From assembly GCA_947087265.1 (NCBI GenBank), contig CAMUBY010000001.1:62001-126000 (forward strand): 64,000 bases of DNA, written 5' to 3'. A program made the position numbers and the translations under genes. This DNA is from an uncultured Clostridia bacterium (GTDB taxonomy: Bacteria > Bacillota > Clostridia > Christensenellales > Borkfalkiaceae). Position 1 is the stretch's first letter, and every line of letters starts with the position of its first letter. The notes beneath the pieces are model-generated. The model was not told where the DNA came from, did not search any database, and was given only the letters and a program-made list of their open reading frames with translations. Positions 1-64,000 of the stretch are shown piece by piece.

Positions 1-6
1 TTGTTA

Positions 7-35
7 TTGCAATTTTTACGGGGTTATGGTATAAT
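7..35 (+). promoter_or_regulatory. Sigma-A promoter of the RCK/RyR membrane protein gene
   Basis: A TTGCAA -35 box (7-12) and a TATAAT -10 box (30-35) are separated by 17 bp. A TG dinucleotide one base before the -10 makes it an extended -10. It lies about 50 bp upstream of the start at 87. This TTGCAN/TGNTATAAT style recurs through the window. Confidence 0.75.
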
Positions 36-86
36 TTCGTCAGTCGGAAATAAGCGGAACAAAGGAAAAGACGGTTTAACGGGAAT

Positions 87-2252
87 ATGTATTTGTTTTT
101 AGGAATTTTATTTTTAATACTTTTGCTCGGCATGGCGGCGGTCATTGTTGTTACGACCGTCCGCGCGAAAAGCAGCAGCGGAGAACTCATCACAAAGAAA
201 AACCTTTTCTTTTTTGCACCGACGTTTTTGTTGCTCTATCTTCTCTATATCACCGCGTCGGTGTTCAACGGAGAAACCATCGACTTTTTCTATTGTTTTT
301 CGCTTATCGGCACCACGCTCGACGTTGTCAAGTTCGGGGCGGAAGAGAGTTTGCTGCTGCCCGTTTGCGAAGCGTATCCTATCTTTTATGCAGACTTTGT
401 TATCGCGTACTTAGTCGGCGTTGTAACGGTTGTATTGAGCGTGGCAAGTTTTTTCAGCCGCCGAATCAGCAATTTTATTTCCGTAAAAACGCTGTTGCGT
501 AAAAACTGCGATATAGTAATCGGCGACTCTCCCGACGCCGTAGCCTACATAAAGAACACAAAAAACAGTTTGCTGTTGGGAACGAACGTTTCGGGCCGCC
601 GCTACGCGGACCTCTTGAAGGAGGGCGTGCCCGTGCTCAAAACGCCGTTGGAAGCGAAACGGATTTCCCGCATGCTCAAAAACCGCGGTTACAATTTCAT
701 CGTGTTCCGTGACGGCAACCATGCCTACACGAACATCATCGAAACGTTTATGCAAGTATACGGCAAGGGGAAAGGCGCAAAAATTCACTTTGAAGCCAAC
801 CAGCAGGAAATGAAAATCTTAAAGGAAAAATTCATTCCGAAAGCAGACGGTAATCCCGACGTATATATGACGGGGTTCAGTAAATACGAACTTCTTGCAA
901 GAAGATTCGCGGTAGATTATCCGATAACGAAATACATTCCGCGTTCATTTTACAACCCGAATTTTACGCTCAAAGACGACGCGCAAATCAATATCGTGTT
1001 TATTGGGTTCGGGAAAGTCAACTATCAGCTCTTCCGTATGTGCGCTATGCAGTTCCAGTTCGCGGCGGAAAAAGACGGAAAGCTGTGTTCCAAACCCGTG
1101 AAGTATTATATTTACGACAACAATAAAACCGCGCTCCACAACGAATTTTTCTCGCGCATTCTGTATGAGTTTGAAGAAGATTTTGCGGACTGTGATTTTC
1201 CCAAACCCGAAAAAATCTGCGATTTGGAAATCCGTGAAGAGGACGTCAATTCGATAGAAGCGAAAAAGCAGTTCAAAGCTCTGGTGCATAAAAACAGTTT
1301 CACTTATTTTATCGTATCGCTTGAAAATGATTTGGAGGACGCCTCCTACGCGCAGACGGTAAAAAGACTGTTGCGAAGCGATGATAATTACCGCATCTTC
1401 GTGCGGGCGAAAAACAACAACGGCGAAAAGCTTAACGAAGAAACGGACCGCGTAATTTATTTCGGAAAAGAGAAAGACCTTTGTACACATGAAAATATCG
1501 TCAATGACGATTTAACGGAACTTGCCCAGCGCATCAATCTTCTGTACAATAAAATTTCCAATCCGCCCGAATGGCTCAAAGAATTGAGGGAAACGAAAGA
1601 CCTTTCCGCAGACGGGCAACGGAGAATTTTAAGCGAAAATATAGGGAACGCTCAAAGCAAAGAATATATGCTCTCCGTATGGGCAAAACTTCCCTATATC
1701 GAACAGGCTTCCAACCTGTACCATGCCATGAATTTGCCGTTCAAACTCAATTTGCTGGGGTTCGATATGTTGAAACAGAACGGTGAAAACGAATCGGGCG
1801 TTATCGAAGCGCAGTTCAACGAAGTTTACAAAAACAGCGGCAGGGAGAACGGTTATCAAGACTATTCGTTTTTCTTCGGCACCGAACCCGGTAACGTGCT
1901 GGCGTATATCGAACACTCGCGCTGGAATGCGCTCTATATTCTCTACGATTATCGACAGATGAAAAAAGCGGATATGAAAGTAGAGGAAAAAGAGGGCGAA
2001 CGAAGTATGTCGCATAAAAATACGCAGTTGAAACAGCACGCCTGCCTCACGACCTATTACGGTCTGAACGACTTGATTGCCTATAAATACGAAGCGTTAT
2101 ATCCTGCGGAAACTTTCAAAGAAGCGGTAAAAGAAAACAACGCGCACTTGCAGGAACTGAGTAAAATTTACGCGTACGATTATATGGATTTGGACAGGCT
2201 CTACGGCGAAATCACCGCCATGGGGTATTTGTTGAAACCAAAACAAAACTGA
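87..2252 (+). CDS. Membrane protein with RCK/TrkA-N-like domains and a C-terminal RyR-like domain
   Basis: A 721-residue protein of unknown function. Three hydrophobic segments lie at about residues 3-25, 41-60 and 100-124. The stretch between the second and third could be a re-entrant loop, as in two-helix cation channels. Two Rossmann-like regions follow: about 140-260, and about 295-470 with the dinucleotide-binding-like motif IVFIGFGKVNYQ. Near residue 608 the motif EHSRWNA, followed by a KQHACL segment, resembles the RyR domain that bacteria often fuse to TrkA-N domains. By family analogy (RCK-gated and CASTOR/POLLUX-like proteins) it may be a ligand-regulated ion channel or membrane sensor. 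The transport role is inference; no canonical potassium filter (TVGYG) is seen. The ribosome-binding site is weak, so the start is only probable. Confidence 0.6.
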   Translation: MYLFLGILFLILLLGMAAVIVVTTVRAKSSSGELITKKNLFFFAPTFLLLYLLYITASVFNGETIDFFYCFSLIGTTLDVVKFGAEESLLLPVCEAYPIFYADFVIAYLVGVVTVVLSVASFFSRRISNFISVKTLLRKNCDIVIGDSPDAVAYIKNTKNSLLLGTNVSGRRYADLLKEGVPVLKTPLEAKRISRMLKNRGYNFIVFRDGNHAYTNIIETFMQVYGKGKGAKIHFEANQQEMKILKEKFIPKADGNPDVYMTGFSKYELLARRFAVDYPITKYIPRSFYNPNFTLKDDAQINIVFIGFGKVNYQLFRMCAMQFQFAAEKDGKLCSKPVKYYIYDNNKTALHNEFFSRILYEFEEDFADCDFPKPEKICDLEIREEDVNSIEAKKQFKALVHKNSFTYFIVSLENDLEDASYAQTVKRLLRSDDNYRIFVRAKNNNGEKLNEETDRVIYFGKEKDLCTHENIVNDDLTELAQRINLLYNKISNPPEWLKELRETKDLSADGQRRILSENIGNAQSKEYMLSVWAKLPYIEQASNLYHAMNLPFKLNLLGFDMLKQNGENESGVIEAQFNEVYKNSGRENGYQDYSFFFGTEPGNVLAYIEHSRWNALYILYDYRQMKKADMKVEEKEGERSMSHKNTQLKQHACLTTYYGLNDLIAYKYEALYPAETFKEAVKENNAHLQELSKIYAYDYMDLDRLYGEITAMGYLLKPKQN

Positions 2253-2265
2253 CGCGGAGGACGGC

Positions 2266-2838
2266 TTGAAACGGTTATTTGCGGCGCTGCGCTTTTGCGG
2301 GGACAAAAACATTGCCGATAAAGTATATTGGTATTTGTGCGGCTTTGCGGTATCGTCGGGAGAGAGGGTGCTTGCGCCCGTGGGTGCGCACAACCGCTTG
2401 CAGTGCGCGCGCGTGGAGCAAACGAAAGAAACGGACGAACAAAACGCGCCGTACGATATGCGGCTCATCAAAAAGGTGGCGGCAAAGTACGGCGCGAGGG
2501 GGCGCAGGCTCGGCGGTTTCGTCTCCCGCGACCTCGGCGGCGTGCGTTACGACAACAAGCATTATACGCGCTACGGCGTGTTTCTCCTTTCGGAATCCGC
2601 GCCGCCCGAAACGGAACGCTTAAAAAGCAGATACGGAGTGTTGCCGCTTGAAATAGAAGGGAGAGCAACCTCTGCGCTGTATGCGCGGCTTGCACGCGAA
2701 AAAGAATGTGTACTGCTATACGGTTCGGGCGCGGAAGAGGCGGCGGAAAATCTGCTTGCCCTCGCGTGCGGCGAAGATATATCCGACCTCGGAATTACGC
2801 AGGAAGAATATTGCCTGCTGAAAAATAAACTGCGGTAA
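2266..2838 (+). CDS. Conserved small protein, N-terminus weakly resembling PriA
   Basis: A 190-residue protein that I cannot assign. The TTG start is chosen because GGAGG sits 5 nt upstream (2256-2260); it begins 13 nt after the previous stop, suggesting co-transcription. Residues about 20-48 (VYWYLCGF, then SGERVLAPVGAHNRLQCARV) resemble the N-terminal beta-rich 3-prime-end-binding domain of the replication-restart helicase PriA (consensus G-x-R-V-x-V-P-F-G). No helicase motifs are present and the protein is far too short for PriA. The rest is basic, soluble and without clear motifs. It could be a stand-alone domain or an unrelated family. Confidence 0.5.
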   Translation: MKRLFAALRFCGDKNIADKVYWYLCGFAVSSGERVLAPVGAHNRLQCARVEQTKETDEQNAPYDMRLIKKVAAKYGARGRRLGGFVSRDLGGVRYDNKHYTRYGVFLLSESAPPETERLKSRYGVLPLEIEGRATSALYARLAREKECVLLYGSGAEEAAENLLALACGEDISDLGITQEEYCLLKNKLR

Positions 2839-2844
2839 AAGAAG

Positions 2845-3828
2845 ATGAAAAAGATTTTAATGATAGCAACGGGGGGCACGATTGCCTCCAAGAACAACGG
2901 CGCAGGACTTACGCCTGCGCTCACCTCCAAGGAGTTGCTTGCGTGCGTGCCCGAAATCGAGGGGCTTTGCCGCGTGACGACGGAGCAGCTGTTTAATCTC
3001 GACAGCACGAATATCGGACCCGCGCACTGGCTGGCGATTGCGCGTTGCATCGAAGAGAACTACAACGCATACGACGGTTTTGTCGTCACGCACGGCACGG
3101 ACACCATGGCGTACACGGCGGCGGCGCTTTCCTATCTCGTGCAGAATTCTCCCAAACCCGTCGTGCTTACGGGCTCGCAGAAATCGGCGTACCTGCGCGA
3201 TACGGACGCGCGGCGCAATCTTGCAGACGCGTTTGCATTCTGTGCGGACGACAACGCATCGGGCGTGCATATCGTGTTTGACGGTAGCGTCATTCTGGGA
3301 ACGCGCGCAAAGAAAACGCGCACGCACAGTTACAACGCGTTTTCCAGCGTCGATTATCCCGATATCGCGCTCATGCGCGAGGGGAAACCTTTTTACTATA
3401 TCAAAGCCGAAAAAGGGGAACCGCGCTTTTTCCGTGCGCTCAACGGCAACGTGTTCGTACTGAAACTGATACCCGGGTTACGGGCGGATATTTTCGACTA
3501 TCTGGAAACCAACTGCGAAGGGCTGGTTATCGAATCGTTCGGGGCGGGGGGCTTGCCCGATTACGGCAACGGCGAATTTTACGCGCGGCTCAAAGAGTTT
3601 CTTGCAAAGGGCAGGACGGTTGTCTTTGCTACTCAGGTGGAGCGCGAAGGCAGTTCGCTTGCAACGTACGAAGTTGGGCGCAGAATTTTAGAATGCGGCA
3701 GAGTGCTCGAAGCGCGCTGTATGACGCTGGAAGCGGCGGTTGCAAAACTCATGTGGATTCTTTCGTTTGCAGAGGGCGAGGAGATAGAACGCCTGTTCTA
3801 CGCACCCATTGCCGCCGATATTTACTAA
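2845..3828 (+). CDS. ansA: L-asparaginase, type I cytoplasmic
   Basis: A 327-residue protein catalysing hydrolysis of L-asparagine to aspartate and ammonia. Both family signatures are visible: an N-terminal ATGGTIAS with candidate nucleophile Thr12, and THGTDTMAY with the second catalytic Thr85-Asp86 pair. It has no signal peptide and normal length for the bacterial cytoplasmic (AnsA-like) branch. It follows the preceding gene by 6 nt and ends at a bidirectional hairpin terminator, so it is probably the last gene of a three-gene unit starting at 87. Glutaminase side activity cannot be judged from sequence. Confidence 0.93.
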   Translation: MKKILMIATGGTIASKNNGAGLTPALTSKELLACVPEIEGLCRVTTEQLFNLDSTNIGPAHWLAIARCIEENYNAYDGFVVTHGTDTMAYTAAALSYLVQNSPKPVVLTGSQKSAYLRDTDARRNLADAFAFCADDNASGVHIVFDGSVILGTRAKKTRTHSYNAFSSVDYPDIALMREGKPFYYIKAEKGEPRFFRALNGNVFVLKLIPGLRADIFDYLETNCEGLVIESFGAGGLPDYGNGEFYARLKEFLAKGRTVVFATQVEREGSSLATYEVGRRILECGRVLEARCMTLEAAVAKLMWILSFAEGEEIERLFYAPIAADIY

Positions 3829-3840
3829 TTGAAACAACAA

Positions 3841-3872
3841 AAAAACACCGCGGAATCAAACGCGGTGTTTTT
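3841..3872. terminator. Bidirectional intrinsic terminator
   Basis: A 12-bp perfect inverted repeat (AAAAACACCGCG and its complement) with an 8-nt loop, flanked by A and T runs. It serves the asparaginase unit on the plus strand and the zinc-ribbon gene on the minus strand. Confidence 0.9.
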
Positions 3873-3887
3873 GTATTTTATGAAGTT

Positions 3888-5156
3888 TTAAGCTTTTTTC
3901 TTTTGTTTGCTCAATCCCTTGCAAACGCTTGCCACAACTACCGAAAGTACGGCAAATACAAACGTTACGATAATATTCGCGTAATTGAACTTCGTTTCCA
4001 TTTCAAGGGCGTCATGGCTCACTGCCAAAGCCGAAACGGCAAGAATCAGGAAGAGTGCCGAAACAATGACGAGCCCGATAGAGAAGGCGAGTCCGCTGTT
4101 CGGTTTTTCCGCCGCAAGGTTTTTAAAGCGCGAGCCGATTGCAGCCACGGCGAGAATCACAACCACGATTTGTGCGAGGATTGCCATCAAGGAAAGAGCA
4201 CCCGCAGTAGTAATGTCGTGGGAGATATCTTCATAAACGCCGAGTGCGCCCGCCCAACCGATAAAACTTACATTGTTGCTTTCCGAGCATACGGCAGGCT
4301 TGGTTGCGAAAGCCGCCACAATGGAAAGGAGTACGAGCGAGCCGAGCGAGAAGCAGATTTGCATAATCGACTGTTTGCTTGCAAGCGCTTTCCTCTTTTG
4401 TGCGATTCTGCAACCGATACAGGCAACGAGGAAAATCACGCCGCAGATAATTCCCGCAAGCGCTGCTGCATTCGGACCGACGCTCATCTTCAAGCCGTCG
4501 TCCGCCGAATAAGCCGCGTCAAGAGTCACAAGGAGCGCCGCGCCGCAAATAAACGAAAGAATTGCGCCTACTGCGCAGGACAAATAATCTTTTTGAGATT
4601 TTCCGGACGCTTTCATGCCGAAGCGTACCGCCGCGAGAATGGAGAATACCAAAACCGAAACAATCGTGCCGATAGAAATCAAAAGTCCTAAAATGGTTTC
4701 CATATACAGCGCCGCCGAAACCATCGTCGATGCGTCGCCAAGTTCCTCGAACTGTTTCCATGCGTCGCCGAAGTACCACCAAATATTCTGGCTTTGCGAT
4801 TCGGAAAATCCGCCGAACGATACTGTGTTTTGAATGCCCAAAAAGAAAGTGCAGAGCAGCACTACGAATATGCCGAGCATCGCGCAGATTCCGCCTGCAA
4901 GTTCTACCCACTTTCTCCACTGAACGGGTTGCTTTTCCGCTTGCGTTGCGTTCGCAGTTGCGGCAACGGGTGCGGCGGTCACGGGCGTGCCGTCCGCCTG
5001 TTTCAGGCGCGTTCCGCACATCATGCATACGTTCGCATCCTCGGGATTTTTCTTTCCGCACGAGGGGCAGACGATACTGTCGTCTAAACGCTTTCCGCAG
5101 TTTTTGCAGAAGACGGCGCCCTCGGGGTTTTCCGTTTCACAATTTTTGCAAATCAT
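3888..5156 (-). CDS. Double zinc-ribbon multi-pass membrane protein
   Basis: A 422-residue protein. The frame is open further upstream, but the start at 5156 is chosen because GGAGGT lies at a good distance and the protein then begins with MICKNC. Two tandem CxxC...CxxC zinc ribbons (residues about 3-20 and 30-48) precede a short linker and about eight hydrophobic segments filling the rest. Such zinc-ribbon plus transmembrane proteins are common and mostly uncharacterised in Clostridia; no enzymatic motif is visible. It is monocistronic, with its own promoter (5179-5207) and a terminator on each side. Confidence 0.85.
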   Translation of the reverse strand: MICKNCETENPEGAVFCKNCGKRLDDSIVCPSCGKKNPEDANVCMMCGTRLKQADGTPVTAAPVAATANATQAEKQPVQWRKWVELAGGICAMLGIFVVLLCTFFLGIQNTVSFGGFSESQSQNIWWYFGDAWKQFEELGDASTMVSAALYMETILGLLISIGTIVSVLVFSILAAVRFGMKASGKSQKDYLSCAVGAILSFICGAALLVTLDAAYSADDGLKMSVGPNAAALAGIICGVIFLVACIGCRIAQKRKALASKQSIMQICFSLGSLVLLSIVAAFATKPAVCSESNNVSFIGWAGALGVYEDISHDITTAGALSLMAILAQIVVVILAVAAIGSRFKNLAAEKPNSGLAFSIGLVIVSALFLILAVSALAVSHDALEMETKFNYANIIVTFVFAVLSVVVASVCKGLSKQKKKA

Positions 5157-5178
5157 TATTAAATTACCTCCGAAATTT

Positions 5179-5207
5179 ATTCTATCATATTCGGCTTTCT
5201 TCGTCAA
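5179..5207 (-). promoter_or_regulatory. Sigma-A promoter of the zinc-ribbon gene
   Basis: Read on the minus strand: TTGACG (5202-5207), a 17-bp spacer, then TAGAAT (5179-5184) preceded by TGA, an extended -10. The predicted transcript starts about 15 bp before the ribosome-binding site. Confidence 0.75.
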
Positions 5208-5231
5208 GATGTTTTCAAATATTCGGTTCGG

Positions 5232-5266
5232 AAAATAAAAAACCGACAAGAGCGGCTCTTGTCGGT
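5232..5266 (-). terminator. Intrinsic terminator after the lipoprotein gene
   Basis: The inverted repeat ACCGACAAGA / TCTTGTCGGT (5242-5266, 5-nt loop) is followed on the minus strand by TTTTTATTTT. Confidence 0.85.
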
Positions 5267-5280
5267 AGAACATATCGGGT

Positions 5281-6267
5281 TCAATCGTTGAATTGTGCGT
5301 TTATCAAGCGGTATTGCAGTGCGCCGAGTCCTTGCAGAACGGGAACTTCCATAAAGAGGAGCGCGTTGCGGTAGAGGTTGACGCCGTTCTTACTCTGTGC
5401 GGTGTTCGCCGCATAAATCAGCGATTGGGGCTGTCCCGTATAGGTGCCGTCGTACATGAGTTTCACGCCGAAAGCAATCACGGGTTTTTCTTCGCTCATC
5501 TCTACGGGGGTGCCGTTCACGGTAAAGGGTTTGTTATAGGAAACCGCTTGCGGCGTATACATATTTACGCTCCGTTCCTTCAGGTCGAGCGGGCTGATTG
5601 TTTTGAGCCCCGCCGAAGATTTCATGTCGAGTCCGCGGAGAACAAACAGCAGTTGTTCGTTATCGAAAAACACCGATTTGTTATGAACGGAAATTTTTTT
5701 CTCTACCGTTTTCTCTTCGGGAAGGGTAGACGTGTATGCGATTTCCGCTTTGGAAAGAGAATCGCTGTATTTGATTTCCAAAGTGTATTCGTAAACTTCG
5801 TAAGCTTCTTCCAGCGTTTTGGGATTATTCTTTAAGGGGGAAGCGGAACGTACCTTTTTGATGCTTTTTACGGGTTGTAAATCGTAGTCCAGCGTTTTGA
5901 AATACACGTCGGAAACCACGCTGTCCGTAAAAGTCTGCGACTCGTTCCCTACGGTATAGACAGCCGAAATTGCAAGTTCGGAATGCAGATGATAGCCGAG
6001 TATTTCTTTGCCGTCCGAAAGCGCAACGGGTTCCGCTTTCAATTCGGTTACATAGGTGCCGTTTTCATAGGTTAAGAAAGTTACGGTTTCGTCTTTGGGC
6101 TGAAAGGTCACTTCGTATTCGAGCCGTTCGCTCTTTCCGCTTACGCTGCTGCCGTCGCCCGACTGATACCAGTTCGCGCTGAGCGTAACGGCGGAAGAAC
6201 TGCACGCGCACAACAACAATGTAATCGGCAACACCGCCGCAAACCCTGCAAGGGCTTTTTTCTTCAT
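5281..6267 (-). CDS. Secreted lipoprotein of unknown function
   Basis: A 328-residue protein with a lysine-rich N-terminus, a hydrophobic stretch and a lipobox ending LCAC (modified Cys about residue 21), so it should be a diacylglyceryl lipoprotein on the outer face of the membrane. The mature part is rich in beta-strand-like, Thr/Ser/Tyr-containing sequence with no recognised catalytic motif. It has its own promoter and terminator, and a ribosome-binding site (CGGAGC) 6-7 nt before the ATG. It could be a substrate-binding or envelope-stress protein; no function is claimed. Confidence 0.85.
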   Translation of the reverse strand: MKKKALAGFAAVLPITLLLCACSSSAVTLSANWYQSGDGSSVSGKSERLEYEVTFQPKDETVTFLTYENGTYVTELKAEPVALSDGKEILGYHLHSELAISAVYTVGNESQTFTDSVVSDVYFKTLDYDLQPVKSIKKVRSASPLKNNPKTLEEAYEVYEYTLEIKYSDSLSKAEIAYTSTLPEEKTVEKKISVHNKSVFFDNEQLLFVLRGLDMKSSAGLKTISPLDLKERSVNMYTPQAVSYNKPFTVNGTPVEMSEEKPVIAFGVKLMYDGTYTGQPQSLIYAANTAQSKNGVNLYRNALLFMEVPVLQGLGALQYRLINAQFND

Positions 6268-6296
6268 AATGAGCTCCGTTTTTTATCAGTAGCATT

Positions 6297-6325
6297 ATTA
6301 TAGCATATTTTTTCGGCTTTGTAAA
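6297..6325 (-). promoter_or_regulatory. Sigma-A promoter of the lipoprotein gene
   Basis: Minus-strand TTTACA (6320-6325), 17-bp spacer, TATAAT (6297-6302), with TGC just before the -10. Confidence 0.75.
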
Positions 6326-6374
6326 AATAAATCGTAAAACAAACTGAAATTTTTAGCAAAACTTGTCCTTTTTA

Positions 6375-6383
6375 TGGTATAAT
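6375..6383 (+). promoter_or_regulatory. Extended -10 promoter of addBA
   Basis: TGGTATAAT, a perfect extended -10, with no good -35 box. Its predicted start near 6390 lies only about 13 nt before the ATG at 6403. The earlier in-frame ATG at 6382 overlaps the -10 itself and so cannot be the start from this promoter. Confidence 0.65.
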
Positions 6384-6402
6384 GTCAGCAATCGGAGCGG
6401 CT

Positions 6403-9400
6403 ATGACGGAAGTTATCAGTGCGCCCACGTTAGACGACGCATTAAACGCGCTTGCAAAGCGCGTAGCGGAGAACGAAGAAAAGGGCGGCAAAAACTTTAT
6501 CTTCTGCGAGGACAGGCTGACCCTGCTTGCAGAACGCGCGGTATTAAAGCGCACGGGGGGAACTTTTGCAACGGAAGTTTCCACTTTTTCGCGCTTTCTT
6601 TCGGACGGCAGACAAACGATTTCCAAACAGGGTTCGGTCATGGCGATTTCCGCCATTCTTGCCGAAAGCGAAGAACTCAAATGTTTCCGCAAGGGTTCGG
6701 CGCAAGCCTTGTACGAAACCATCGCGCAGCTTTCGGCTTCGAGGGTGGACGCGCAAATGCTCAAAGCGAGCGCGGAAGAAACGGGCGCGGAGGGGCTGTT
6801 GGGACTCAAACTTTCCGACCTTGCCGTACTGCTCGAAAAATATAACGACTATCTGAATACGCGCGGACTGCTCGACGAAAACGGTTACCTTGCACTGTTG
6901 CCCGAAAAAATCGCGTCTGGCGTTTTGAGGGAGAAACACGTCTTTTTCTTTGCGTTCCCTTCCTTTACCGCGCAGGCGCGCGAGGGCATTCGCGCGGCAA
7001 TCGAAAATGCGGAAAGCGTTACGGGTATCTTTCTTGCAGGCGGAGAAGAACTCTATACCTGCGAGGCGCAAACGGCATTTTTGAAAGTTGCCGAAGAGTA
7101 CGGTGCGCCGAAATCGACTGCGGCAAAATGCTCGTTGCACGGCGAAGCGCAGACGCTGCTTTCAGGTATCTTTTCCCCCGAACGCGCCGTGAAAAACAGA
7201 GAAAAAACAAAAAAAATTTTCACCTTTGCGGCGGAGGACGAACACGCCGAAATGAACGCCGTCTGCGCGCTTATTAAAAAGCATATTTCCGAGGGTCTGC
7301 GCTACTGCGATATCAAAGTGCTGGTAGAGGGGAGCGGTAGTTTTTCGGCAATCGAAAAAGCGTTTTCCTCTTACCGCATTCCGTTCTTTTCCGACCGCAA
7401 GCGCCCTTTTTCGGCGCATCCGTTCTGTGCGTTCGCGCTCTCCGTTATCGGGGCGGCGGCAAACGGCGGTCTGCCCGATTCGGTAGACGCGGTTGCCTCG
7501 TCCGTGTATTTCGGAAAAGGAGATAACTACCGCAACTATCTCTTAAAATTCGGCGGCTTCCGCGGCGCGTATAAGAACGCGGTCAAAGAGGGCGAGCCGG
7601 TAAAAGAATATAACAGGCAGGAACTTCTTGCCTGCCGCGAAAAGATGATTTCCCTGCTCGCGCTCTTCCCCGCAAAAGCCACGGGCGGCGTGTACGCGCA
7701 AGCCGTGCGCGCGCTCTACGAATTTACGGACGGCGGCAAAATCACGGAAGAACTGCAAGCGCATTTTCAAGGCGCGGAAAAAGAATTTCTCGATATTTCT
7801 CCGCTTGAAGGGGTGCTATCGGAAATCGAACTGCTCGCGCAAAACGAAACGTTTACGGCGCGCGAATTTTGCACGCTGTTTGAAAACGGGCTTTCCGCAC
7901 TGGAAATTTCCATGATACCGCAGTTTGCCGATGCGGTGTTCGTGGGCGATATAACCGAAAGCAAACTCACGCGTGCCAAGGTGCTGTTCTGCACGGGACT
8001 CACCGACGCGCTTCCGCGCGTATCCGCGGATACCGCGGTGATAACGGATACCGACATCAAAAAACTTTCCGCGCTCTGCGTGAGCGTAGAACCTGCCATC
8101 GCGGTAGTGAATGCGCGTGCCAGGGAGAATATGGCGCTCAATCTCTGCGCCTTTGAAAACGCGCTCTATCTTTCAAGACCGCTGCGCTCAGGCGATGCGG
8201 AAACCTTGCCGAGCGAAGCGTTTTCCTATGTAGAAAAACTGTTTGATGCAATCCCCGTAACCGACCTGTTCCCCTTTCAGTGCAGCGAGGAAACGCCGGC
8301 AAAGCTCGAACTGTTTGCCTTAAAAGAGGACTTCGAGGCGGGCAGGGAATACGACAAGAGCAAGTTCGACGTGCTGCGCGCGCTTTTCAAAACGATAGGA
8401 CAAGACCCCGACGCATTGCTTTCGTCTTGCGCAAAGGGGGAAGTGCCGTCCGTCGGCGAGTTGTATTTCGCGCGCGATATTTCGCCGACGCTTCTCGAAA
8501 ATTATTTTGCCTGCCCCTATGCCGGATTTGCGATGCGAGGACTTCGTTTGCGCGAGCGCGACGAGCGGAGCGTGCTCGATACGGACACGGGGTCTTTCGT
8601 ACACGCCGTACTTGAAAAAGTAGCGGAACGTTTTTCCGAGCGTTCGGGCGAAGAGGCTTGCCGCGCGTATGCCGAAGAAGTTGCAAGAGCGCTTTTAAGC
8701 ACGCCGCGCTTTGCCATTCTGACCGACACCAAGGCGGGCGCGTTTACGGGCGAGCGGCTCATCCGTGAAAGCGTGGAAGTCGCCGCCGCGGCATACCGCC
8801 AACTCGAAGGCTCCGCGTTCCGCGTTGCGGATACCGAGGGCGCGGTAACCCTTCCCGAACTCAAAATTCGCGGCAAAGCCGACCGCATCGACGTTGCGGA
8901 AGATTATGTTCGCGTCATCGATTATAAGACGGGCGAAATCGACGATAAAACGGTTTCCTACTATACGGGCAGAAAGTTGCAGTTGCAGTTGTACTTGCTT
9001 GCCGCCTCGCGCGGCGGTAAGGCGGCGGGCGCGTTTTATTTCCCCGCGAAAGACGATTTTGCGAACCCCGATGAAGAGAAATTCCGCATGAAAGGCTTTT
9101 TCTGTAAGGACGATTCCGTGCTGGCGCTCATGGACAGAACGCGCGGCGAGGGCGAAAAGAGCAAATTTTTCGACGGCGGCGGCAGAAGCGAAAAGGGCAT
9201 TGCAGGCGAAGATTTCGGAACGTTTTTGGATTACGCCGCACTCGTTTCCAAGCAGGCGGAAACGGAAATGCGGAAGGGAAACATTGCGCCCTCACCCTAC
9301 GAGGGCGCGTGCACCTACTGTAAGTGTAAAGGAATGTGCGCGTTCACGGGCAAGCCGAGGAAAGAGGGGAGAGTCAGCCCTTCCGAAATTGTTGCGATTG

Positions 9401-9426
9401 TCCGCCGCGAAAGGGGGGAAGCATGA
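6403..9426 (+). CDS. addB: AddB-type subunit of the AddAB helicase-nuclease
   Basis: A 1007-residue subunit of the heterodimeric AddAB enzyme, which resects double-strand breaks and loads RecA. The N-terminal helicase-like half is divergent, as usual for AddB. The C-terminal PD-(D/E)XK nuclease domain is clear: KADRIDV followed by VIDYKTG. Four cysteines expected to hold a 4Fe-4S cluster are seen as ENYFACPY upstream of the nuclease motif and a CTYCKCKGMC cluster near the C-terminus. The start at 6403 is chosen from GGAG 5 nt upstream and from the promoter position. It overlaps addA by 4 nt (ATGA), implying translational coupling. Confidence 0.92.
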   Translation: MTEVISAPTLDDALNALAKRVAENEEKGGKNFIFCEDRLTLLAERAVLKRTGGTFATEVSTFSRFLSDGRQTISKQGSVMAISAILAESEELKCFRKGSAQALYETIAQLSASRVDAQMLKASAEETGAEGLLGLKLSDLAVLLEKYNDYLNTRGLLDENGYLALLPEKIASGVLREKHVFFFAFPSFTAQAREGIRAAIENAESVTGIFLAGGEELYTCEAQTAFLKVAEEYGAPKSTAAKCSLHGEAQTLLSGIFSPERAVKNREKTKKIFTFAAEDEHAEMNAVCALIKKHISEGLRYCDIKVLVEGSGSFSAIEKAFSSYRIPFFSDRKRPFSAHPFCAFALSVIGAAANGGLPDSVDAVASSVYFGKGDNYRNYLLKFGGFRGAYKNAVKEGEPVKEYNRQELLACREKMISLLALFPAKATGGVYAQAVRALYEFTDGGKITEELQAHFQGAEKEFLDISPLEGVLSEIELLAQNETFTAREFCTLFENGLSALEISMIPQFADAVFVGDITESKLTRAKVLFCTGLTDALPRVSADTAVITDTDIKKLSALCVSVEPAIAVVNARARENMALNLCAFENALYLSRPLRSGDAETLPSEAFSYVEKLFDAIPVTDLFPFQCSEETPAKLELFALKEDFEAGREYDKSKFDVLRALFKTIGQDPDALLSSCAKGEVPSVGELYFARDISPTLLENYFACPYAGFAMRGLRLRERDERSVLDTDTGSFVHAVLEKVAERFSERSGEEACRAYAEEVARALLSTPRFAILTDTKAGAFTGERLIRESVEVAAAAYRQLEGSAFRVADTEGAVTLPELKIRGKADRIDVAEDYVRVIDYKTGEIDDKTVSYYTGRKLQLQLYLLAASRGGKAAGAFYFPAKDDFANPDEEKFRMKGFFCKDDSVLALMDRTRGEGEKSKFFDGGGRSEKGIAGEDFGTFLDYAALVSKQAETEMRKGNIAPSPYEGACTYCKCKGMCAFTGKPRKEGRVSPSEIVAIVRRERGEA

Positions 9427-12400
9427 GCGTCACGTTTACGGAAGAACAGCAGAAAGCCGTTGAAACGCGCGGCAGAGTCATCGTATCCGCGTCAGCAGGC
9501 AGCGGTAAAACGTTCGTCATGATAGAGCGGCTCGTATCGCTCATTCTTTCGGGCACCGAAGTGCGGAACGTGCTTTGCGTCACGTTTACGAATAAAGCCG
9601 CGGCGCAGATGCGCCAACGCCTCCGCACCGCGCTCCTCAAAAAAATCACGGAAAGCAAAGGCGAAGAATGTCAGAAATTAAAGGCGCAGTTGAACGCGCT
9701 TCCGCTTGCGGATATCAGCACCGTTCACGCGTTTTGTGCACGGCTCATCCGCACGCATTTCTATCTTTTAGATATCGACCCCTCGTTCCGCATTATTTCT
9801 CCCGACGACGCGGAGGGCAAAACGCTTTCAAGCCGTGCCGTGTCCGAAACGTTCGATAACGCATACGAGGAGGGCGGCGAGGAATTTGCCGACCTGCTTT
9901 CCGTGTACTTCCGCAAAAAGAAAGATACGCGGCTTCGGGAAATTGTGCTTTCTCTCGTTTCTTCCGTGCGCGGCAGTGCCGATTACCGCACCTTGCTTCT
10001 CGGCATGGGAAAAGAAGATTTGTTTGAAACGGCGTGCGGTTATCTGTATGAAAGTTACCGTCGGCGGTTGCAGTTTTTGACGGACGAAATCGAAGAACGG
10101 GGCGCGTTCTTTGCGGAAAACAGCAAAAAGGCGTTTGAGGTCTGCCTCGATATTACGAAGGCTTGCAGGTTTCTTCTGGAAGGCAGAAATTTGTTTGAAA
10201 CGGCTCGGCTTGCCCAGACGCCGCCGACCGTAGGCAGAATGCCGCCCATGACGAAAGCGATGGGGAAACTTTTTGAAAATCTCAAATTTTTATCGAATGC
10301 GTCCAAGGAATTGAAAGTGGTCTATGCGGAACTCAGAGAATACGCTACGGAAGAGGAAGAGCGGCTCCGTTATGAAGACGGTCAAAAACGTGCGCGTGCG
10401 CTCGCTACGCTCGCTCTGCAATACGATGAAATTTTTACGCGTTTGAAGCGTGAGGCGAACGTACTCGATTATGACGATTTGGAACATTTCGCACTTCGGA
10501 TATTAAACACGGAAGAGGCGAAGAAAGAAATCTCCGAAAAGTACCGGTACGTTTTCGTAGACGAATATCAGGACGTCAACCCCGTGCAGGAACAGATACT
10601 CTTTTCCGTAGCGGGGGAAGAGATTTTTCTCGTAGGCGACAGCAAACAGGCAATTTACGGCTTCCGCGGCAGCCGCTCGGAGTTTTTCGAGCAAAAGGAA
10701 ACGGAGTTGGAACACGCGCTTTCGCTCACGAAAAACTTCCGTTCTTCCTCTGCGGTACTCGAAGCCGTGAACCGCATCTTTCATCCGATATACGAAAACT
10801 ATAAGCCCATGCGCGGCGGCGAACGCTACGCGGAGCATACGGGCGGCGTGCGCTTCCACTGGACGGTGCAGGAGAAAGAGGAGGAGAGCGAGCGCGGCAT
10901 TTACTCCGTGCTGACGGGCAGCCGCCGTCAGACCGACGGGTTTTCCGAACAGGTTGCCGACCTTGTTTCGGCGGAATACGGAACGAAGTGGTTCGACGCG
11001 GATGCAGGGCAGGAGAAGAGCGTGACCTTCGGCGACATCGCCGTGCTTGCGCGGAAGAACGAGGGGGTTGCCGAGCGCATCGTTCTCGCGCTTGCAAACC
11101 GCGGCATTCCCGTTACGACTTCCGCGCGCGTGAATATCTGCGAATGCTTTGAAGTGCGGCTGCTCACGGATTGGTTATCTTTGCTCGATAACGCCGAACA
11201 GGATATTCCCTATGCCGCCGCGTTGCTTTCGGCAATCGGCACGTTTACGGAAGAGGAACTCACGAAAATCAGACTGCGGTTTCCTTCGCCGTTCACCTTC
11301 CGCGCAGCCTGCCGCGAATACGCTGAAAAAATGAACGACGCGCTTTCTTCAAAACTTAAAGCGTTTACGGAGCGGCTGAATTCTCTGCGTGCGTTGGCAC
11401 AGGTACGCACGGCGGCGGAGATGCTCGGCTGTCTGCTTGCCGAGGGGCTCGAAGCGCAGATTGCGGCAAAACCGGGCGGCAGGGTACGGCTGGCGCGTGT
11501 GCGGCGGCTGATTGCCGAAGCGGAAAACGCAGGCAGTGTGCATGAATTTTTATCGCGGCTCAAAGCCTCGGGCTACCGTATCGATTTTGCGGAAAGCGGA
11601 GGAGACGACGCGGTCAAAGTGCTTACCATGCACGCATCCAAAGGGCTCGAATACCCCGTCGTCATTCTTGCGGGCATGGATACCGACTTCCACAGCGACC
11701 ACGACGAACTGCTTTATACGGACGAATTTCATATCGCGCCGCGCAGTTACGACGTGCCGAATAAACTTATCTACGAAACGGTGTTGCGCCGCGCCGCCAA
11801 AACCGCGTTAACGCAGCGGCAAATCAAAGACGAATGCAATTTGCTTTACGTTGCCATGACGCGCGCCAGATACCGTATGCACCTCTTCTTTGACGGCGGC
11901 GAGCGCGCTCTGTCACCGCGTCATGCGAAATGTTTTTCCGACTTCTTCGATTTTCAGGATTGTGCCGCTTACTTTGCGGACGGAGAGGAGAAAGTGCGCC
12001 CTTCGTTGCCGCGCAAAACGCTCGGCTATAAGCCCGACCGCGCACTGTTTGAAGAGTTGGAAAAGGTTTACCGCAAAGAATACGGCTTTCAGGAAAGCAC
12101 GTTGCTTCCCGTCAAAAGTTCGGCAACTCTGCTCTTGCAAAGCGCGGAAAAAAGCGCGGTGCACAGCGGCTCCGCGGCAAGGGGATTTTCTGCGGACGAG
12201 GGCACGGCGTACCATGCCTTTCTGGAACACGTTCAATTCGGCGCAAACGCAGAGGAAGAATTAAAGCGTATGCTTGCGGAAGGATTGCTCGACGAAGAAA
12301 AAGCCGCACTGCTCAACGTAGAACATCTTGCGCGGATTATGGAAATTCCCTGTCTGAAATCGCTGGTTGGAAAGCGCGTGTATCGGGAGCAAACGTTTTT

Positions 12401-12671
12401 AGTCAGCCTCCCTGCAAACGAAATTTACGATACGAATGCGGAAGACGAAATTGTCTTTCAGGGCGCAATCGATTTGCTTGCGGAAGACGAAAACGGTTAC
12501 ACCGTCATCGACTATAAATACTCGTCGCATACGGACGAGCAAATCCGTAAAGACTACGCGCCGCAAATCAAACTGTACAAAAAGGCGGTTGCGCGCGCTT
12601 GCAAGGTAGACGAAAACACAGTCCGTGCGCGGATTGTGAATATTGCCCGATGTCGGGAAATCGGGATGTGA
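9423..12671 (+). CDS. addA: AddA-type helicase-nuclease subunit
   Basis: A 1082-residue UvrD-like superfamily 1 helicase with a C-terminal nuclease. Motifs in order: Walker A SASAGSGKT (Lys29), VTFTNKAAAQM, VDEYQDVNPVQ (Walker B/DEXQD-like), LTKNFRSS, LTMHASKGLEYPVV, LYVAMTRAR, and the nuclease motif FQGAIDLLAEDENGYTVIDYK near residue 1020. It is slightly shorter than many AddA proteins (about 1200) but has every core motif. The frame is open farther upstream, but the ATG at 9423 is chosen because it overlaps the addB stop and matches the family N-terminus. With AddB it forms the Chi-regulated end-processing machine of Firmicutes. Confidence 0.95.
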   Translation: MSVTFTEEQQKAVETRGRVIVSASAGSGKTFVMIERLVSLILSGTEVRNVLCVTFTNKAAAQMRQRLRTALLKKITESKGEECQKLKAQLNALPLADISTVHAFCARLIRTHFYLLDIDPSFRIISPDDAEGKTLSSRAVSETFDNAYEEGGEEFADLLSVYFRKKKDTRLREIVLSLVSSVRGSADYRTLLLGMGKEDLFETACGYLYESYRRRLQFLTDEIEERGAFFAENSKKAFEVCLDITKACRFLLEGRNLFETARLAQTPPTVGRMPPMTKAMGKLFENLKFLSNASKELKVVYAELREYATEEEERLRYEDGQKRARALATLALQYDEIFTRLKREANVLDYDDLEHFALRILNTEEAKKEISEKYRYVFVDEYQDVNPVQEQILFSVAGEEIFLVGDSKQAIYGFRGSRSEFFEQKETELEHALSLTKNFRSSSAVLEAVNRIFHPIYENYKPMRGGERYAEHTGGVRFHWTVQEKEEESERGIYSVLTGSRRQTDGFSEQVADLVSAEYGTKWFDADAGQEKSVTFGDIAVLARKNEGVAERIVLALANRGIPVTTSARVNICECFEVRLLTDWLSLLDNAEQDIPYAAALLSAIGTFTEEELTKIRLRFPSPFTFRAACREYAEKMNDALSSKLKAFTERLNSLRALAQVRTAAEMLGCLLAEGLEAQIAAKPGGRVRLARVRRLIAEAENAGSVHEFLSRLKASGYRIDFAESGGDDAVKVLTMHASKGLEYPVVILAGMDTDFHSDHDELLYTDEFHIAPRSYDVPNKLIYETVLRRAAKTALTQRQIKDECNLLYVAMTRARYRMHLFFDGGERALSPRHAKCFSDFFDFQDCAAYFADGEEKVRPSLPRKTLGYKPDRALFEELEKVYRKEYGFQESTLLPVKSSATLLLQSAEKSAVHSGSAARGFSADEGTAYHAFLEHVQFGANAEEELKRMLAEGLLDEEKAALLNVEHLARIMEIPCLKSLVGKRVYREQTFLVSLPANEIYDTNAEDEIVFQGAIDLLAEDENGYTVIDYKYSSHTDEQIRKDYAPQIKLYKKAVARACKVDENTVRARIVNIARCREIGM

Positions 12672-12686
12672 GCGGATTGCCGTTTA

Positions 12687-12693
12687 TTCGACA
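12687..12693 (-). promoter_or_regulatory. Spo0A-box-like site upstream of the 12750 gene
   Basis: On the minus strand this reads TGTCGAA inside TTTGTCGAATAAA, an exact 13-base match to the site upstream of spoIIE (46536-46542). The core equals the known 0A box. Binding is inferred. Confidence 0.4.
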
Positions 12694-12749
12694 AAATAAG
12701 ATACAAAGTGATATAAGGATTTGGATATCCTTTTACGGGAGTTTAATTT

Positions 12750-13391
12750 ATGGAAATGTTTTTAACTATGATAGATTCGATTGGAAAAGCCGTACCTGCC
12801 TGGGTGCCCTTCATTTTTTTACCGAGTTTGCTTGTCTTAGTCGCCGTCGTTTTAACGTTGTTCGGCGGCAGAAAACTTTACCGTTATTTTGCGGTTGTTT
12901 TCGGCGCGCTGAGTTTTTTCCTCATCACCTGTATCGACGATACAAGAAGTTCGTTCGTGTTTCTCGGTCTTTACGTAGCGCTCGCGTTCGCGCTACGGCT
13001 GCTGTTTTTCATTCCGTGTCCGCTGACCTTCCGTAGAACGAAAAACAAGCGCGGCGCGCGTGAGGAAAAAATTTACCGCAAATTCCGCGAATCCCTCACC
13101 GAGCAGATGTCTGGCATGGGGGAGGGGCAAAGAGCGTTGCCCGCGGGCGGCGGCAGTGAACCGGCGCCGCACGTCACGGCGGAAGAATGCGGAATGCGGC
13201 TCAACCATGTGAGCGATTTGCTTGCACAGTTGAAGAAGGAAGAACTTTCTCCCACCGACCGTTTGGAGGCAGACGCGCTTTCGCGCTCGTTAGAAATGTT
13301 CCGCAATAAGGCATTGAGCGAAGAGGAAATCTGCGTACTCAATGATTGTCTTGCCGCCGTTCTCAAACTGACTGCAAAATATAAACTGTAA
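12750..13391 (+). CDS. Small membrane protein with a cytoplasmic helical tail
   Basis: A 213-residue protein. Two to three hydrophobic segments (about residues 18-40, 47-62 and 66-87) are followed by a basic junction and a charged helical tail of about 120 residues, with a Gly/Pro-rich linker near residue 125. GGGAG about 10 nt upstream supports the ATG. No family recognised. The region from addA to this gene contains a Spo0A-box-like site, so expression could be linked to sporulation. A strong hairpin terminator follows. Confidence 0.75.
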   Translation: MEMFLTMIDSIGKAVPAWVPFIFLPSLLVLVAVVLTLFGGRKLYRYFAVVFGALSFFLITCIDDTRSSFVFLGLYVALAFALRLLFFIPCPLTFRRTKNKRGAREEKIYRKFRESLTEQMSGMGEGQRALPAGGGSEPAPHVTAEECGMRLNHVSDLLAQLKKEELSPTDRLEADALSRSLEMFRNKALSEEEICVLNDCLAAVLKLTAKYKL

Positions 13392-13405
13392 GTTTTTATT
13401 AAACT

Positions 13406-13438
13406 AAGCCGCCCGACTGCATTGCAGTCGGGCGGCTT
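13406..13438. terminator. Bidirectional hairpin terminator
   Basis: The AAGCCGCCCGACTGCA arm and its exact complement form a very strong hairpin between two convergent genes. It is followed by a modest T-rich tail on each side. Confidence 0.85.
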
Positions 13439-13472
13439 GTTCTTTGATTTACGGAACTTGCAGCGTCAATTT

Positions 13473-14195
13473 TCAGACGACGTTGGTCAGCGTATTCACG
13501 GTAAGTTGCAACAGGCGGTTGCTGCGCCGCGCGAGCGATACGATTTCGCCCGTAATGCGCTCGCCCGCTTTGGCAATGGGGTAGCCGTTTTCGTCATACA
13601 CGCTTTTTTTGAGTTTGCGTCCCAAAAGATTCACGCGTCCCAATGCGTCTTCCGCGCTTTTTTGAGGGCTCGGCACAGGGGGCTGCGGTGCGGGCGTTTC
13701 GGCAACGGATTCCGCCCGTTTCTGCTTCTGGGCGGGTTTTTCCTTTTTCGTTTTCGCGGGGGGCGTCGTTTTTGCGGGCACGGGTTTTTTGCAACCCTCC
13801 GGGTAAACGATGAGCGCGTCTCCCAAAGATACGCGTGAATACGGGAACGTGAGTTTTGCGCCGTTGTCGTGTACGATAAAGAGCGGCGCCGCGCCGTCGC
13901 CGATGAGCAGTTCTCCGAGCGTGCCGAGATATCCGCCCGTATGCGAATAGACCGCGTTCCCGATGGGGCAGGGAATGCCCGAAGACACGCTTGTGCGCGA
14001 ACGGTTTGCAATCAGCGCGTCGCCGTAAGAGAGCACGTTTTTCACAGGCAGATAGAATTCGTCTTCGTCGCCGTCCGCGCAAAGGAGGCAGGAAATTTTC
14101 TTCAAATCGCGCGAAGGCTGCGCCGCGAGCACGTAACCGATATTTTCGCCGGCAGGAGAAAGTATTTGTTTTCCGATGAGTGAAGTCAGTTGCAT
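13473..14195 (-). CDS. PRC-barrel protein with a proline/lysine-rich linker
   Basis: A 240-residue protein. Residues 1-60 (LTSLIGKQILSPAGENIGYV) form a PRC-barrel, a small beta-barrel found in RimM, in photosynthetic reaction-centre H subunits and in clostridial and bacillar sporulation-associated proteins. A second barrel-like segment spans about residues 70-135. A Pro/Ala/Lys-rich linker (about 136-185) leads to a third short segment (VNLLGRKLKKSVYDENGYPI) repeating the same Asp-Glu-Asn-Gly turn. AAGGAAG lies 10 nt before the ATG. It may bind RNA or protein; its specific role is unknown. Confidence 0.8.
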   Translation of the reverse strand: MQLTSLIGKQILSPAGENIGYVLAAQPSRDLKKISCLLCADGDEDEFYLPVKNVLSYGDALIANRSRTSVSSGIPCPIGNAVYSHTGGYLGTLGELLIGDGAAPLFIVHDNGAKLTFPYSRVSLGDALIVYPEGCKKPVPAKTTPPAKTKKEKPAQKQKRAESVAETPAPQPPVPSPQKSAEDALGRVNLLGRKLKKSVYDENGYPIAKAGERITGEIVSLARRSNRLLQLTVNTLTNVV

Positions 14196-14340
14196 AATCT
14201 TATTCTTCCTTGCAAGTTTTGATAGTTTACTTTATGCATTAACATTCTGCTTCAAGCGTGCGTGCAAAGTTGATTTTTGTGCAAAAAGCGAAGTTTTTGC
14301 CGAAAAAACATTTTGAAAAAAAGAAATGTCATATAAAACA

Positions 14341-14369
14341 TTGACAACTCATGCGTAAAATGGTATATT
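14341..14369 (+). promoter_or_regulatory. Consensus sigma-A promoter of the GNAT-like gene
   Basis: TTGACA (14341-14346), 17-bp spacer, TATATT (14364-14369) preceded by TGG. Predicted leader about 40 nt. Confidence 0.85.
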
Positions 14370-14417
14370 GATACGCGGTGGAAACTTTCACTGAATAAAA
14401 TGGAAGAAGGAAGGAAG

Positions 14418-15563
14418 ATGATAGAAGTAAAAGAAATTTTCTCCAAAGCAGATAAAAAGAAATTTTTTAAGTTTAATATAGATTTATACCGCGATAACGA
14501 GTATGCCGTACCCAACCTGTTTTCTGACGAACTTGCGGAGTTCAATCCTGAAATTAACGATGCGTTCCGCTTTGCGGATTGCAGAATGTTTCTCGCTTAT
14601 AAAGACGGAAAGATTGCAGGCAAAATCGCAGGTATCTGGCACCGCGGCGCAAACGAGAAGTCGGGCAAAAAACAACTCCGCTTTACGCGGTTCGACGTCA
14701 TCGACGATTTTGAAGTTACGAAGGCGCTTTTCAACGAACTTTTCAAATGGGCGCGCGAAATCGGTATGGAAGAAGTTGTCGGACCTATTTCTTTTTCCGA
14801 TTTGAACGAAGAAGGAATGCTTATCGACGGGTTTGATAAACCGAGCTCCTATATTGAAATTTACAACTATCCGTATTATGTAGAGCATATGGAAAAACTC
14901 GGCGCGTACAAGGAAGTGGACTGGAACGGTTTCCGTATCGTTGCGCCTACGGAGCCCGACCCCCGTATTGCGCGGCTTGCGAAAGAAGTTGCCGAGAAGA
15001 ACGATTATAAAGTGTTAGACGTAAAATATTACCTCAAACACGATAAAAAGAAGTTGAAAGAGTATATTATGCAGGCACTGGACGTACTCGACGAAGCGTT
15101 TTACGATTTGTACGGAACAAGCCCCCTCAACGAAAAACAGAAACAGCGCGAAATGGAAATGCTCCTCACGGTCATCGTGCCTGAATTTCCCGCGGTTATC
15201 TTGAAGGACGATAAGGTCATCGCTTACGGAATGGTGATTCCTTCCATGAACAAGGTATTACAGAAGGCGCGCGGAAAACTCTTTCCCCGCGGTATCATTC
15301 CTTATATTCAGACCATGAAACATCCCGAATCCGTCGATTTGCTCAGCGTTGCCATTTCCAAAGAACACGCCAATAAAGGCGTTATGGCAATGATTGTCGA
15401 CCACTGCCTGAAAGGTCTTATCCAGTACGGCGTCAAGTATCTGGAAGCAGGTCCCGAACTGGACACCAACAAAAACATTCAGAACATTTGGAAAAACTTT
15501 GACAGCGAAGTTTCCAAGACCTGGCGTTGCTGGGGCTTAAAGGTACCGGAAGCGGCAAATTAA
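14418..15563 (+). CDS. GNAT-fold N-acetyltransferase-like protein
   Basis: A 381-residue soluble protein of the large, poorly characterised bacterial family that starts with a Tyr-Arg-Asp-Asn 'FNIDLYRDNEYAVPNL' segment and carries a GNAT fold (AYKDGKIAGKIAGI near residues 65-80). The C-terminal half has a second GNAT-like unit (VISKEH-type segment, here VAISKEHANKGVMAMIVDHCL). The substrate is unknown. An in-frame ATG lies 18 nt earlier, but the one at 14418 is better placed relative to the GAAGG motif. Monocistronic: promoter at 14341, terminator at 15575. Confidence 0.8.
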   Translation: MIEVKEIFSKADKKKFFKFNIDLYRDNEYAVPNLFSDELAEFNPEINDAFRFADCRMFLAYKDGKIAGKIAGIWHRGANEKSGKKQLRFTRFDVIDDFEVTKALFNELFKWAREIGMEEVVGPISFSDLNEEGMLIDGFDKPSSYIEIYNYPYYVEHMEKLGAYKEVDWNGFRIVAPTEPDPRIARLAKEVAEKNDYKVLDVKYYLKHDKKKLKEYIMQALDVLDEAFYDLYGTSPLNEKQKQREMEMLLTVIVPEFPAVILKDDKVIAYGMVIPSMNKVLQKARGKLFPRGIIPYIQTMKHPESVDLLSVAISKEHANKGVMAMIVDHCLKGLIQYGVKYLEAGPELDTNKNIQNIWKNFDSEVSKTWRCWGLKVPEAAN

Positions 15564-15574
15564 ATATAATGCGG

Positions 15575-15602
15575 AGAACTGCCGAAAGGCGGTTCTTTTT
15601 TT
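15575..15602 (+). terminator. Intrinsic terminator with GAAA loop
   Basis: The AGAACTGCC arm, a GAAA tetraloop, then GGCGGTTCT and seven T residues, starting 12 nt after the acetyltransferase stop. Confidence 0.9.
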
Positions 15603-15615
15603 AAGACGCGGAATG

Positions 15616-15681
15616 TTGACAAAATACGGTCGGAGTGATAGAGTATAATAAGAGCGGAATCGGCAATATTTATAATTGCCG
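15616..15681 (+). promoter_or_regulatory. Promoter region and palindrome upstream of the C-S lyase gene
   Basis: A TTGACA (15616-15621) and a TATAAT (15644-15649) are present but 22 bp apart, too far for one normal sigma-A promoter; either the -10 works with an activator or another box pairs with it. Eleven bp downstream is an inverted repeat, CGGCAAT-N7-ATTGCCG (15661-15681), placed like an operator or a leader hairpin. Confidence 0.4.
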
Positions 15682-15725
15682 CGGCACAAAAGCACGCGAA
15701 GAAACAAAGGAAAAACAGGCATAAA

Positions 15726-16895
15726 ATGAAATACGATTTTGACAAAGTATGCGAACGGCATAACACGAACAGTCTGAAATACGATTTTGCTACGGAAATG
15801 GGCATTCCCTCAGACGCGCTTCCGTTCTGGATAGCGGACATGGATTTTGAGACGCCCGAAGAAATCCGCGCGGCGCTTCATAAAAGAATCGACCACGGGA
15901 TTTTCGGTTATACCGACCCCAAGGGGACTTACTTTGACGCCATTCGGAATTGGTGTCGAACGCAATACGGCTGGGAAGTGAAAGGCGAGAACTACGTTCT
16001 TGCGTGCAGTGTGGTGTTTGCTCTTTGCGCGCTCATCCGCGCGCTGACGAAAGAGGGCGACGGCGTTATCGTCTGCCAGCCCGTGTACTATCCGTTCGAG
16101 GAATCAATCAGGAAAAATAACCGCAAACTGATTGTCAGCGAACTTGTCTTCGAGAACGGCGGTTACCGTGTCGACTATAAAGATTTTGAACGCAAAATCG
16201 TAGAGAACAACGTGAAACTTTTTATTCTCTGCAATCCGCATAACCCTGTCGGCAGAGTGTGGCAAAAAGAGGAACTCGTCGCGCTCGGCAATATTTGCAT
16301 GAAACATAACGTGTTTGTCATCTCCGATGAAATTCATGCGGATTTCGTTTATGCGGGTTATAAGCACACCGTATTCCCAACGGCAAAAAAAGAATTTGAA
16401 GATATGTGCGCCGTTTGCACTGCCCCGACCAAAACGTTTAATCTCGCGGGCTTGCATATTGCGAATATCTATCTGAAAAACGAAAAAGCGCGTAGCGCAT
16501 TCAAAGCAGAACTTGACCGCGTCGGTTACTGCGAGCCGAATGTCATGGGGCTTGTCGCGTGTGAAGCGGCATACCGTTACGGCGCGGAATGGCTGGGCGA
16601 ACTCAAAGAATATCTTGCAGGAAATCTTGCGCTGGTGCGGGAAACGCTTAAAAATTCCAAGATAAAACTGATTGAACCGCAGGGCACCTATCTTGCCTGG
16701 CTCGACTGCCGCGCCCTCGGACTTACCGATTCCGAACTTCGCGGGTTTATGCTTGAAAAAGCGAAACTGTGGCTGGACGACGGTTATATTTTCGGCAAAG
16801 GCGGAAGCGGCTTCCAGCGGTTGAATCTCGCTTATCCGAGGAGCGTACTCAAATCTGCGCTCGACAAACTGCTTTCCGCCCTCAAAGCGATATAA
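15726..16895 (+). CDS. patB: MalY/PatB-type pyridoxal-phosphate C-S lyase
   Basis: A 389-residue fold-type I PLP enzyme. The signatures of the MalY/PatB branch are present: WIADMDFETP near the N-terminus, FGYTDPKG, NPHNPVGRVW, SDEIHADFVY, and PTKTFNLAG with Lys236 as the expected PLP-binding lysine. Family members cleave cystathionine or related cysteine S-conjugates to pyruvate, ammonia and a thiol. The gene precedes the flavoprotein at 16911 by 15 nt, so they are probably co-transcribed, linking sulfur metabolism and thiol redox. The exact substrate is not determinable. Confidence 0.9.
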   Translation: MKYDFDKVCERHNTNSLKYDFATEMGIPSDALPFWIADMDFETPEEIRAALHKRIDHGIFGYTDPKGTYFDAIRNWCRTQYGWEVKGENYVLACSVVFALCALIRALTKEGDGVIVCQPVYYPFEESIRKNNRKLIVSELVFENGGYRVDYKDFERKIVENNVKLFILCNPHNPVGRVWQKEELVALGNICMKHNVFVISDEIHADFVYAGYKHTVFPTAKKEFEDMCAVCTAPTKTFNLAGLHIANIYLKNEKARSAFKAELDRVGYCEPNVMGLVACEAAYRYGAEWLGELKEYLAGNLALVRETLKNSKIKLIEPQGTYLAWLDCRALGLTDSELRGFMLEKAKLWLDDGYIFGKGGSGFQRLNLAYPRSVLKSALDKLLSALKAI

Positions 16896-16910
16896 ATTAA
16901 GGAGAATACC

Positions 16911-17753
16911 ATGTACGGATGTGCCATCATCGGCAGCGGTGCGGCAGGCGTTTCCGCCGCGCTCACGTTAAAAGCGTTGAACGTTTCTTTTATCTGGTTC
17001 GGTTCCCGCGCACTTTCGCAAAAGATACGTAGTGCGGAAAATATCGCAAATTATCCGGGGCTTGCAAACGTGAGCGGTGCGGAGATGAGCCGCGCGTTTT
17101 CAGCGCAGATTGACGGAGCGGAAATTCAGATAACGGAAAAGACGGTGACGGGAATATATCCTTCCGTCGGGAAATACACGCTGCTCTGCGGCGACGAACT
17201 TTTTGAGGCGAAAACGGTAATTCTTGCAACAGGCGTGGAGGCGGTGAAACCCATTCGGGGGGAGTTGGAATTTTTGGGGCGCGGAGTCAGTTACTGTGCC
17301 ACCTGCGACGGCGCGCTTTACCGCGGCAAAGAAATTGCCGTTCTCTGTACGCAAAAGGAATTGGAACGCGAAGTGCGGTTTCTTGCCTCGCTTGCACGCA
17401 AAGTGTATTTGATTCCGCTCTATAAAAACGTAGAAATTACAGAACCGAATGTCGAAACCGTGAAGGGAATGCCGCTTGAAATTCAAGGCAAGGAGAGAGC
17501 GGAGCGATTAGTATTCCGCGATAGCGCGTTGGAAATCGACGGCGTGTTTTTACTCAAAGCCGCCGCGCCGCCCTCGGCGATGTTCAGCGGTTTGGAAACG
17601 GAAGGGGGGCATATCCGCGTGAACCGCGATATGCAGACGAATATGAAGGGAATATTCGCGGCAGGCGATTGTACGGGGAAACCCTATCAGTACGCGAAAG
17701 CGGCGGGCGAGGGAAACGTTGCTGCTCATTCCGTATATCATTTTTTACAATAA
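16911..17753 (+). CDS. Thioredoxin-reductase-like flavoprotein lacking the NADPH-binding motif
   Basis: A 280-residue flavoprotein built like thioredoxin reductase: N-terminal FAD motif IIGSGAAGVSAAL, the redox-active pair Cys129-Ala-Thr-Cys132, and a C-terminal GIFAAGDCT FAD-binding motif. The second Rossmann motif, normally GGGDSA-like, is missing: residues about 140-153 read GKEIAVLCTQKELE, and no HRR-type NADPH phosphate-binding motif follows. It is also shorter than the usual 305-320 residues. Known relatives without NADPH binding include the ferredoxin-dependent flavin thioredoxin reductases of Clostridia, which makes ferredoxin a plausible donor. A clean AAGGAG site precedes the ATG. 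Confidence 0.85.
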   Translation: MYGCAIIGSGAAGVSAALTLKALNVSFIWFGSRALSQKIRSAENIANYPGLANVSGAEMSRAFSAQIDGAEIQITEKTVTGIYPSVGKYTLLCGDELFEAKTVILATGVEAVKPIRGELEFLGRGVSYCATCDGALYRGKEIAVLCTQKELEREVRFLASLARKVYLIPLYKNVEITEPNVETVKGMPLEIQGKERAERLVFRDSALEIDGVFLLKAAAPPSAMFSGLETEGGHIRVNRDMQTNMKGIFAAGDCTGKPYQYAKAAGEGNVAAHSVYHFLQ

Positions 17754-17784
17754 AAAAACCGTTCGGAAAATCCGAACGGTTTTT
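17754..17784. terminator. Intrinsic terminator
   Basis: A 14-bp perfect stem (AAAAACCGTTCGGA) with a 3-nt loop and T run, starting directly at the preceding stop codon. Confidence 0.9.
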
Positions 17785-17870
17785 ATCATTTATTGCAGGA
17801 AACGAACGGACTGAGCGGACATACAATGACGGTAGAATATTTTGAAAATTGCGCGGACCCGGAAATACTC

Positions 17871-17899
17871 TTGATATTTTTTTCGGGTTGTGTTACAAT
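17871..17899 (+). promoter_or_regulatory. Sigma-A promoter of the toroid-deaminase-TIR unit
   Basis: TTGATA (17871-17876), 17-bp spacer, TACAAT (17894-17899) with TGT before the -10. The gene start is 34 bp downstream. Confidence 0.7.
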
Positions 17900-17932
17900 A
17901 AATTTCAAGTAAAATCGGAGAAGTGAACGGCT

Positions 17933-18817
17933 ATGAATGCGTCTCGGCGGTTTCTGGAACGCGCCAAAAAATTTATTTACCGGAATGCAAGACCTCTGGA
18001 CTTTGCGAGGTGGAAATTTCACTTTGAAAACGGCAGCGCGGAAGAGGTATTGGAAATTCTTTCCGCCTATCAGAACCGTGACGGCGGTTTCGCCCATGCG
18101 GTGGAACCCGATTTGTGGAACATTGTCTCCACGCCGGCAGGGGTCTGGGCGGCGTCGGAAATTCTGCGCGAAATCGGTTTTTCCGATTCTTCGCACCCGA
18201 TTGTTCAGGGAATGCTCGAATACCTTGCAAGCGGAAAAGATTTTGAAAATAACCGATGGCAGTTTTCCGTGCCCTCTAACCGCTGTTATCCGCACGCGGC
18301 ATGGTGGGAGGAGCAGAACGGCGGTGTGGCGCTCGACCCTACGCCCGCGCTTGCAGGGTTTGTCTTAAAGCACGCGGAACAAAACGGCGCACTCTACCGC
18401 AGGGCGCGCGGGATTGCCGTCAAATCGATATTCGAATATGTGGTGCAAAAGCCGCAGGACGCGCCGTCGCTACGCTGTTATCTGGAACTGTTGGGCGATA
18501 CGCAAGAACTGGAAGAGTTCGGCGCGCTCAATATGGCGTTTTTCAAACGGCGGTTGTATCGCGCCGTGAAGCAGGCGGCGGAAAGCGGCAAAAATAAGCC
18601 ATCGCAGTTTTTTGAGAACGGCAAACGCGTGTTTGAAATTTGCGGCGAAGACTTGTGTAAAGCGGAGGCGGAAGCCGTTCAGACGGCGCAACTGCCCGAC
18701 GGTTCGCTCCCCGTTTCGGGGCAATGGTGGACGGATTACAAGCAAGCCGAAATCGCCCAAAACTGGTGGAAATGCTCTTTGCTGATTTCCGCGCTGTTAT
18801 TTATCGAAGCAATCTGA
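17933..18817 (+). CDS. Prenyltransferase/terpene-cyclase-fold (alpha/alpha toroid) protein
   Basis: A 294-residue soluble protein. It contains QW-like repeats typical of squalene-cyclase/prenyltransferase toroids: AYQNRDGGFAHAVEPD near residue 45 and LPDGSLPVSGQWW near residue 262. Catalytic Asp-rich motifs of true terpene cyclases (DxDD) are not obvious. Firmicutes carry many uncharacterised single-toroid proteins of this size. It heads a probable operon with a deaminase (52 nt gap) and a TIR-like protein. No function is claimed beyond the fold. Confidence 0.7.
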   Translation: MNASRRFLERAKKFIYRNARPLDFARWKFHFENGSAEEVLEILSAYQNRDGGFAHAVEPDLWNIVSTPAGVWAASEILREIGFSDSSHPIVQGMLEYLASGKDFENNRWQFSVPSNRCYPHAAWWEEQNGGVALDPTPALAGFVLKHAEQNGALYRRARGIAVKSIFEYVVQKPQDAPSLRCYLELLGDTQELEEFGALNMAFFKRRLYRAVKQAAESGKNKPSQFFENGKRVFEICGEDLCKAEAEAVQTAQLPDGSLPVSGQWWTDYKQAEIAQNWWKCSLLISALLFIEAI

Positions 18818-18868
18818 AAAAAGAAGAATTCTTTTGCGCGGCGGCAAAGTACAGGGAGGGAAAAAAGA

Positions 18869-19330
18869 ATGAACGAATTTATGAAAGAGGCAATCGAAGA
18901 AGCGCGCAAGGGCATTCTTGCGGATGAAGGCGGTCCCTTCGGCAGCGTCATCGTAAAAGACGGAGAAATCGTGGGGCGCGGTCACAATCAGGTCGTACTC
19001 GAAAACGACTGTACCTGTCACGGTGAAATGCAGGCAATCCGTGCCGCGAGCAAAACGCTCGGCACGTTCGACCTTTCGGGCTGCGAAATTTATACGACGG
19101 GCGAACCCTGCCCCATGTGCCTTTCCGCCTGCCTATGGGCGAATATCGGAAAAGTATATTACGGCTGTACGCTTGCGGATAACGAGGCAATCGGTTTCCG
19201 CGATAAAAAGTTCGATTCGCTCTTCGGCGGCAGAGAAAAATTCGGTCTTTTCTTACACGAAACGGACAGAGCGGAATGTTTGGATTTGTTTGAAGAATAC
19301 CGTCGCTTAAAGAATAAAACGAACTATTAA
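18869..19330 (+). CDS. Guanine deaminase-like cytidine-deaminase-fold enzyme
   Basis: A 153-residue zinc deaminase. The zinc site is complete: His51-x-Glu53 in CHGEMQAIR (usually HAE, here HGE) and the PCPMC pair Cys81/Cys84. Length, the GGPFGSVIVKDG opening and the C-terminal EYRRLK tail match the Bacillus-type guanine deaminase and general nucleoside/base deaminase family rather than tRNA adenosine deaminase (TadA), though TadA-like activity cannot be excluded. GGGAGG precedes the ATG. The next gene (TIR-like) begins 24 nt downstream. Confidence 0.85.
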   Translation: MNEFMKEAIEEARKGILADEGGPFGSVIVKDGEIVGRGHNQVVLENDCTCHGEMQAIRAASKTLGTFDLSGCEIYTTGEPCPMCLSACLWANIGKVYYGCTLADNEAIGFRDKKFDSLFGGREKFGLFLHETDRAECLDLFEEYRRLKNKTNY

Positions 19331-19354
19331 AATACAAAAGAGCGGAAAAGAGAT

Positions 19355-20641
19355 ATGGAAAATATTTTTATCGGGTGGGGCGGCAACAAGCCGCTTGCGG
19401 ACAAGTTGGAACTACTCATCGACGGCAACGGCTATAACGGAATTGTCGGCGGGGGCTTGCCGACCGATATGCACGTCGGCAAGCAGGTACTCACGCAGAT
19501 TGATAAATGTTCGAGAGCGATTTTGCTGTTTGAAAAAATAGACGGCGCTTTTCGGGAAAACTTACTCTACGAACAGGGATATATCAGTGCGCGTATGCAG
19601 GTGAAGAACGTGCACGTCTTTATGATAGACTGCAAACTAAAAGATTTGCCGAGCGACTTATCGGGCATCTGGGGCACGGAAATCGTGCGCGGAGAAAAGA
19701 GCGACGAGGAACTCGCGGCGGAAATTTATGCGGAGTTTGAAAAGACGCATCACAAGGAAAAACGCAGATGTTATTTCGACCTTATCAACGAATGGCCGAC
19801 CGTCTGTCAGTTGTTTTCCGATTCTGCGCTTGCGCTCACCGAACGTCAGATTGCCGAAAATACAGTGCTCGGCTGCCTTGCCGCCTACTATTACAGCGAC
19901 ATTAAATTTCTCAACCAGTGTATCGATAAAGTTGAGGGGTCCGAAGAGCTGGAACTCATCATGCAGTTTGCAGAAACCTATAACAACGTTTTTTTGAAGA
20001 GCAACAACATGGCAACTTGTATTGACGTCACATTCTTCTCGCGGGCAGTGGAGGTGTTCGAGCGCACCTTGCAGCGCAAAATCGATAAGACGGACAACTT
20101 CCAACTGATTATCGATATGCTCTGTTACGACGTGTACGGGCTTTCTTGTCTGTTGTATCTGAAAAACGAAACGGTGGAGGACGAGGAGGCGAACTACTGC
20201 CGCGAGCAGGCGCGCGAATGCTTCACGAAAACGATAGCGCTTTCGGAAGAACTTGAAAAAGCGCTGCCCAACGACCCCTGTTTAATCAAACTCATCCGCG
20301 CCTATATTTATAACGACGCCGCGCATCTGTTTCTGAACCACTATAACGACGAAGCGCAGTTTTTGAAATACCTCGAACTTTCGGTGAAGGCACGGCGCGA
20401 ACTCTACCTCGATTTCCATTCCCATTACCCGGGCAACAGTTTCCTCGAATCGAAATTAGAGCAGGAGTATTACGTTGCGCTCTGCGAACAGTGCCTGTAT
20501 ATGCCGAACGATTTCAACCGCAAAATGCAACTTTCGCGCATCCGCCAGCGCTACCGCGACTGGAAGGAAGAGGCAAAGTATACGTTCTCGCTTTTGAACC
20601 GCCTCGAAAATAATCTGAGCAAAATTGACGCCCAGAAATAA
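19355..20641 (+). CDS. TIR-like (CAP12-type) protein with a helical C-terminus
   Basis: A 428-residue protein. Residues 1-125 look like the bacterial TIR-like domain of the Pfam 'predicted nucleotide-binding' family (CAP12/TIR-STING type): it opens IFIGWGG, has a central ILLFEKIDGAFREN, and carries the candidate catalytic Glu73 in ENLLYEQGYISARM, followed by a VHVFMID strand. Related domains hydrolyse NAD+ in anti-phage signalling. Residues 130-428 are helical, TPR-like in look, and may sense or oligomerise. No STING, cyclase or SIR2 partner is nearby; the neighbours are a deaminase and a toroid protein in the same orientation. An NADase role is inference. Confidence 0.6.
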   Translation: MENIFIGWGGNKPLADKLELLIDGNGYNGIVGGGLPTDMHVGKQVLTQIDKCSRAILLFEKIDGAFRENLLYEQGYISARMQVKNVHVFMIDCKLKDLPSDLSGIWGTEIVRGEKSDEELAAEIYAEFEKTHHKEKRRCYFDLINEWPTVCQLFSDSALALTERQIAENTVLGCLAAYYYSDIKFLNQCIDKVEGSEELELIMQFAETYNNVFLKSNNMATCIDVTFFSRAVEVFERTLQRKIDKTDNFQLIIDMLCYDVYGLSCLLYLKNETVEDEEANYCREQARECFTKTIALSEELEKALPNDPCLIKLIRAYIYNDAAHLFLNHYNDEAQFLKYLELSVKARRELYLDFHSHYPGNSFLESKLEQEYYVALCEQCLYMPNDFNRKMQLSRIRQRYRDWKEEAKYTFSLLNRLENNLSKIDAQK

Positions 20642-20653
20642 ACGGTGACAATA

Positions 20654-20687
20654 AAAAACCTGCTCCCGAATTTTGGAGCAGGTTTTT
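20654..20687. terminator. Bidirectional terminator, copy 1 of a duplicated sequence
   Basis: A 13-bp stem (AAAAACCTGCTCC) with an 8-nt loop, between convergent genes. The stem and the loop are identical to the terminator at 34764-34797. Confidence 0.9.
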
Positions 20688-20714
20688 GTTATACATTTGT
20701 TTTTTTTCGGCAAA

Positions 20715-22610
20715 TTAACTTGCACTTTTGCTAATTGTGCCGTCTGTGCAAATAATGTTGTAGTCGCCCGTGTTGCCATTCCAAGCATAATCTTTTTTAA
20801 TGGCATTCCATTCCGCTTTTGTGCCATTATAGTTAATTTCCGTAAGATTTGTGCAATTACAGAACACATAACTGTCGATATTTTTTATGCCGTTACCGAT
20901 TGTTACACTTGTAAGATTACTGCAACCCTTGAACGCAGAATCGCCGATATTTGTTACGCTGTCGGGAATGGTAATGCTTGTAAGTCCGTTGCACCCCTCA
21001 AAAGCAGACTGGCCGATACTTGTTACGCTATCGTCAGTGGGAATAACGCTGTTTTTGCAACCTAAAATAAGAGTTTTGCTTTGCGTTTCAATCAAACAAT
21101 TTCCTGCGCTATGATATTCCGAATTTCCGCTTTCAACGGTAATGCTTGTAAGTCCGCTACAACTACGGAACGCGGAGCCATCGATCCATCTTACACTATT
21201 AGGGATAGTAATGCTTGTAAGTCCGCTACAACTACGGAATGCAAAGCCCCCGATTCCTCTTACAGTGTTAGGGATGGTGATATTTATAAGTCCACTGCAA
21301 CCATCAAACGCAAGATAGCCGATACTTGTTACGCTATCGTCGGTGGGAATAACGCTGTTTTTACAACCTGAAATAAGCGTATTGGTTTTCGTTTTGATTA
21401 AACAATTTCCTGCGCTATGATATTCCGAATTTCCGCTTTCAACAGTAATATTTTCAAGTCCGTTACAACCGCTGAACGCACCCGCATAAATGCTTATTAT
21501 ACTTTTCGGAATGGTAATACTCGTTAGTCCACTGCAATCCTCGAACGCATAATTGTCGATAATTGTTACGCTGTCGGGAATGGTGATGCTCGTAAGTCCG
21601 CTGCAACCACCAAACGCATAACTGCTAATCCATGTTACGCTGTTCGGAATGGTAATGCTTGTAAGTCCGCTGCAATAGCGGAACACAGAACCGCCGATCC
21701 ATGTTACGCTGTTCGGAATGTTAACGCTTGTAAGTCCGCTGCAATAGCGGAACGCAGACTCGCTAATATCTGTTACGGGTTTGCCTTGATAGGTATCTGC
21801 AATATATATTTCGCTATCGGTACAAGTTCCGATTCCTTTTACAACAGCATAGTCGCCATTCACAAAATACGATAATCCTTCGCTCGGCTTATGCTTAGAA
21901 CAAACCATACAAACATTATTTGAGTCATATTTATGTGCGCCAAAATCCCCCGTTTCAAACGTTTCCGTTCCCTTAATGCCGCAACTTATGCAAAATTCAT
22001 AATATACGGCTTTCTGTGTACAAGTCGCGTCGCTTAATTTATATTCGTCCGCAACGATTTCGTTTGTGTATTTGTGAATGCCCGTTGGTCTGCCTGTTTC
22101 AAACGTTTCCGTGCCTTTTGCGCCGCAAACCGCGCAAGACTTATAATATACGGCTTTGTGAATACAGTCCGCGTTGCTTACCTTGTAGTATTCGGTAACG
22201 GTTTCGGCGGTGTAATCGTGGTTTCCCGTCGGTTCGCCTGCTTGAAATGTTTTCATCCCTTTTTTACCGCAGTCCGCGCAAGATTTATAATACACGGCTT
22301 TTTGCGCGCAAGTGGCGTCGCTTTTTTTATACTTGTCTGCAACGGTTTCGGTATAGTTATGCTTGGGTTCGCCCGCCTCAAATGTTTTTGTTCCTTTTTT
22401 GCCGCACTCGCAAGAATAATAATAAACAGCGCGGTGTGTGCAATCTGCGTCAGATTTCAGGTAGGCAGGCTCCGCCACTTGTTTTTGATAGATATGCACT
22501 GTATGCGAGAAATGGTGCGACTTATCGTTATCTCCGCAAGCGGTAAAAGCAATTATGCAGCCAACCGCGCACAACGCGAACAAAAAAATAAAAGAAAGTT
22601 TTTTCTTCAT
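20715..22610 (-). CDS. BspA-type leucine-rich-repeat surface lipoprotein
   Basis: A 631-residue surface lipoprotein with a signal peptide and lipobox ending FTAC (about residue 25). Residues about 40-230 hold four or five tandem modules of about 45 residues, each with a Cys-x-x-Cys-Gly pair and an ATCxQKAVYY-type opening. Residues 255-610 are LRR_5/BspA repeats, recognisable as GCSGLTSITIPDSVTxIG units. BspA-type proteins mediate adhesion in gut and oral bacteria. The DNA is repetitive and therefore prone to slip or recombine. It has its own sigma-A promoter and ends at a shared terminator. Confidence 0.92.
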   Translation of the reverse strand: MKKKLSFIFLFALCAVGCIIAFTACGDNDKSHHFSHTVHIYQKQVAEPAYLKSDADCTHRAVYYYSCECGKKGTKTFEAGEPKHNYTETVADKYKKSDATCAQKAVYYKSCADCGKKGMKTFQAGEPTGNHDYTAETVTEYYKVSNADCIHKAVYYKSCAVCGAKGTETFETGRPTGIHKYTNEIVADEYKLSDATCTQKAVYYEFCISCGIKGTETFETGDFGAHKYDSNNVCMVCSKHKPSEGLSYFVNGDYAVVKGIGTCTDSEIYIADTYQGKPVTDISESAFRYCSGLTSVNIPNSVTWIGGSVFRYCSGLTSITIPNSVTWISSYAFGGCSGLTSITIPDSVTIIDNYAFEDCSGLTSITIPKSIISIYAGAFSGCNGLENITVESGNSEYHSAGNCLIKTKTNTLISGCKNSVIPTDDSVTSIGYLAFDGCSGLINITIPNTVRGIGGFAFRSCSGLTSITIPNSVRWIDGSAFRSCSGLTSITVESGNSEYHSAGNCLIETQSKTLILGCKNSVIPTDDSVTSIGQSAFEGCNGLTSITIPDSVTNIGDSAFKGCSNLTSVTIGNGIKNIDSYVFCNCTNLTEINYNGTKAEWNAIKKDYAWNGNTGDYNIICTDGTISKSAS

Positions 22611-22643
22611 AACATCTCCATATTGTAGTATTGATACGTTTAT

Positions 22644-22672
22644 ATTTTATCATAAATATTCTGATAAAGCAA
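22644..22672 (-). promoter_or_regulatory. Sigma-A promoter of the BspA-type gene
   Basis: Minus-strand TTGCTT (22667-22672), 17-bp spacer, TAAAAT (22644-22649) preceded by TGA. Confidence 0.7.
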
Positions 22673-22736
22673 TACCGTCATAAAAAATACAGTTTTTTAT
22701 GCAGGCTCATCGGATATATTTCCCTATATTTACGTC

Positions 22737-22765
22737 TTGTAAAAATTTATTTTTAATGTTATAAT
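22737..22765 (+). promoter_or_regulatory. Sigma-A promoter of the first two-component operon
   Basis: TTGTAA (22737-22742), 17-bp spacer, TATAAT (22760-22765) with TGT before it. The predicted start near 22772 lies after the in-frame ATG at 22769, which favours the ATG at 22799. Confidence 0.75.
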
Positions 22766-22798
22766 AAAATGGACAGGTTTATAGTATCAGGTGAAACT

Positions 22799-23512
22799 AT
22801 GGAGAATTTAAGAATCGCCGTTGTAGAAGACGAGCCTTCTGCTTCCGATTTACTTTACGGCTACCTCGGCAGATATTCCGAAGAAGCGCAGGTCGGTTTT
22901 CAAATCAGCCGTTATTATAACGCAACTTCTTTTTTCGAGCAATTCAAGGGGAATTTCGATATCGTGTTCATGGATATCGAATTGCCGGATGCAAACGGAC
23001 TCGATGCCGTGAAAAAACTCAGGGAAACAGACAAGGACGTACTCGTCGTTTTCGTTACGAACATGGCGCAGTTTGCGGTGAAAGGGTATGAAGTGCAAGC
23101 CTTTGATTTTATCGTGAAGCCTGTGTCCTATTATAATTTTTCGGTAAAGTTGAAGAATGCGATTGCCGCTTATAACATGAAGAAAGATAAAACGGTATGG
23201 ATTTCAAACCGCGAGGGGAAGAGGAGAATCAACGTTTCCCACATTTATTACGTAGAAATCGTGCAGCATATGCTCATTTACCATACAAGCGACGGAACGT
23301 TCAACGCCAGCGGTTCGCTTCACACGTTAGAGGACGAGCTCAAAGGCGCGGATTTTTCGCTGTGCAACCGCTGTTATTTGGTAAACCTCAGGCACGTGTC
23401 GGCAATCAGCCAGTATACGGTAACCGTCGGCGGAGTTGAATTACAGATTTCGAGAATGAAAAAAAGTTCGTTCATGCGCGACTTAAATAATTATCTCGCC
23501 GGGGGGGGGTGA
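22799..23512 (+). CDS. LytTR-family response regulator (AgrA-like), system 1
   Basis: A 237-residue response regulator. The receiver domain has the acidic pair VVEDE, phosphoacceptor Asp59 (VFMDIELPD) and the conserved Lys in VKPVSYY. The C-terminal LytTR DNA-binding domain spans about residues 135-235, with the typical IYYVEIVQHMLIYHT core. LytTR proteins bind pairs of direct repeats about two helical turns apart upstream of -35 boxes. The start was chosen from AGGTGA and the promoter position. A run of nine G residues forms its last Gly codons and the gene ends in tandem TGA TGA stops. The kinase gene follows after 3 nt in the same frame. Confidence 0.92.
   Translation: MENLRIAVVEDEPSASDLLYGYLGRYSEEAQVGFQISRYYNATSFFEQFKGNFDIVFMDIELPDANGLDAVKKLRETDKDVLVVFVTNMAQFAVKGYEVQAFDFIVKPVSYYNFSVKLKNAIAAYNMKKDKTVWISNREGKRRINVSHIYYVEIVQHMLIYHTSDGTFNASGSLHTLEDELKGADFSLCNRCYLVNLRHVSAISQYTVTVGGVELQISRMKKSSFMRDLNNYLAGGG
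23501..23509 (+). repeat. G9 homopolymer at the regulator-kinase junction
   Basis: Nine consecutive G bases encode the terminal Gly-Gly-Gly of the response regulator, right before its stop and 6 bp before the kinase GTG start. Loss or gain of one base would shift the stop and could alter kinase translation initiation. Confidence 0.6.
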
Positions 23513-23515
23513 TGA

Positions 23516-24856
23516 GTGTTGACCTCGTTTGCGCTTTACAGAGTGCTTTTTTCGCTTGAAATTTTTGTTGCGGAATTTTTGCTTGCGTTCCGCCTGAAAA
23601 AAAGGAGTATTTTTATTCTGCGGTTTTCGCTTTGCGTAATCGCAGTATCTGTACTTGCGTTCTTTTTCCCGATACCCGTTGAAAATATGTGGTATACCTC
23701 TTTTGCGTTTTTCACGCTTTTCGCATTGACGGTGCCTTGTATTAAAGTCTGTTTCAAGGAACGCTGGGTCAACATTTTCTTTGTTGCGATTGCGGCATAT
23801 ACCCTCCAACATCTTGCATACGAGGTAACGAGTCTTGCGCTTTCTGCAATTTCCTGGGGCACCAGCCCGATATTAGGCGTTTATTCCAACGAAACAATCC
23901 ACTTAAAGTTGGATACTGCAACTGTTCTTAACACGCTGATTTATCTGCTGTGCTACGTTGTTTCGTTCTGGCTTGCATTCTTTATTTTCGGAAAGAAATT
24001 AACGAAAGGTCGGGAGATGAAGGTAAAGAGCGTTTCCCTGTTAGCCATAATCAGCGTGGGGCTCGTCGTCGATATCGTTCTCAATTCCGTTCTCATATAC
24101 GGCGAGCACTCCCCCGTCAACGTAGCGGTAGAAAGCGTATACAGTATTCTTTGCTGTATGCTGCTTCTTTACGCGCAGTTCGCGCTTTTGGAAACGACGG
24201 AATTAAGGGATAAAATCGCGGTTGTGGAGCAACTGCTCCGACAGGGTGAGGAACAGTACGCGGTTTCAAAAGAAAATATCGATATTATCAATATGAAGTG
24301 CCACGATATGCGCCACCAAATCAGAGAAATCGGCAAGAACAACAGCCTGCCGCAGGAAGCCATTCGGGAGATTGAGGACGCCATACGGCTATATGATACC
24401 GGCATCAAGACGGGAAACGAAGTGCTCGATATTATTCTCACGGAAAAGAGTCTGCACTGCCACAGCAACGGCATAACGCTTTCCTGTATCGCAGACGGCG
24501 CGCTTTTGGGTTTTATGGACGACGTAGATTTGTATTCGCTCTTCGGCAACGCCTTGGACAATGCAATTGAAGCGGTGATGAAGATAGAGGACAGCGAGAA
24601 GAGGATAATCAGCGTGAAGCTCCATTCTGTGGGCGGATTGATTACGCTGAACATCAAAAATTCGTTTACGGGACAAATCAATTTCAATACGGAAGGGCTG
24701 CCCGAAACTTCCAAGGCGGACAAATACTATCACGGATTCGGCATGAAAAGTATTTCGTATATCGTTGCGAAATACGGCGGAGATTTCGCCGTCGTAGTGA
24801 AGGACGGAACTTTTAACGTGAATATTTTATTGCCGAATAAACAAAATACGAAATAA
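23516..24856 (+). CDS. AgrC-like GHKL sensor histidine kinase, system 1
   Basis: A 446-residue protein. Six or so transmembrane helices occupy residues 1-225, then a coiled dimerisation helix with the phosphoacceptor His in MKCHDMRHQI, followed by a GHKL ATPase domain (N-box FGNALDNAIEAV, G-box HGFGMKSI). The architecture matches AgrC/ComD/VirS-type kinases that sense small extracellular ligands, often peptides; no peptide precursor or AgrB-like processing protein is seen nearby. Translation starts at GTG 23516 inside the G-rich ribosome-binding region. The adjacent GH3 gene suggests it controls glycan use. Confidence 0.9.
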   Translation: MLTSFALYRVLFSLEIFVAEFLLAFRLKKRSIFILRFSLCVIAVSVLAFFFPIPVENMWYTSFAFFTLFALTVPCIKVCFKERWVNIFFVAIAAYTLQHLAYEVTSLALSAISWGTSPILGVYSNETIHLKLDTATVLNTLIYLLCYVVSFWLAFFIFGKKLTKGREMKVKSVSLLAIISVGLVVDIVLNSVLIYGEHSPVNVAVESVYSILCCMLLLYAQFALLETTELRDKIAVVEQLLRQGEEQYAVSKENIDIINMKCHDMRHQIREIGKNNSLPQEAIREIEDAIRLYDTGIKTGNEVLDIILTEKSLHCHSNGITLSCIADGALLGFMDDVDLYSLFGNALDNAIEAVMKIEDSEKRIISVKLHSVGGLITLNIKNSFTGQINFNTEGLPETSKADKYYHGFGMKSISYIVAKYGGDFAVVVKDGTFNVNILLPNKQNTK

Positions 24857-24951
24857 AATGTCGCTTTTAAGCGATACGTCTTGTCAAAATCAAACCTTTA
24901 TTGTAATTTATCAACAGAGTAATCCTCGAATAAATCAGATTAAGGGATATT

Positions 24952-27900
24952 ATGACGGACAAAAACAATTTGGAACAGGAAGAAATTACCGAAAACAAGA
25001 CGCCGAACGGCGGTTTTGAAAAGTGCAAAAAGATTGCGGCGAGAATACCTTGGGGAATTATTCTCGGCGTCAGTTTGATTTTTGTATTTTTTCTGACCGT
25101 TGCCGTTTCGGTGGTCTTTTTTGTTTTTAACGAAATTGCAAAACAAACAAACGACTCGGCAGGCTTTTTGGACAGTTGGTGGCAAAAACTTCTGTTTTCA
25201 TTCGACGTGATTTTCGGCATCGTTATGATTGTGTCCATTGTCATGCTGATTCTGAAGAATACCGTATTCAAAGAATACAAAAAGTCGACGGAAACCCCCA
25301 AACCGACTATCTGGAAACTTTTCGACGAATTCTTTTCCAAATTGGGTTCCATTCTTTTCCGTGCGCTGAAAGTTCCCGCATGGTCGCTTGTTACGTTTTT
25401 CCTTTCTGTTTTAATGGTTATCGCAATCGTCGGCAACGTGGTGGCGGCGGATTATGCCACTTCCATCAATACCTTTTTGAAGATTAACCCTTACGTCAAG
25501 GTGGAAGACGAAGACGCCGAGAATGAAGATACGCAATATTATAAGTCCGATTTCCTGAATGCTGACGGAACGCTCAACGATAAAAAGATGAGGCAGCAAT
25601 CCGAACTGATTGCGCTTCAAACGGCGGTAGAGGGCAGCGTGCTGTTGTGGAACGACGAGGCGCTTCCCTTAAAAAAGGGCGCGAACGTCAGTGTGTTCGG
25701 GAAAAGCGCTCAGCCCGGTGACTGGAAATACGTTTATTGCGGCGAAGGCTCGGGCAAAATCAATAACGTGGCGAACTGGGCGGGCAATCTGCGCGACGAG
25801 TTGAAGTCCAGAGGCTTAGGCGTAAATCCCAAACTCTGGACGCGCTATTCGGAAGTTGCCAAGCGGATGTCGATGAATAAGCCGTATGACAGAAGACTTT
25901 ATACGTTCGGCATTAACGAAACTCCCTGGTCCGACATCAGCGCAACGGTGAACGAAACGGTCGCTTCCTACGGCGACGCGGCAATCATGGTGCTTTCCCG
26001 TACGGCGGGCGAATACAAAGACATTGCCGACGCAAAGACGGCGGGCGACTACACCACAGGCGCAAATAACACGGCAGTTGTAGACCTCTATCAGGACACC
26101 TTCGTAGAGGAGGATACATACCTCGATTTAACGGTTGAGGAAGACGGCGTATTAAAGGAACTTAAAGAGTTAAAGGCAAAGAACAAGATTAAAAAGATTG
26201 TATTGCTCCTGAATACGGCGAACCCCATGCAGATGCACCGCATCCGCAACGATTACGGAATCGACGCCTGCGTATGGGTAGGTCAGGGCGGAAACGTATC
26301 CTTTCCGCAGATTGCTGACGTTCTTACGGGCAGCGGCGACTTCGTGCTTTCGGGGCACCTTACGGATACCTATGCGAACTACGTGCGTTCTGCGCCCGCA
26401 TACGAAAACTTCGGCGATTTTACGTTCACGAACGTACAGGACGCGGGGAAAGGCAAATCGCAGTTTACGGGCGCCGCGTCGGAGATTCCGATTTCCCATA
26501 TCAGAGACGGCGGCGACAACCAGACTTTCAATCAGAAGTACGTCGTTTATCAGGAAGGTATTTACGTAGGTTACCGATATTACGAAACGCGGTATGCCGA
26601 CAGCGTAACGGATAAAGACCGCAACGCGGCAGGACCGAACGGCGCTTATGCAGGCGAAAGTTGGAATTATTCCGACGAAGTTGCATTCCCCTTCGGCTAC
26701 GGTATGAGTTATACGGAATTTGCGTATTCGGATTATGCGGTGAAGGAAAACGAAGACGGCGATTACGAAGTTTCTATGACCGTCAAAAACGTCGGCAAAA
26801 CCTATTCGGGCAAAGAAGTGTTGCAAGTCTATCTTCAAAAACCGTACACCGATTACGACAGACAGCATCAGATTGAAAAATCCGCCGTGGAATTAGTCGG
26901 TTTTGCAAAGACCAAAAAACTTGCTCCCGGGGAGAGCGAAACGCTTACCGTGACGGTGGAGAAAGAGAATTTCAAGACCTACGACGCTTACGGACAGAAA
27001 ACCTACATTCTTGAAAAGGGGAAATATTATCTTGCCGCAGGCACGAACGCGCACGATGCGTTAAACAATATTTTGGCGGCAAAAGGGTTCGGCGTTGCCG
27101 ACGGAATGGACTACGAAGGGAAAGCCGCATTGGCGCACCTCATCGACGTGGCGGCGGACGACTTTGAAACGTATTCGGTATCTTCGGAGACACAAAACAA
27201 AATTACCAATCTGTTCGATGACGCAGACCTAAACCTCTATGAAGGGACGGCAGAGCAGAAAATTACATATCTTTCAAGAAGCGACTGGGACGGCACGTAT
27301 CCTTCGGCTATCAGTCTCCACTGCGATAATAAGACGATGGCGGCGGATATGACGTACGGCGAAGAGCCGAAAGAAAAGGAAGGCGACGAAATGCCCGTAT
27401 ACGGCAAAGTGACTTCTTCGCTCGGTTCGCTGACGCTTCTCATGTTGAAGGACTTTGAATATGACGACCCGCAGTGGCAGGACCTGCTCAATCAGATGAC
27501 GCTGGAAGAACAGCAGATTATGGTTTCCAACGGCTTCAGAGCGATGGCGGGGGCGGAAAGCATTTCTGCGCCCGGCGCAAACGCAGACGACGGCCCCGCA
27601 GGTATCAGACAGCCTAATGAAACGATAGGCACGGTGATGTGCTTCCCCTGCCCCGTGTTAATGGCTTCAACGTTCGATAAGCAACTGATTGAGGAACTGG
27701 GCGTCGCCTACGGGAACGAAGCGATGCACCTCGGCTATACGGTAGCATACGCGCCCGGCGCGAACATTCACAGGTTTGCTTACGGCGGACGGAACTGGGA
27801 ATATTATTCGGAAGACAGCTTCCTTTCGGGTGCGATTCTTGCAACCGAAATCAAAGGAATGCAATCCAAAGGGCTGATTGTCATAACAAAGCACTTTGCA

Positions 27901-29838
27901 CTCAACGAACAGGAAATGAACCGATACGGCGTTGCCACGTTTGCAAACGAACAGAGTATCCGTGAAATTTACGTCAAACCGTTTGAAATCGCAATCACGC
28001 AAGAGCACATGAACGGAGTCATGTCCTCGCTCAACCGAATCGGTCTCACCTGGACGGGCGCGCATTACGGGTTGCTGACTGGTCTTTTGCGTAACGAATG
28101 GGGTTTTACGGGGATTGTGGAAACGGATGCGGCAATCGGCATTCCACTCATGACCAGTAATACGGCAAGAGCGGAGGGCATCGTTGCAGGCAACGACCTG
28201 TGGATGGATAACCTCAATAAAGAGTTTTTAACGGAGTATAAGGATAATGCAACGGTGATGCTCGCACTCCGCGAAGCGTGCCACAGAATTTTATACAATC
28301 AGTTGCATTCCAGCGCGATGAACGGCATCAGTTCAAGCACGCGCGTCGTCAAAGTTCAGACCTGGTGGGAAGCGGCAATCATCACCGCAAGAACCACGCT
28401 GATTGTACTGACGTGTCTGTCTGCGGCGCTTTTGGCAGCCAGCATCGTTATCCGCCAGAAACCCGTCAAGAGAAAACTTGCCGAACGGCGCGTGAATATC
28501 ATCAACATGAAACTTGCCGCCGAAGGCGCTGCCGTCGGAATGAACGGAGAGAGCCTCGAAGTCTACGGCGGAACGGCTGCGCTGGAAAAATATAACAAAA
28601 AGAAAAAGATATGCGTTTCGGCAGTCGGCGCAGGCGCCGTTGCTCTAGCGGTTGCCATCACGCTGGCGTGCGTACTTCCCGCAAAAGGCGACGCGCTCGC
28701 CGGCAGACCGAAGCCCCTGCCTCCTCTTTTGAGCGAAGTTCACGAATGCGAATATTTGTGTCCGGTTTGCGGCGGCTGTATCGACGACGGTTGCGAAGAA
28801 TCCGTCTGCTCGGTGAAGTGCGGAGACGGTATCAACAAAAACGCCTATACGTTCGAGGCGGAGAATGCAAAAATTACCAACGGCACAACGAACAAATACG
28901 CCATTAAAAAAGTCGGCGACATCACTTACATTGAAAATCTGCACGGCAATAACGGCGCGAAAGTAACCTTCTTTATCAAAGCGGAAAGAGCAACGACGGC
29001 GACGCTCGTCGTCAGCGTCAGCAAGTTCGACGTCGAAACGGTGTATACGGATACCGTGTACGTTACGCTGAACGACGATAACGTGAAATCTACGGCAGTC
29101 GTTCCCGCAGGCGCGGAGGGGAAACCCGAGTGGACTTCGTTTAACGACAAAAAGATAGGCTGTATTCAGCTTCAAAAGGGCGTCAACGTGCTTGAATTTA
29201 CCAATCCGAACGGCGGCAGAGGATATAATTTCGACGCAATCAGATTAATTTCCGAAAGTTATCTTGAAATGACGGAAGAGCCCCCTGCGCCTCCCGTGCC
29301 GCACGACTGTACGCAAAGCTGTACCGTCTGCGGAAAATGCCTCGACGCGACCTGCGATAAGAGCGAATGCGTTGACAAGTGTGAAAACAACGGCACGCAG
29401 TACAAATACGAAGCGGAGAAGGTTGCCGTACTCGGCGCAGGCGTAAAAGGGGCGCCCAATCCCAAAGACAGCGGCGGAAAAGCGGTCGGAAATTTAAGCG
29501 AAAACAAGGGCGCAACGCTTACCTTTAAGTTTCATGCGGCGAACGATTGTACGGCGAATCTGTATATTTCGTCAAGTTTAAGAGACAGGGAAATTATTTT
29601 TACGAACGGTTTTGAAGTAACCGTAAACGGCGTAAAAGTTCTCAGCAAACCCAAAGTACCGGCAACGGGTACGGGCGCAAACGACTGGTCGCGTTTCGTG
29701 GAAATCAATCTGGGTTGTATCGCACTCAAAGAAGGCGAAAACACCGTGGTCATTACGGTCGCTACGGAAGATAAATATTCGTGTACGAATATCGATTACT
29801 TAAAAATAGTAAGCCCCGAAGCGATTACCGAACAATAA
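24952..29838 (+). CDS. Membrane-anchored GH3 beta-glucosidase with inverted domain order and CBM-like tail
   Basis: A 1628-residue enzyme expected to release glucose from beta-glucan oligosaccharides. Three N-terminal hydrophobic segments (about 33-58, 80-103, 145-170) lead to the GH3 C-terminal alpha/beta domain (about 220-540), then a fibronectin-III-like domain (about 585-690), and only then the GH3 N-terminal TIM barrel (about 850-1090) with ITKHFALNEQE and candidate nucleophile Asp1059 in GIVETDAA. This is the circularly permuted order known from some rumen GH3 enzymes. Two more hydrophobic segments (about 1145 and 1225) precede two repeats of an eight-Cys module plus a CBM6-like FEAEN/YEAEK domain. 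It starts 95 nt after the system 1 kinase. Confidence 0.88.
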   Translation: MTDKNNLEQEEITENKTPNGGFEKCKKIAARIPWGIILGVSLIFVFFLTVAVSVVFFVFNEIAKQTNDSAGFLDSWWQKLLFSFDVIFGIVMIVSIVMLILKNTVFKEYKKSTETPKPTIWKLFDEFFSKLGSILFRALKVPAWSLVTFFLSVLMVIAIVGNVVAADYATSINTFLKINPYVKVEDEDAENEDTQYYKSDFLNADGTLNDKKMRQQSELIALQTAVEGSVLLWNDEALPLKKGANVSVFGKSAQPGDWKYVYCGEGSGKINNVANWAGNLRDELKSRGLGVNPKLWTRYSEVAKRMSMNKPYDRRLYTFGINETPWSDISATVNETVASYGDAAIMVLSRTAGEYKDIADAKTAGDYTTGANNTAVVDLYQDTFVEEDTYLDLTVEEDGVLKELKELKAKNKIKKIVLLLNTANPMQMHRIRNDYGIDACVWVGQGGNVSFPQIADVLTGSGDFVLSGHLTDTYANYVRSAPAYENFGDFTFTNVQDAGKGKSQFTGAASEIPISHIRDGGDNQTFNQKYVVYQEGIYVGYRYYETRYADSVTDKDRNAAGPNGAYAGESWNYSDEVAFPFGYGMSYTEFAYSDYAVKENEDGDYEVSMTVKNVGKTYSGKEVLQVYLQKPYTDYDRQHQIEKSAVELVGFAKTKKLAPGESETLTVTVEKENFKTYDAYGQKTYILEKGKYYLAAGTNAHDALNNILAAKGFGVADGMDYEGKAALAHLIDVAADDFETYSVSSETQNKITNLFDDADLNLYEGTAEQKITYLSRSDWDGTYPSAISLHCDNKTMAADMTYGEEPKEKEGDEMPVYGKVTSSLGSLTLLMLKDFEYDDPQWQDLLNQMTLEEQQIMVSNGFRAMAGAESISAPGANADDGPAGIRQPNETIGTVMCFPCPVLMASTFDKQLIEELGVAYGNEAMHLGYTVAYAPGANIHRFAYGGRNWEYYSEDSFLSGAILATEIKGMQSKGLIVITKHFALNEQEMNRYGVATFANEQSIREIYVKPFEIAITQEHMNGVMSSLNRIGLTWTGAHYGLLTGLLRNEWGFTGIVETDAAIGIPLMTSNTARAEGIVAGNDLWMDNLNKEFLTEYKDNATVMLALREACHRILYNQLHSSAMNGISSSTRVVKVQTWWEAAIITARTTLIVLTCLSAALLAASIVIRQKPVKRKLAERRVNIINMKLAAEGAAVGMNGESLEVYGGTAALEKYNKKKKICVSAVGAGAVALAVAITLACVLPAKGDALAGRPKPLPPLLSEVHECEYLCPVCGGCIDDGCEESVCSVKCGDGINKNAYTFEAENAKITNGTTNKYAIKKVGDITYIENLHGNNGAKVTFFIKAERATTATLVVSVSKFDVETVYTDTVYVTLNDDNVKSTAVVPAGAEGKPEWTSFNDKKIGCIQLQKGVNVLEFTNPNGGRGYNFDAIRLISESYLEMTEEPPAPPVPHDCTQSCTVCGKCLDATCDKSECVDKCENNGTQYKYEAEKVAVLGAGVKGAPNPKDSGGKAVGNLSENKGATLTFKFHAANDCTANLYISSSLRDREIIFTNGFEVTVNGVKVLSKPKVPATGTGANDWSRFVEINLGCIALKEGENTVVITVATEDKYSCTNIDYLKIVSPEAITEQ

Positions 29839-29851
29839 AGGAGGGGGAAAG

Positions 29852-32719
29852 ATGAAAAAGAAATGGATTCCGTTGATTGTCACTTTGGCGTTTGCCGCGA
29901 TGTCGTTTGCCGCTTGCGACGATTCGCACAGCGAGCACGAATATGTGAAGACGGAGAGCAAATCGGCAACGTGCACGCAGGACGGTAACCGCGAGTACTA
30001 CACCTGTACGGGTTGCGACGGTATCTGGCTGGACGCAAACGGGGCATATCCTACGAACGCAAAAAGCGTCGTTCTTCCCGCCACAGGGCATACGTTCGGG
30101 AAAGAATGGTATTCCACGGCAACGGGACACTACCGCAGATGTACCGTATGCGACACAGGCAGCGAAGTTACCGAACATCAGATAGTTGCTGTCGGGGAGA
30201 CTTCCGAACCGACCTGTACGGTTGCAGGCAGCACCGCAGGCGAAAAGTGCGGAATCTGCAACTACACGGTTACCGAGCGCGAAACCGTTCCTTCGCTCGG
30301 GCATACCGATACGCTCAGCGTTTCCACCGCGAAAACGTTACAGGAAGGCGATATCCCCACGTTAGCGGATTTCAACGTCTTTCTTTCCTGTGGGCGTTCG
30401 GGTTGCGAACGGAAAGAAAAATTGACCGAACATTTGACGCTCACTCCCGCTACGGCTTTAACGGTAGGGGAAAATAAATTGACTTTTGCGTATTCTTATG
30501 ACGGAACCGAACTCACGAAAGAGTACGCCGTGGTTATCGGGCATATTCACAGCCCCGAAGAAACGCCTGCGAAAGCGGCAACCTGTACCGAGAACGGAAC
30601 AAAAGGGTATTGGTATTGTACGGGCTGCGGTAATTATTACGAAGACGAAGCCTGCGAGCATAAAACGACGGTGGAAGAAAGAGTCGTCGTTGCAACAGGA
30701 CATTCACACGCGCTTTCCGTCACGCTTACGGAAGCAAACTTCAAAGAGGGCGATATTCCGACAATCGGAAGTTTTCTTGTAAAACTCGTCTGTGCGAATT
30801 GCGATTCGGAAGAAACAGTCACAGAGCATCTCACTCTTAGTCCTTCCGCCGCGTTGGTAAAGGGCGAGAACACGCTTACCGTGACGTATGCGTTCGGAAA
30901 TACCGTGTTGCAAAAAGAAATCAAAGTAACGGCGCAGGAAAAGGGGCACGTTCACAATCCTGTGGAAACGCCTGCAAAAGCGGCGACCTGTACCGAAAAC
31001 GGAACGCAAGGGTATTGGTATTGCGCGGGGTGCGGCAACTACTATTTGGAGGAAGCCTGCACTACGCCGACTACGGCTGAGGAACGCTTAATTCTTGCCG
31101 CGGGGCACAGTTACCGCTTGAACGCGGTTCCCGTCCGTAGCGATTATCGGGCGGGCGACACGATTACGGCGGCTGATTTCACGGTGACTTTAGTTTGCGA
31201 AAAAAACGATTTCAGTCAATTGCTTACTGAGGGTTACGAACTGAGTAAAACCGTGCTCGATGAAGGTGAAAATTCGGTTACGGTTTCTTACAGTTCGGGC
31301 GCAATCAACGCAACGGTTACGGTTACGCTAACTGCAGCGCACGTTCACAATCCTGTGGAAACGCCTGCGAAAGCGGCGACCTGCACCGAAGAAGGAACGC
31401 AAGGGTATTGGTATTGCGCGGGGTGCGGAAACTACTACGAGGAAGAAACCTGTACTACGCCGACTACGGTCGAAGAACGCGTAACGCCTGCCACGGGTCA
31501 CAAGAATGTATTACCCGTAGCGGCAAAACAAGCGACGCTGACGGAAGAGGGGAACGTGGCGCATTATCTGTGCGCCGATTGCGAAGGTTGTTTTGCCGAC
31601 GAAGCATGCGAACAGCCGCTCGAAAATGTGGTGATTCCCAGACAGGTCAATCTTTCGGTGGGCGACAACAACGTCACGGTAAAAAGAGCGGACGGAACTT
31701 CGGTCGGCAAAGGTTCTTCCAACAAGAAAGTACCTCTCGTTCAGGGCGACCCCCAAATTGGCGGAAACAAATGGTACGGAGAAATCATTTTCAGTTATAA
31801 CGTCCACTCTACGCAGGCAGTGACTGCGGGGTTATATCTCGACGTCAGCGCGCGCACCCAGAGCCTTACCGTCAACAAAATGTATTACATTATCGTAAAC
31901 GGCGTGAAGTACGAAGTGGATAATTCCATCGGATTGCCCGACGGAGCGGACAGTTGGAACGACGAATCTTATGTGTACGTCGGAGACGTTTCCCTCAGAG
32001 AAGGCATCAACGATATCACCGTTATCCGTTTGAATATTGCAACGCTTCTGAAAGACAGTTACAGTAATTACTTCCGCAATTTCTTCGGCATCAAACTCGG
32101 ACCGCAGTCGGCAACCGAAATTTCAATCGCGGCAAATACGGTAACGCGTTGCGGAATCTGCGGTCACCGCACGGACGCCGCCGCTCCTTCCGACGATAAA
32201 TGTACGGGGCATACCGTGAATACGGAGAACAACAAAACAACGCAGTTCAGCGTCATGGACGATAAAGTGCTTGCTACCACCAACAAAAACACGGCGGCAA
32301 ACGAACAGAATATCAGTTGCAATTCCAGCAACGTCGGTTACGGCACCTACACGGTTACTTATTATATTTCTGCAAGCGAAGCGACGACGGCGAAGCTCTA
32401 TATTAAAACAAGCTCGCAGACCGATTATAATTCGCTGGCGGAAAGTTACTCGTTCAGAGTGAACGGCGCAGAAGTCGTAACGGGCGGTTACGCAACCATG
32501 CCGTATAAAGACGCAAGCGGCCGTTGGAACACGTTCCGTTACACTTGCGTAGGAGAAATCGCATTGAAAGCAGGGGTCAACAAAATCGAAATCATACGTC
32601 CCGACAACAGCAACAGAGAAACCGTAGACTATAAAGAATACGCAAACTACAATTTTTTCGGGATTGCGTTCGACGGTACAGAGGCGGAACTTGCCTTGAC
32701 GGAAAAGCCTGCGGAGTAA
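29852..32719 (+). CDS. Large multi-module lipoprotein with Cys-x-x-Cys modules and CBM-like domains
   Basis: A 955-residue lipoprotein (lipobox ending FAAC, about residue 23) directly after the GH3 gene, with a 13-nt gap and a strong ribosome-binding site. It alternates modules of about 45 residues containing TCTxxGT...YWYCxGCGNYY with Ig-like segments of the 'LxEGDIPTxxDFxVxLxC' type. The C-terminal 350 residues contain two beta-sandwich, CBM6-like regions (GGNKWYGEIIFSYNV... and NVGYGTYTVTYYISA...). No catalytic motif is seen. Likely a surface glycan-binding or scaffold protein for the neighbouring glucosidase. Confidence 0.82.
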   Translation: MKKKWIPLIVTLAFAAMSFAACDDSHSEHEYVKTESKSATCTQDGNREYYTCTGCDGIWLDANGAYPTNAKSVVLPATGHTFGKEWYSTATGHYRRCTVCDTGSEVTEHQIVAVGETSEPTCTVAGSTAGEKCGICNYTVTERETVPSLGHTDTLSVSTAKTLQEGDIPTLADFNVFLSCGRSGCERKEKLTEHLTLTPATALTVGENKLTFAYSYDGTELTKEYAVVIGHIHSPEETPAKAATCTENGTKGYWYCTGCGNYYEDEACEHKTTVEERVVVATGHSHALSVTLTEANFKEGDIPTIGSFLVKLVCANCDSEETVTEHLTLSPSAALVKGENTLTVTYAFGNTVLQKEIKVTAQEKGHVHNPVETPAKAATCTENGTQGYWYCAGCGNYYLEEACTTPTTAEERLILAAGHSYRLNAVPVRSDYRAGDTITAADFTVTLVCEKNDFSQLLTEGYELSKTVLDEGENSVTVSYSSGAINATVTVTLTAAHVHNPVETPAKAATCTEEGTQGYWYCAGCGNYYEEETCTTPTTVEERVTPATGHKNVLPVAAKQATLTEEGNVAHYLCADCEGCFADEACEQPLENVVIPRQVNLSVGDNNVTVKRADGTSVGKGSSNKKVPLVQGDPQIGGNKWYGEIIFSYNVHSTQAVTAGLYLDVSARTQSLTVNKMYYIIVNGVKYEVDNSIGLPDGADSWNDESYVYVGDVSLREGINDITVIRLNIATLLKDSYSNYFRNFFGIKLGPQSATEISIAANTVTRCGICGHRTDAAAPSDDKCTGHTVNTENNKTTQFSVMDDKVLATTNKNTAANEQNISCNSSNVGYGTYTVTYYISASEATTAKLYIKTSSQTDYNSLAESYSFRVNGAEVVTGGYATMPYKDASGRWNTFRYTCVGEIALKAGVNKIEIIRPDNSNRETVDYKEYANYNFFGIAFDGTEAELALTEKPAE
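30947..31481 (+). repeat. Near-identical 142-bp direct repeats inside the lipoprotein gene
   Basis: Copies at 30947-31088 and 31340-31481 are almost identical over the Cys-x-x-Cys module; a third, more diverged copy lies at about 30545-30690. They are 393 bp (131 codons) apart, so recombination would add or remove modules in frame. Confidence 0.8.
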
Positions 32720-32728
32720 GGAGTCATG

Positions 32729-33880
32729 ATGAAAAAGAAAATTGCATTTTTGGGATTGGCGGCTATCATGGCGGTAACGGTTGCGGCGGCGGGCTGCGGC
32801 GGACCGCACGAACACGAATTGCACTACCACCGCGCCGCGGAGGCTACGTGTTCGGCAGAGGGCTGTAAAGAATATTACGAATGCGTGAAGTGTCACAAGC
32901 TTTACTCGGATATTCTGTGTAATACGCAGGTAGAATTGGAGGCGCTGAAAACGGAAAAAGGCGGTCATTTATATTCGGGCGTGTACACGACTTCTGCGAC
33001 GGAGCACTGGTATGCCTGCATCGATTGCGGCGAAGAAACCGAGCACAAACAGCATCAATTTGAAGAGGTGGAAGAAGTCCCCGCGACTGCGGTGAGAGAC
33101 GGTCACACCGCGGGAACGGTATGTGCCGATTGCGGTTACATACAGGAGGGTTATGCCGTTCTCAAGCGTTCTACTCCCTTTATTCAGGCAAATTACAGAG
33201 GGCTGAATTACTGCCTTTACGAAGGCGGTCCGTCAACCGATAAGAAGCCGCTGGTTCTTTTCCTGCACGGCGCAGGCGAACGCGGAACGGATAATCAATC
33301 GCAGCTCAAAAACGCAATTTCAAAGGTTGTATACAACGGCAGCGAAAGCAAATTCATGGATGCGGCGGTACTGGCTCCGCAGTGCCCGATTGGCAGGCAG
33401 TGGGTCGATACGCCTTGGGCGGACGGCAATTACACTTTGGAAAGCGTGCAGGAATCGGCAACGATGAAAACGGTTGTCCAACTCGTGAATTATTATGTTT
33501 CTGCGCCGGATATCGACGCGAGCCGCGTTTACGTCGTCGGTTTGTCTATGGGCGCGTTCGGCGCCTGGGATTTACTTGCGCGGCACGGTGAACTGTTTGC
33601 GGCAGGCGTGACGATTTGCGGCGGCGCTCCCTCCGACGCAATCGAAGCGATTAAGAATACGCCCGTCTATACGTTCCACGGAACGGACGATAAAACAGTT
33701 CCCTACGAAGGAACGCAAGAAATAGCGGAGTCGTTGGAAGCGGCGGGCGGCGACGTGACGTTCGTAAGTTTTTCGGGCGATGGACATTCGATTTGGGATA
33801 AGGCAATCACTTTCGCGGGGAACGAAACCGCGCCTTCTCTCGAAGAGTGGCTGTTTGAAAAACAGCTGCAAGCCGCCTGA
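32729..33880 (+). CDS. Secreted alpha/beta-hydrolase esterase lipoprotein
   Basis: A 383-residue lipoprotein (lipobox ending AAGC) with an N-terminal Cys-x-x-Cys module like those of its neighbours and a C-terminal alpha/beta-hydrolase. Visible hydrolase features are LFLHGAGERG (oxyanion region), nucleophile Ser in VGLSMGAFG, Asp in HGTDDKTVP and His in GDGHSIWD. It resembles CE1-like/feruloyl-type or PHB-depolymerase-like esterases, which often remove ester decorations from plant polysaccharides. Of two ATGs, 32729 is preferred because AAGGAG is 5 nt away rather than 2. It is the last gene of the GH3-lipoprotein-esterase run. Confidence 0.87.
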   Translation: MKKKIAFLGLAAIMAVTVAAAGCGGPHEHELHYHRAAEATCSAEGCKEYYECVKCHKLYSDILCNTQVELEALKTEKGGHLYSGVYTTSATEHWYACIDCGEETEHKQHQFEEVEEVPATAVRDGHTAGTVCADCGYIQEGYAVLKRSTPFIQANYRGLNYCLYEGGPSTDKKPLVLFLHGAGERGTDNQSQLKNAISKVVYNGSESKFMDAAVLAPQCPIGRQWVDTPWADGNYTLESVQESATMKTVVQLVNYYVSAPDIDASRVYVVGLSMGAFGAWDLLARHGELFAAGVTICGGAPSDAIEAIKNTPVYTFHGTDDKTVPYEGTQEIAESLEAAGGDVTFVSFSGDGHSIWDKAITFAGNETAPSLEEWLFEKQLQAA

Positions 33881-33944
33881 AAACCGTTAGCGTCTGCGGA
33901 AGAAACGCATCGGGAGCCGGTGCGAAATATCAAGAGTAATCGTA

Positions 33945-33976
33945 AAAAAAGCCGAGGAATTTTCCTCGGCTTTTTT
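33945..33976. terminator. Bidirectional intrinsic terminator
   Basis: AAAAAAGCCGAGGAA and its complement, ending in T6, between the esterase gene and the small minus-strand gene. Confidence 0.9.
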
Positions 33977-33989
33977 ACTTTTCTTATGG

Positions 33990-34220
33990 TTAGCCTTCGT
34001 AACGGTCGAGATTGGCACGGATTGCTTCGATAAGGCGCTTTTCCGATGCAACTTTCGTGTCTCTTGCAACCTTCGTACAAACCGACGTGCTGTAAAGTTT
34101 AGAAAGGTCGTCTACCAGATTTTTAAGGTGTACGGTATCGAGAATATTCACTGAACCGCAAAGGTCTTCTGCCGTGGGAGTCGTTACAGGTGCGTCTGTG
34201 TTCGTAGTGCTTTTTTCCAT
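33990..34220 (-). CDS. Small protein of unknown function
   Basis: A 76-residue acidic-to-neutral protein with a Thr/Pro-rich N-terminal 20 residues and a predicted helical remainder. AGGAGA precedes the ATG, and a terminator lies just after the stop, so it is a real transcription unit. The region between this gene and the divergent one at 34401 contains a TTGACA (minus strand) without a good partner box. No family recognised. Confidence 0.7.
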   Translation of the reverse strand: MEKSTTNTDAPVTTPTAEDLCGSVNILDTVHLKNLVDDLSKLYSTSVCTKVARDTKVASEKRLIEAIRANLDRYEG

Positions 34221-34341
34221 AAAAAATATCTCCTATAAATATTCGTCTCTTTATTATATTTATCATCCGATTGTTTTGTTACACTTTCTGTCAACAAAGT
34301 TGCTCTTCCGTGTAAGCCGTGTGACATCAGTTGCGTTAAAC

Positions 34342-34380
34342 CCGTAAGCAATAACATTTTCACGCTTACGGCAGTATAAT
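34342..34380 (+). promoter_or_regulatory. Promoter with inverted-repeat operator, ferritin-like gene
   Basis: The inverted repeat CCGTAAGC (34342-34349) / GCTTACGG (34364-34371) ends 3 bp before a TATAAT -10 box (34375-34380). It covers the spacer and -35 region, a typical repressor position. A CCCGTAAG half-site occurs again at 34383-34390. Confidence 0.5.
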
Positions 34381-34400
34381 AACCCGTAAGGAGGCAGAAT

Positions 34401-34715
34401 ATGTTTAATTTCTTTTTGAACGGCAATACCCCGAACGGCGGAAACGGCAATCAAAATACCGTCATGGATTTTGATACGCTGCAAAACGCGCGGAAAGACC
34501 TTATCGGGGAAATCGAAGCAATCATTCAGTACGACGACCATTTACATAAGACGAATATCGAATTGGCAAAAGAAACCTGGGTGAATATCCGCAACGAAGA
34601 ACTGGTGCACGTGGGGGAACTGCTCGGCTTACTTTGTTATTTGGCGCCCTATCAGAAACAGTACATCGAGCGCGGCTTAAAGGAATTTGACGAGCGAATC
34701 AGCAAAAACAATTAA
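34401..34715 (+). CDS. Small ferritin-like diiron protein
   Basis: A 104-residue protein with an N-terminal Asn/Gly-rich tail and two helices carrying a ferritin-like metal motif: EIEAIIQYDDHLH and NEELVHVGELLGLL (Glu, Tyr, His pattern). The short two-helix layout resembles encapsulated ferritin-like proteins and rubrerythrin-type half-ferritins, which dimerise to build the diiron site. No encapsulin shell gene is in view. AAGGAGG sits 6 nt before the ATG, and a palindromic operator overlaps the promoter, suggesting metal or redox control (inference). Confidence 0.7.
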   Translation: MFNFFLNGNTPNGGNGNQNTVMDFDTLQNARKDLIGEIEAIIQYDDHLHKTNIELAKETWVNIRNEELVHVGELLGLLCYLAPYQKQYIERGLKEFDERISKNN

Positions 34716-34763
34716 GCGGCGCAGTTGTTTTTATGAATTAACTGCAAAATAAATAGTAAATAA

Positions 34764-34797
34764 AAAAACCTGCTCCCGAATTTTGGAGCAGGTTTTT
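34764..34797 (+). terminator. Terminator, copy 2 of the duplicated sequence
   Basis: The stem and loop are identical to 20654-20687; it ends the ferritin-like gene. Confidence 0.9.
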
Positions 34798-34807
34798 TAC
34801 CGAAATC

Positions 34808-34836
34808 TTGCAAAAAGAATCGGAATATGATATAAT
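34808..34836 (+). promoter_or_regulatory. Sigma-A promoter of the second two-component operon
   Basis: TTGCAA (34808-34813), 17-bp spacer, TATAAT (34831-34836). The predicted leader is about 78 nt and contains the inverted repeats at 34843-34883. Confidence 0.75.
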
Positions 34837-34842
34837 AATTTT

Positions 34843-34883
34843 GCGGGCGCGCCCGCAGTTGCTTATCTTCGATAAGCAACTGC
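34843..34883 (+). promoter_or_regulatory. Overlapping palindromes in the leader of two-component system 2
   Basis: A 14-bp perfect palindrome GCGGGCGCGCCCGC (34843-34856) overlaps by 2 bp a perfect 13-bp hairpin, arms GCAGTTGCTTATC (34855-34867) and GATAAGCAACTGC (34871-34883) with a TTC loop. No T run follows, so it is not a simple terminator. The two structures would compete for the GC at 34855-34856. Confidence 0.65.
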
Positions 34884-34920
34884 AAAAACATTTCATTGTT
34901 TTATAAACGGAGAGGGGGAT

Positions 34921-35637
34921 ATGAGGAATATTGCAATCGTAGAAGATGAAGACGAAGCCGCATCTGTTCTGAACGGTTATATTGAAAAATTTTCCGCAGA
35001 AACGGGTCAGGAATTCCACATAAAAAGATATCGCGATGCGGTGCAATTTCTTGCCGACAATAAGGTGAAATATGCCGTTGTCTTTATGGATATCCAAATG
35101 CCTCACCGTGACGGAATGAGCGCGGCGGTCGAACTTCGTCAGTTCGATAAAACCGTTTCCATTATTTTTATTACCAACCTCATTCAATACGCGCAAAAGG
35201 GCTATGAGGTGGACGCCGTGGCGTATATCCTCAAACCCGTTCAGTACTACGATTTTGCGCTCAAATTCCGCAAAGCGCTCGATATTTATGTGATGAACGA
35301 AAAACAGGACCTCACGCTGAGTACCTCCGAGGGGGCTTGCCGTATCTCCACGGACAGACTCATGTATGTGGAAATCGTAAGGCACCGCCTGTATTATCAC
35401 ATGGTCGACAGCGTTATCGAACGCACGGGCGTTCTTTCGCAGGTGGAAGCAGAACTCAAACAATTCGGATTTTTGCGTTGCAATCAATGCTATCTCGTTA
35501 ACCCGCGTTTTATTGTCAGCGTAAAGGGCTTGACGGTGCAGTTGGGCTCGGAATCGCTTACCATCAGCCGCCCGCGGAGAAAGGAATTTATGGCGAATCT
35601 TGCAAACTGGTATGCGGGTCTGGAGGGCAAAAAATGA
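34921..35637 (+). CDS. LytTR-family response regulator, system 2
   Basis: A 238-residue regulator with the same build as the one at 22799. The receiver has IVEDEDE, phosphoacceptor Asp57 (VFMDIQMPH) and Lys in LKPVQYYDF. The LytTR domain has LMYVEIVRHRLYYH and RCNQCYLVNPRF. AGAGGGGG precedes the ATG. Its stop overlaps the kinase start by 4 nt (ATGA), so they are translationally coupled. The two regulators are clearly paralogous, so their target sites are probably alike; the direct repeats upstream of 37103 and 42365 are the best candidates. Confidence 0.92.
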   Translation: MRNIAIVEDEDEAASVLNGYIEKFSAETGQEFHIKRYRDAVQFLADNKVKYAVVFMDIQMPHRDGMSAAVELRQFDKTVSIIFITNLIQYAQKGYEVDAVAYILKPVQYYDFALKFRKALDIYVMNEKQDLTLSTSEGACRISTDRLMYVEIVRHRLYYHMVDSVIERTGVLSQVEAELKQFGFLRCNQCYLVNPRFIVSVKGLTVQLGSESLTISRPRRKEFMANLANWYAGLEGKK

Positions 35638-36986
35638 CCTATTGGCAGACGTACGGGTATATTATCGTAGAATTTTTGTTTGAATATTCCGTGTTCGCCG
35701 TACTGTTTCTGTATAAACTCAACCGTCGGAAACTCTTCCCTCTGCGAGCCGTTCTTTCTTTGATTGCAGTTTTTGCAATCGGGCTTCCCGTGGCGTATTT
35801 TTACAAACTGTTCGGGGAGACGATTTGGGGGCGTATTCTCGTCTATCTGTTTCTTTTTGCGGTATTTACGCTTTTCACGAAGCTGTGTTTTTGCGAAAGT
35901 TTTCTGACGTTGCTTTTTTGTTGCAGTATGGCGTATGCGATGCAGAATTTCGCCTATAAGGTGTATCTCATTATCTGGACAAGCGGCGAACAATTGCGTC
36001 TGTACGACGGCTGGGGAACTCATTTCAATCTCTATTACCGCATCATGTACTATCTGATTTTTGCCGCTTGCGTTGTAGGCGCGTGGTTTTTGTTCATTCG
36101 CAGAATTACGGCAAAAATGGAAAGCCGCAAACTCAATTTCCGAATTCTTTTGATTTCGCTTTTTATTCTGGGTATCACTATATTGTTGTGTTCGGTGGAG
36201 GATTTATTCTTTGCCAAACTCAGCGTGATGCGCGAAAACCGCTTCGATAATTATATCTATTTCGTATTGCGGCAAACGGGCAACGCCTTTTCCGTGGTGT
36301 GCTGCATCATCGTATTTTTGCTTGCCTCCAAAGCAATCGTCGAAAACAAGTTGTTGCAAGAGGTAGAATATCTGAAACACACGATACGTCAGGGCGAAAG
36401 GCAGTATCAGATGTCCAAAGACAGCATCGAACTCATCAATATAAAGTGTCACGACATTAAATATAAGTTGGACTCGCTCATGGCGCAGGGCGCCATGACG
36501 CCCGAGGCGGTTAAGAATCTGCGCGACAGTATTTCCATTTACGATTCTAAAACGGAAACGGGGAATCAACTTCTCAACGTACTCATCACGGAAAAAAGCC
36601 TGTATTGCGAACAGAACGGCATCAACCTTTCCTGCATGATTGACGGCGCGAAACTCGGTTTTATGGAAGCGGGCGATTTATACTGTCTGTTCGGAAATCT
36701 TATCGACAACGCGCTCGAAGCCGTGAAAAAAATTGCGGAAAAAGAGCGGCGAATCATCAATTTAATGGTAAAGTCGAAGGACAATTTACTGCTCGTACAG
36801 GAAGAAAACTATTTCAACGGAAACCTCGACTTTGAAGACGGATTGCCCGTAACCACCAAGGAGGATAAGAGCGGTCACGGCTTCGGTATGCGCAGCCTGC
36901 GCTTGATTGTCAAGAAGTACGGTGGAGAAATGACGACCTCCGTCACGGACGATATTTTCCACCTGAATATCATTTTCAGCCGTTAA
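35634..36986 (+). CDS. AgrC-like GHKL sensor histidine kinase, system 2
   Basis: A 450-residue paralogue of the kinase at 23516: about six N-terminal transmembrane helices, phosphoacceptor His in IKCHDIKYKL, N-box FGNLIDNALEAV and G-box GHGFGMRSL. The membrane part is not obviously similar to the first kinase, so the signals may differ. It is followed by a regulated promoter and the second GH3 gene. A hairpin just after the stop (37031-37057) may terminate the operon while also lying within the next promoter. Confidence 0.9.
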   Translation: MTYWQTYGYIIVEFLFEYSVFAVLFLYKLNRRKLFPLRAVLSLIAVFAIGLPVAYFYKLFGETIWGRILVYLFLFAVFTLFTKLCFCESFLTLLFCCSMAYAMQNFAYKVYLIIWTSGEQLRLYDGWGTHFNLYYRIMYYLIFAACVVGAWFLFIRRITAKMESRKLNFRILLISLFILGITILLCSVEDLFFAKLSVMRENRFDNYIYFVLRQTGNAFSVVCCIIVFLLASKAIVENKLLQEVEYLKHTIRQGERQYQMSKDSIELINIKCHDIKYKLDSLMAQGAMTPEAVKNLRDSISIYDSKTETGNQLLNVLITEKSLYCEQNGINLSCMIDGAKLGFMEAGDLYCLFGNLIDNALEAVKKIAEKERRIINLMVKSKDNLLLVQEENYFNGNLDFEDGLPVTTKEDKSGHGFGMRSLRLIVKKYGGEMTTSVTDDIFHLNIIFSR

Positions 36987-37001
36987 TTTGGTAAAAAACT
37001 G

Positions 37002-37075
37002 ACAATTTGTGAAATAATATTACAGTTTAAGAAACGCGTCTTGAATAGGCGCGTTTCATTTTTTATAATGTCGAA
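37002..37075 (+). promoter_or_regulatory. LytTR-like direct repeats, promoter and Spo0A-like box before the second GH3 gene
   Basis: Direct repeats ACAATTTGTG (37002-37011) and ACAGTTTAAG (37022-37031) are 20 bp apart. The second ends 9 bp before TTGAAT (37041-37046), which is 17 bp from TATAAT (37064-37069). TGTCGAA (37069-37075), a perfect 0A-box core, overlaps the last base of the -10. Repeats and spacing are reproduced at 42277-42343. Confidence 0.7.
37031..37063 (+). terminator. Hairpin after two-component system 2
   Basis: GAAACGCG and CGCGTTTC form an 8-bp stem with an 11-nt loop, then ATTTTTT. It resembles a terminator for the kinase transcript but overlaps the promoter boxes of the downstream GH3 gene. 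Confidence 0.55.
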
Positions 37076-37102
37076 AAGCAAAATGAAAGAAGGAGTGTTG
37101 AA

Positions 37103-40100
37103 ATGAAGAAAGGAATGTCAATCAAAAAATCCATTGCAATCTTCGCGCCCTGCATGACGGCGCTTGTTGCAATCATGATTGCACTTATTATTGTTGCGGG
37201 CATTTTCTCGGAAACCATCAGTTTGTGGTTATACGGCAGAGCGCAGAATTCCGACGCCAAGACGCTGTCGGCAGGCACGGCGCTGTGCGAAGACATTGTG
37301 GAAGAGGGAATTGTGCTTCTGAAAAACGAAGAAGACAAAAACGGGAATGCCGCTTTACCTCTTACAAAAGAAGAAATTTCCAAGGTGAACGTATTCGGTT
37401 GGGCGGCTTACGACTGGATGACGATGGCATACGGTTCGGGTTATTCGAATACGAAACTTACGAAAATGAAACTTTTTCCTGCTTTGAAAGCGGCGGGAAT
37501 CGAATACAACGAAACGCTTTACAAAATGTATAAAGATTTCTACTCCGCGGATACAAGCGTTTACAGCGCACACGACGAAGAGTATCGCGGCGGCGTAGAA
37601 TTTAACAAGATTGAAAAAAACTTTATTTTGCGCGAACCCGATAAATCGCATTATACGGCGGCGGTTTTGGAAGAAGCGGCGTTATTTTCAGATGTTGCGC
37701 TCGTCGTCATCGGCAGAACGGGCGGCGAAAGCAACGACTTGCGTTTATATCAGGAAAAACAGAAGCAGTCGAACCGTTCCGACAGTACGACAACGGACAA
37801 CAGCCGTACCTATCTCGAACTTTCCACCGAAGAGGAGCAAATGATTGAAGCGGCGGCAACGGCTTGCAGTAAGGTCATCGTGGTTCTCAATACCGCAAAC
37901 GTCATGGAGACGGGCTTTATCGACGATGAAAAAATCGACGCGGCGCTCCACGTCGGCGTTACTGGTCTTACGGGCGTGAACGGACTCATCAACGTGCTCC
38001 GCGGCGAAAAAGAGGTTCCCGTTCTCGACGACAACGGTGAGGAAAAGAAAGACGCGAACGGCGAAACCGTTACCGAAACGGTAAAAGTGAGCCCTTCGGG
38101 CAGGACCGCCGATACCTACGCTTATGATATTTTCACCGCTCCTTCGTCCGTGAACGCAGGGAAAGAGGGCGCGAGAAAATACGACGGTTTTACGGGTACG
38201 GGCAAAGGCTACTATGATGCGTACATCGATTATTACGAAGGCATTTACGTCGGCTACAAGTGGTACGAAACCGCAGACGCGGAACATTATTGGGATGCGG
38301 AAGAATTCGGCGGTTACGAGAAAGTCGTACAGTATCCGTTCGGTTACGGACTTTCCTACACAACCTTTGAATGGACGGTAAAGGAAGTAAAAGTAGACGG
38401 CAAAAAGCAGACGGAAGGCGAACTTCCGAAAAACGGCAAAATCGAAATTACGGTTGAGGTAAAAAATACGGGCGACTACCCCGCCATGGACGTAGTCGAG
38501 TTGTATTATACACCCCAATACGTGAAAGGCGGAATCGAAAAGGCGCACGTGAATCTTGCCGCTTTCGCAAAGACGGGAGTCATCGAGCCTAAAGAAAGCA
38601 AAACCGTAACGCTGGAAATGACCGTACAGAGCATGGCGTCCTACGACTGTTACGACGCAAACAATAACACGCATACCGGATACGAGCTCGACGCGGGCGA
38701 TTATTATCTGCGCCTCATGAAAAACGCGCACGAGAACGGCAATATGGCGGAAGGCTCCGAGGCGGTCATGCATTATACCGTACCGGAAGGCGGTTACAAT
38801 TACGACACCGACGAAGCGACAGGCGAAAAAGTAGAAAACCGCTTCACGAACAAGGACGGCAAGGGTAACGACCAGACAATCGATAATGCCGATTTGGACG
38901 GCAGCCACGAAACGACCCCCGTTACCTATCTTTCGAGAAAAGATTTTGCGGGAACTTTCCCCGAAAAGATACTCAGAAGCAGAAGCGAAGCGGCGTACAA
39001 GGTTGCAAGCGCTACGGAACCCACCGAGGCGCAATTACAGGCAACGGGCTATTTCGGTATCGACAAGAATATCAACGGCGAAGATATGGGCATGACCCTG
39101 GCAGATATGATGCCTCAGAAAACGGGCGACGAATATACCCTGCGGGAATGGAAAGACGACGACTGGGAAACGCTCATTTACCAGGTTACCGTCGGCGAAA
39201 TGAAAACGGTCATCAAAGACGGTTACTTCAAAACGGCGGCAATTAAGAGTATCGAAAAACCCGAGTACGTCGATTTGGACGGTCCTCTCGGATTGAACAC
39301 CCGCGTAACGGGCACGACGCAGTGCGAATTTGTGGCATACCCCAGCGCGACGGTGCTTGCGCAGACCTGGGATACCGCGCTTGCCTATGCAATGGGACTG
39401 AGCGTGGGTAACGAAGCAAAATCCATGCAGGGCTTAAGAGGCTGGTACGCACCCGGTGCGAACATTCACCGCAATCCTTTCTGCGGCAGAAACGGCGAGT
39501 ATTATTCGGAGGACGGCGTTCTTTCGGGCAATATGGCGGCGGGCGCGGTGAGCGGCGCGAAAGATATGGGCGTTTACTCTTATGTAAAACACTTTGTGGT
39601 AAACGAAAGCGAAACGTTCCGTGAAGGCTTATACACCTTCCTCACCGAGCAGACGTTGCGCGAAATTTATCTGAAACCCTTTGAAATTATGATAAAAGAT
39701 GGCGGCGGCAACGCGCTCATGACGAGCATGAACCGTTTGGGCAGAGTTTGGTCGGGCGCGAACTACGGGCTTTGCACCGAGATTTTAAGAAACGAATGGG
39801 GTTTCCGCGGTACGCTTGTAACCGACTGGCTGGATACGAATAAAGGCGACTATATGCCAGCTTATAAAGGAATCTGGGCAGGCAACGATTTGTGGCTGAA
39901 TAATACAAACGCCGATAGCAGCGTCGGAAATCTGTTAAACAAAATACCGGACGCGCAGATGATAGCGCTTGGTCAGAAGGTTGTCAAAAACGTACTCTGG
40001 ACGCTGATTGATACCGAAAACGCAAAAGTTACTTACGACCCCACTGCAACCACAGGCATCGGCGAAGGCGCGCAATACAACCATACCTGGTACTGGTACG

Positions 40101-40267
40101 TCGCTCTTGTTGAGATTGTGCTTGCGGCAGGCGTCGGCGTCATGGCGTTCTTCCTTGTAAGAAATATTATCAGAGGCAGAAAGGCTTCGGTAACTGAGGA
40201 AGTTGCGGCGGAGGAGGTTGCGGAAAATTCCGAATCCGTAACCGACGAAACTCCGAAGGACGAATGA
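37103..40267 (+). CDS. Membrane-anchored GH3 beta-glucosidase with inverted domain order (second copy)
   Basis: A 1054-residue protein. One N-terminal transmembrane helix (about 10-35) is followed by the GH3 C-domain (about 50-420, EEGIVLLKNE, IGRTGGE), a fibronectin-III-like domain (about 430-545, FGYGLSYT onward) and then the TIM-barrel N-domain (about 700-965) with YVKHFVVNESE and candidate nucleophile Asp908 in LVTDW. A C-terminal helix (WYWYVALVEIVLAAGVGVMAFFL) and an acidic cytoplasmic tail complete it. The order is permuted as in the first GH3, but the CBM-like tail is absent. It is controlled by the direct-repeat promoter just upstream. Confidence 0.9.
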   Translation: MKKGMSIKKSIAIFAPCMTALVAIMIALIIVAGIFSETISLWLYGRAQNSDAKTLSAGTALCEDIVEEGIVLLKNEEDKNGNAALPLTKEEISKVNVFGWAAYDWMTMAYGSGYSNTKLTKMKLFPALKAAGIEYNETLYKMYKDFYSADTSVYSAHDEEYRGGVEFNKIEKNFILREPDKSHYTAAVLEEAALFSDVALVVIGRTGGESNDLRLYQEKQKQSNRSDSTTTDNSRTYLELSTEEEQMIEAAATACSKVIVVLNTANVMETGFIDDEKIDAALHVGVTGLTGVNGLINVLRGEKEVPVLDDNGEEKKDANGETVTETVKVSPSGRTADTYAYDIFTAPSSVNAGKEGARKYDGFTGTGKGYYDAYIDYYEGIYVGYKWYETADAEHYWDAEEFGGYEKVVQYPFGYGLSYTTFEWTVKEVKVDGKKQTEGELPKNGKIEITVEVKNTGDYPAMDVVELYYTPQYVKGGIEKAHVNLAAFAKTGVIEPKESKTVTLEMTVQSMASYDCYDANNNTHTGYELDAGDYYLRLMKNAHENGNMAEGSEAVMHYTVPEGGYNYDTDEATGEKVENRFTNKDGKGNDQTIDNADLDGSHETTPVTYLSRKDFAGTFPEKILRSRSEAAYKVASATEPTEAQLQATGYFGIDKNINGEDMGMTLADMMPQKTGDEYTLREWKDDDWETLIYQVTVGEMKTVIKDGYFKTAAIKSIEKPEYVDLDGPLGLNTRVTGTTQCEFVAYPSATVLAQTWDTALAYAMGLSVGNEAKSMQGLRGWYAPGANIHRNPFCGRNGEYYSEDGVLSGNMAAGAVSGAKDMGVYSYVKHFVVNESETFREGLYTFLTEQTLREIYLKPFEIMIKDGGGNALMTSMNRLGRVWSGANYGLCTEILRNEWGFRGTLVTDWLDTNKGDYMPAYKGIWAGNDLWLNNTNADSSVGNLLNKIPDAQMIALGQKVVKNVLWTLIDTENAKVTYDPTATTGIGEGAQYNHTWYWYVALVEIVLAAGVGVMAFFLVRNIIRGRKASVTEEVAAEEVAENSESVTDETPKDE

Positions 40268-40321
40268 TAAGCGTTTGTTTATCGGTAAAGTGAAAAATTT
40301 TTTTAGGAGGAAAGCTAATAT

Positions 40322-42214
40322 ATGAAACTCAAAAAGCACATCATGTCTGCGTTGGTGGCTGCGTTATCACTGATTATGGTGTTAGCGTTCGTGGCCTGCG
40401 GAGGCGACAAGGACCCCAAGGTTACCGCAATTGCGCTTAACCAGCCGACGGTGGAAATTGAAACCGGAACGACGTCAAAACTTACGGTAACCGCAACGTA
40501 TGACGACGAAACCAGCGGCGAACTGAAAGCGGGCGACGTTACCTGGGCAAGCGACAACGAAAGCGTTGCTACCGTAACGAGAGGTATTGTTTCGGGCAAA
40601 ACGAAAGGTACGGCGAAAATTACCGCAACCTACGGCGAATTCTCGGCAACCTGCAACGTCACCGTAAATTTGGTTGAAGTAATTATTTCGGGTTACGAAC
40701 TCAACGACGACGACAAGGTTGAACTCCAAATCGATGGCGAATTAATGCTTAGCGCAAAAGTCAACAAGAACGGCGAAGAACTCGACGGCGAAACGGTTGT
40801 ATGGTCTACCAGCGCTCCCGGCATCGTATCCGTTGCGAACGGCGTGATTAAGGGTATCAACCCCGGCGAAGCAACCATTACGGCAACCCGTGCAAACGGC
40901 ACGCAGTCCGCTTCTATCACCGTAGTCGTTCCCGAAATCATTGGCTCTGCACAGTTGGGCTACAATGAACAGAACAAGACGCTTGCCGATACCTGGGGCT
41001 TCTGGAACGACCAGGGCTACAACTGGTCGAATACGACGGTTTACAGTAAGTATACGGAACCCTATGCGGAAACCGAGCCCGAAACAGGCTACGAGCGTAT
41101 CGGTGCGGGAAAGATGAATATTACTTTCTCGGTAGACAGTTACGGCGGCAGTATGGCGCCCGGTCCCCACGATGCTGCGATTCAGCTCTTTTACCGCAGC
41201 AGCAAAGAGAACGGCGGCAGACTCGAAGCCAACCACAACTATGAGATAAAACTTAAAGTTCTCTCGAACACCGCAGGTACAATCGTCGTGAACCCGTTTG
41301 ACGATATCGACGGTCGTTACGGTATGGAAGAAGATAATGAAGAAGCTCACGAGGCGTTACTTGAAGCAAACGTAGAAAAAGAAATCACCGTTCAGTTCAG
41401 ACACGGCGACAGCGGCGCTATCTACGCACAGGGCAAGTACACCAACGTAGAATCTGCTATCAATATTTTGCTCGGCTTGCTTTCCGCACCCGTTAAAGAT
41501 GATTCCGAGAGCAACGTTGTAAAAGTTTCTGTGTACGACGTACGCGTGAAAGACTTGGGCGAATCTACTTATAAGTGGGTGGACGATGAAACCGAACTCG
41601 AAGGCTATACGCCGCCTCCCGCAGTACTTCCCGATTTGAGCGGAGTTGATTCCATAGCCATTGATAGTGATAGTATTACCGCACCCGACGAAACCCATTA
41701 CGCAATTACTGCAGGAACAGACAATAAGTCTTACGACGTTGTTTATACGGACGTTGCAGGCGGTAACTATCAAAACGTTGCCATTAATATTCCCCAATCA
41801 GCGAATGCGGCGGAAAACAACACATTTGTAGTTACCATCGCAAATAACGGTTCGGCTGATATCGAACTGCGTTTCGACGTTGCCGGTGCAACAGCGATTG
41901 AAAATGGACAGAACAGTGCTTCGAAAGATTGCGCAATCAGTTCGGCTGCTTCGGTAGGTGTTCCCAATACCGATTCTGTTTGGGACGGCACGACCATCTC
42001 GATTAAGGCAGGCGAAACGACCACGCTCTATATCACTTACGATGCAACGACCGGCCGCGGCGCGCCCACGCAGATACTCGTCTATTTTGAAACGCACTAT
42101 TGGGCAAACAGCAACGATAACCCTGCTCACGTAGAAGCAAATTACAGCGGCAACGTAACGCTCAGCGAGTTCAAGTTTGCGAACGTTGTAAGCGAAGAAG
42201 TCGGCGAAGAGTAA
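40322..42214 (+). CDS. Lipoprotein with two Big_2 Ig-like domains and a carbohydrate-binding-like C-terminus
   Basis: A 630-residue lipoprotein (lipobox ending FVAC). Residues about 33-120 and 122-205 are bacterial Ig-like group 2 domains, with the typical WASDNESVATV...G-ATITAT pattern. Residues about 210-420 look like a CBM4/9-type beta-sandwich (WGFWNDQGYNWS, NHNYEIKLKVLS), and another beta-rich domain follows. No hydrolase motif. AGGAGG lies before the ATG, 54 nt after the second GH3 gene, so the two are probably co-transcribed. Likely a surface glycan-binding protein. Confidence 0.82.
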   Translation: MKLKKHIMSALVAALSLIMVLAFVACGGDKDPKVTAIALNQPTVEIETGTTSKLTVTATYDDETSGELKAGDVTWASDNESVATVTRGIVSGKTKGTAKITATYGEFSATCNVTVNLVEVIISGYELNDDDKVELQIDGELMLSAKVNKNGEELDGETVVWSTSAPGIVSVANGVIKGINPGEATITATRANGTQSASITVVVPEIIGSAQLGYNEQNKTLADTWGFWNDQGYNWSNTTVYSKYTEPYAETEPETGYERIGAGKMNITFSVDSYGGSMAPGPHDAAIQLFYRSSKENGGRLEANHNYEIKLKVLSNTAGTIVVNPFDDIDGRYGMEEDNEEAHEALLEANVEKEITVQFRHGDSGAIYAQGKYTNVESAINILLGLLSAPVKDDSESNVVKVSVYDVRVKDLGESTYKWVDDETELEGYTPPPAVLPDLSGVDSIAIDSDSITAPDETHYAITAGTDNKSYDVVYTDVAGGNYQNVAINIPQSANAAENNTFVVTIANNGSADIELRFDVAGATAIENGQNSASKDCAISSAASVGVPNTDSVWDGTTISIKAGETTTLYITYDATTGRGAPTQILVYFETHYWANSNDNPAHVEANYSGNVTLSEFKFANVVSEEVGEE

Positions 42215-42245
42215 GAGAATTCACGGCTTGCTAATTTTCAAAAAG

Positions 42246-42276
42246 GGTGGCGGCGTTAATAGCCGTCACTTTTTTT
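42246..42276 (+). terminator. Intrinsic terminator
   Basis: GTGGCGGC-N7-GCCGTCAC (one G-T pair), then a run of seven T residues, after the Ig-like lipoprotein gene. Confidence 0.85.
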
Positions 42277-42343
42277 GCAGTTTATGTAAAAATCGTGCAA
42301 TTTAAGAAACGGCTATTGACGGAATTCGGTTTTATAATATAAT
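42277..42343 (+). promoter_or_regulatory. LytTR-like direct repeats and promoter of the GH16 gene
   Basis: GCAGTTTATG (42277-42286) and GCAATTTAAG (42297-42306) are 20 bp apart. The second ends 9 bp before TTGACG (42316-42321), then a 16-bp spacer and TATAAT (42338-42343). Geometry and the TTTAAGAAACG stretch match 37022-37034. Confidence 0.7.
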
Positions 42344-42364
42344 GGAAACAAGGAAAGGAAGAAC

Positions 42365-43225
42365 ATGAAAAAATGGTTAAAAGGCTTGGCAATTTTAACG
42401 GTTGGTGCAATATTTTTTGCGGCTGCGGGGTGTTCGATATTTGAACCTGCGGAAACGGACCCTCCTGCGGACACCGACCCGCCTGTGAGTACGGACCCGC
42501 CAACGGATACCGACCCTCCTATAAGTACGGACCCGCCCGTGGGGCAAACCTTCAAACCGCACGAGTCTGCGGCGGGGATTCCCGATAGGCTCACCTTGGA
42601 AAGTGAAAAGATAGACCGTTTTTCACAGGGCGGTTCTTCCGAATTTACCTGGGCGGACGGATATTCCAACGGCGGCATGTTCAACTGTACCTGGCGCAGA
42701 AGCAGTGCAAAAATTCAAAACGGCGTCATGAGCATGTCAGTTTCCAAAGAAGGGAAGGGCTATGCGGGCGCGGAACACCGTTCTAAAAATAAATTTTCAT
42801 ACGGCTTTTATTCGGTGTGCATGAAGGCGGCAGACTGTTCGGGTGTCATTTCCTCGTTTTTCACTTATACGAATCAACCTGTTTGGGACGAAATCGATAT
42901 CGAGTTTCTCGGCAAGGATATGACGAGTGTGCAGTTTAACTATTATACGAACGGGGTAGGGGGACACGAATTTGTGTTCGAGCTTGGCTTTGACGCATCT
43001 GAGGAGTTTCACGAATACGCATTTGATTACAGGCAAAACAGTATTACCTGGTATATAGACGGCAAGGCGGTTTATCGGGCTACCGAAAATCTTCCCTCGC
43101 ACGATATGCAGATTATGATGAATGTTTGGAACTGCATCGGCATTGACGAATGGAGCGGTGCGCTCGATACCGCGGCGCTTCCCGCAACGGCGCAATATCA
43201 ATGGTTTGCGTATACTCCGAATTGA
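42365..43225 (+). CDS. GH16 lichenase-type beta-glucanase lipoprotein
   Basis: A 286-residue secreted lipoprotein (lipobox ending AAGC) with a Thr-Asp-Pro-Pro repeat linker (about residues 33-60) and a GH16 domain. The catalytic motif is WDEIDIEF with Glu176, Asp178 and Glu180, the short ExDxE form found in licheninases (beta-1,3-1,4-glucanases). YEH-like and WYIDGKAVYR segments support the fold. It should cleave mixed-linkage or beta-1,3 glucans into oligosaccharides for the GH3 enzymes. Monocistronic under the direct-repeat promoter. Confidence 0.9.
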   Translation: MKKWLKGLAILTVGAIFFAAAGCSIFEPAETDPPADTDPPVSTDPPTDTDPPISTDPPVGQTFKPHESAAGIPDRLTLESEKIDRFSQGGSSEFTWADGYSNGGMFNCTWRRSSAKIQNGVMSMSVSKEGKGYAGAEHRSKNKFSYGFYSVCMKAADCSGVISSFFTYTNQPVWDEIDIEFLGKDMTSVQFNYYTNGVGGHEFVFELGFDASEEFHEYAFDYRQNSITWYIDGKAVYRATENLPSHDMQIMMNVWNCIGIDEWSGALDTAALPATAQYQWFAYTPN

Positions 43226-43270
43226 ATGCAATTCGCTTAAAACAGTTTACAGTTTTTTCTCCATAAGAAT

Positions 43271-43307
43271 AGAAGAACGGAACACGTTGATTGTGTTCCG
43301 TTCTTCT
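43271..43307 (+). terminator. Hairpin terminator of the GH16 gene
   Basis: A 15-bp perfect stem starting AGAAGAACGGAACAC with a 7-nt loop; the following tail is moderately T-rich. Confidence 0.75.
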
Positions 43308-43322
43308 GTTTATTAATTATTT

Positions 43323-43413
43323 TGGCGCAGAAGGCGGGATTTGAACCCGCGCTGCCGTTTCCAGCACTACTCCCTTAGCAGGGGAGCCCCTTGAGCCACT
43401 TGGGTACTTCTGC
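43323..43413 (-). tRNA. tRNA-Ser (anticodon GCT)
   Basis: A 91-nt class II tRNA on the minus strand with CCA encoded (43323-43325). The acceptor stem GCAGAAG pairs with CTTCTGC, the anticodon loop is CTGCTAA, there is a long variable arm typical of Ser, and the T arm contains GGTTCAAATCC. Confidence 0.95.
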
Positions 43414-43505
43414 ATCGCTCGATTCTTAATATATCACAAATTCAGCGGTTTGTCAAAGTATATTTTCAGAGAAAAGGTAATTTCGCAAAAATTTTTTTCA
43501 AGTTC

Positions 43506-43534
43506 TTGCAGTTTACCTCATTTTATGTTAAAAT
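43506..43534 (+). promoter_or_regulatory. Sigma-A promoter of ppa
   Basis: TTGCAG (43506-43511), 17-bp spacer, TAAAAT (43529-43534) with TGT before it. Confidence 0.7.
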
Positions 43535-43552
43535 ACGAATAAGGAGAAATTC

Positions 43553-44086
43553 ATGAATATTTGGCACGATATCGACCCGAAGCGTATTACGCCCAACGAT
43601 TTTGAGGTGTTAATCGAAATTCCGCGCGGTTGCAAGGCAAAGTACGAGCTCGACAAGGAAACGGGACTTCTGAAATTAGACCGCGTACTCTATACCTCCA
43701 CGGTGTATCCCGCAAACTACGGGTTCATTCCCAGAACGCTTGCCGACGACGGCGACCCTCTGGACGTACTTGTTTTGTGCAACGAAATTATCTATCCCAT
43801 GACGCTCATTCGCTGTTACCCCATCGGGGTGATTAAAATGACCGACAGCGGCGCTTCGGACGAGAAGATAATCGCCATTCCCGTGAAGGACCCCAACTAT
43901 AACGAGTATTACGATATTCACGAATTGCCCAAGCACGTGTTCAGCGAAATGATGCACTTCTTCGAGGTATATAAATCGCTGGAACACAAGACGACGACGG
44001 TGAAAGAAATCGCGCACCGCGACGAGGCGGTGGAAATTATCCGCAAGTCGATTCGCGTCTATAACGAAACGTTCCAAAAAGAATAA
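43553..44086 (+). CDS. ppa: Inorganic pyrophosphatase, family I
   Basis: A 177-residue soluble family I pyrophosphatase, hydrolysing pyrophosphate to two phosphates. Signature segments are EIPRGCKAKYELD, the conserved YPANYGFIPRT and the metal-binding DDGDPLDVLVL with the canonical Asp triad. Full length for the family; AAGGAG precedes the ATG. Monocistronic, promoter at 43506 and terminator at 44105. Confidence 0.97.
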   Translation: MNIWHDIDPKRITPNDFEVLIEIPRGCKAKYELDKETGLLKLDRVLYTSTVYPANYGFIPRTLADDGDPLDVLVLCNEIIYPMTLIRCYPIGVIKMTDSGASDEKIIAIPVKDPNYNEYYDIHELPKHVFSEMMHFFEVYKSLEHKTTTVKEIAHRDEAVEIIRKSIRVYNETFQKE

Positions 44087-44104
44087 CTTAATTTATAAAA
44101 AACA

Positions 44105-44130
44105 GCGCCGCTTTCGCGGCGCTTATTTTT
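44105..44130. terminator. Intrinsic terminator between ppa and spoIIE
   Basis: GCGCCGC-TTTC-GCGGCGC followed by TTATTTTTT; A-rich on the other side, so it can serve both convergent genes. Confidence 0.9.
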
Positions 44131-44142
44131 TGCAAAATATTT

Positions 44143-46461
44143 TTAAGCGGCTTCGGTCAGTTTCACGGCAAGCACGGTCATGTCGTCTTCGGCTTTGCCG
44201 CCGTACCTGCCCAGCGCGCTTCCTAAAATTTCTTCTGCAAGCGATTGCGGGTTGAGCGGATGCAACTCGCTGATGTACGCGCACAAGTCCGCCGACGAAC
44301 CGAATGCCGATGTTACGCCGTCGCTCATAAAGATGAGGAAGTCTCCCTCTTTCATGCCTACGCGCAGGGTGGCGGGGTGAACGGCTTCGAGCATTCCGAT
44401 GGGGAGTGATTCTCCTTCAAGAATTTTGAGCTCCTCTCCCGAGAGTAGAAAGCCGACGGGTGAACCGATTTTTACGATGTCCGCATTGCCTGTGTCGAGG
44501 TTGACGGCTGCCAAATCGAGGCAGGAAAAGGTTTCTTCCGCCGAAAAAGCAATCAGTCGGTTGACGGTAGAAAGCACTGTTTCCGAAGGCATTTTTGCCT
44601 TGTAAAAACTTTCGAGCAAAGAAAGGGTTTGGTCGGAAACGTCGCGCGCCTCCTCGCCGCTGCCCATGCCGTCCGAGAGGGCAACCAAAAACCGACGTTC
44701 GTCGATTTTCAGAATAGAGTGCGTGTCACCGCTTGCCATCTGACCTTCTTTGGAGCGGGAGGCAATGCCGAACGCGGCGTCGAAGTTGGCTTTGCGTTTG
44801 AGCACAAAGCAGGCGCGTTCCTTGGTAAGCGGAATTTTTTCGGCAAGCGAGAGGGGCACCCCGAGCGCGGCTCCTGCAATTTCGCATAGTTTTTTTCCGT
44901 TGGTGTTCGTTTGCAGGGTAATGTTTACGGTGAACGAACTGCCCTCGCCGTAGAGGAAGATTTCCGAACTCAACATTCCCGCGGAAGACAGCGCGGAAGA
45001 AAGCCGTTGTTCTTCGTCGGAAAAGACGTATTCTTCGCTCTGTTCGAGTGCGATTTCGCGCAGAATTTCGCTCACGCCGTGCGCCTGTTCCGCAAGCAGT
45101 CTGCGTCCCTCGCGGGCAGATTCCAACTCCGCAAAATAGCGGCGGTATTCGGCAAGTTGCTTGTTCAGCGCGAACAGCATTCCTGCCGAGTTTCCGCAGA
45201 GGGTGGAAAGTTCGGCTGGCATATCGATGAGGTTCACGCGCCCTTTCGCCTTGCCCACGGCAATGAGTTTATCGAGGCTGGTTTCAATGTGCGCCTCGCG
45301 GCACTTCCGATAGTTGGGGCAGGTCTTGCAAAGAGTATCTTCCAGTTTTTCGCGCAGTTGCTGGGAGGAACGGTCGGGCAGTTCTTTTTCGCGGAAAGAA
45401 TTTTCAATTTCACGGAAGAGCGCGGAAACTTCATACAACTGTTCGCCGACGGCGCGGCGGTTACGGTTGATGGCGATACGCGGCAGCGTGCGCTCCCGAT
45501 AAAAGAGAAGCGTGTTTTTGGCTTTTCTGTATAATTTTTCGGGGATGCAGCATACGGCAACCGCAGGCAGCACACAGGCAAGTACGGTGAGTACGATTTC
45601 GGCAATTCCCTGTTTATACAGCCCTTGCAAGTACATGATGCCGAGGAATGTTGCCGTAAAGGATAGAGCCGCGGCAGGCGCGCCGTAGGGAACAAAGAGG
45701 AGCGCCGCCGCGCCGAGTACGGCATAAACGGCAAGGGGCGTTGCGCTGAACGTAACCAAAGCGAGCGGCAGAGAGAGCACGATTGAGAAAGGAATTGCGG
45801 CGGCGTTTTTCAAGAGTACGACGGAGAGTAACGTCAGCGAGAGAGAGAGGAAATAAAAAGGGATTACCCCGAATGCATGAATAACGCCCGTGCCGAGGAA
45901 GAGCCAGACGAGGGTAAGTTCGGCGAGTTCGCCTGCGGTAAGGCGGCAGCGGAACGCGCGGAATAACAGTGCGTGCACGGCGCCTTCCGCGAGCATGGAA
46001 AAGACGAAAAGGAATGCGCCGAGAATGACTTTCTGCCAGATAAGGGCAAAGGAAAAGAGCGGATAACCGACGTGCGGAAAGAGAAAGATAAAAGGAATTT
46101 GGCACAGCAGTGCATAGAGTGCGCGCTCGAATTTCATCTTTTTTCCGAAGCGCTTGTAAATGACGCAAACGAGCGTCAGAAAGCAAGCCTGAACGGCGCA
46201 GCAAAGAGTAGCGGAAAAATCGAGTGCGGCGGCGGAAGAAGCAAGGTAGCCCGCAGTGCAAATAAAGGGATTAAATCCGCAAACGACGGCGGCGTAGAAG
46301 AGTGGAAACGCAAGCGGTTCGCGTTGGGGAAATGCGAAATTGAGAAGCGCCATACAGGCAAAGAGAGCCAGGTAACTCAAAATAGCTTTCCACGAAATTT
46401 TAGAGCGTTTCCAGGAAAATAAGGGTCTTTTTACGGAAGGTTTGCGCAAATGTTTTCGCAC
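44143..46461 (-). CDS. spoIIE: Stage II sporulation protein E (SpoIIE), PP2C phosphatase
   Basis: A 772-residue protein with about ten N-terminal membrane segments (residues 25-310), a central regulatory region with a Cys cluster (CKTCPNYRKC), and a C-terminal PP2C phosphatase with VALSDGMGSGEEA, LDLAAVNLDTG and DFLIFMSDGVTSAF. SpoIIE dephosphorylates SpoIIAA-P in the forespore to release sigma-F, and acts at the asymmetric septum. It starts at GTG with AGAGGTGA upstream. A TATAAT box and a Spo0A-box-like site precede it. Its presence is the best single sign that the organism can sporulate. Confidence 0.95.
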   Translation of the reverse strand: MRKHLRKPSVKRPLFSWKRSKISWKAILSYLALFACMALLNFAFPQREPLAFPLFYAAVVCGFNPFICTAGYLASSAAALDFSATLCCAVQACFLTLVCVIYKRFGKKMKFERALYALLCQIPFIFLFPHVGYPLFSFALIWQKVILGAFLFVFSMLAEGAVHALLFRAFRCRLTAGELAELTLVWLFLGTGVIHAFGVIPFYFLSLSLTLLSVVLLKNAAAIPFSIVLSLPLALVTFSATPLAVYAVLGAAALLFVPYGAPAAALSFTATFLGIMYLQGLYKQGIAEIVLTVLACVLPAVAVCCIPEKLYRKAKNTLLFYRERTLPRIAINRNRRAVGEQLYEVSALFREIENSFREKELPDRSSQQLREKLEDTLCKTCPNYRKCREAHIETSLDKLIAVGKAKGRVNLIDMPAELSTLCGNSAGMLFALNKQLAEYRRYFAELESAREGRRLLAEQAHGVSEILREIALEQSEEYVFSDEEQRLSSALSSAGMLSSEIFLYGEGSSFTVNITLQTNTNGKKLCEIAGAALGVPLSLAEKIPLTKERACFVLKRKANFDAAFGIASRSKEGQMASGDTHSILKIDERRFLVALSDGMGSGEEARDVSDQTLSLLESFYKAKMPSETVLSTVNRLIAFSAEETFSCLDLAAVNLDTGNADIVKIGSPVGFLLSGEELKILEGESLPIGMLEAVHPATLRVGMKEGDFLIFMSDGVTSAFGSSADLCAYISELHPLNPQSLAEEILGSALGRYGGKAEDDMTVLAVKLTEAA

Positions 46462-46487
46462 GGTATCACCTCTTGTTTTTTTTCACT

Positions 46488-46542
46488 ATTATAATGGAAA
46501 ACATGAGGCAGACCGAAAGGAATCCCGTCTTTCTTTGTCGAA
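46488..46542 (-). promoter_or_regulatory. spoIIE promoter with Spo0A-box-like site
   Basis: On the minus strand a TATAAT -10 lies at 46488-46493, with no good -35 at 17 bp, as expected for a Spo0A-activated promoter. On the plus strand, TTTGTCGAATA with the 0A-box core TGTCGAA lies at 46536-46542, about 55-60 bp upstream of the predicted start. Confidence 0.6.
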
Positions 46543-46611
46543 TAAAGTTTAGTATATATTTTGTAACGTGCCTTAAATGATATCTCAGGTTCCGTAGCAC
46601 ACTGCGCCGTA

Positions 46612-46695
46612 TTGCTTCGCCCCGCCTGCAAAGCGGGGCGAAGCAACCTACCAAATAAAATATCCCTCCCAAAAGCCAAAGAGGGGAGGGGGATA
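46612..46695. repeat. Hairpin cluster in the spoIIE upstream region
   Basis: A perfect 14-bp stem (TTGCTTCGCCCCGC, 46612-46625, with 46633-46646, 7-nt loop) is followed by an imperfect inverted repeat TATCCCTCCC (46661-46670) / GGGAGGGGGATA (46684-46695). Neither is followed by a T run. They may be a degenerate mobile repeat or RNA structures. Confidence 0.6.
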
Positions 46696-46707
46696 CAAAA
46701 ACTGCGA

Positions 46708-46742
46708 ATAAAATGCAAACTCCCGCGCAACCGCACGGGAGT
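46708..46742 (-). terminator. Possible terminator of the small transcript from 47120
   Basis: ACTCCCG...GC-AACC-GC...CGGGAGT forms a stem with one mismatch (46719-46742). On the minus strand it is followed by TTTGCATTTTATT. It would end a transcript of about 400 nt begun at the promoter 47126-47153. Confidence 0.5.
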
Positions 46743-46860
46743 ATTATATTCATATTGAGTTGTGCGGGCAGACTTTTCCTTTCCGCGCAGCATTCCGAAT
46801 ATTCCGGTTAATTTCAGGTTACGGATTCGTGTTTCCCTCCGTAAAAAACCTCGGCTCTGC

Positions 46861-46893
46861 TTAACCTTCCGCCCTTATCATAAAGTGGTACAT
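46861..46893 (-). CDS. Possible 10-residue small ORF (second of a pair)
   Basis: ATG followed by nine codons and TAA, encoding MYHFMIRAEG. An AAGGGGGT ribosome-binding site lies 7 nt upstream. It begins 16 nt after the stop of the preceding small ORF. Coding status rests only on the ribosome-binding site and spacing; it could be a leader peptide or chance. Confidence 0.3.
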   Translation of the reverse strand: MYHFMIRAEG

Positions 46894-46908
46894 TGGTCTA
46901 ACCCCCTT

Positions 46909-46944
46909 TTATTCGAGTTTGAACCCTTTGAAAAACTTACGCAT
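46909..46944 (-). CDS. Possible 11-residue small ORF (first of a pair)
   Basis: ATG plus ten codons and TAA, encoding the basic, aromatic peptide MRKFFKGFKLE. A near-consensus GGGAGGT sits 8 nt upstream, better than those of many real genes here. It lies about 175 nt downstream of a strong promoter on the same strand. It could be a leader peptide, a small membrane-active peptide, or chance. Confidence 0.35.
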   Translation of the reverse strand: MRKFFKGFKLE

Positions 46945-47125
46945 ACCGTTGTACCTCCCGATATGTTTTTTGTAAAGACCTTGCCTTCCTCTCTCTCGGT
47001 CTTCCTGTATCCGCGAACTTTTCTGTCCGTTTTCTCAGTTGTACCAATTCAATTAGTGCATTGGAGTTTACCGCCTTTTGTTAACGATTAACATTTCATG
47101 AAAGTTATTTTCGTTTTGTACCTTT

Positions 47126-47153
47126 ATTATAGCACGGGATTTGTGTTTGTCAA
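47126..47153 (-). promoter_or_regulatory. Strong orphan sigma-A promoter
   Basis: Minus-strand TTGACA (47148-47153), 16-bp spacer, TATAAT (47126-47131) preceded by TGC. It is one of the best promoters in the window, yet no long gene follows for 650 bp (spoIIE at 46461). Downstream to 46462 there are only the two tiny ORFs and hairpins. Confidence 0.75.
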
Positions 47154-47213
47154 TAGTTTTCCGAAAAATTTTTTGAATTTTTTTACGGGAATTTTTGGCA
47201 GGGGGTTGAGCCG

Positions 47214-48434
47214 TTATTTTACTTTTTCCAATTTCAGTTTAATTTCCAAATCGGCGGAGTCAAGAAGAGAGTCTTTCCACTCCGCATATTTCTTCGGAGA
47301 AGAGCGGTAGAGGTTGCGGCCGAGTTGAAATAAATCGCAACCCGAAGATTTACAGGTCTGCCATAGCCGCTTCAGATAGTCGGTAAGCCGCGCGGTCGCG
47401 TCCTGCTCCACGGCAGGAGAAATCTGACCTTCCGATACGTCCCGAATGGGCGCAGGCACGCCGCGGTTGAACATTCTGACTTTGGTTTTTAGAGAAAGCG
47501 TCACCTTGGGTTTATTCTTTACGTCGAGCGAAATTTTACCATCGTCGGAGAGGATAGAGAGCGTTATCGGCTTTCCGTCTTCTTCTGCCGTCATCGAGCC
47601 TGCAAACACGTTGCCTTTCAACAGGCTGTATGCAAACGTTTCTTCGGGCGAAAGAAGCGCCACCATTTTTCCCTCGCGGTATAGGGCGGTTTCGTTCGCG
47701 AAATAAATTTTCTTTGCCGTTTCGCCTTTACTGCTGCCACCGCTTTCGCTGCCGCCGCCGCTGCCCGAAGCACTCGAACCCGAACCGCCGCCCGACTCCG
47801 AGCCGCAGTCCTGTTCCATGGAGCGCACAAACGGCATATAACTGCTTTTGGAACGCCCGTAGTAACCGATTGCAAAATCTTTGAGCGTATTTTTCACGGT
47901 GGTGCCGGATTTCTGCGAGGCGTCCGAAAAAATCTTTTCTATCGCCTGTGAAGTCGTATCGTCAATCGCGCTCACCGTTGTGAGCATATCTTTGGCGGAG
48001 CCCTCGCAGGTTGCAATCAGGCAACTGTCCTGCATATATTCGTTTCGCAAAAAGAAGTCTAATCCGTCGAAGATATCCGAATCTTTTGCGGTATCTTCCC
48101 CGATTAAAATCAGGTCGCAGAAAATGAGTTTGGGCACCCAGCCCGTTTTGGAATATATCTGCGTAATACAGTCGGAAACGGTTTTTCCGTCTCCCTCGAT
48201 ATCGACGCTCGCCGTGCCGCAGGAATTGCGTTCGGCGCCCTTCGGTACCGCAATTTGCGCGGTGAGGTGAAATCCCTCGTCTGTTCGGTCTATCCCTGCG
48301 GCAAGAATGATTGCCGTCTTCTGAATATCCACAAGTCCGAAGTCGTTGGAAAAGAAGGAAAACACGATAATTGCAGCGAGAATAATATACAGTTTCATCG
48401 GCACCGTTTTTAAGAATCGCTTAAATTTGTTCAC
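47214..48434 (-). CDS. gerAC: Ger(x)C-family germinant receptor subunit without a lipobox
   Basis: A 406-residue protein of the spore germination Ger(x)C family, recognised by LVDIQKTAIILAAGIDRT after the N-terminal membrane segment, the IYSKTGWVPKLIFCDLILIGED domain and the C-terminal KVTLSLKTKVRMFN region. Unlike classical GerAC, the hydrophobic segment (about 13-28) is not followed by a Cys, so it should stay as a membrane-anchored rather than lipidated protein. A Gly/Ser-rich insertion (about residues 213-240) is unusual. It starts at GTG with AAGGAGG upstream and overlaps gerAB by 14 nt. Last gene of the operon. Confidence 0.88.
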   Translation of the reverse strand: MNKFKRFLKTVPMKLYIILAAIIVFSFFSNDFGLVDIQKTAIILAAGIDRTDEGFHLTAQIAVPKGAERNSCGTASVDIEGDGKTVSDCITQIYSKTGWVPKLIFCDLILIGEDTAKDSDIFDGLDFFLRNEYMQDSCLIATCEGSAKDMLTTVSAIDDTTSQAIEKIFSDASQKSGTTVKNTLKDFAIGYYGRSKSSYMPFVRSMEQDCGSESGGGSGSSASGSGGGSESGGSSKGETAKKIYFANETALYREGKMVALLSPEETFAYSLLKGNVFAGSMTAEEDGKPITLSILSDDGKISLDVKNKPKVTLSLKTKVRMFNRGVPAPIRDVSEGQISPAVEQDATARLTDYLKRLWQTCKSSGCDLFQLGRNLYRSSPKKYAEWKDSLLDSADLEIKLKLEKVK

Positions 48435-49497
48435 GGGGTTTCCTCCTTAACAGCAATGCGAATAGGGGAACGAGCAGGCAAAAGACGGGGAACAAATAGA
48501 ACACCGTTTCGTTTACCGTTTGGTTAATGATTCCAAACTGATAATCGAGCGCAATCGAAAGAATGAGAACGATAAAATTGATTGCGACGGAAAAGAGCGC
48601 CGGTTTTTGATGGTCTGCGCCGAACGCGTGCACGAGGCAGGTGACGCCGAGTTGTAAGGGCAGGGCGCAGTAGAACGCCAAACCGAGCGTAATCGCAAAA
48701 ATGAACAGGTAGTCGATTCTTCCCAAAACGGTCACGCCCGAATTATATTTTCCGATTTTTGCAAACGAGAAAATCTGCCGCACCGCAATGCCGTCGTAAA
48801 CGCCGTAGAACACGGCAAGAAACAGAAGGATTGCAAGCGCGCCGATAAGGTAAAACACCGCGCTTTTCCAAGCCATGCCTTTCTTGTATTCAAACCTCCC
48901 CATAAGCATGAGCAGAATGGCGGTATCGTAAAACCAACTCATTGTATACGCGGTGCCGCGTAAGAATCCGTTTGCGCCCATGGCGCCGACCGGTGCGAGC
49001 GCGCCGAAGTCCGCATTGGGAATTGCAAACACGAATATACCGACGAGCCCTACTATCGCAAGCGGCGCCAGAATATCCCAGGTTCTGCCCAGAACGGATA
49101 CGGGTTTCGCGCACAGATATGCGCTGAACAGGAAGAACGAGGAAAACGCGACGACGGAGGGCAGAGTGTCGTAAAAGATGCTCTGCACATACAGTTTCTG
49201 TTCGAGAATGGGGCGCAGTCCGCTGAAAAACAGGAACAGCGCAAAGATGCAAATGAGTATTTTAGCGGCGATTCTGCCGAACGTATAAACGAGTAAATCG
49301 TAAAAGGTCTTGTTACTTCTCGAAAGCAGCATGATAAGGAATACGACGCCTGCCTGCAATAAAAAGTTGACAAGGGCGGGGAACAGCAAATCGTTTTCCG
49401 CATAGTACGCAAGCTGCGTGGGGAGCAGTACGAGTTTTCCGAGCGGCGCAATGCACGCTAGGAAAAAATAGAGTTGACGGGGTGCGATTTTGTTCAT
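48421..49497 (-). CDS. gerAB: GerAB-family germinant receptor permease subunit
   Basis: A 358-residue integral membrane protein with about ten helices, of the GerAB branch of the amino-acid/polyamine/organocation superfamily. These subunits bind the germinant in the spore inner membrane and work with GerAA and GerAC. Recognised from its length, the N-terminal 'QLYFFLACIAPLGKLVLLPTQLA' segment, and its place between gerAA and gerAC. Its ATG overlaps the gerAA stop (ATGA). GGAGA precedes the start. Confidence 0.88.
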   Translation of the reverse strand: MNKIAPRQLYFFLACIAPLGKLVLLPTQLAYYAENDLLFPALVNFLLQAGVVFLIMLLSRSNKTFYDLLVYTFGRIAAKILICIFALFLFFSGLRPILEQKLYVQSIFYDTLPSVVAFSSFFLFSAYLCAKPVSVLGRTWDILAPLAIVGLVGIFVFAIPNADFGALAPVGAMGANGFLRGTAYTMSWFYDTAILLMLMGRFEYKKGMAWKSAVFYLIGALAILLFLAVFYGVYDGIAVRQIFSFAKIGKYNSGVTVLGRIDYLFIFAITLGLAFYCALPLQLGVTCLVHAFGADHQKPALFSVAINFIVLILSIALDYQFGIINQTVNETVFYLFPVFCLLVPLFALLLRRKPREQI

Positions 49498-50930
49498 AAC
49501 TTTAATCTCCGTTTATTCTTGCTGCCCAACGTTTTCGGGCGCGTTTGCAGCGAAGCAAGGTTGTACTTCACAAACGAATCGCGCAAATCTCTGCCCACAA
49601 CCGGCGAGAAGGGTGCGGCAAGCGGCACGCCGTAATTCTCCGTGGTCACAAGGTAGAGGAGAATGAACGCCGTCAAAAGAATAATCCCGTAAGTACCTAC
49701 GCTGCCTGCGACAAACAACATGGCAAGCCGCACGACGGACGTCTGTTCGATGAGGTTTGGCACGGCGTATAAGCCGATTCCGCTGAACGCGATAATGATG
49801 ATGGCGGGTGTGGAAACGAACCCTGCTGTCACCGCCGTTTCGCCGAGAACGAGCGCGCCGACAACGGAGAGCGCCATGCCCACGTATTTCGGCATTCGGA
49901 TACTCGCTTCGTTTAAGACTTCGAGCACGAGCAGTACGAGCAGCATTTCGAGCGAAGGCGAAAGCGGAATATCCTGAATCGCGCCCGAAATTGTCAACAG
50001 CAGGCGAATGGGAAAAAGCTGTAATTTGAAAAGCTGCGCCGAAATATAAAAGGCGGGCAGATAAATCGCAACAATCAGTGCGAACAGTCGGAGAATACGC
50101 GTGAAGGAAGCGCGGTACTGCGGTACGTAATAGTCTTCGCTTGCCTGAAAGTCCTCCACCAAAAGATAGGGCACGGTGAGCGCGATGGGCGAACCGTCTA
50201 CAAGAAGTCCGACCCTGCCCTCCGCAATCTTCGCGCAGAAGATGTCGGGCTTTTCGGTAGTGCCCACCTGTTTCATCAGCGAGTAGGGGCGGGTTGCAAG
50301 GAAGTGCGTGAGGTAAGAGGAATCGGGAATAAAGTCGATGTCAATTTTGTTGAGTTTGCTTTTTACTTCCTTGACCGTCTTCTCCACCGTCGTGCCTTCC
50401 AGGTAGCAGAGCGCAACCACGGTCTGAGACTTGCGCCCGATTTTCAGCATTTCGATTTTGAGTTCGGGCGTTTTCAACCGTCTGCGAATGAGCGAGGTAT
50501 TGATTTTCACGTCCTCGATAAACCCTTCGCGCGGACCTTTGATTACGACGTCTGTGGGAGGTTCTGCAACCGAACGCACGAATACTTTTTTCGTGCCGAC
50601 GATTAAGCCCTCGTCCGCACCGTCCCAAAGTAAAACGGGGTTTCCGGCAAGGATTTCTTCCGCGAGTTTTTCAAGACTCTTTTCCGTGCGGATTTCAGGC
50701 GAAATAACCGCTTTCCCCACTTCCTGCGCGGTCGGTTTGCCGTCGTAACTTTGCAACGGACGGATGACTTCGTCGGCAAGGAGTTCCTTATCCGAAACGG
50801 CGTCCGCAAACAGACACTGAAAAGAAATCCCTTTCTCGGATTGAAAGTCAAAAGTCAGAATATCTTGGGCCGGAAGCAGCGCTTTCAGCGCGCCTGCGTC
50901 TTGTTTGAGTACCCCCGTAATTTTTTTCAT
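49494..50930 (-). CDS. gerAA: GerAA-family germinant receptor subunit
   Basis: A 478-residue spore germination protein. A soluble N-terminal domain (about 1-260, including RSVAEPPTDVVIKGPREGF and the RPYSLMKQVGTTEKPDIFCAKI segment) is followed by about five transmembrane helices. The start at 50930 is chosen because an upstream extension would run through a strong terminator (50988-51011). There is no clear ribosome-binding site at this ATG, and a sigma-G-like promoter would begin transcription almost at it, so the message might be leaderless. First gene of a gerAA-AB-AC operon whose receptor triggers germination by an unknown small molecule. Confidence 0.9.
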   Translation of the reverse strand: MKKITGVLKQDAGALKALLPAQDILTFDFQSEKGISFQCLFADAVSDKELLADEVIRPLQSYDGKPTAQEVGKAVISPEIRTEKSLEKLAEEILAGNPVLLWDGADEGLIVGTKKVFVRSVAEPPTDVVIKGPREGFIEDVKINTSLIRRRLKTPELKIEMLKIGRKSQTVVALCYLEGTTVEKTVKEVKSKLNKIDIDFIPDSSYLTHFLATRPYSLMKQVGTTEKPDIFCAKIAEGRVGLLVDGSPIALTVPYLLVEDFQASEDYYVPQYRASFTRILRLFALIVAIYLPAFYISAQLFKLQLFPIRLLLTISGAIQDIPLSPSLEMLLVLLVLEVLNEASIRMPKYVGMALSVVGALVLGETAVTAGFVSTPAIIIIAFSGIGLYAVPNLIEQTSVVRLAMLFVAGSVGTYGIILLTAFILLYLVTTENYGVPLAAPFSPVVGRDLRDSFVKYNLASLQTRPKTLGSKNKRRLKL

Positions 50931-50935
50931 AAAAA

Positions 50936-50964
50936 AAGTATGAAGCACTTGCGTTTTTTTATGC
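50936..50964 (-). promoter_or_regulatory. Possible sigma-G promoter of the ger operon
   Basis: Minus-strand GCATA (50960-50964), a 17-bp spacer and CATACTT (50936-50942) closely match the sigma-G consensus (GHATR, about 17-18 bp, CATnHTA), the forespore factor that drives ger operons in Bacillus. The predicted start falls at the gerAA ATG. Confidence 0.45.
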
Positions 50965-50978
50965 GGACGGGCGGCGGC

Positions 50979-51011
50979 AAAAGAAAACCCCTTTCGGAAT
51001 TCCGAAAGGGG
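50979..51011 (-). terminator. Intrinsic terminator upstream of gerAA
   Basis: A 24-bp perfect palindrome (CCCCTTTCGGAA and its complement, 50988-51011) followed on the minus strand by TTTTCTTTT. It ends the 51020-51598 gene. Confidence 0.9.
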
Positions 51012-51019
51012 AAAGACGG

Positions 51020-51598
51020 TCATACGGTATGGTTGGATAAAAATGCCGAAACGGTTTTTGCATACAGGAACAATTCGCCTTCGGTGAGCGGCGTTTCTTC
51101 GCCGCCGTTCACCGCATAGGCGCGCAGCGTTTCCAGGCAGAAACGCGTCAAATCGTCCCCCGTATTTTCTTTGCCGCCCTTTATAAGCGCCTTTGCCGCT
51201 TCTTCCTGTTTCTCTTCCGCAACGATTCCTTTGAGAATGGGCGCAAGCAGGTAGTATTCGTCGGCTTTAGGCGGTTCGGCGGCGGAAGTTGTCGCCGTGC
51301 GGAAAAACTGTTCGTAGACAACGTAATAGAGCGTTGCCGCGCAGCCGCAGGCGAAACCGCCTTCAAAGGTCTGCGTTAAGCCGCTCGTGAACGGCTCCGC
51401 ACTCTTTGTAAGAATTGCGCGGTAAGCCGCATAAAATAGAAAACCGAGTACGAACGGCAAAAACACGTACACTTTTTTGGGGCATTTTTTGAGTACCGTC
51501 TTTTTGAGTAACGAAGTGCATAGCGTTACCGCTAATGCGAGGATTAGCGCGTCCATGCTGTAAACGCGGAACGCGCTAAGGTATTGCATCATAGTCAT
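51020..51598 (-). CDS. Membrane protein of unknown function
   Basis: A 192-residue protein with two or three hydrophobic segments in its N-terminal half (about 12-30, 42-62, 80-98) and a soluble acidic helical C-terminus. GAGAGG lies 6-7 nt before the ATG. No family is recognised. A strong terminator follows directly, separating it from the ger operon; it is divergent from the acetyltransferase gene at 51755. Confidence 0.75.
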   Translation of the reverse strand: MTMMQYLSAFRVYSMDALILALAVTLCTSLLKKTVLKKCPKKVYVFLPFVLGFLFYAAYRAILTKSAEPFTSGLTQTFEGGFACGCAATLYYVVYEQFFRTATTSAAEPPKADEYYLLAPILKGIVAEEKQEEAAKALIKGGKENTGDDLTRFCLETLRAYAVNGGEETPLTEGELFLYAKTVSAFLSNHTV

Positions 51599-51720
51599 AA
51601 TTACCTCTCCATCCCCGTCGCAGTTTTATTATACAATACTATGCTCTGTGATTCGGGCGTACCTGCCGTATTTTTGCGCGTATGTACTTTCCGCAAACAC
51701 TTCCTTTTTACATTGATTTA

Positions 51721-51729
51721 TGATATAAT
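51721..51729 (+). promoter_or_regulatory. Extended -10 promoter of the acetyltransferase gene
   Basis: TGATATAAT, with a poor -35 region (TTCCTT at about 17 bp). AGGAG and the ATG follow 15-26 bp downstream. Confidence 0.6.
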
Positions 51730-51754
51730 TCTGTCAGATTTTCAGGAGCAGAAC

Positions 51755-52300
51755 ATGGAGAATATTTATTTCGGCGGCGACGTTAAACTGAAAGAAGACA
51801 ATTATGCCGCGCGCAGATTTACGCAGAAGTATAACGTTATGCCGCCCGAAGACGTGGAAGCGCATTTTGCTGCGCTGAAAGATTTTTTGGCGGAAATCGG
51901 GCAGGGCAGTAAAATCTATGCGCCCTTCTATTGTGACAGGGGTTATAAAATCCATATCGGCGAAAATACCACAATCAACTATTCGGCAACGATTTTGGAC
52001 CTCGACGACGTGTTCATCGGCAGCCGTGTGCGGATAGGTCCGAATTGCAGTATTTTCACCGTCGGGCATCCGCTCGATTACCGTGCCCGCGCCGAACGCG
52101 TCTGTATCACGAGCCCCGTGTCTATCGGCGACGATACCTGGCTGGGCGGCAACGTTACGGTATTGCCGGGCGTTAAAATCGGGAAACGGTGCGTCATCGG
52201 TGCGAACAGTCTTGTCACACACGACATTCCCGACGACAGTCTCGCCTACGGTTCTCCGTGCAAGGTTATGCGTAAGTTGGAAGAGAACTTTACTAAATAA
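51755..52300 (+). CDS. Maltose/galactoside O-acetyltransferase-like hexapeptide protein
   Basis: A 181-residue left-handed beta-helix acetyltransferase of the LacA/Maa group. It has an N-terminal helical 'maltose acetyltransferase' segment, hexapeptide repeats from about residue 70 (IHIGENTTINYSATI, FIGSRVRIGPNC), the catalytic-His stretch FTVGHPLD and the WLGGNVTVLPGVKIGK...VIGANSLV end. Family members transfer acetyl from acetyl-CoA to sugars. The start is set by AGGAG upstream; a longer in-frame start is rejected because it would precede the promoter. Confidence 0.92.
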   Translation: MENIYFGGDVKLKEDNYAARRFTQKYNVMPPEDVEAHFAALKDFLAEIGQGSKIYAPFYCDRGYKIHIGENTTINYSATILDLDDVFIGSRVRIGPNCSIFTVGHPLDYRARAERVCITSPVSIGDDTWLGGNVTVLPGVKIGKRCVIGANSLVTHDIPDDSLAYGSPCKVMRKLEENFTK

Positions 52301-52386
52301 GTTTATATGCAAAAGAAACCGATAACGTTCTGCGTTTCAATTTGCAGAATCTCCCCCGCAAGTTGTGAAAAAATAAGGTTTGCTTA

Positions 52387-52417
52387 TTGACAGCGACGGG
52401 GGGGGGTATGGTATACT
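52387..52417 (+). promoter_or_regulatory. Promoter with a G9 tract in the spacer (candidate phase switch)
   Basis: TTGACA (52387-52392) and TATACT (52412-52417, with TGG before it) are separated by 19 bp, nine of which are an uninterrupted G run (52398-52406). Slippage of the G run changes the spacer; loss of two G would give the optimal 17 bp. It lies about 100 bp upstream of a surface lipoprotein gene. Confidence 0.65.
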
Positions 52418-52513
52418 TCTTATGGACGCGCTAAACGGTTCGCAAATATTTTTAGAAAAAATGAAGCGGGCGTAGCGTTAGTTACAATAGGGGAATAATA
52501 CGAGGTAAAAAGT

Positions 52514-54562
52514 ATGAAAAGAAAAAATAAAATCTGGTTGGCCGTGTTGTTTGCCGTATGTACGCTGGCGTGTTGCGTTTCGTTGACGGCGTGCAAAAAT
52601 ACCTGCAAAATTGAATGGGAATTCGACGATAACGTAATTGTAACCGCAGTCGGATATACTTCTTTGCCTACTCAACTCGATGAGGGAACGGAAGTAATTT
52701 TTACTACGGTATGTAAACCGGGGTACACTATCGCGTCGATATCGCCCGATTCCGTGAAAAGCTATCGTCTCGAAAACTTTCCGAGCGACGACTATATTTA
52801 CGACGTAAGTTATAAATTCACCGTAACGGACGATATGACGGTAAAAATCGCTACAAGAAAATACGTTCCGCGCACCGTGGCGTGGATGCCGAACCCTGCG
52901 GTAAATCCCGACCCATACGTAACGTTGAAAGTAAAAGGGTACGACAAGTTGCCGTTGCTTGTTGAAGACGGCACGAAACTAACGTTTACCGCGGAATGCG
53001 CGGAGGGGTACGAAGTAAAATCGGTATCGGTATTGCCCGAACCCGTTGAACTTGTGCGGGACGGAAATAATTATACGGTAACGGTGAATAAAAATCTTGT
53101 CATCACCGTGATTCCGCAGAAGATAGACGTCGTAACAAGACTGAGTACTACGATGCACCCGTATCAGTATGTCGGCGAAACGCTTAATTCAAAAAATTTA
53201 CAAGTTGACGCGTATTACGAATCGGGCAGGGTTGAGGAAGACGTCAGAAACTATAAGATTACATATCAGAACGGGAACGCGCTCTCGCTCGGCGATACGG
53301 AATTTACCTTATCTTACAACGGATTTACGAGAACGGTAAGTTTGGGCTACACAGTTCAGGCAAAGATAACGTTATTGCTCAACGGCGGCAAGTTTAGCGA
53401 CGAACAACTTTCCGCATTGAATCAGAGGTTCGGCAGCTATCAGTTGGTTCGGGACGACAATTTTAATTTTGTCGGATACAGCTGGACTTTTGATAGTGCA
53501 CTTGAAAGCGACGTCGTTCTTCCCGTGCCCGAAAAAATGGACGTCGCATTCATGAGGTGGAGCGGAAAAGGCGTTAGCAATAACAAGATACCCAAGAATA
53601 CCAAGACGAACATAACATTAAACGCCGAATTTGAAACAATACCCGTAAAGTGTTCCAAACTTGAGGTCATTCAAAGGAACGTAGATGGAAGAAAAAACGT
53701 ACCCTTCCTCAAAGTTACGGGGAAATTCATCGATGCGGACAGCGTATATCTGTATCTTTTTGGAATCGAAAACGGTGTTAAAATGCAAGTCGTCGGGGAT
53801 AAGGTTACGAAATCGTATAGCGACAACTTCGTTTGCGAACTTGATTTAACGGAGATAGCTAAGTATGCTGTTGATGACTATGACTGGATATATTTGACCA
53901 TTAAAATCGGCGCAGAAGTGAACGGGCGGTTGGTCAAGTACGACGTCGACCTTAACAACACAGAAATATTTGAAAGCGATTTTATCCACAATGGTTCTGC
54001 TTTTTATCAGGAAAAAGGTTACGCCTGTGATTTTACGCTTGAGGAGGTAACTCCGTCGTCTTGGGAAATAGACGAGAATGGTATAAATTATACGGGAAAA
54101 GAACTGTTAGTAAACGTGATGTGCTACTATCAGGCAATTCTCGATTATAAAGTTTACGAGAAGCGTTCGTTTCTTAAAGAGATTGACGGAAAAGCATATT
54201 TCGTAATTCCGGGTGAAGCCATTGAGATGTTGGACGCGGCGGAACTTCGCGCGGCGTTGGACAAATATATCAAAGATATTCAAGTGTTTTCCGAATGGAC
54301 CGACGTTGCATTTACCCAAAGTGTGGTGGTGGACGAAACGGACTGGACTTTCGAGATACGGATTTGCCTTGAAAATATAACAAAGTCGGGCACCTATATT
54401 ATGCACGTTACGAATCCGCCTGCGGGCGATAATGAAGGCAACTTTAATCCCCAATTTGTGACGTGTAACAGCATTACGGTTGGTGGGATAGAGTACAGTT
54501 TGGAATATTACGAAACAGGTTGGGGCTGGGATTGGCTGAGTATCAAATGTGAAAACTTATAA
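52514..54562 (+). CDS. Large surface lipoprotein with Ig-like domains
   Basis: A 682-residue lipoprotein (lipobox ending LTAC, about residue 27). Two InlB-type or Ig-like repeats (about 30-115 and 120-205) share a pattern of xVTAVGYTSLPTQLDEGTEVIFT versus YVTLKVKGYDKLPLLVEDGT. A third Ig-like domain of the 'YxGExLNSKNLQVDAYY' kind (about 215-280) and beta-rich unknown domains follow. No enzyme motif. Probably an adhesin or glycan-binding surface protein. Its promoter contains the G9 tract, so it may be phase variable. GAGGT lies before the ATG; terminator follows. Confidence 0.8.
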   Translation: MKRKNKIWLAVLFAVCTLACCVSLTACKNTCKIEWEFDDNVIVTAVGYTSLPTQLDEGTEVIFTTVCKPGYTIASISPDSVKSYRLENFPSDDYIYDVSYKFTVTDDMTVKIATRKYVPRTVAWMPNPAVNPDPYVTLKVKGYDKLPLLVEDGTKLTFTAECAEGYEVKSVSVLPEPVELVRDGNNYTVTVNKNLVITVIPQKIDVVTRLSTTMHPYQYVGETLNSKNLQVDAYYESGRVEEDVRNYKITYQNGNALSLGDTEFTLSYNGFTRTVSLGYTVQAKITLLLNGGKFSDEQLSALNQRFGSYQLVRDDNFNFVGYSWTFDSALESDVVLPVPEKMDVAFMRWSGKGVSNNKIPKNTKTNITLNAEFETIPVKCSKLEVIQRNVDGRKNVPFLKVTGKFIDADSVYLYLFGIENGVKMQVVGDKVTKSYSDNFVCELDLTEIAKYAVDDYDWIYLTIKIGAEVNGRLVKYDVDLNNTEIFESDFIHNGSAFYQEKGYACDFTLEEVTPSSWEIDENGINYTGKELLVNVMCYYQAILDYKVYEKRSFLKEIDGKAYFVIPGEAIEMLDAAELRAALDKYIKDIQVFSEWTDVAFTQSVVVDETDWTFEIRICLENITKSGTYIMHVTNPPAGDNEGNFNPQFVTCNSITVGGIEYSLEYYETGWGWDWLSIKCENL

Positions 54563-54567
54563 AGAAA

Positions 54568-54604
54568 CGGGCGGCTTCCCGAAGTGAGGGAAGCCGCCCG
54601 CTTT
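54568..54604 (+). terminator. Intrinsic terminator
   Basis: A 13-bp perfect stem (CGGGCGGCTTCCC / GGGAAGCCGCCCG) and CTTTT, right after the lipoprotein gene. It marks the left border of the AT-richer island. Confidence 0.9.
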
Positions 54605-54681
54605 TGTTATATTTAGGGAAACAGCCCAATTTTTGGCGCGTTGATTAAGTTCCCGAAAAGTTCCCAAAACGTAAAAAAATC

Positions 54682-54730
54682 GCCCTGTGTCTTGTGTACA
54701 TTCCTCTCAAAAATGCACAAGATACAGGGC
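54682..54730 (-). terminator. Intrinsic terminator at the end of the recombinase
   Basis: A 15-bp stem with one G-T pair (GCCCTGTGTCTTGTG / CACAAGATACAGGGC), followed on the minus strand by GATTTTTTT. It overlaps the last codons of the recombinase frame. Confidence 0.8.
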
Positions 54731-56257
54731 TTTTGGCTGCATAAGCAATACCTCAACTGAACGCATTAAAAAAACCCAACTGAACAAACTGTTCAGTTGG
54801 GTCCATCTTGGCTGACCTGATTGTGATAAATTAGAACTTTCCAACTCTTCAAGCGAAATATCTTCCTGCTTGCCGTTTACGGTGTATATTATTTTAATGC
54901 TGTCGTCATAGAGGTAAACCCTGTCAATAAATGTATCTATCAGCTTGGCTTTGCCGACTTTGGTAGTAGTATCAATCTTTCTGAAATTGAATAGCGCCAT
55001 TTTGAATTGCTCTTTGGTGAACAACGGGGAAGTTGCCCTCTCCTTGATAAGTTGTTCTTCAAAGACTTTTTTCTGTTTTTCCAATTCGTTCAAACGGGCT
55101 AACAGCGTATCCGAAGCAACACCTTTTTGAATTGCCGTTACGATATTATCTATCTCTTTTTTCTTTTCGGCAATTTGCTTTTCAAGTTTCGGCAGCAACG
55201 TGTTTTCTTCGTATTGCAAGTCATAAAGCAAATCGGCAAGTCTGTCGATAATTTCGTCCTGTTGTAGAAATTGCATTGTCTTGTTCACGATAAAGTTTTC
55301 GATTTTTTCCTTATCGATTTTGTGTTTATCGCAAAGATGCTTTCGCGCACGATTGCAGATATAATAACGATAGGCTTTACCGTTTTGACTTGTTCCCGAA
55401 TAAGCCGTCATTAACGCTCCGCACTTTCCGCAATAAAGGTGAGTTGTAAGCAGATAATCGTTTTCTTCCTTGTGAGCTGCCGGTGCAATAGAATGTTTTT
55501 GAACCGTAGCTTGAACTCTTTCGAACAAGCCTTTATCTATAATGGCAGGGATGGCATCTTCTAATACAATTCCCGAATGTCGGTATTCGCCGATATAAGT
55601 TCGGTTAGAAAGCATATATAAAACGCTGTTATATGCGATTAGTTTTCCGTCCGAGCGGCGCAAACCCTTTAACCGCAGAAAATCGAAAATTTATTTCGCA
55701 GTCTTTCCGTCGGCGCACATTTGGAAAGCGAGCGCAACGATTGGCGCGGATTCTTCGTCAATGACAAGCCGATGGTCAACTACCTTGTATCCGAAAGGAA
55801 CAGTGCCGCCGTTCCATTTGCCCTTTAATGCGTTTTCACGAAATCCGCGTTTGACGTTTTGGGAAAGGTTAGCTGAGTAATACTCTGCCATACTTTCAAT
55901 TACGCCCTCCAAAATAATGCCTTCGGGACCGTCGGGAATACTTTCTTTTGCGGTTATTAACTTAATGCCGTACTTTTTAAGTATTCTTTTATAGTAGGCA
56001 CTGTCATAACGGTTACGAGCAAACCTATCTAACTTCCAAACAAGGACAACATCAAACAACTTTTTAGGAGCATCGGCAATCATACGCTGAAAGTCAGGTC
56101 TGTCATCCATCTTTGCCGAGAAAGCACGGTCTATATAAGTACCTACGACTTCTATTCCGTTGTATTCCGCGTATGAGTTGCAATCACGCAACTGCCCTTC
56201 AATTGATTCTTCTCGCTGATTTTCCGAACTATAACGGGCGTATATTACTGCTTTCAT
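54707..56257 (-). pseudogene. Large serine recombinase interrupted by one in-frame stop
   Basis: The N-terminal part (56257 to 55691) is a resolvase/invertase catalytic domain starting AVIYARYSSENQ, with the catalytic Ser and VVLVWKLDRFARNR. The C-terminal part (55690 to 54707) holds the recombinase domain (NRTYIGEYRHSG), a zinc-ribbon (CGKCGALM...C...C) and a coiled coil, as in transposon and phage large serine integrases. Both are in the same frame, separated only by TAA at 55691-55693 after GKTAK; a single change from GAA would explain it. The C-terminus runs through two terminator-like hairpins, so its natural stop may also be lost. It probably mobilised the surrounding island and is now inactive unless the stop is read through. 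Confidence 0.88.
54774..54802 (-). terminator. Terminator-like hairpin inside the recombinase 3-prime end
   Basis: A 12-bp perfect stem (ACCCAACTGAAC / GTTCAGTTGGGT) with a 5-nt loop, followed on the minus strand by T7. It lies within the reading frame, 65 bp before the stop. Confidence 0.75.
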
Positions 56258-56265
56258 TATTTATC

Positions 56266-56652
56266 CTATTGTGTTGTTTTATTTTTTGAATAAATTTCAA
56301 TAAGTGCATCAATCGCTTGTTGGCTATAAAAGCCTGTCCTTGAACTTTTAGGATTCAACGGATTTAGTAATCGTTCTATATATAAATCTTTATTCTTTTT
56401 TATAAGCCTTAAATATGAATAAAAGACTTTGTTTTGTTTAAAGTCTGGAATTAATTCTCGTAATTTAGCTGTTAAATCATCATGCGAAAAGTGGTATTTT
56501 TCTTTTATTAACGATGCTTCATCAACCCGTATAGCTGGTGCAGCAGGATTATCGGTTAGTCGATATTCTTTGCCAATTGTTATGTCTGGAATTGTTGTTG
56601 TATCTATTGCCGCTATAATATCGGCATTGGTAATCTTTTTAATGCTACTCAT
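56266..56652 (-). CDS. Hypothetical protein of the island
   Basis: A 128-residue hydrophilic protein, low-GC and Lys/Ile-rich like its neighbours. Segments such as EKYHFSHDDLTAKLRELIPDF look helical; no motif recognised. It ends 8 nt before the recombinase start and begins 14 nt after the previous frame, so the three may be co-transcribed. No strong ribosome-binding site is seen. It might be a remnant of a larger gene. Confidence 0.5.
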   Translation of the reverse strand: MSSIKKITNADIIAAIDTTTIPDITIGKEYRLTDNPAAPAIRVDEASLIKEKYHFSHDDLTAKLRELIPDFKQNKVFYSYLRLIKKNKDLYIERLLNPLNPKSSRTGFYSQQAIDALIEIYSKNKTTQ

Positions 56653-56666
56653 AAAAATATTAAATC

Positions 56667-57113
56667 CTACAACAACTGAATCCTCAAGTACTCTAATCTT
56701 AATGGTTCTGAAATATCGTCAAGTTTTGATTTTTCTTTGATAGTTCCAGATAAAATCAATAATTCTTTATTGACAAATGCCGTATTGTATTTTTTAACTG
56801 CTTTATCAAGAGCATGGCTATAAAATACTCTATCGAGCAAAAATTCTTGTTCATCTAATGTCTGTGAGGCATCAGGCGTAATTTTGAGAATCTTTGCTTT
56901 TGATTCAATAATCTTGCGGCGTACAATTTCACTTTTTTGCCAAGGGATAGATATAGAACCTAAATAATCGTAGTACTCTTTTTGAATGGAAAAGGTTTCA
57001 AACTTATAATCTTTGTAATCGTTAAGTATGCTTTCTATTTTTTCAATGTTGTAATTTGAAAAATCAATATAAGTATAGTTATATGCCCCACGTTTAGCTA
57101 AAAGTCCTGTCAT
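56667..57113 (-). pseudogene. Truncated remnant, possibly of an AlwI-like restriction endonuclease
   Basis: The 148-residue frame beginning at the ATG at 57113 is preceded by further in-frame protein-like codons up to about 57215 (LNLDDDTIFDAYPDDVYRKFE), where the plus-strand fragment begins, so its true N-terminus is missing. RKFEMTGLLAKRGAYNYTYIDF and the ending SEPLRLEYLRIQLL recall the middle part of AlwI-family type II restriction endonucleases, after which the catalytic domain would normally follow but does not. Family assignment is tentative. AT-rich relative to the chromosomal genes. Confidence 0.45.
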
Positions 57114-57221
57114 CTCGAATTTTCTATATACGTCATCGGGATAAGCGTCAAAAATAGTATCATCATCAAGATTAAGTATATTTTTACGATTTAAATAATC
57201 AAGCGTGCTTATCTTTCCGCA

Positions 57222-57353
57222 ATGCAGAAAAGTCCCGTCGATTCGAGTGAGATTTTTGCACTTATCAGTGGCGCGCTTACGGACGAAATAAACGACCGTG
57301 AACTGTTTATGAAGGGCATAGATTATTCGTACTATTACGAAACGGAAGATTAA
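57222..57353 (+). CDS. Small element-derived ORF, probably 5-prime truncated
   Basis: A 43-residue acidic peptide (…EIFALISGALTDEINDREL…YYETED) that reads like the C-terminus or full length of a small mobile-element protein. No ribosome-binding site is seen at the ATG. The frame stays open to a stop at 57192-57194, and the neighbouring minus-strand remnant meets it here, so 57215 or so is a likely rearrangement junction. It ends 2 nt before the next start. Confidence 0.45.
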   Translation: MQKSPVDSSEIFALISGALTDEINDRELFMKGIDYSYYYETED

Positions 57354-57355
57354 AA

Positions 57356-57739
57356 ATGTCTGACGAACCGAAGAAAAAGCGAAAGCACAGGAAACACAAT
57401 ATAAATTGGGATTATTCGGGGAATAAGTTGCATCAAGAAAAATACGGCTTTTTTGAGATTGACAACCCCGAATATTATAAGAAAAATAACGGTTTTTTTG
57501 CTGTTCCCGAATTCCTTATCCGTAAACCTACGCCAGAAGAACGCAAAGAAATCATAATAAACTATATTATAGCGCATAACGGTAAAAGTATAGATATGAG
57601 TGCGGTTGCAAGCAAGCTCTGTATTTCATACCGTTTAATGCAGATGATATTGAAAAGAAAACAAGGCGGGATGAGTTGGCACTCGGTTTTGAGAATTTTG
57701 GGCAAAAATGAAACACTATATATTGTGTTCCTATTTTAG
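57356..57739 (+). CDS. Helix-turn-helix protein of a mobile element, 3-prime end probably replaced
   Basis: A 127-residue basic protein. A Lys/Arg-rich start ([10 protein letters not shown]) is followed by a central region and a helix-turn-helix-like segment near residues 82-102 ([22 protein letters not shown]), as in small DNA-binding proteins of conjugative transposons. GGAAGA precedes the ATG. The last ten residues are encoded by the inverted repeat at 57713-57758, so the native C-terminus may have been lost at the element boundary. Confidence 0.55.
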
Positions 57740-57758
57740 AACCTACAATATATAGTGT
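57713..57758. repeat. 14-bp inverted repeat abutting tRNA-Gln
   Basis: ACACTATATATTGT (57713-57726) and its exact complement (57745-57758) flank an inner GTTC-N8-GAAC stem. The structure ends 4 bp from the CCA end of tRNA-Gln. It could be the attachment or end sequence of the island, or a processing/terminator hairpin for the tRNA. Confidence 0.6.
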
Positions 57759-57761
57759 CGC

Positions 57762-57836
57762 TGGCTGGGGTAGCTGGATTCGAACCAACGAATGACGGAG
57801 TCAGAGTCCGTTGCCTTACCGCTTGGCGACACCCCA
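57762..57836 (-). tRNA. tRNA-Gln (anticodon CTG)
   Basis: A 75-nt tRNA with encoded CCA (57762-57764). The acceptor stem TGGGGTG pairs with TACCCCA (one G-T), the anticodon loop is CTCTGAC, and the T arm contains GGTTCGAATCC. Confidence 0.95.
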
Positions 57837-57977
57837 ATGGTATTGAATTCTGCCTTATTTTATCAAAACACAGAAAATATATCAAGCGTTTTCATGCCGT
57901 TTTAATAAAAAAATTTTGTCAACGGTAGTCCGTTAAACAGATTTACAAAATTATTCTAACAATTCTATTTTTATATC

Positions 57978-58006
57978 TTGTCTTATTTCTTAATTCGGGT
58001 TATAAT
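57978..58006 (+). promoter_or_regulatory. Sigma-A promoter of comEC-holA
   Basis: TTGTCT (57978-57983), 17-bp spacer, TATAAT (58001-58006). AAGGAG and the ATG follow. Confidence 0.75.
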
Positions 58007-58032
58007 GTTTTTACACACAAAGGAGATTTTGA

Positions 58033-60117
58033 ATGAATACGGTACCGCGGTCGGAAATCGACGGAAAAGAATTAAACGCAAACGCACAAAATATCGCAGT
58101 ATCTCCTTTACAAACAAAAACGAATACTGACAAAGAGCCGAAAGGAACTGTATCGGAACGGCGGCTTCCGCATTTTAATTTCCGTCCGATTTTATTTTGC
58201 GCGTTGGGGCTTGCGTTCGGTATCTTTCTCTATGTTAAAATCCGTTTCGGAGGGCTCGCCGCCTCTGATTTTCTTTTTATCGGGATTTTTCTGTTTTTCG
58301 CCGTCCGTCCTTACGGACTCAAACGCATTTTTGCCGTGGCGCTTTGCTTTGTTATTTTTGCAGGAGTCGGCGCACTTGCCGTTCATATTTATACCGAACA
58401 GTTCCGCCGCGGGGTGCCGTCGGGAGAATATGAAGTCACGGGTACAGTGCAGTCTTTTACGCCCGATTACGGCGAAACAAAAGTTGTATTAACAAATCTG
58501 AAAATAAACGGGAAAAGCACGGGCGGGAAATTTAACGCAAGTGTTTCTTCGGAAGAAATCCGCGCGGGTGATATCGTTCGGTTTACCGCCGAAATCAGTC
58601 GCAACGAACTACCTCAAGAGGGGAATTCTTATTCCTGTTATCTGTTTGAAAACGGCGTGCGCTATACGGCGTCCGACGTGACGGTTGAAAAAGTCGGCGT
58701 TTCCAAAAATGTTTTTCTTCTGCTCAATTCAAAAATTTACGACGTGCTACACGACAATATGCCGAAGGACGAAGCGGATATTTCTTACGCGCTTTTGACG
58801 GGGAACGCGGGCGGAGTGGACGGCACGCTGTTGCAGGCAATCCGCGAAGGAGGTATCGCGCATATCTTTGCCGTGTCGGGGCTACATATCGGTATATTAT
58901 TCGGTGCGGTATCCCTGGTGTTTTCACCGCTCCTCAAAAAGAAATCTTTTCTCCCCGCGCTTGTCGCGGTCATTTTTTATTCTGCGCTCTGCGGATTCAG
59001 CGTATCTTCCGTTCGTGCCGTCATTATGTGCGGCGTACTATCTGTCAACCGCGCGTTGGGCAGAAAGACGGACTTTCTCAGTTCCTTATCTTTCGCCGCT
59101 CTCGTCGTACTCATGTTCATGCCTGCCCAGTGGCTGTCCGCGGGGTTCCGCCTTTCGTTCGGGGCATGTACGGGGCTTGCATTGTTTTCGGGCACGTTTC
59201 AACGTGCATTCCGTAAGCTTCCCAATTTTCTCGGCGGATATCTTGCGGCAAGTCTTTCCGTGCAAATTTTCACGTTCCCGATTCTCATCGAAAGTTTCGG
59301 CTACTTTTCCGTTTGGGGAACGCTTTTGAATTTTATTTTGATTCCCGCTTTGCCTGCGCTCTTTCTGGGGTTGCTGTTGTGCTTGTTGTTTGCGTTGATA
59401 ATACCGCCTGCGGCGGCATTTTTTCTTTTTATTCCGCAGGGGATGCTTTCCCTGCTCTTGTACGTTTTTTCCGTTGCCGAGTTCTCCCTTGTGTTGAAAG
59501 GTTTTTCGTTCGGCACGGGCGTCGTAATTTGGCTGATTGCCGCCGTCATGCTTTCGCAGAGAATGCGTTTGAAAGCGGTGCTGCGATGTGTCGCGGCGTG
59601 TAGTTTGAGCGTACTCTTTGCGCTTACAATGATTTACGAAAACGCCGTGTTTTACGGCTTAAAAATCGACGTCTACGAAAACGGAAAATCCGCTTCTGTT
59701 TTACTGCGTACCGCCAATACGGCGGTACTCGTCATCGATGAAGATATTTCGCTCAGAAATTGTAACGCATTTCTTTCCCGCACTTATGCAGGGAAATTAG
59801 ACGCTGTCGTCGTGCTTGCCGCGGACGAACTCAAAGCCGTCAACGTGGGTGCTTTTTTGCCGACTTCCTGCGTGTATGCGCGCGAGGAGATTGCAACGGG
59901 ACTGCGCGAAACGAACGTCGTCTTTGCAGAAAAGTTTTCGTTGGGCGGCATGACGTTCTTCTACGAAAGCGCGGAAAAGATGACGGTCACGGCGGAAAAT
60001 TCGGTGGTGGAATTGGATTTTGAAAGTTCCGAAGCGCTCGGTGCAGATTTATTCATAGGAAAAGGCAGCGGAGGCTTGAAATTCTTTCTCAGAAATGGTA
60101 TAATCAAAGCGATATGA
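58033..60117 (+). CDS. comEC: ComEC/Rec2-type DNA uptake channel with a reduced C-terminal domain
   Basis: A 694-residue multi-pass membrane protein. The N-terminal region has an OB-like extracytoplasmic domain (about 130-220); the competence domain (about 245-500) includes GGIAHIFAVSGLHIGILFG and LSAGFRLSFGACTG. In most ComEC proteins a metallo-beta-lactamase domain with HxHxDH follows; here the last 150 residues keep the strand pattern (TAVLVIDEDIS, DAVVVLAADEL) but no metal-binding histidine motif. ComEC forms the inner-membrane channel for transforming DNA. Other competence genes are not in view. It overlaps holA by 4 nt (ATGA). Confidence 0.9.
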   Translation: MNTVPRSEIDGKELNANAQNIAVSPLQTKTNTDKEPKGTVSERRLPHFNFRPILFCALGLAFGIFLYVKIRFGGLAASDFLFIGIFLFFAVRPYGLKRIFAVALCFVIFAGVGALAVHIYTEQFRRGVPSGEYEVTGTVQSFTPDYGETKVVLTNLKINGKSTGGKFNASVSSEEIRAGDIVRFTAEISRNELPQEGNSYSCYLFENGVRYTASDVTVEKVGVSKNVFLLLNSKIYDVLHDNMPKDEADISYALLTGNAGGVDGTLLQAIREGGIAHIFAVSGLHIGILFGAVSLVFSPLLKKKSFLPALVAVIFYSALCGFSVSSVRAVIMCGVLSVNRALGRKTDFLSSLSFAALVVLMFMPAQWLSAGFRLSFGACTGLALFSGTFQRAFRKLPNFLGGYLAASLSVQIFTFPILIESFGYFSVWGTLLNFILIPALPALFLGLLLCLLFALIIPPAAAFFLFIPQGMLSLLLYVFSVAEFSLVLKGFSFGTGVVIWLIAAVMLSQRMRLKAVLRCVAACSLSVLFALTMIYENAVFYGLKIDVYENGKSASVLLRTANTAVLVIDEDISLRNCNAFLSRTYAGKLDAVVVLAADELKAVNVGAFLPTSCVYAREEIATGLRETNVVFAEKFSLGGMTFFYESAEKMTVTAENSVVELDFESSEALGADLFIGKGSGGLKFFLRNGIIKAI

Positions 60118-61094
60118 AATTTGTACAGCTGAGCGCGAACTTAAAAGAAAACGTGGAACCCTTCTATCTCATAGAGGGGGACGACGCTTATTTCCGCGAC
60201 CATGCCGTTTTGGCAATTCGCGCCGCGTGCGGGATTACGCAGCCCGTGTTCAACGAAACGCGTTTCGACGGTGATTCGCTCAAAGGCGATTTGTCGGGTT
60301 TTACCGCAGGACTGTTTACGCTTCCGCTGTTGGATGAAAAACGGTTTGTCCGCGTGTACGATTTCTATCCTACCGAACGCGAATGGGAAAAGTTTTTGAA
60401 GCCCTATGCGGCGAAGCCTTGTCCTTCCACCGTGCTCGTCATTGTGAACGCGGGCAGAAAAGCAAACACCGCCGATTTGAAACGGAAGAGCGGAATCACG
60501 TTTGTGGACTGTTCGCGCGAGAGCGAGGAAACGCTCGGGAAGTGGCTGTTCGGCGTCATGCGCCGCAGCGGACTCAACGCCGACGCGGACGCGGCAACGC
60601 TTATGGTACGCTACTGCGCGCAGGACGCGGCGCGCATGAAACGCGAAACGGAAAAACTTGCCTTGCTCATGGGCGAAGGCGGCAGAGTGACGCGTACGGT
60701 CGTGGAAGAATATGTTGCGAAGGACGTAGAGTATAAAATTTACGAACTCACGCAGGCGGCGTCGCGGAAGAATTTTTCGGCTTTTTCGGAAATTCTGGAC
60801 GACCTTATGAAGAAAGGGTACGACGAATATGCCGTGCTTTCAAGCCTTGTCTCCCATTACCGAACTTTATATGAAGTATCCTCGATGAAGGGGAGCGAAG
60901 GGGAAGCGGCCGCCGCGCTCGGCATCAAACCCTACGCGGTGCAGCGCAACCGCGAAACGGCGGGGAGGCTGGGCGTCAAGCGGGTGACGGAGCTGTATCT
61001 GCGCCTTTACGAACTTTCGTGCGGCGCAAAGGGCGGAATTTACAGCAAATCGGGCGCCTTAACGCAGGCAATTGCAAAAATATTTTTTTCATAG
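60114..61094 (+). CDS. holA: DNA polymerase III delta subunit
   Basis: A 326-residue clamp-loader subunit that opens the beta sliding clamp. Recognised by its N-terminal YLIEGDDAYFRDHAV, the RFDGDSL...LPLLDEKRFV segment (degenerate P-loop-less AAA+), and the C-terminal helical collar (LVSHYRTLYEV, GIKPYAVQRN). Correct length. Coupling to comEC by ATGA overlap is the standard Firmicute arrangement. Confidence 0.94.
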   Translation: MKFVQLSANLKENVEPFYLIEGDDAYFRDHAVLAIRAACGITQPVFNETRFDGDSLKGDLSGFTAGLFTLPLLDEKRFVRVYDFYPTEREWEKFLKPYAAKPCPSTVLVIVNAGRKANTADLKRKSGITFVDCSRESEETLGKWLFGVMRRSGLNADADAATLMVRYCAQDAARMKRETEKLALLMGEGGRVTRTVVEEYVAKDVEYKIYELTQAASRKNFSAFSEILDDLMKKGYDEYAVLSSLVSHYRTLYEVSSMKGSEGEAAAALGIKPYAVQRNRETAGRLGVKRVTELYLRLYELSCGAKGGIYSKSGALTQAIAKIFFS

Positions 61095-61106
61095 CACAAA
61101 ATAACT

Positions 61107-61135
61107 TTGCATTTTATACAAAAAAACAGTATAAT
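61107..61135 (+). promoter_or_regulatory. Sigma-A promoter of the cdaA operon
   Basis: TTGCAT (61107-61112), 17-bp spacer, TATAAT (61130-61135), between holA and cdaA. Confidence 0.75.
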
Positions 61136-61167
61136 GAATAACATGAATTACGGTCAGGAGGAGGATT

Positions 61168-62001
61168 ATGCGTTCGCCGCAGGAAATCTGGGAAAACATC
61201 AAAAACGCCGTTCTCGGTATTCCGGATAACTGGTTTATCGTTTTCGAGGCAATCTTTATATTTGCGGTCGTTTACTTCGTATTGAAAACGCTTTACGATA
61301 ACGGCGCGAAAAAAGCCGTTGCCGTTTATCTGGTTTTACTGTTGCTGACGGGCGCGATTGCGCTCTTTCAGGAACATTTCAGCGCGGCGTTGTTCTATGT
61401 GGTATTTTTGATTATATCGCTGTTCTTCCTCATGCTGTTCCATACCGAAATCAAACGCCTTTTGTGGAACACTTCTCCCCGTCACGGAGGAGCGTTGCAC
61501 GAATCTGCCGCGAAAACGACGGCGGTGAGCGCGCGCGCCGAAGAATATATTACCGACATCGTAAAAGCGGTGCAGAACCTTTCCAAAAACAATACGGGCG
61601 CGCTGATTGTGCTATCAAACGGCAACCTTCCCCATAACATTATCGATAGCGGCGTTACGTTAAACGCCAACATTTCCAGCCAGCTCATCGAAGGAATTTT
61701 CATCAACAAAGCGCCCTTGCACGACGGCGCAATGGTTATTCTCGGCGATAAAATTCAGGCGGCGGGTTGTTTCCTTCCGCTCACGCAGCGCGAATTTCCC
61801 AAAGACTACGGCACGCGTCACCGCGCCGGTATCGGGGTGACCGAAGTGGCGGACGTATCCACCATCATCGTTTCCGAGGAAACGGGTATCGTATCCGTCG
61901 TGAAACTCGGAAAAATTACGCGTTATATCGATTCCGAGAATTTGAAACGGTTTTTACGCGAATACTATTGGAAAGAATTTAATACGGAGAGGAAACGGTA
62001 A
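61168..62001 (+). CDS. cdaA: Diadenylate cyclase CdaA
   Basis: A 277-residue c-di-AMP synthase condensing two ATP. Three N-terminal transmembrane helices (about 20-100) precede the DAC domain with both signature motifs, Asp186-Gly-Ala (LHDGAMVI) and Arg217-His-Arg219 (GTRHRAGIG). c-di-AMP controls potassium and osmolyte balance and cell-wall homeostasis. AGGAGG precedes the ATG. Usually followed by cdaR and glmM; here a 34-aa membrane protein overlaps its stop by one base and neither cdaR nor glmM follows. Confidence 0.96.
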   Translation: MRSPQEIWENIKNAVLGIPDNWFIVFEAIFIFAVVYFVLKTLYDNGAKKAVAVYLVLLLLTGAIALFQEHFSAALFYVVFLIISLFFLMLFHTEIKRLLWNTSPRHGGALHESAAKTTAVSARAEEYITDIVKAVQNLSKNNTGALIVLSNGNLPHNIIDSGVTLNANISSQLIEGIFINKAPLHDGAMVILGDKIQAAGCFLPLTQREFPKDYGTRHRAGIGVTEVADVSTIIVSEETGIVSVVKLGKITRYIDSENLKRFLREYYWKEFNTERKR

Positions 62002-62105
62002 TGAAATTCAAGAAATTTATGAAAGACCTGTTCACAAAGAGAATTGTCATCAAACTGCTTGCTCTCGTAGCCGCCTTTATCCTTGTGATAATCGTAAACT
62101 GTTAA
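62001..62105 (+). CDS. 34-residue single-helix membrane protein in the cdaR position
   Basis: Starts at an ATG overlapping the cdaA stop (TAATG), with GAGAGG about 8 nt upstream. The N-terminal half is strongly basic (MKFKKFMKDLFTKR) and the rest is one hydrophobic helix ending in Cys. It looks like the N-terminal anchor of CdaR/YbbR proteins, without the extracytoplasmic YbbR domains. Either a reduced CdaR-like partner of CdaA or a decayed cdaR start. Confidence 0.6.
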   Translation: MKFKKFMKDLFTKRIVIKLLALVAAFILVIIVNC

Positions 62106-62109
62106 CGTT

Positions 62110-63276
62110 ATGAAAAACTGTATCCGAATCCCCAGAATTTTAATTCCCGAGGAGGGGTTTGAGAAGTGGTCGGTGATTGCGTGCGACCAGTTTACTTCCG
62201 ACCGCGCCTATTGGGAACGTGTGAAGAATAGCGTAGGAGCCGAACCTTCTACGCTGAATTTTATTCTGCCCGAAGTCTATTTGGGCGAAGAAGACGAAGT
62301 GCGCATCAAAGAAATTCACGAAAATATGTACCGCGCGCTGGAAGAGGAAACGGTGCATAAACTCATGCGCGGGTTTGTGCTTACCGAGCGCACCACCAAA
62401 TCGGGTACGCGGCGCGGTATTGTTGCCGCAATCGATTTGGAAGCATATACTTGTAGCAAGGGGGAAATTTCGCCTATCCGCTCGTCCGAAGAGGTCGTGT
62501 CCTCGCGCCTGCCTGCTCGCGTACGTTTGCGCCGCGGGGCAACGCTCGAATTTCCGCACGCCATGATTTTTTACCAGGATAAGAAAAACCGCGCTGTGAA
62601 AGAACTGCTCGCAGAGGATTTGGAAAAACTCTACGATTTCAAACTCATGGAGGGCGGCGGCAGAATCAAGGGCTATTTCGTGCCCGAATATCTGGCGGCG
62701 GATATCGTAAAAGACTTATATTCGCGCTCGGAGCCGCATTTTGCGGTGGCGGACGGCAATCACTCCGTGGCGGCGGCAAAAGCGTATTGGGAGGAACTCA
62801 AACCCGCGCTCACGAAAGAGGAACAGAGTTATCATCCTGCGCGTTTTACGCTTGTGGAACTTGTAAACCTGTACGACGACGCGGTGGTATTTCACCCCAT
62901 TCACAGATTGCTCAAAGAAATCGATACCGAGGCGTTTTGCAGTTTCTTTACCTCGCGCGTGAAGTGCAAGCGCAAGGGAAACGTGCTCTATCCCGCGTTG
63001 CCGCCCCGCGCACAGACGGTGGAAACGGTGGATTCGGTCGTGGAAGAATTCGTCCGCATAAACGGCGGCAAAATCGACTATATTCACGGCGACAAGGAAC
63101 TTGCCTCGTTTGCAAACGCAGAGGACTGTGCGGGAATTATGCTGGAACCCATCGAGAAAGACGGATTTTTCGACCGTTTGAAGGACGGCGGAAATTTCCC
63201 GAAAAAAACGTTTTCCGTCGGAGAAAGTACGGAGAAACGATATTATTTAGAGGGCAGGGAAATCAGTTATGATTAA
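62110..63276 (+). CDS. DUF1015 family protein
   Basis: A 388-residue soluble protein of the DUF1015 family (COG4198). Recognised by the N-terminal WSVIACDQFTSDRAYW, the central RIKGYFVPE region, and ADGNHSVAAAKAYWE near residue 216. The family is widespread and uncharacterised, sometimes annotated as a ParB-like or SpoOJ-like protein, but no function is established. It starts 4 nt after the 34-aa ORF and overlaps the aspartate kinase start by 8 nt, so all four genes probably share one transcript. Confidence 0.85.
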   Translation: MKNCIRIPRILIPEEGFEKWSVIACDQFTSDRAYWERVKNSVGAEPSTLNFILPEVYLGEEDEVRIKEIHENMYRALEEETVHKLMRGFVLTERTTKSGTRRGIVAAIDLEAYTCSKGEISPIRSSEEVVSSRLPARVRLRRGATLEFPHAMIFYQDKKNRAVKELLAEDLEKLYDFKLMEGGGRIKGYFVPEYLAADIVKDLYSRSEPHFAVADGNHSVAAAKAYWEELKPALTKEEQSYHPARFTLVELVNLYDDAVVFHPIHRLLKEIDTEAFCSFFTSRVKCKRKGNVLYPALPPRAQTVETVDSVVEEFVRINGGKIDYIHGDKELASFANAEDCAGIMLEPIEKDGFFDRLKDGGNFPKKTFSVGESTEKRYYLEGREISYD

Positions 63277-64000
63277 AGTTTGTAAATTCGGCGGAACGTC
63301 CATGGCGGACGGCATGAATATGCGCCGCGTGGCGGAGATTATCCAATCGGATTCCGCGCGTCGCTATGTGGTGGTATCCGCGCCGGGCAAACGGTTCGGC
63401 GGCGACGTGAAAATTACCGACCTGCTCTACGAAACCGCCGAGACTGTGCGCAGTACAGGGAGTACGGGCACGGCGTTTGAAAAAGTAAAGGACCGCTTCC
63501 GCGGTATTGTGAAAGAACTCGGGCTTTCGTTTGACGTAGAATCTTTGCTGCTGGGTACGGAGGCGGAAATATTGCGCGAAAACAGCGCGGACTTTGCGGC
63601 TTCGCGCGGCGAGTATCTTTCCGCACGCGTCATGGCGGAACTTTTGCAGGTGCCGTTCATCGACGCACGCACGGTGGTGAAGTTCGATAGCGAAGGCAAA
63701 TTAGACGGAGAACGCACCTTTCCGCTTCTGCGCGAAGCGTTAAAGGGCAAGCCGCGCGCCGTGGTTTCGGGCTTTTACGGTGAAGACGTAAACGGAAAAG
63801 TCAAGACGTTTTCGCGCGGCGGCAGCGATATTTCGGGCGCGATTGTAGCGCGTGCCGCAGGCGCGGATTTGTACGAGAACTGGACGGACGTTTCGGGTTT
63901 TCTCGCCTGCGACCCCCGTATTGTCAACAATCCCAGCCGCATTGACCAACTCTCTTATAAGGAACTCCGCGAACTTTCCTACATGGGCGCAAACGTATTA
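63269..64000 (+). CDS. Aspartate kinase (partial, runs off the window)
   Basis: The first 244 codons of an aspartokinase, which phosphorylates aspartate at the head of the lysine, threonine and methionine pathway (and diaminopimelate for the wall). KFGGTSM (residues 6-12), VVSAPGK, VSGFYGEDVNGKV and the FSRGGSDISGAIVA active-site motif are clear. The ACT regulatory domains would lie beyond 64000. ATG 63269 overlaps the end of the previous gene (ATGATTAA). Confidence 0.95.
   Translation, partial: MIKVCKFGGTSMADGMNMRRVAEIIQSDSARRYVVVSAPGKRFGGDVKITDLLYETAETVRSTGSTGTAFEKVKDRFRGIVKELGLSFDVESLLLGTEAEILRENSADFAASRGEYLSARVMAELLQVPFIDARTVVKFDSEGKLDGERTFPLLREALKGKPRAVVSGFYGEDVNGKVKTFSRGGSDISGAIVARAAGADLYENWTDVSGFLACDPRIVNNPSRIDQLSYKELRELSYMGANVL

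Follow-up and report, generated by a model that had tools for sequence, protein, structure and literature searches.

Paired LytTR-type repeats and a predicted terminator-promoter fusion in a glucan-degradation locus of gut Clostridia

A GH3 gene and a GH16 gene of an uncultured Clostridia bacterium are preceded by the same pair of short direct repeats, and the question raised by this locus is whether one regulator reads both promoters and, if so, which. An earlier note on the window, by which we mean the whole stretch of 64,000 nucleotides analysed here, proposed that one or both of two LytTR regulators encoded in it control these promoters. To our knowledge, almost nothing has been described of regulation in this group of gut Clostridia.

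Two promoters with the same upstream layout

The LytTR response regulator RR2 (34921-35637, + strand) consists of a receiver domain (PF00072) and a LytTR domain, and its domains and the co-occurrence of its orthologs with the repeats make it the proposed activator. It shares an operon with its cognate sensor, the GHKL-type histidine kinase HK2 (35634-36986, +; PF14501). Downstream lie the GH3 gene (37103-40267, +; PF00933, PF01915, PF14310), whose product has an N-terminal membrane segment and a permuted domain order with the GH3 C-domain before the N-domain, and a gene for a Big_2-domain protein (40322-42214, +) that is probably co-transcribed with it. These are followed by the GH16 gene (42365-43225, +; PF00722), encoding a protein with a lipoprotein-like N-terminus. 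The second LytTR regulator, 22769, and the GHKL kinase 23516 precede another GH3 gene, 24952. Rfam returned two tRNAs only in the window and no known RNA family at the promoters. Further upstream, a possible anti-phage defence pair (18869-20641) is formed by a deaminase gene and, after it, a gene whose product has a CAP12/Pycsar-type TIR domain.

Site A (37002-37031), upstream of the GH3 gene (ATG at 37103), is composed of the half-sites ACAATTTGTG (37002-37011, +), which is kept in orthologous loci, and ACAGTTTAAG (37022-37031, +). They are separated by 10 bp and followed by the 9-bp gap AAACGCGTC, which leads to the -35 box of promoter A (37041-37069, +), a sigma-A-type promoter with TTGAAT at 37041-37046, a 17-bp spacer and TATAAT at 37064-37069. 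Site B (42277-42306), upstream of the GH16 gene (ATG at 42365), has the half-sites GCAGTTTATG (42277-42286, +) and GCAATTTAAG (42297-42306, +), again 10 bp apart, and the 9-bp gap AAACGGCTA leads to promoter B (42316-42343, +), with TTGACG at 42316-42321, a 16-bp spacer and TATAAT at 42338-42343. Both pairs have the form RCARTTTRWG with a start-to-start distance of 20 bp. The earlier note had placed this layout before 37103 and 42365 correctly to the base, including the end of the second repeat 9 bp before the -35 box at both sites; its two promoter descriptions also hold, except that the predicted terminator overlapping promoter A (37031-37057) was missed. It had further remarked that AAACG follows the second repeat in both cases. 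Half of this is explained by a longer repeat unit of about 13 bp, RCARTYTRNGnAA, derived from 43 non-redundant sites, with the AA also following repeat 1 in related sites; the remainder at site A is the 5' arm of the terminator stem.

In the genome of 1,426,681 bp the exact pair is present at sites A and B only, two occurrences against a chance expectation from composition of about 0.0008; the reversed control pattern has no exact match there. Allowing up to 3 mismatches yields 8 further matches versus 7 for the control pattern, and these are background because they are no more frequent than the control, so that a wider regulon in this genome was rejected. The earlier note had named frequent occurrence at random genomic positions as the outcome that would count against it, and the genome search did not produce that outcome. 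Weight-matrix scores of the two sites are 43.8 and 40.7, and no other stretch of the window scores above 6.2 except one at 14.6, which is an echo of site A shifted by 20 bp. The promoter of the RR2-HK2 operon (TTGCAA, 17 bp, TATAAT; 34808-34836, +) has no LytTR site, the best matrix score upstream of 34921 being -5.7, and autoregulation of this operon was rejected on that ground. Two adjacent hairpins, TGCGGGCGCGCCCGCA and AGTTGCTTATCTTCGATAAGCAACT, lie between its -10 box and start codon (34838-34885).

Inheritance of the sites with RR2

Orthologs of RR2, defined by at least 60% identity, are present in 22 of the 103 genomes of the genus. A pattern search with up to 2 mismatches detected the pair in 20 of these 22 genomes and in 3 of the 81 others (Fisher p 3.7e-16, which is too small since the genomes of one genus are not independent). 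Each of the three outliers has a match at 2 mismatches, where the reversed control also yields stray matches. A weight matrix, trained on part of the loci later found with it, places a site before GH3 and/or GH16 in all 22 genomes with an RR2 ortholog. The genes occur in two orders, RR-HK-site-GH3-BIG-site-GH16 as in the window (order 1) and site-GH3-RR-HK-site-GH16-GH16 (order 2), and the site remains with each target promoter though the neighbours differ. Natural controls are provided by genomes without an RR2 ortholog that encode GH16 and GH3 orthologs (G065 and G040) or GH3 orthologs (G062 and G097): no pattern match was found in any of the four, and the matrix search gave no match at the GH16 locus of either G065 or G040. 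In the family as a whole (398 genomes), allowing up to 1 mismatch gave 23 matches versus 2 for the control. Sites are also present in gut MAGs of Candidatus Borkfalkia, Coproplasma and Protoclostridium, and in most named relatives the same element lies between HK2 and GH16. C2, A3 and A23 are the same in all 43 non-redundant sites, G10, C22 and G30 are each found in 42, and the second repeat ends 9 bp before -35 throughout the relatives. Judged by these comparisons, the two-repeat layout is conserved by descent.

Two other explanations of this distribution have to be weighed. The repeats could have been kept merely because the neighbouring genes are recently related, with no regulatory role, and all of the sites do lie in related loci. 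However, identity among the target proteins is only about 60%, and the sequence that separates and flanks the repeats is variable, in contrast to the half-sites, their 20-bp step and the spacing of 9 bp to -35, which stay constant; the site moreover survives a rearrangement of the genes and is not found without RR2, and we regard a lack of function as hardly credible. Control by 22769, alone or with 34921, would be suggested by its position about 14 kb away and by its own GHKL kinase and GH3 gene. Yet relatives of 22769 in the genus reach at most 54% identity, the nearest of them belonging to G059, a genome that lacks both the motif and a 34921 ortholog; the recognition loop reads FSLCNRC in 22769 versus FLRCNQC in RR2; and the GH3 promoter of the 22769 locus has a motif-matrix score of -6. 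We consider a role of 22769 at sites A and B very improbable, and it was rejected as the regulator on its distribution in the genus. The proposal that one or both regulators act here is thereby narrowed. The part concerning 34921 is strongly supported, since the sites co-occur with its ortholog, precede the same two targets in either gene order and do not accompany targets in genomes that lack the regulator; the part concerning 22769 gains no support, as no ortholog exceeds 54% identity in the genus and G059 lacks the site.

RR2 is the best candidate because 22769 has no close ortholog in these genomes and a differing recognition loop, and we conclude from the genome comparison that RR2 is the likely regulator of sites A and B. 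A LytTR site is expected to have a cognate regulator that is encoded and co-inherited with it, and 34921 is such a regulator. RR2 has an invariant D57, and its LytTR domain matches the AgrA LytTR-DNA structure 3bs1 (E 7e-4). Compared with the canonical FhRhHRS motif, its signature FLRCNQC keeps the F, the R and the overall alignment, and HRS is replaced by NQC. The AgrA signature is FFRCHNS, of which HNS is the DNA-contacting loop (PMC4227749). With NQC in place of HNS, the exact DNA contacts and recognition of RR2 may differ from those of AgrA. Co-occurrence alone is no proof that RR2 contacts the sites, the two being genetically linked, and other LytTR regulators of the genome could cross-bind.

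Regulator 22769 may have a site of its own. Before the GH3 gene 24952, at 24846-24886, ACAAAATACG is followed by CGCTTTTAAG, 9 bp before TTGTCA, the second repeat sitting in a small hairpin. This is a single instance, and it was not confirmed in relatives at 39-54% identity.

The hairpin at promoter A

Ahead of the -10 box of promoter A lies a predicted intrinsic terminator hairpin of the 34921-36986 operon (37031-37057, +), with an 11-bp stem GAAACGCGTCT/AGGCGCGTTTC followed by ATTTTTT. The stem has 11 pairs, 6 of them GC, and a predicted fold of -17.4 kcal/mol. The -35 box of promoter A falls within the loop and top pair, and the T-run leads into the -10 region. Of 50 sites at kinase-to-target junctions, 44 have a predicted fold in which six or more of the 9 bases preceding -35 are paired. 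The kinase stop codon is commonly inside or just after the first repeat, so that about 75 bp accommodate the gene end, the putative activator site, the predicted terminator and the promoter. From sequence, then, the junction is a fusion of a putative LytTR site, a predicted terminator and a promoter. The examined loci contain 637 terminator-like hairpins. A -35-like loop together with a -10 box at promoter spacing is present in 39, almost all of them LytTR sites.

An inverted repeat that covers the -35 box is in an obvious position for a repressor, and it might be an operator acting in DNA rather than a terminator; a hairpin is also present at a few target promoters not directly after a kinase gene (L138 GH3, L148 and L149). 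The variation across relatives is unlike that of an operator, as the stem letters vary freely with pairing kept, up to 5 pair types being seen per position. When the arms were exchanged among relatives, whose loops differ in length, mean pairing fell from 9.0 of 10 to 7.7, and none of 2000 permutations reached the observed value. A T-run is usual, with at least 4 T in 8 bases after 36 of the 44 junction hairpins, and sites preceded by the end of a codirectional gene have the stronger hairpins (mean z -3.0 versus -1.1). Site B has no such hairpin and lies behind a separate terminator of the GH3 operon (42239-42277, +), directly before its first repeat. An operator thus appears quite unlikely, if somewhat less so than a role of 22769, and we favour the terminator.

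Searches of open-licence papers, mostly at the level of titles and abstracts, turned up no described natural example of an activator site next to a terminator loop that holds the -35 box. Paralogous LytTR-GHKL-GH3 loci with different repeats (L193 at about 3681, +; L156 at about 2970, +) also have the -35 box in a terminator loop, so that the fusion is not confined to the 34921 lineage.

Proposed mechanism and relation to known systems

We propose, with a probability of roughly 0.86, that the repeat pairs are RR2 dimer sites that switch on the GH3-Big_2 unit and GH16, site A doubling as the terminator of the RR2-HK2 operon. Sequence comparison supplies the sites, their fixed geometry, their conservation, the co-occurrence with RR2 and the covarying hairpin; binding, activation, signal and termination are what the model adds. 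HK2 would sense a signal, probably a breakdown product of beta-glucan, and a phosphorylated RR2 dimer would bind two half-sites that are two helical turns apart and contact RNA polymerase from just upstream of -35. Two units would be activated, GH3 with the Big_2 protein from site A and GH16 from site B. An intrinsic terminator for RR2-HK2 would be contained in the bases of site A too, and its hairpin would end the regulator transcripts and keep RR2-HK2 transcription out of the target operon, making expression of the targets dependent on the switch. In gene order 2, the site upstream of GH3 precedes RR2-HK2, and read-through could consequently give positive feedback; the window differs in that the promoter from which its regulator operon is read is a separate one and has no site.

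A more speculative extension, which we think improbable though less so than the alternatives weighed above, is that polymerase ending the regulator operon is released on the target promoter beside the bound activator and restarts without leaving the DNA. Polymerase that stays on DNA after termination and restarts at nearby promoters has been seen in vitro, according to the parts of two reports drawn on here (PMC6978322, PMC6978380). If such a relay existed, the regulator genes would feed polymerase to their own target, and a conserved natural element built for polymerase restart would be new.

The geometry is of a known LytTR kind. Sites A and B fall within the ranges for LytTR direct repeats, with units of 9-10 bp at a step of 20-22 bp, 4-11 bp before -35. 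At promoters of the AgrA/ComE type, such as S. aureus agr P2/P3 (PMC4227749), a pair of direct repeats likewise lies immediately before -35 at a step of about two helical turns and is bound by a response regulator of the LytTR family, a dimer partnered by a GHKL-type kinase; at sites A and B such binding is predicted. Those promoters differ in their targets, which are quorum-sensing and virulence genes rather than extracellular glycan-degrading enzymes; in a stretched -35/-10 spacing, which is near-optimal here at 16-17 bp; in a recognition loop HNS instead of NQC; and in lacking the fusion to a terminator seen at promoter A. In the LRS (HdrRM/BrsRM), 9-bp direct repeats with 11-13 bp spacers lie 4-11 bp upstream of -35 (PMC6193735). 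The earlier note was concerned that a 20-bp period is shorter than the usual 21-22 bp, but this is no problem, because S. mutans SMU_1070c has the same step, its 9-bp LytTR repeats with an 11-bp spacer giving 20 bp start to start (PMC6193735, Table 2). LRS regulators have no receiver, are partnered by a membrane inhibitor and autoregulate, whereas RR2 has a receiver and a GHKL kinase and its own operon is not preceded by a site; this locus is therefore not an LRS.

In the passages of PMC5320581 drawn on here, a LytTR regulator in a Gram-positive glycan locus was listed earlier, in Ros-7 of Roseburia intestinalis, where a LytTR response regulator and kinase are similarly linked to glycoside hydrolase genes. 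That locus is predicted for arabinoxylan and has transporters and other GH families, and those passages describe no binding site for its regulator. The hairpin at site A resembles Rho-independent terminators in general in its GC-rich stem and T-run at an operon end; it differs in that the -35 hexamer of the following promoter is located in its loop, in a constant position relative to the predicted activator site.

The repeats that raised the question are real, the interpretation is supported for 34921, and the predicted terminator-promoter fusion adds interest to an otherwise familiar geometry. A candidate regulator, a motif and a putative two-unit regulon can now be assigned to a glucan-degradation locus of gut Clostridia known mostly from MAGs. 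The motif could help to predict which sugar loci of the family are under LytTR control, and the conserved fusion would be a compact natural example for testing the coupling of termination and reinitiation.

Judged from gene neighbourhoods, LytTR-GHKL pairs seem to be a recurrent means of controlling GH3 loci in this group. The four closest LytTR regulators in this genome (22769-33880; G000 contigs C2 and C3) are all within about 15 kb of GH3 genes, and the order RR-HK-GH3 is found in most of 20 related loci of the genus. In G099, the GH16 gene that has an RR2-type site is found on a separate contig (L122 6258, -), where it adjoins a different LytTR regulator.
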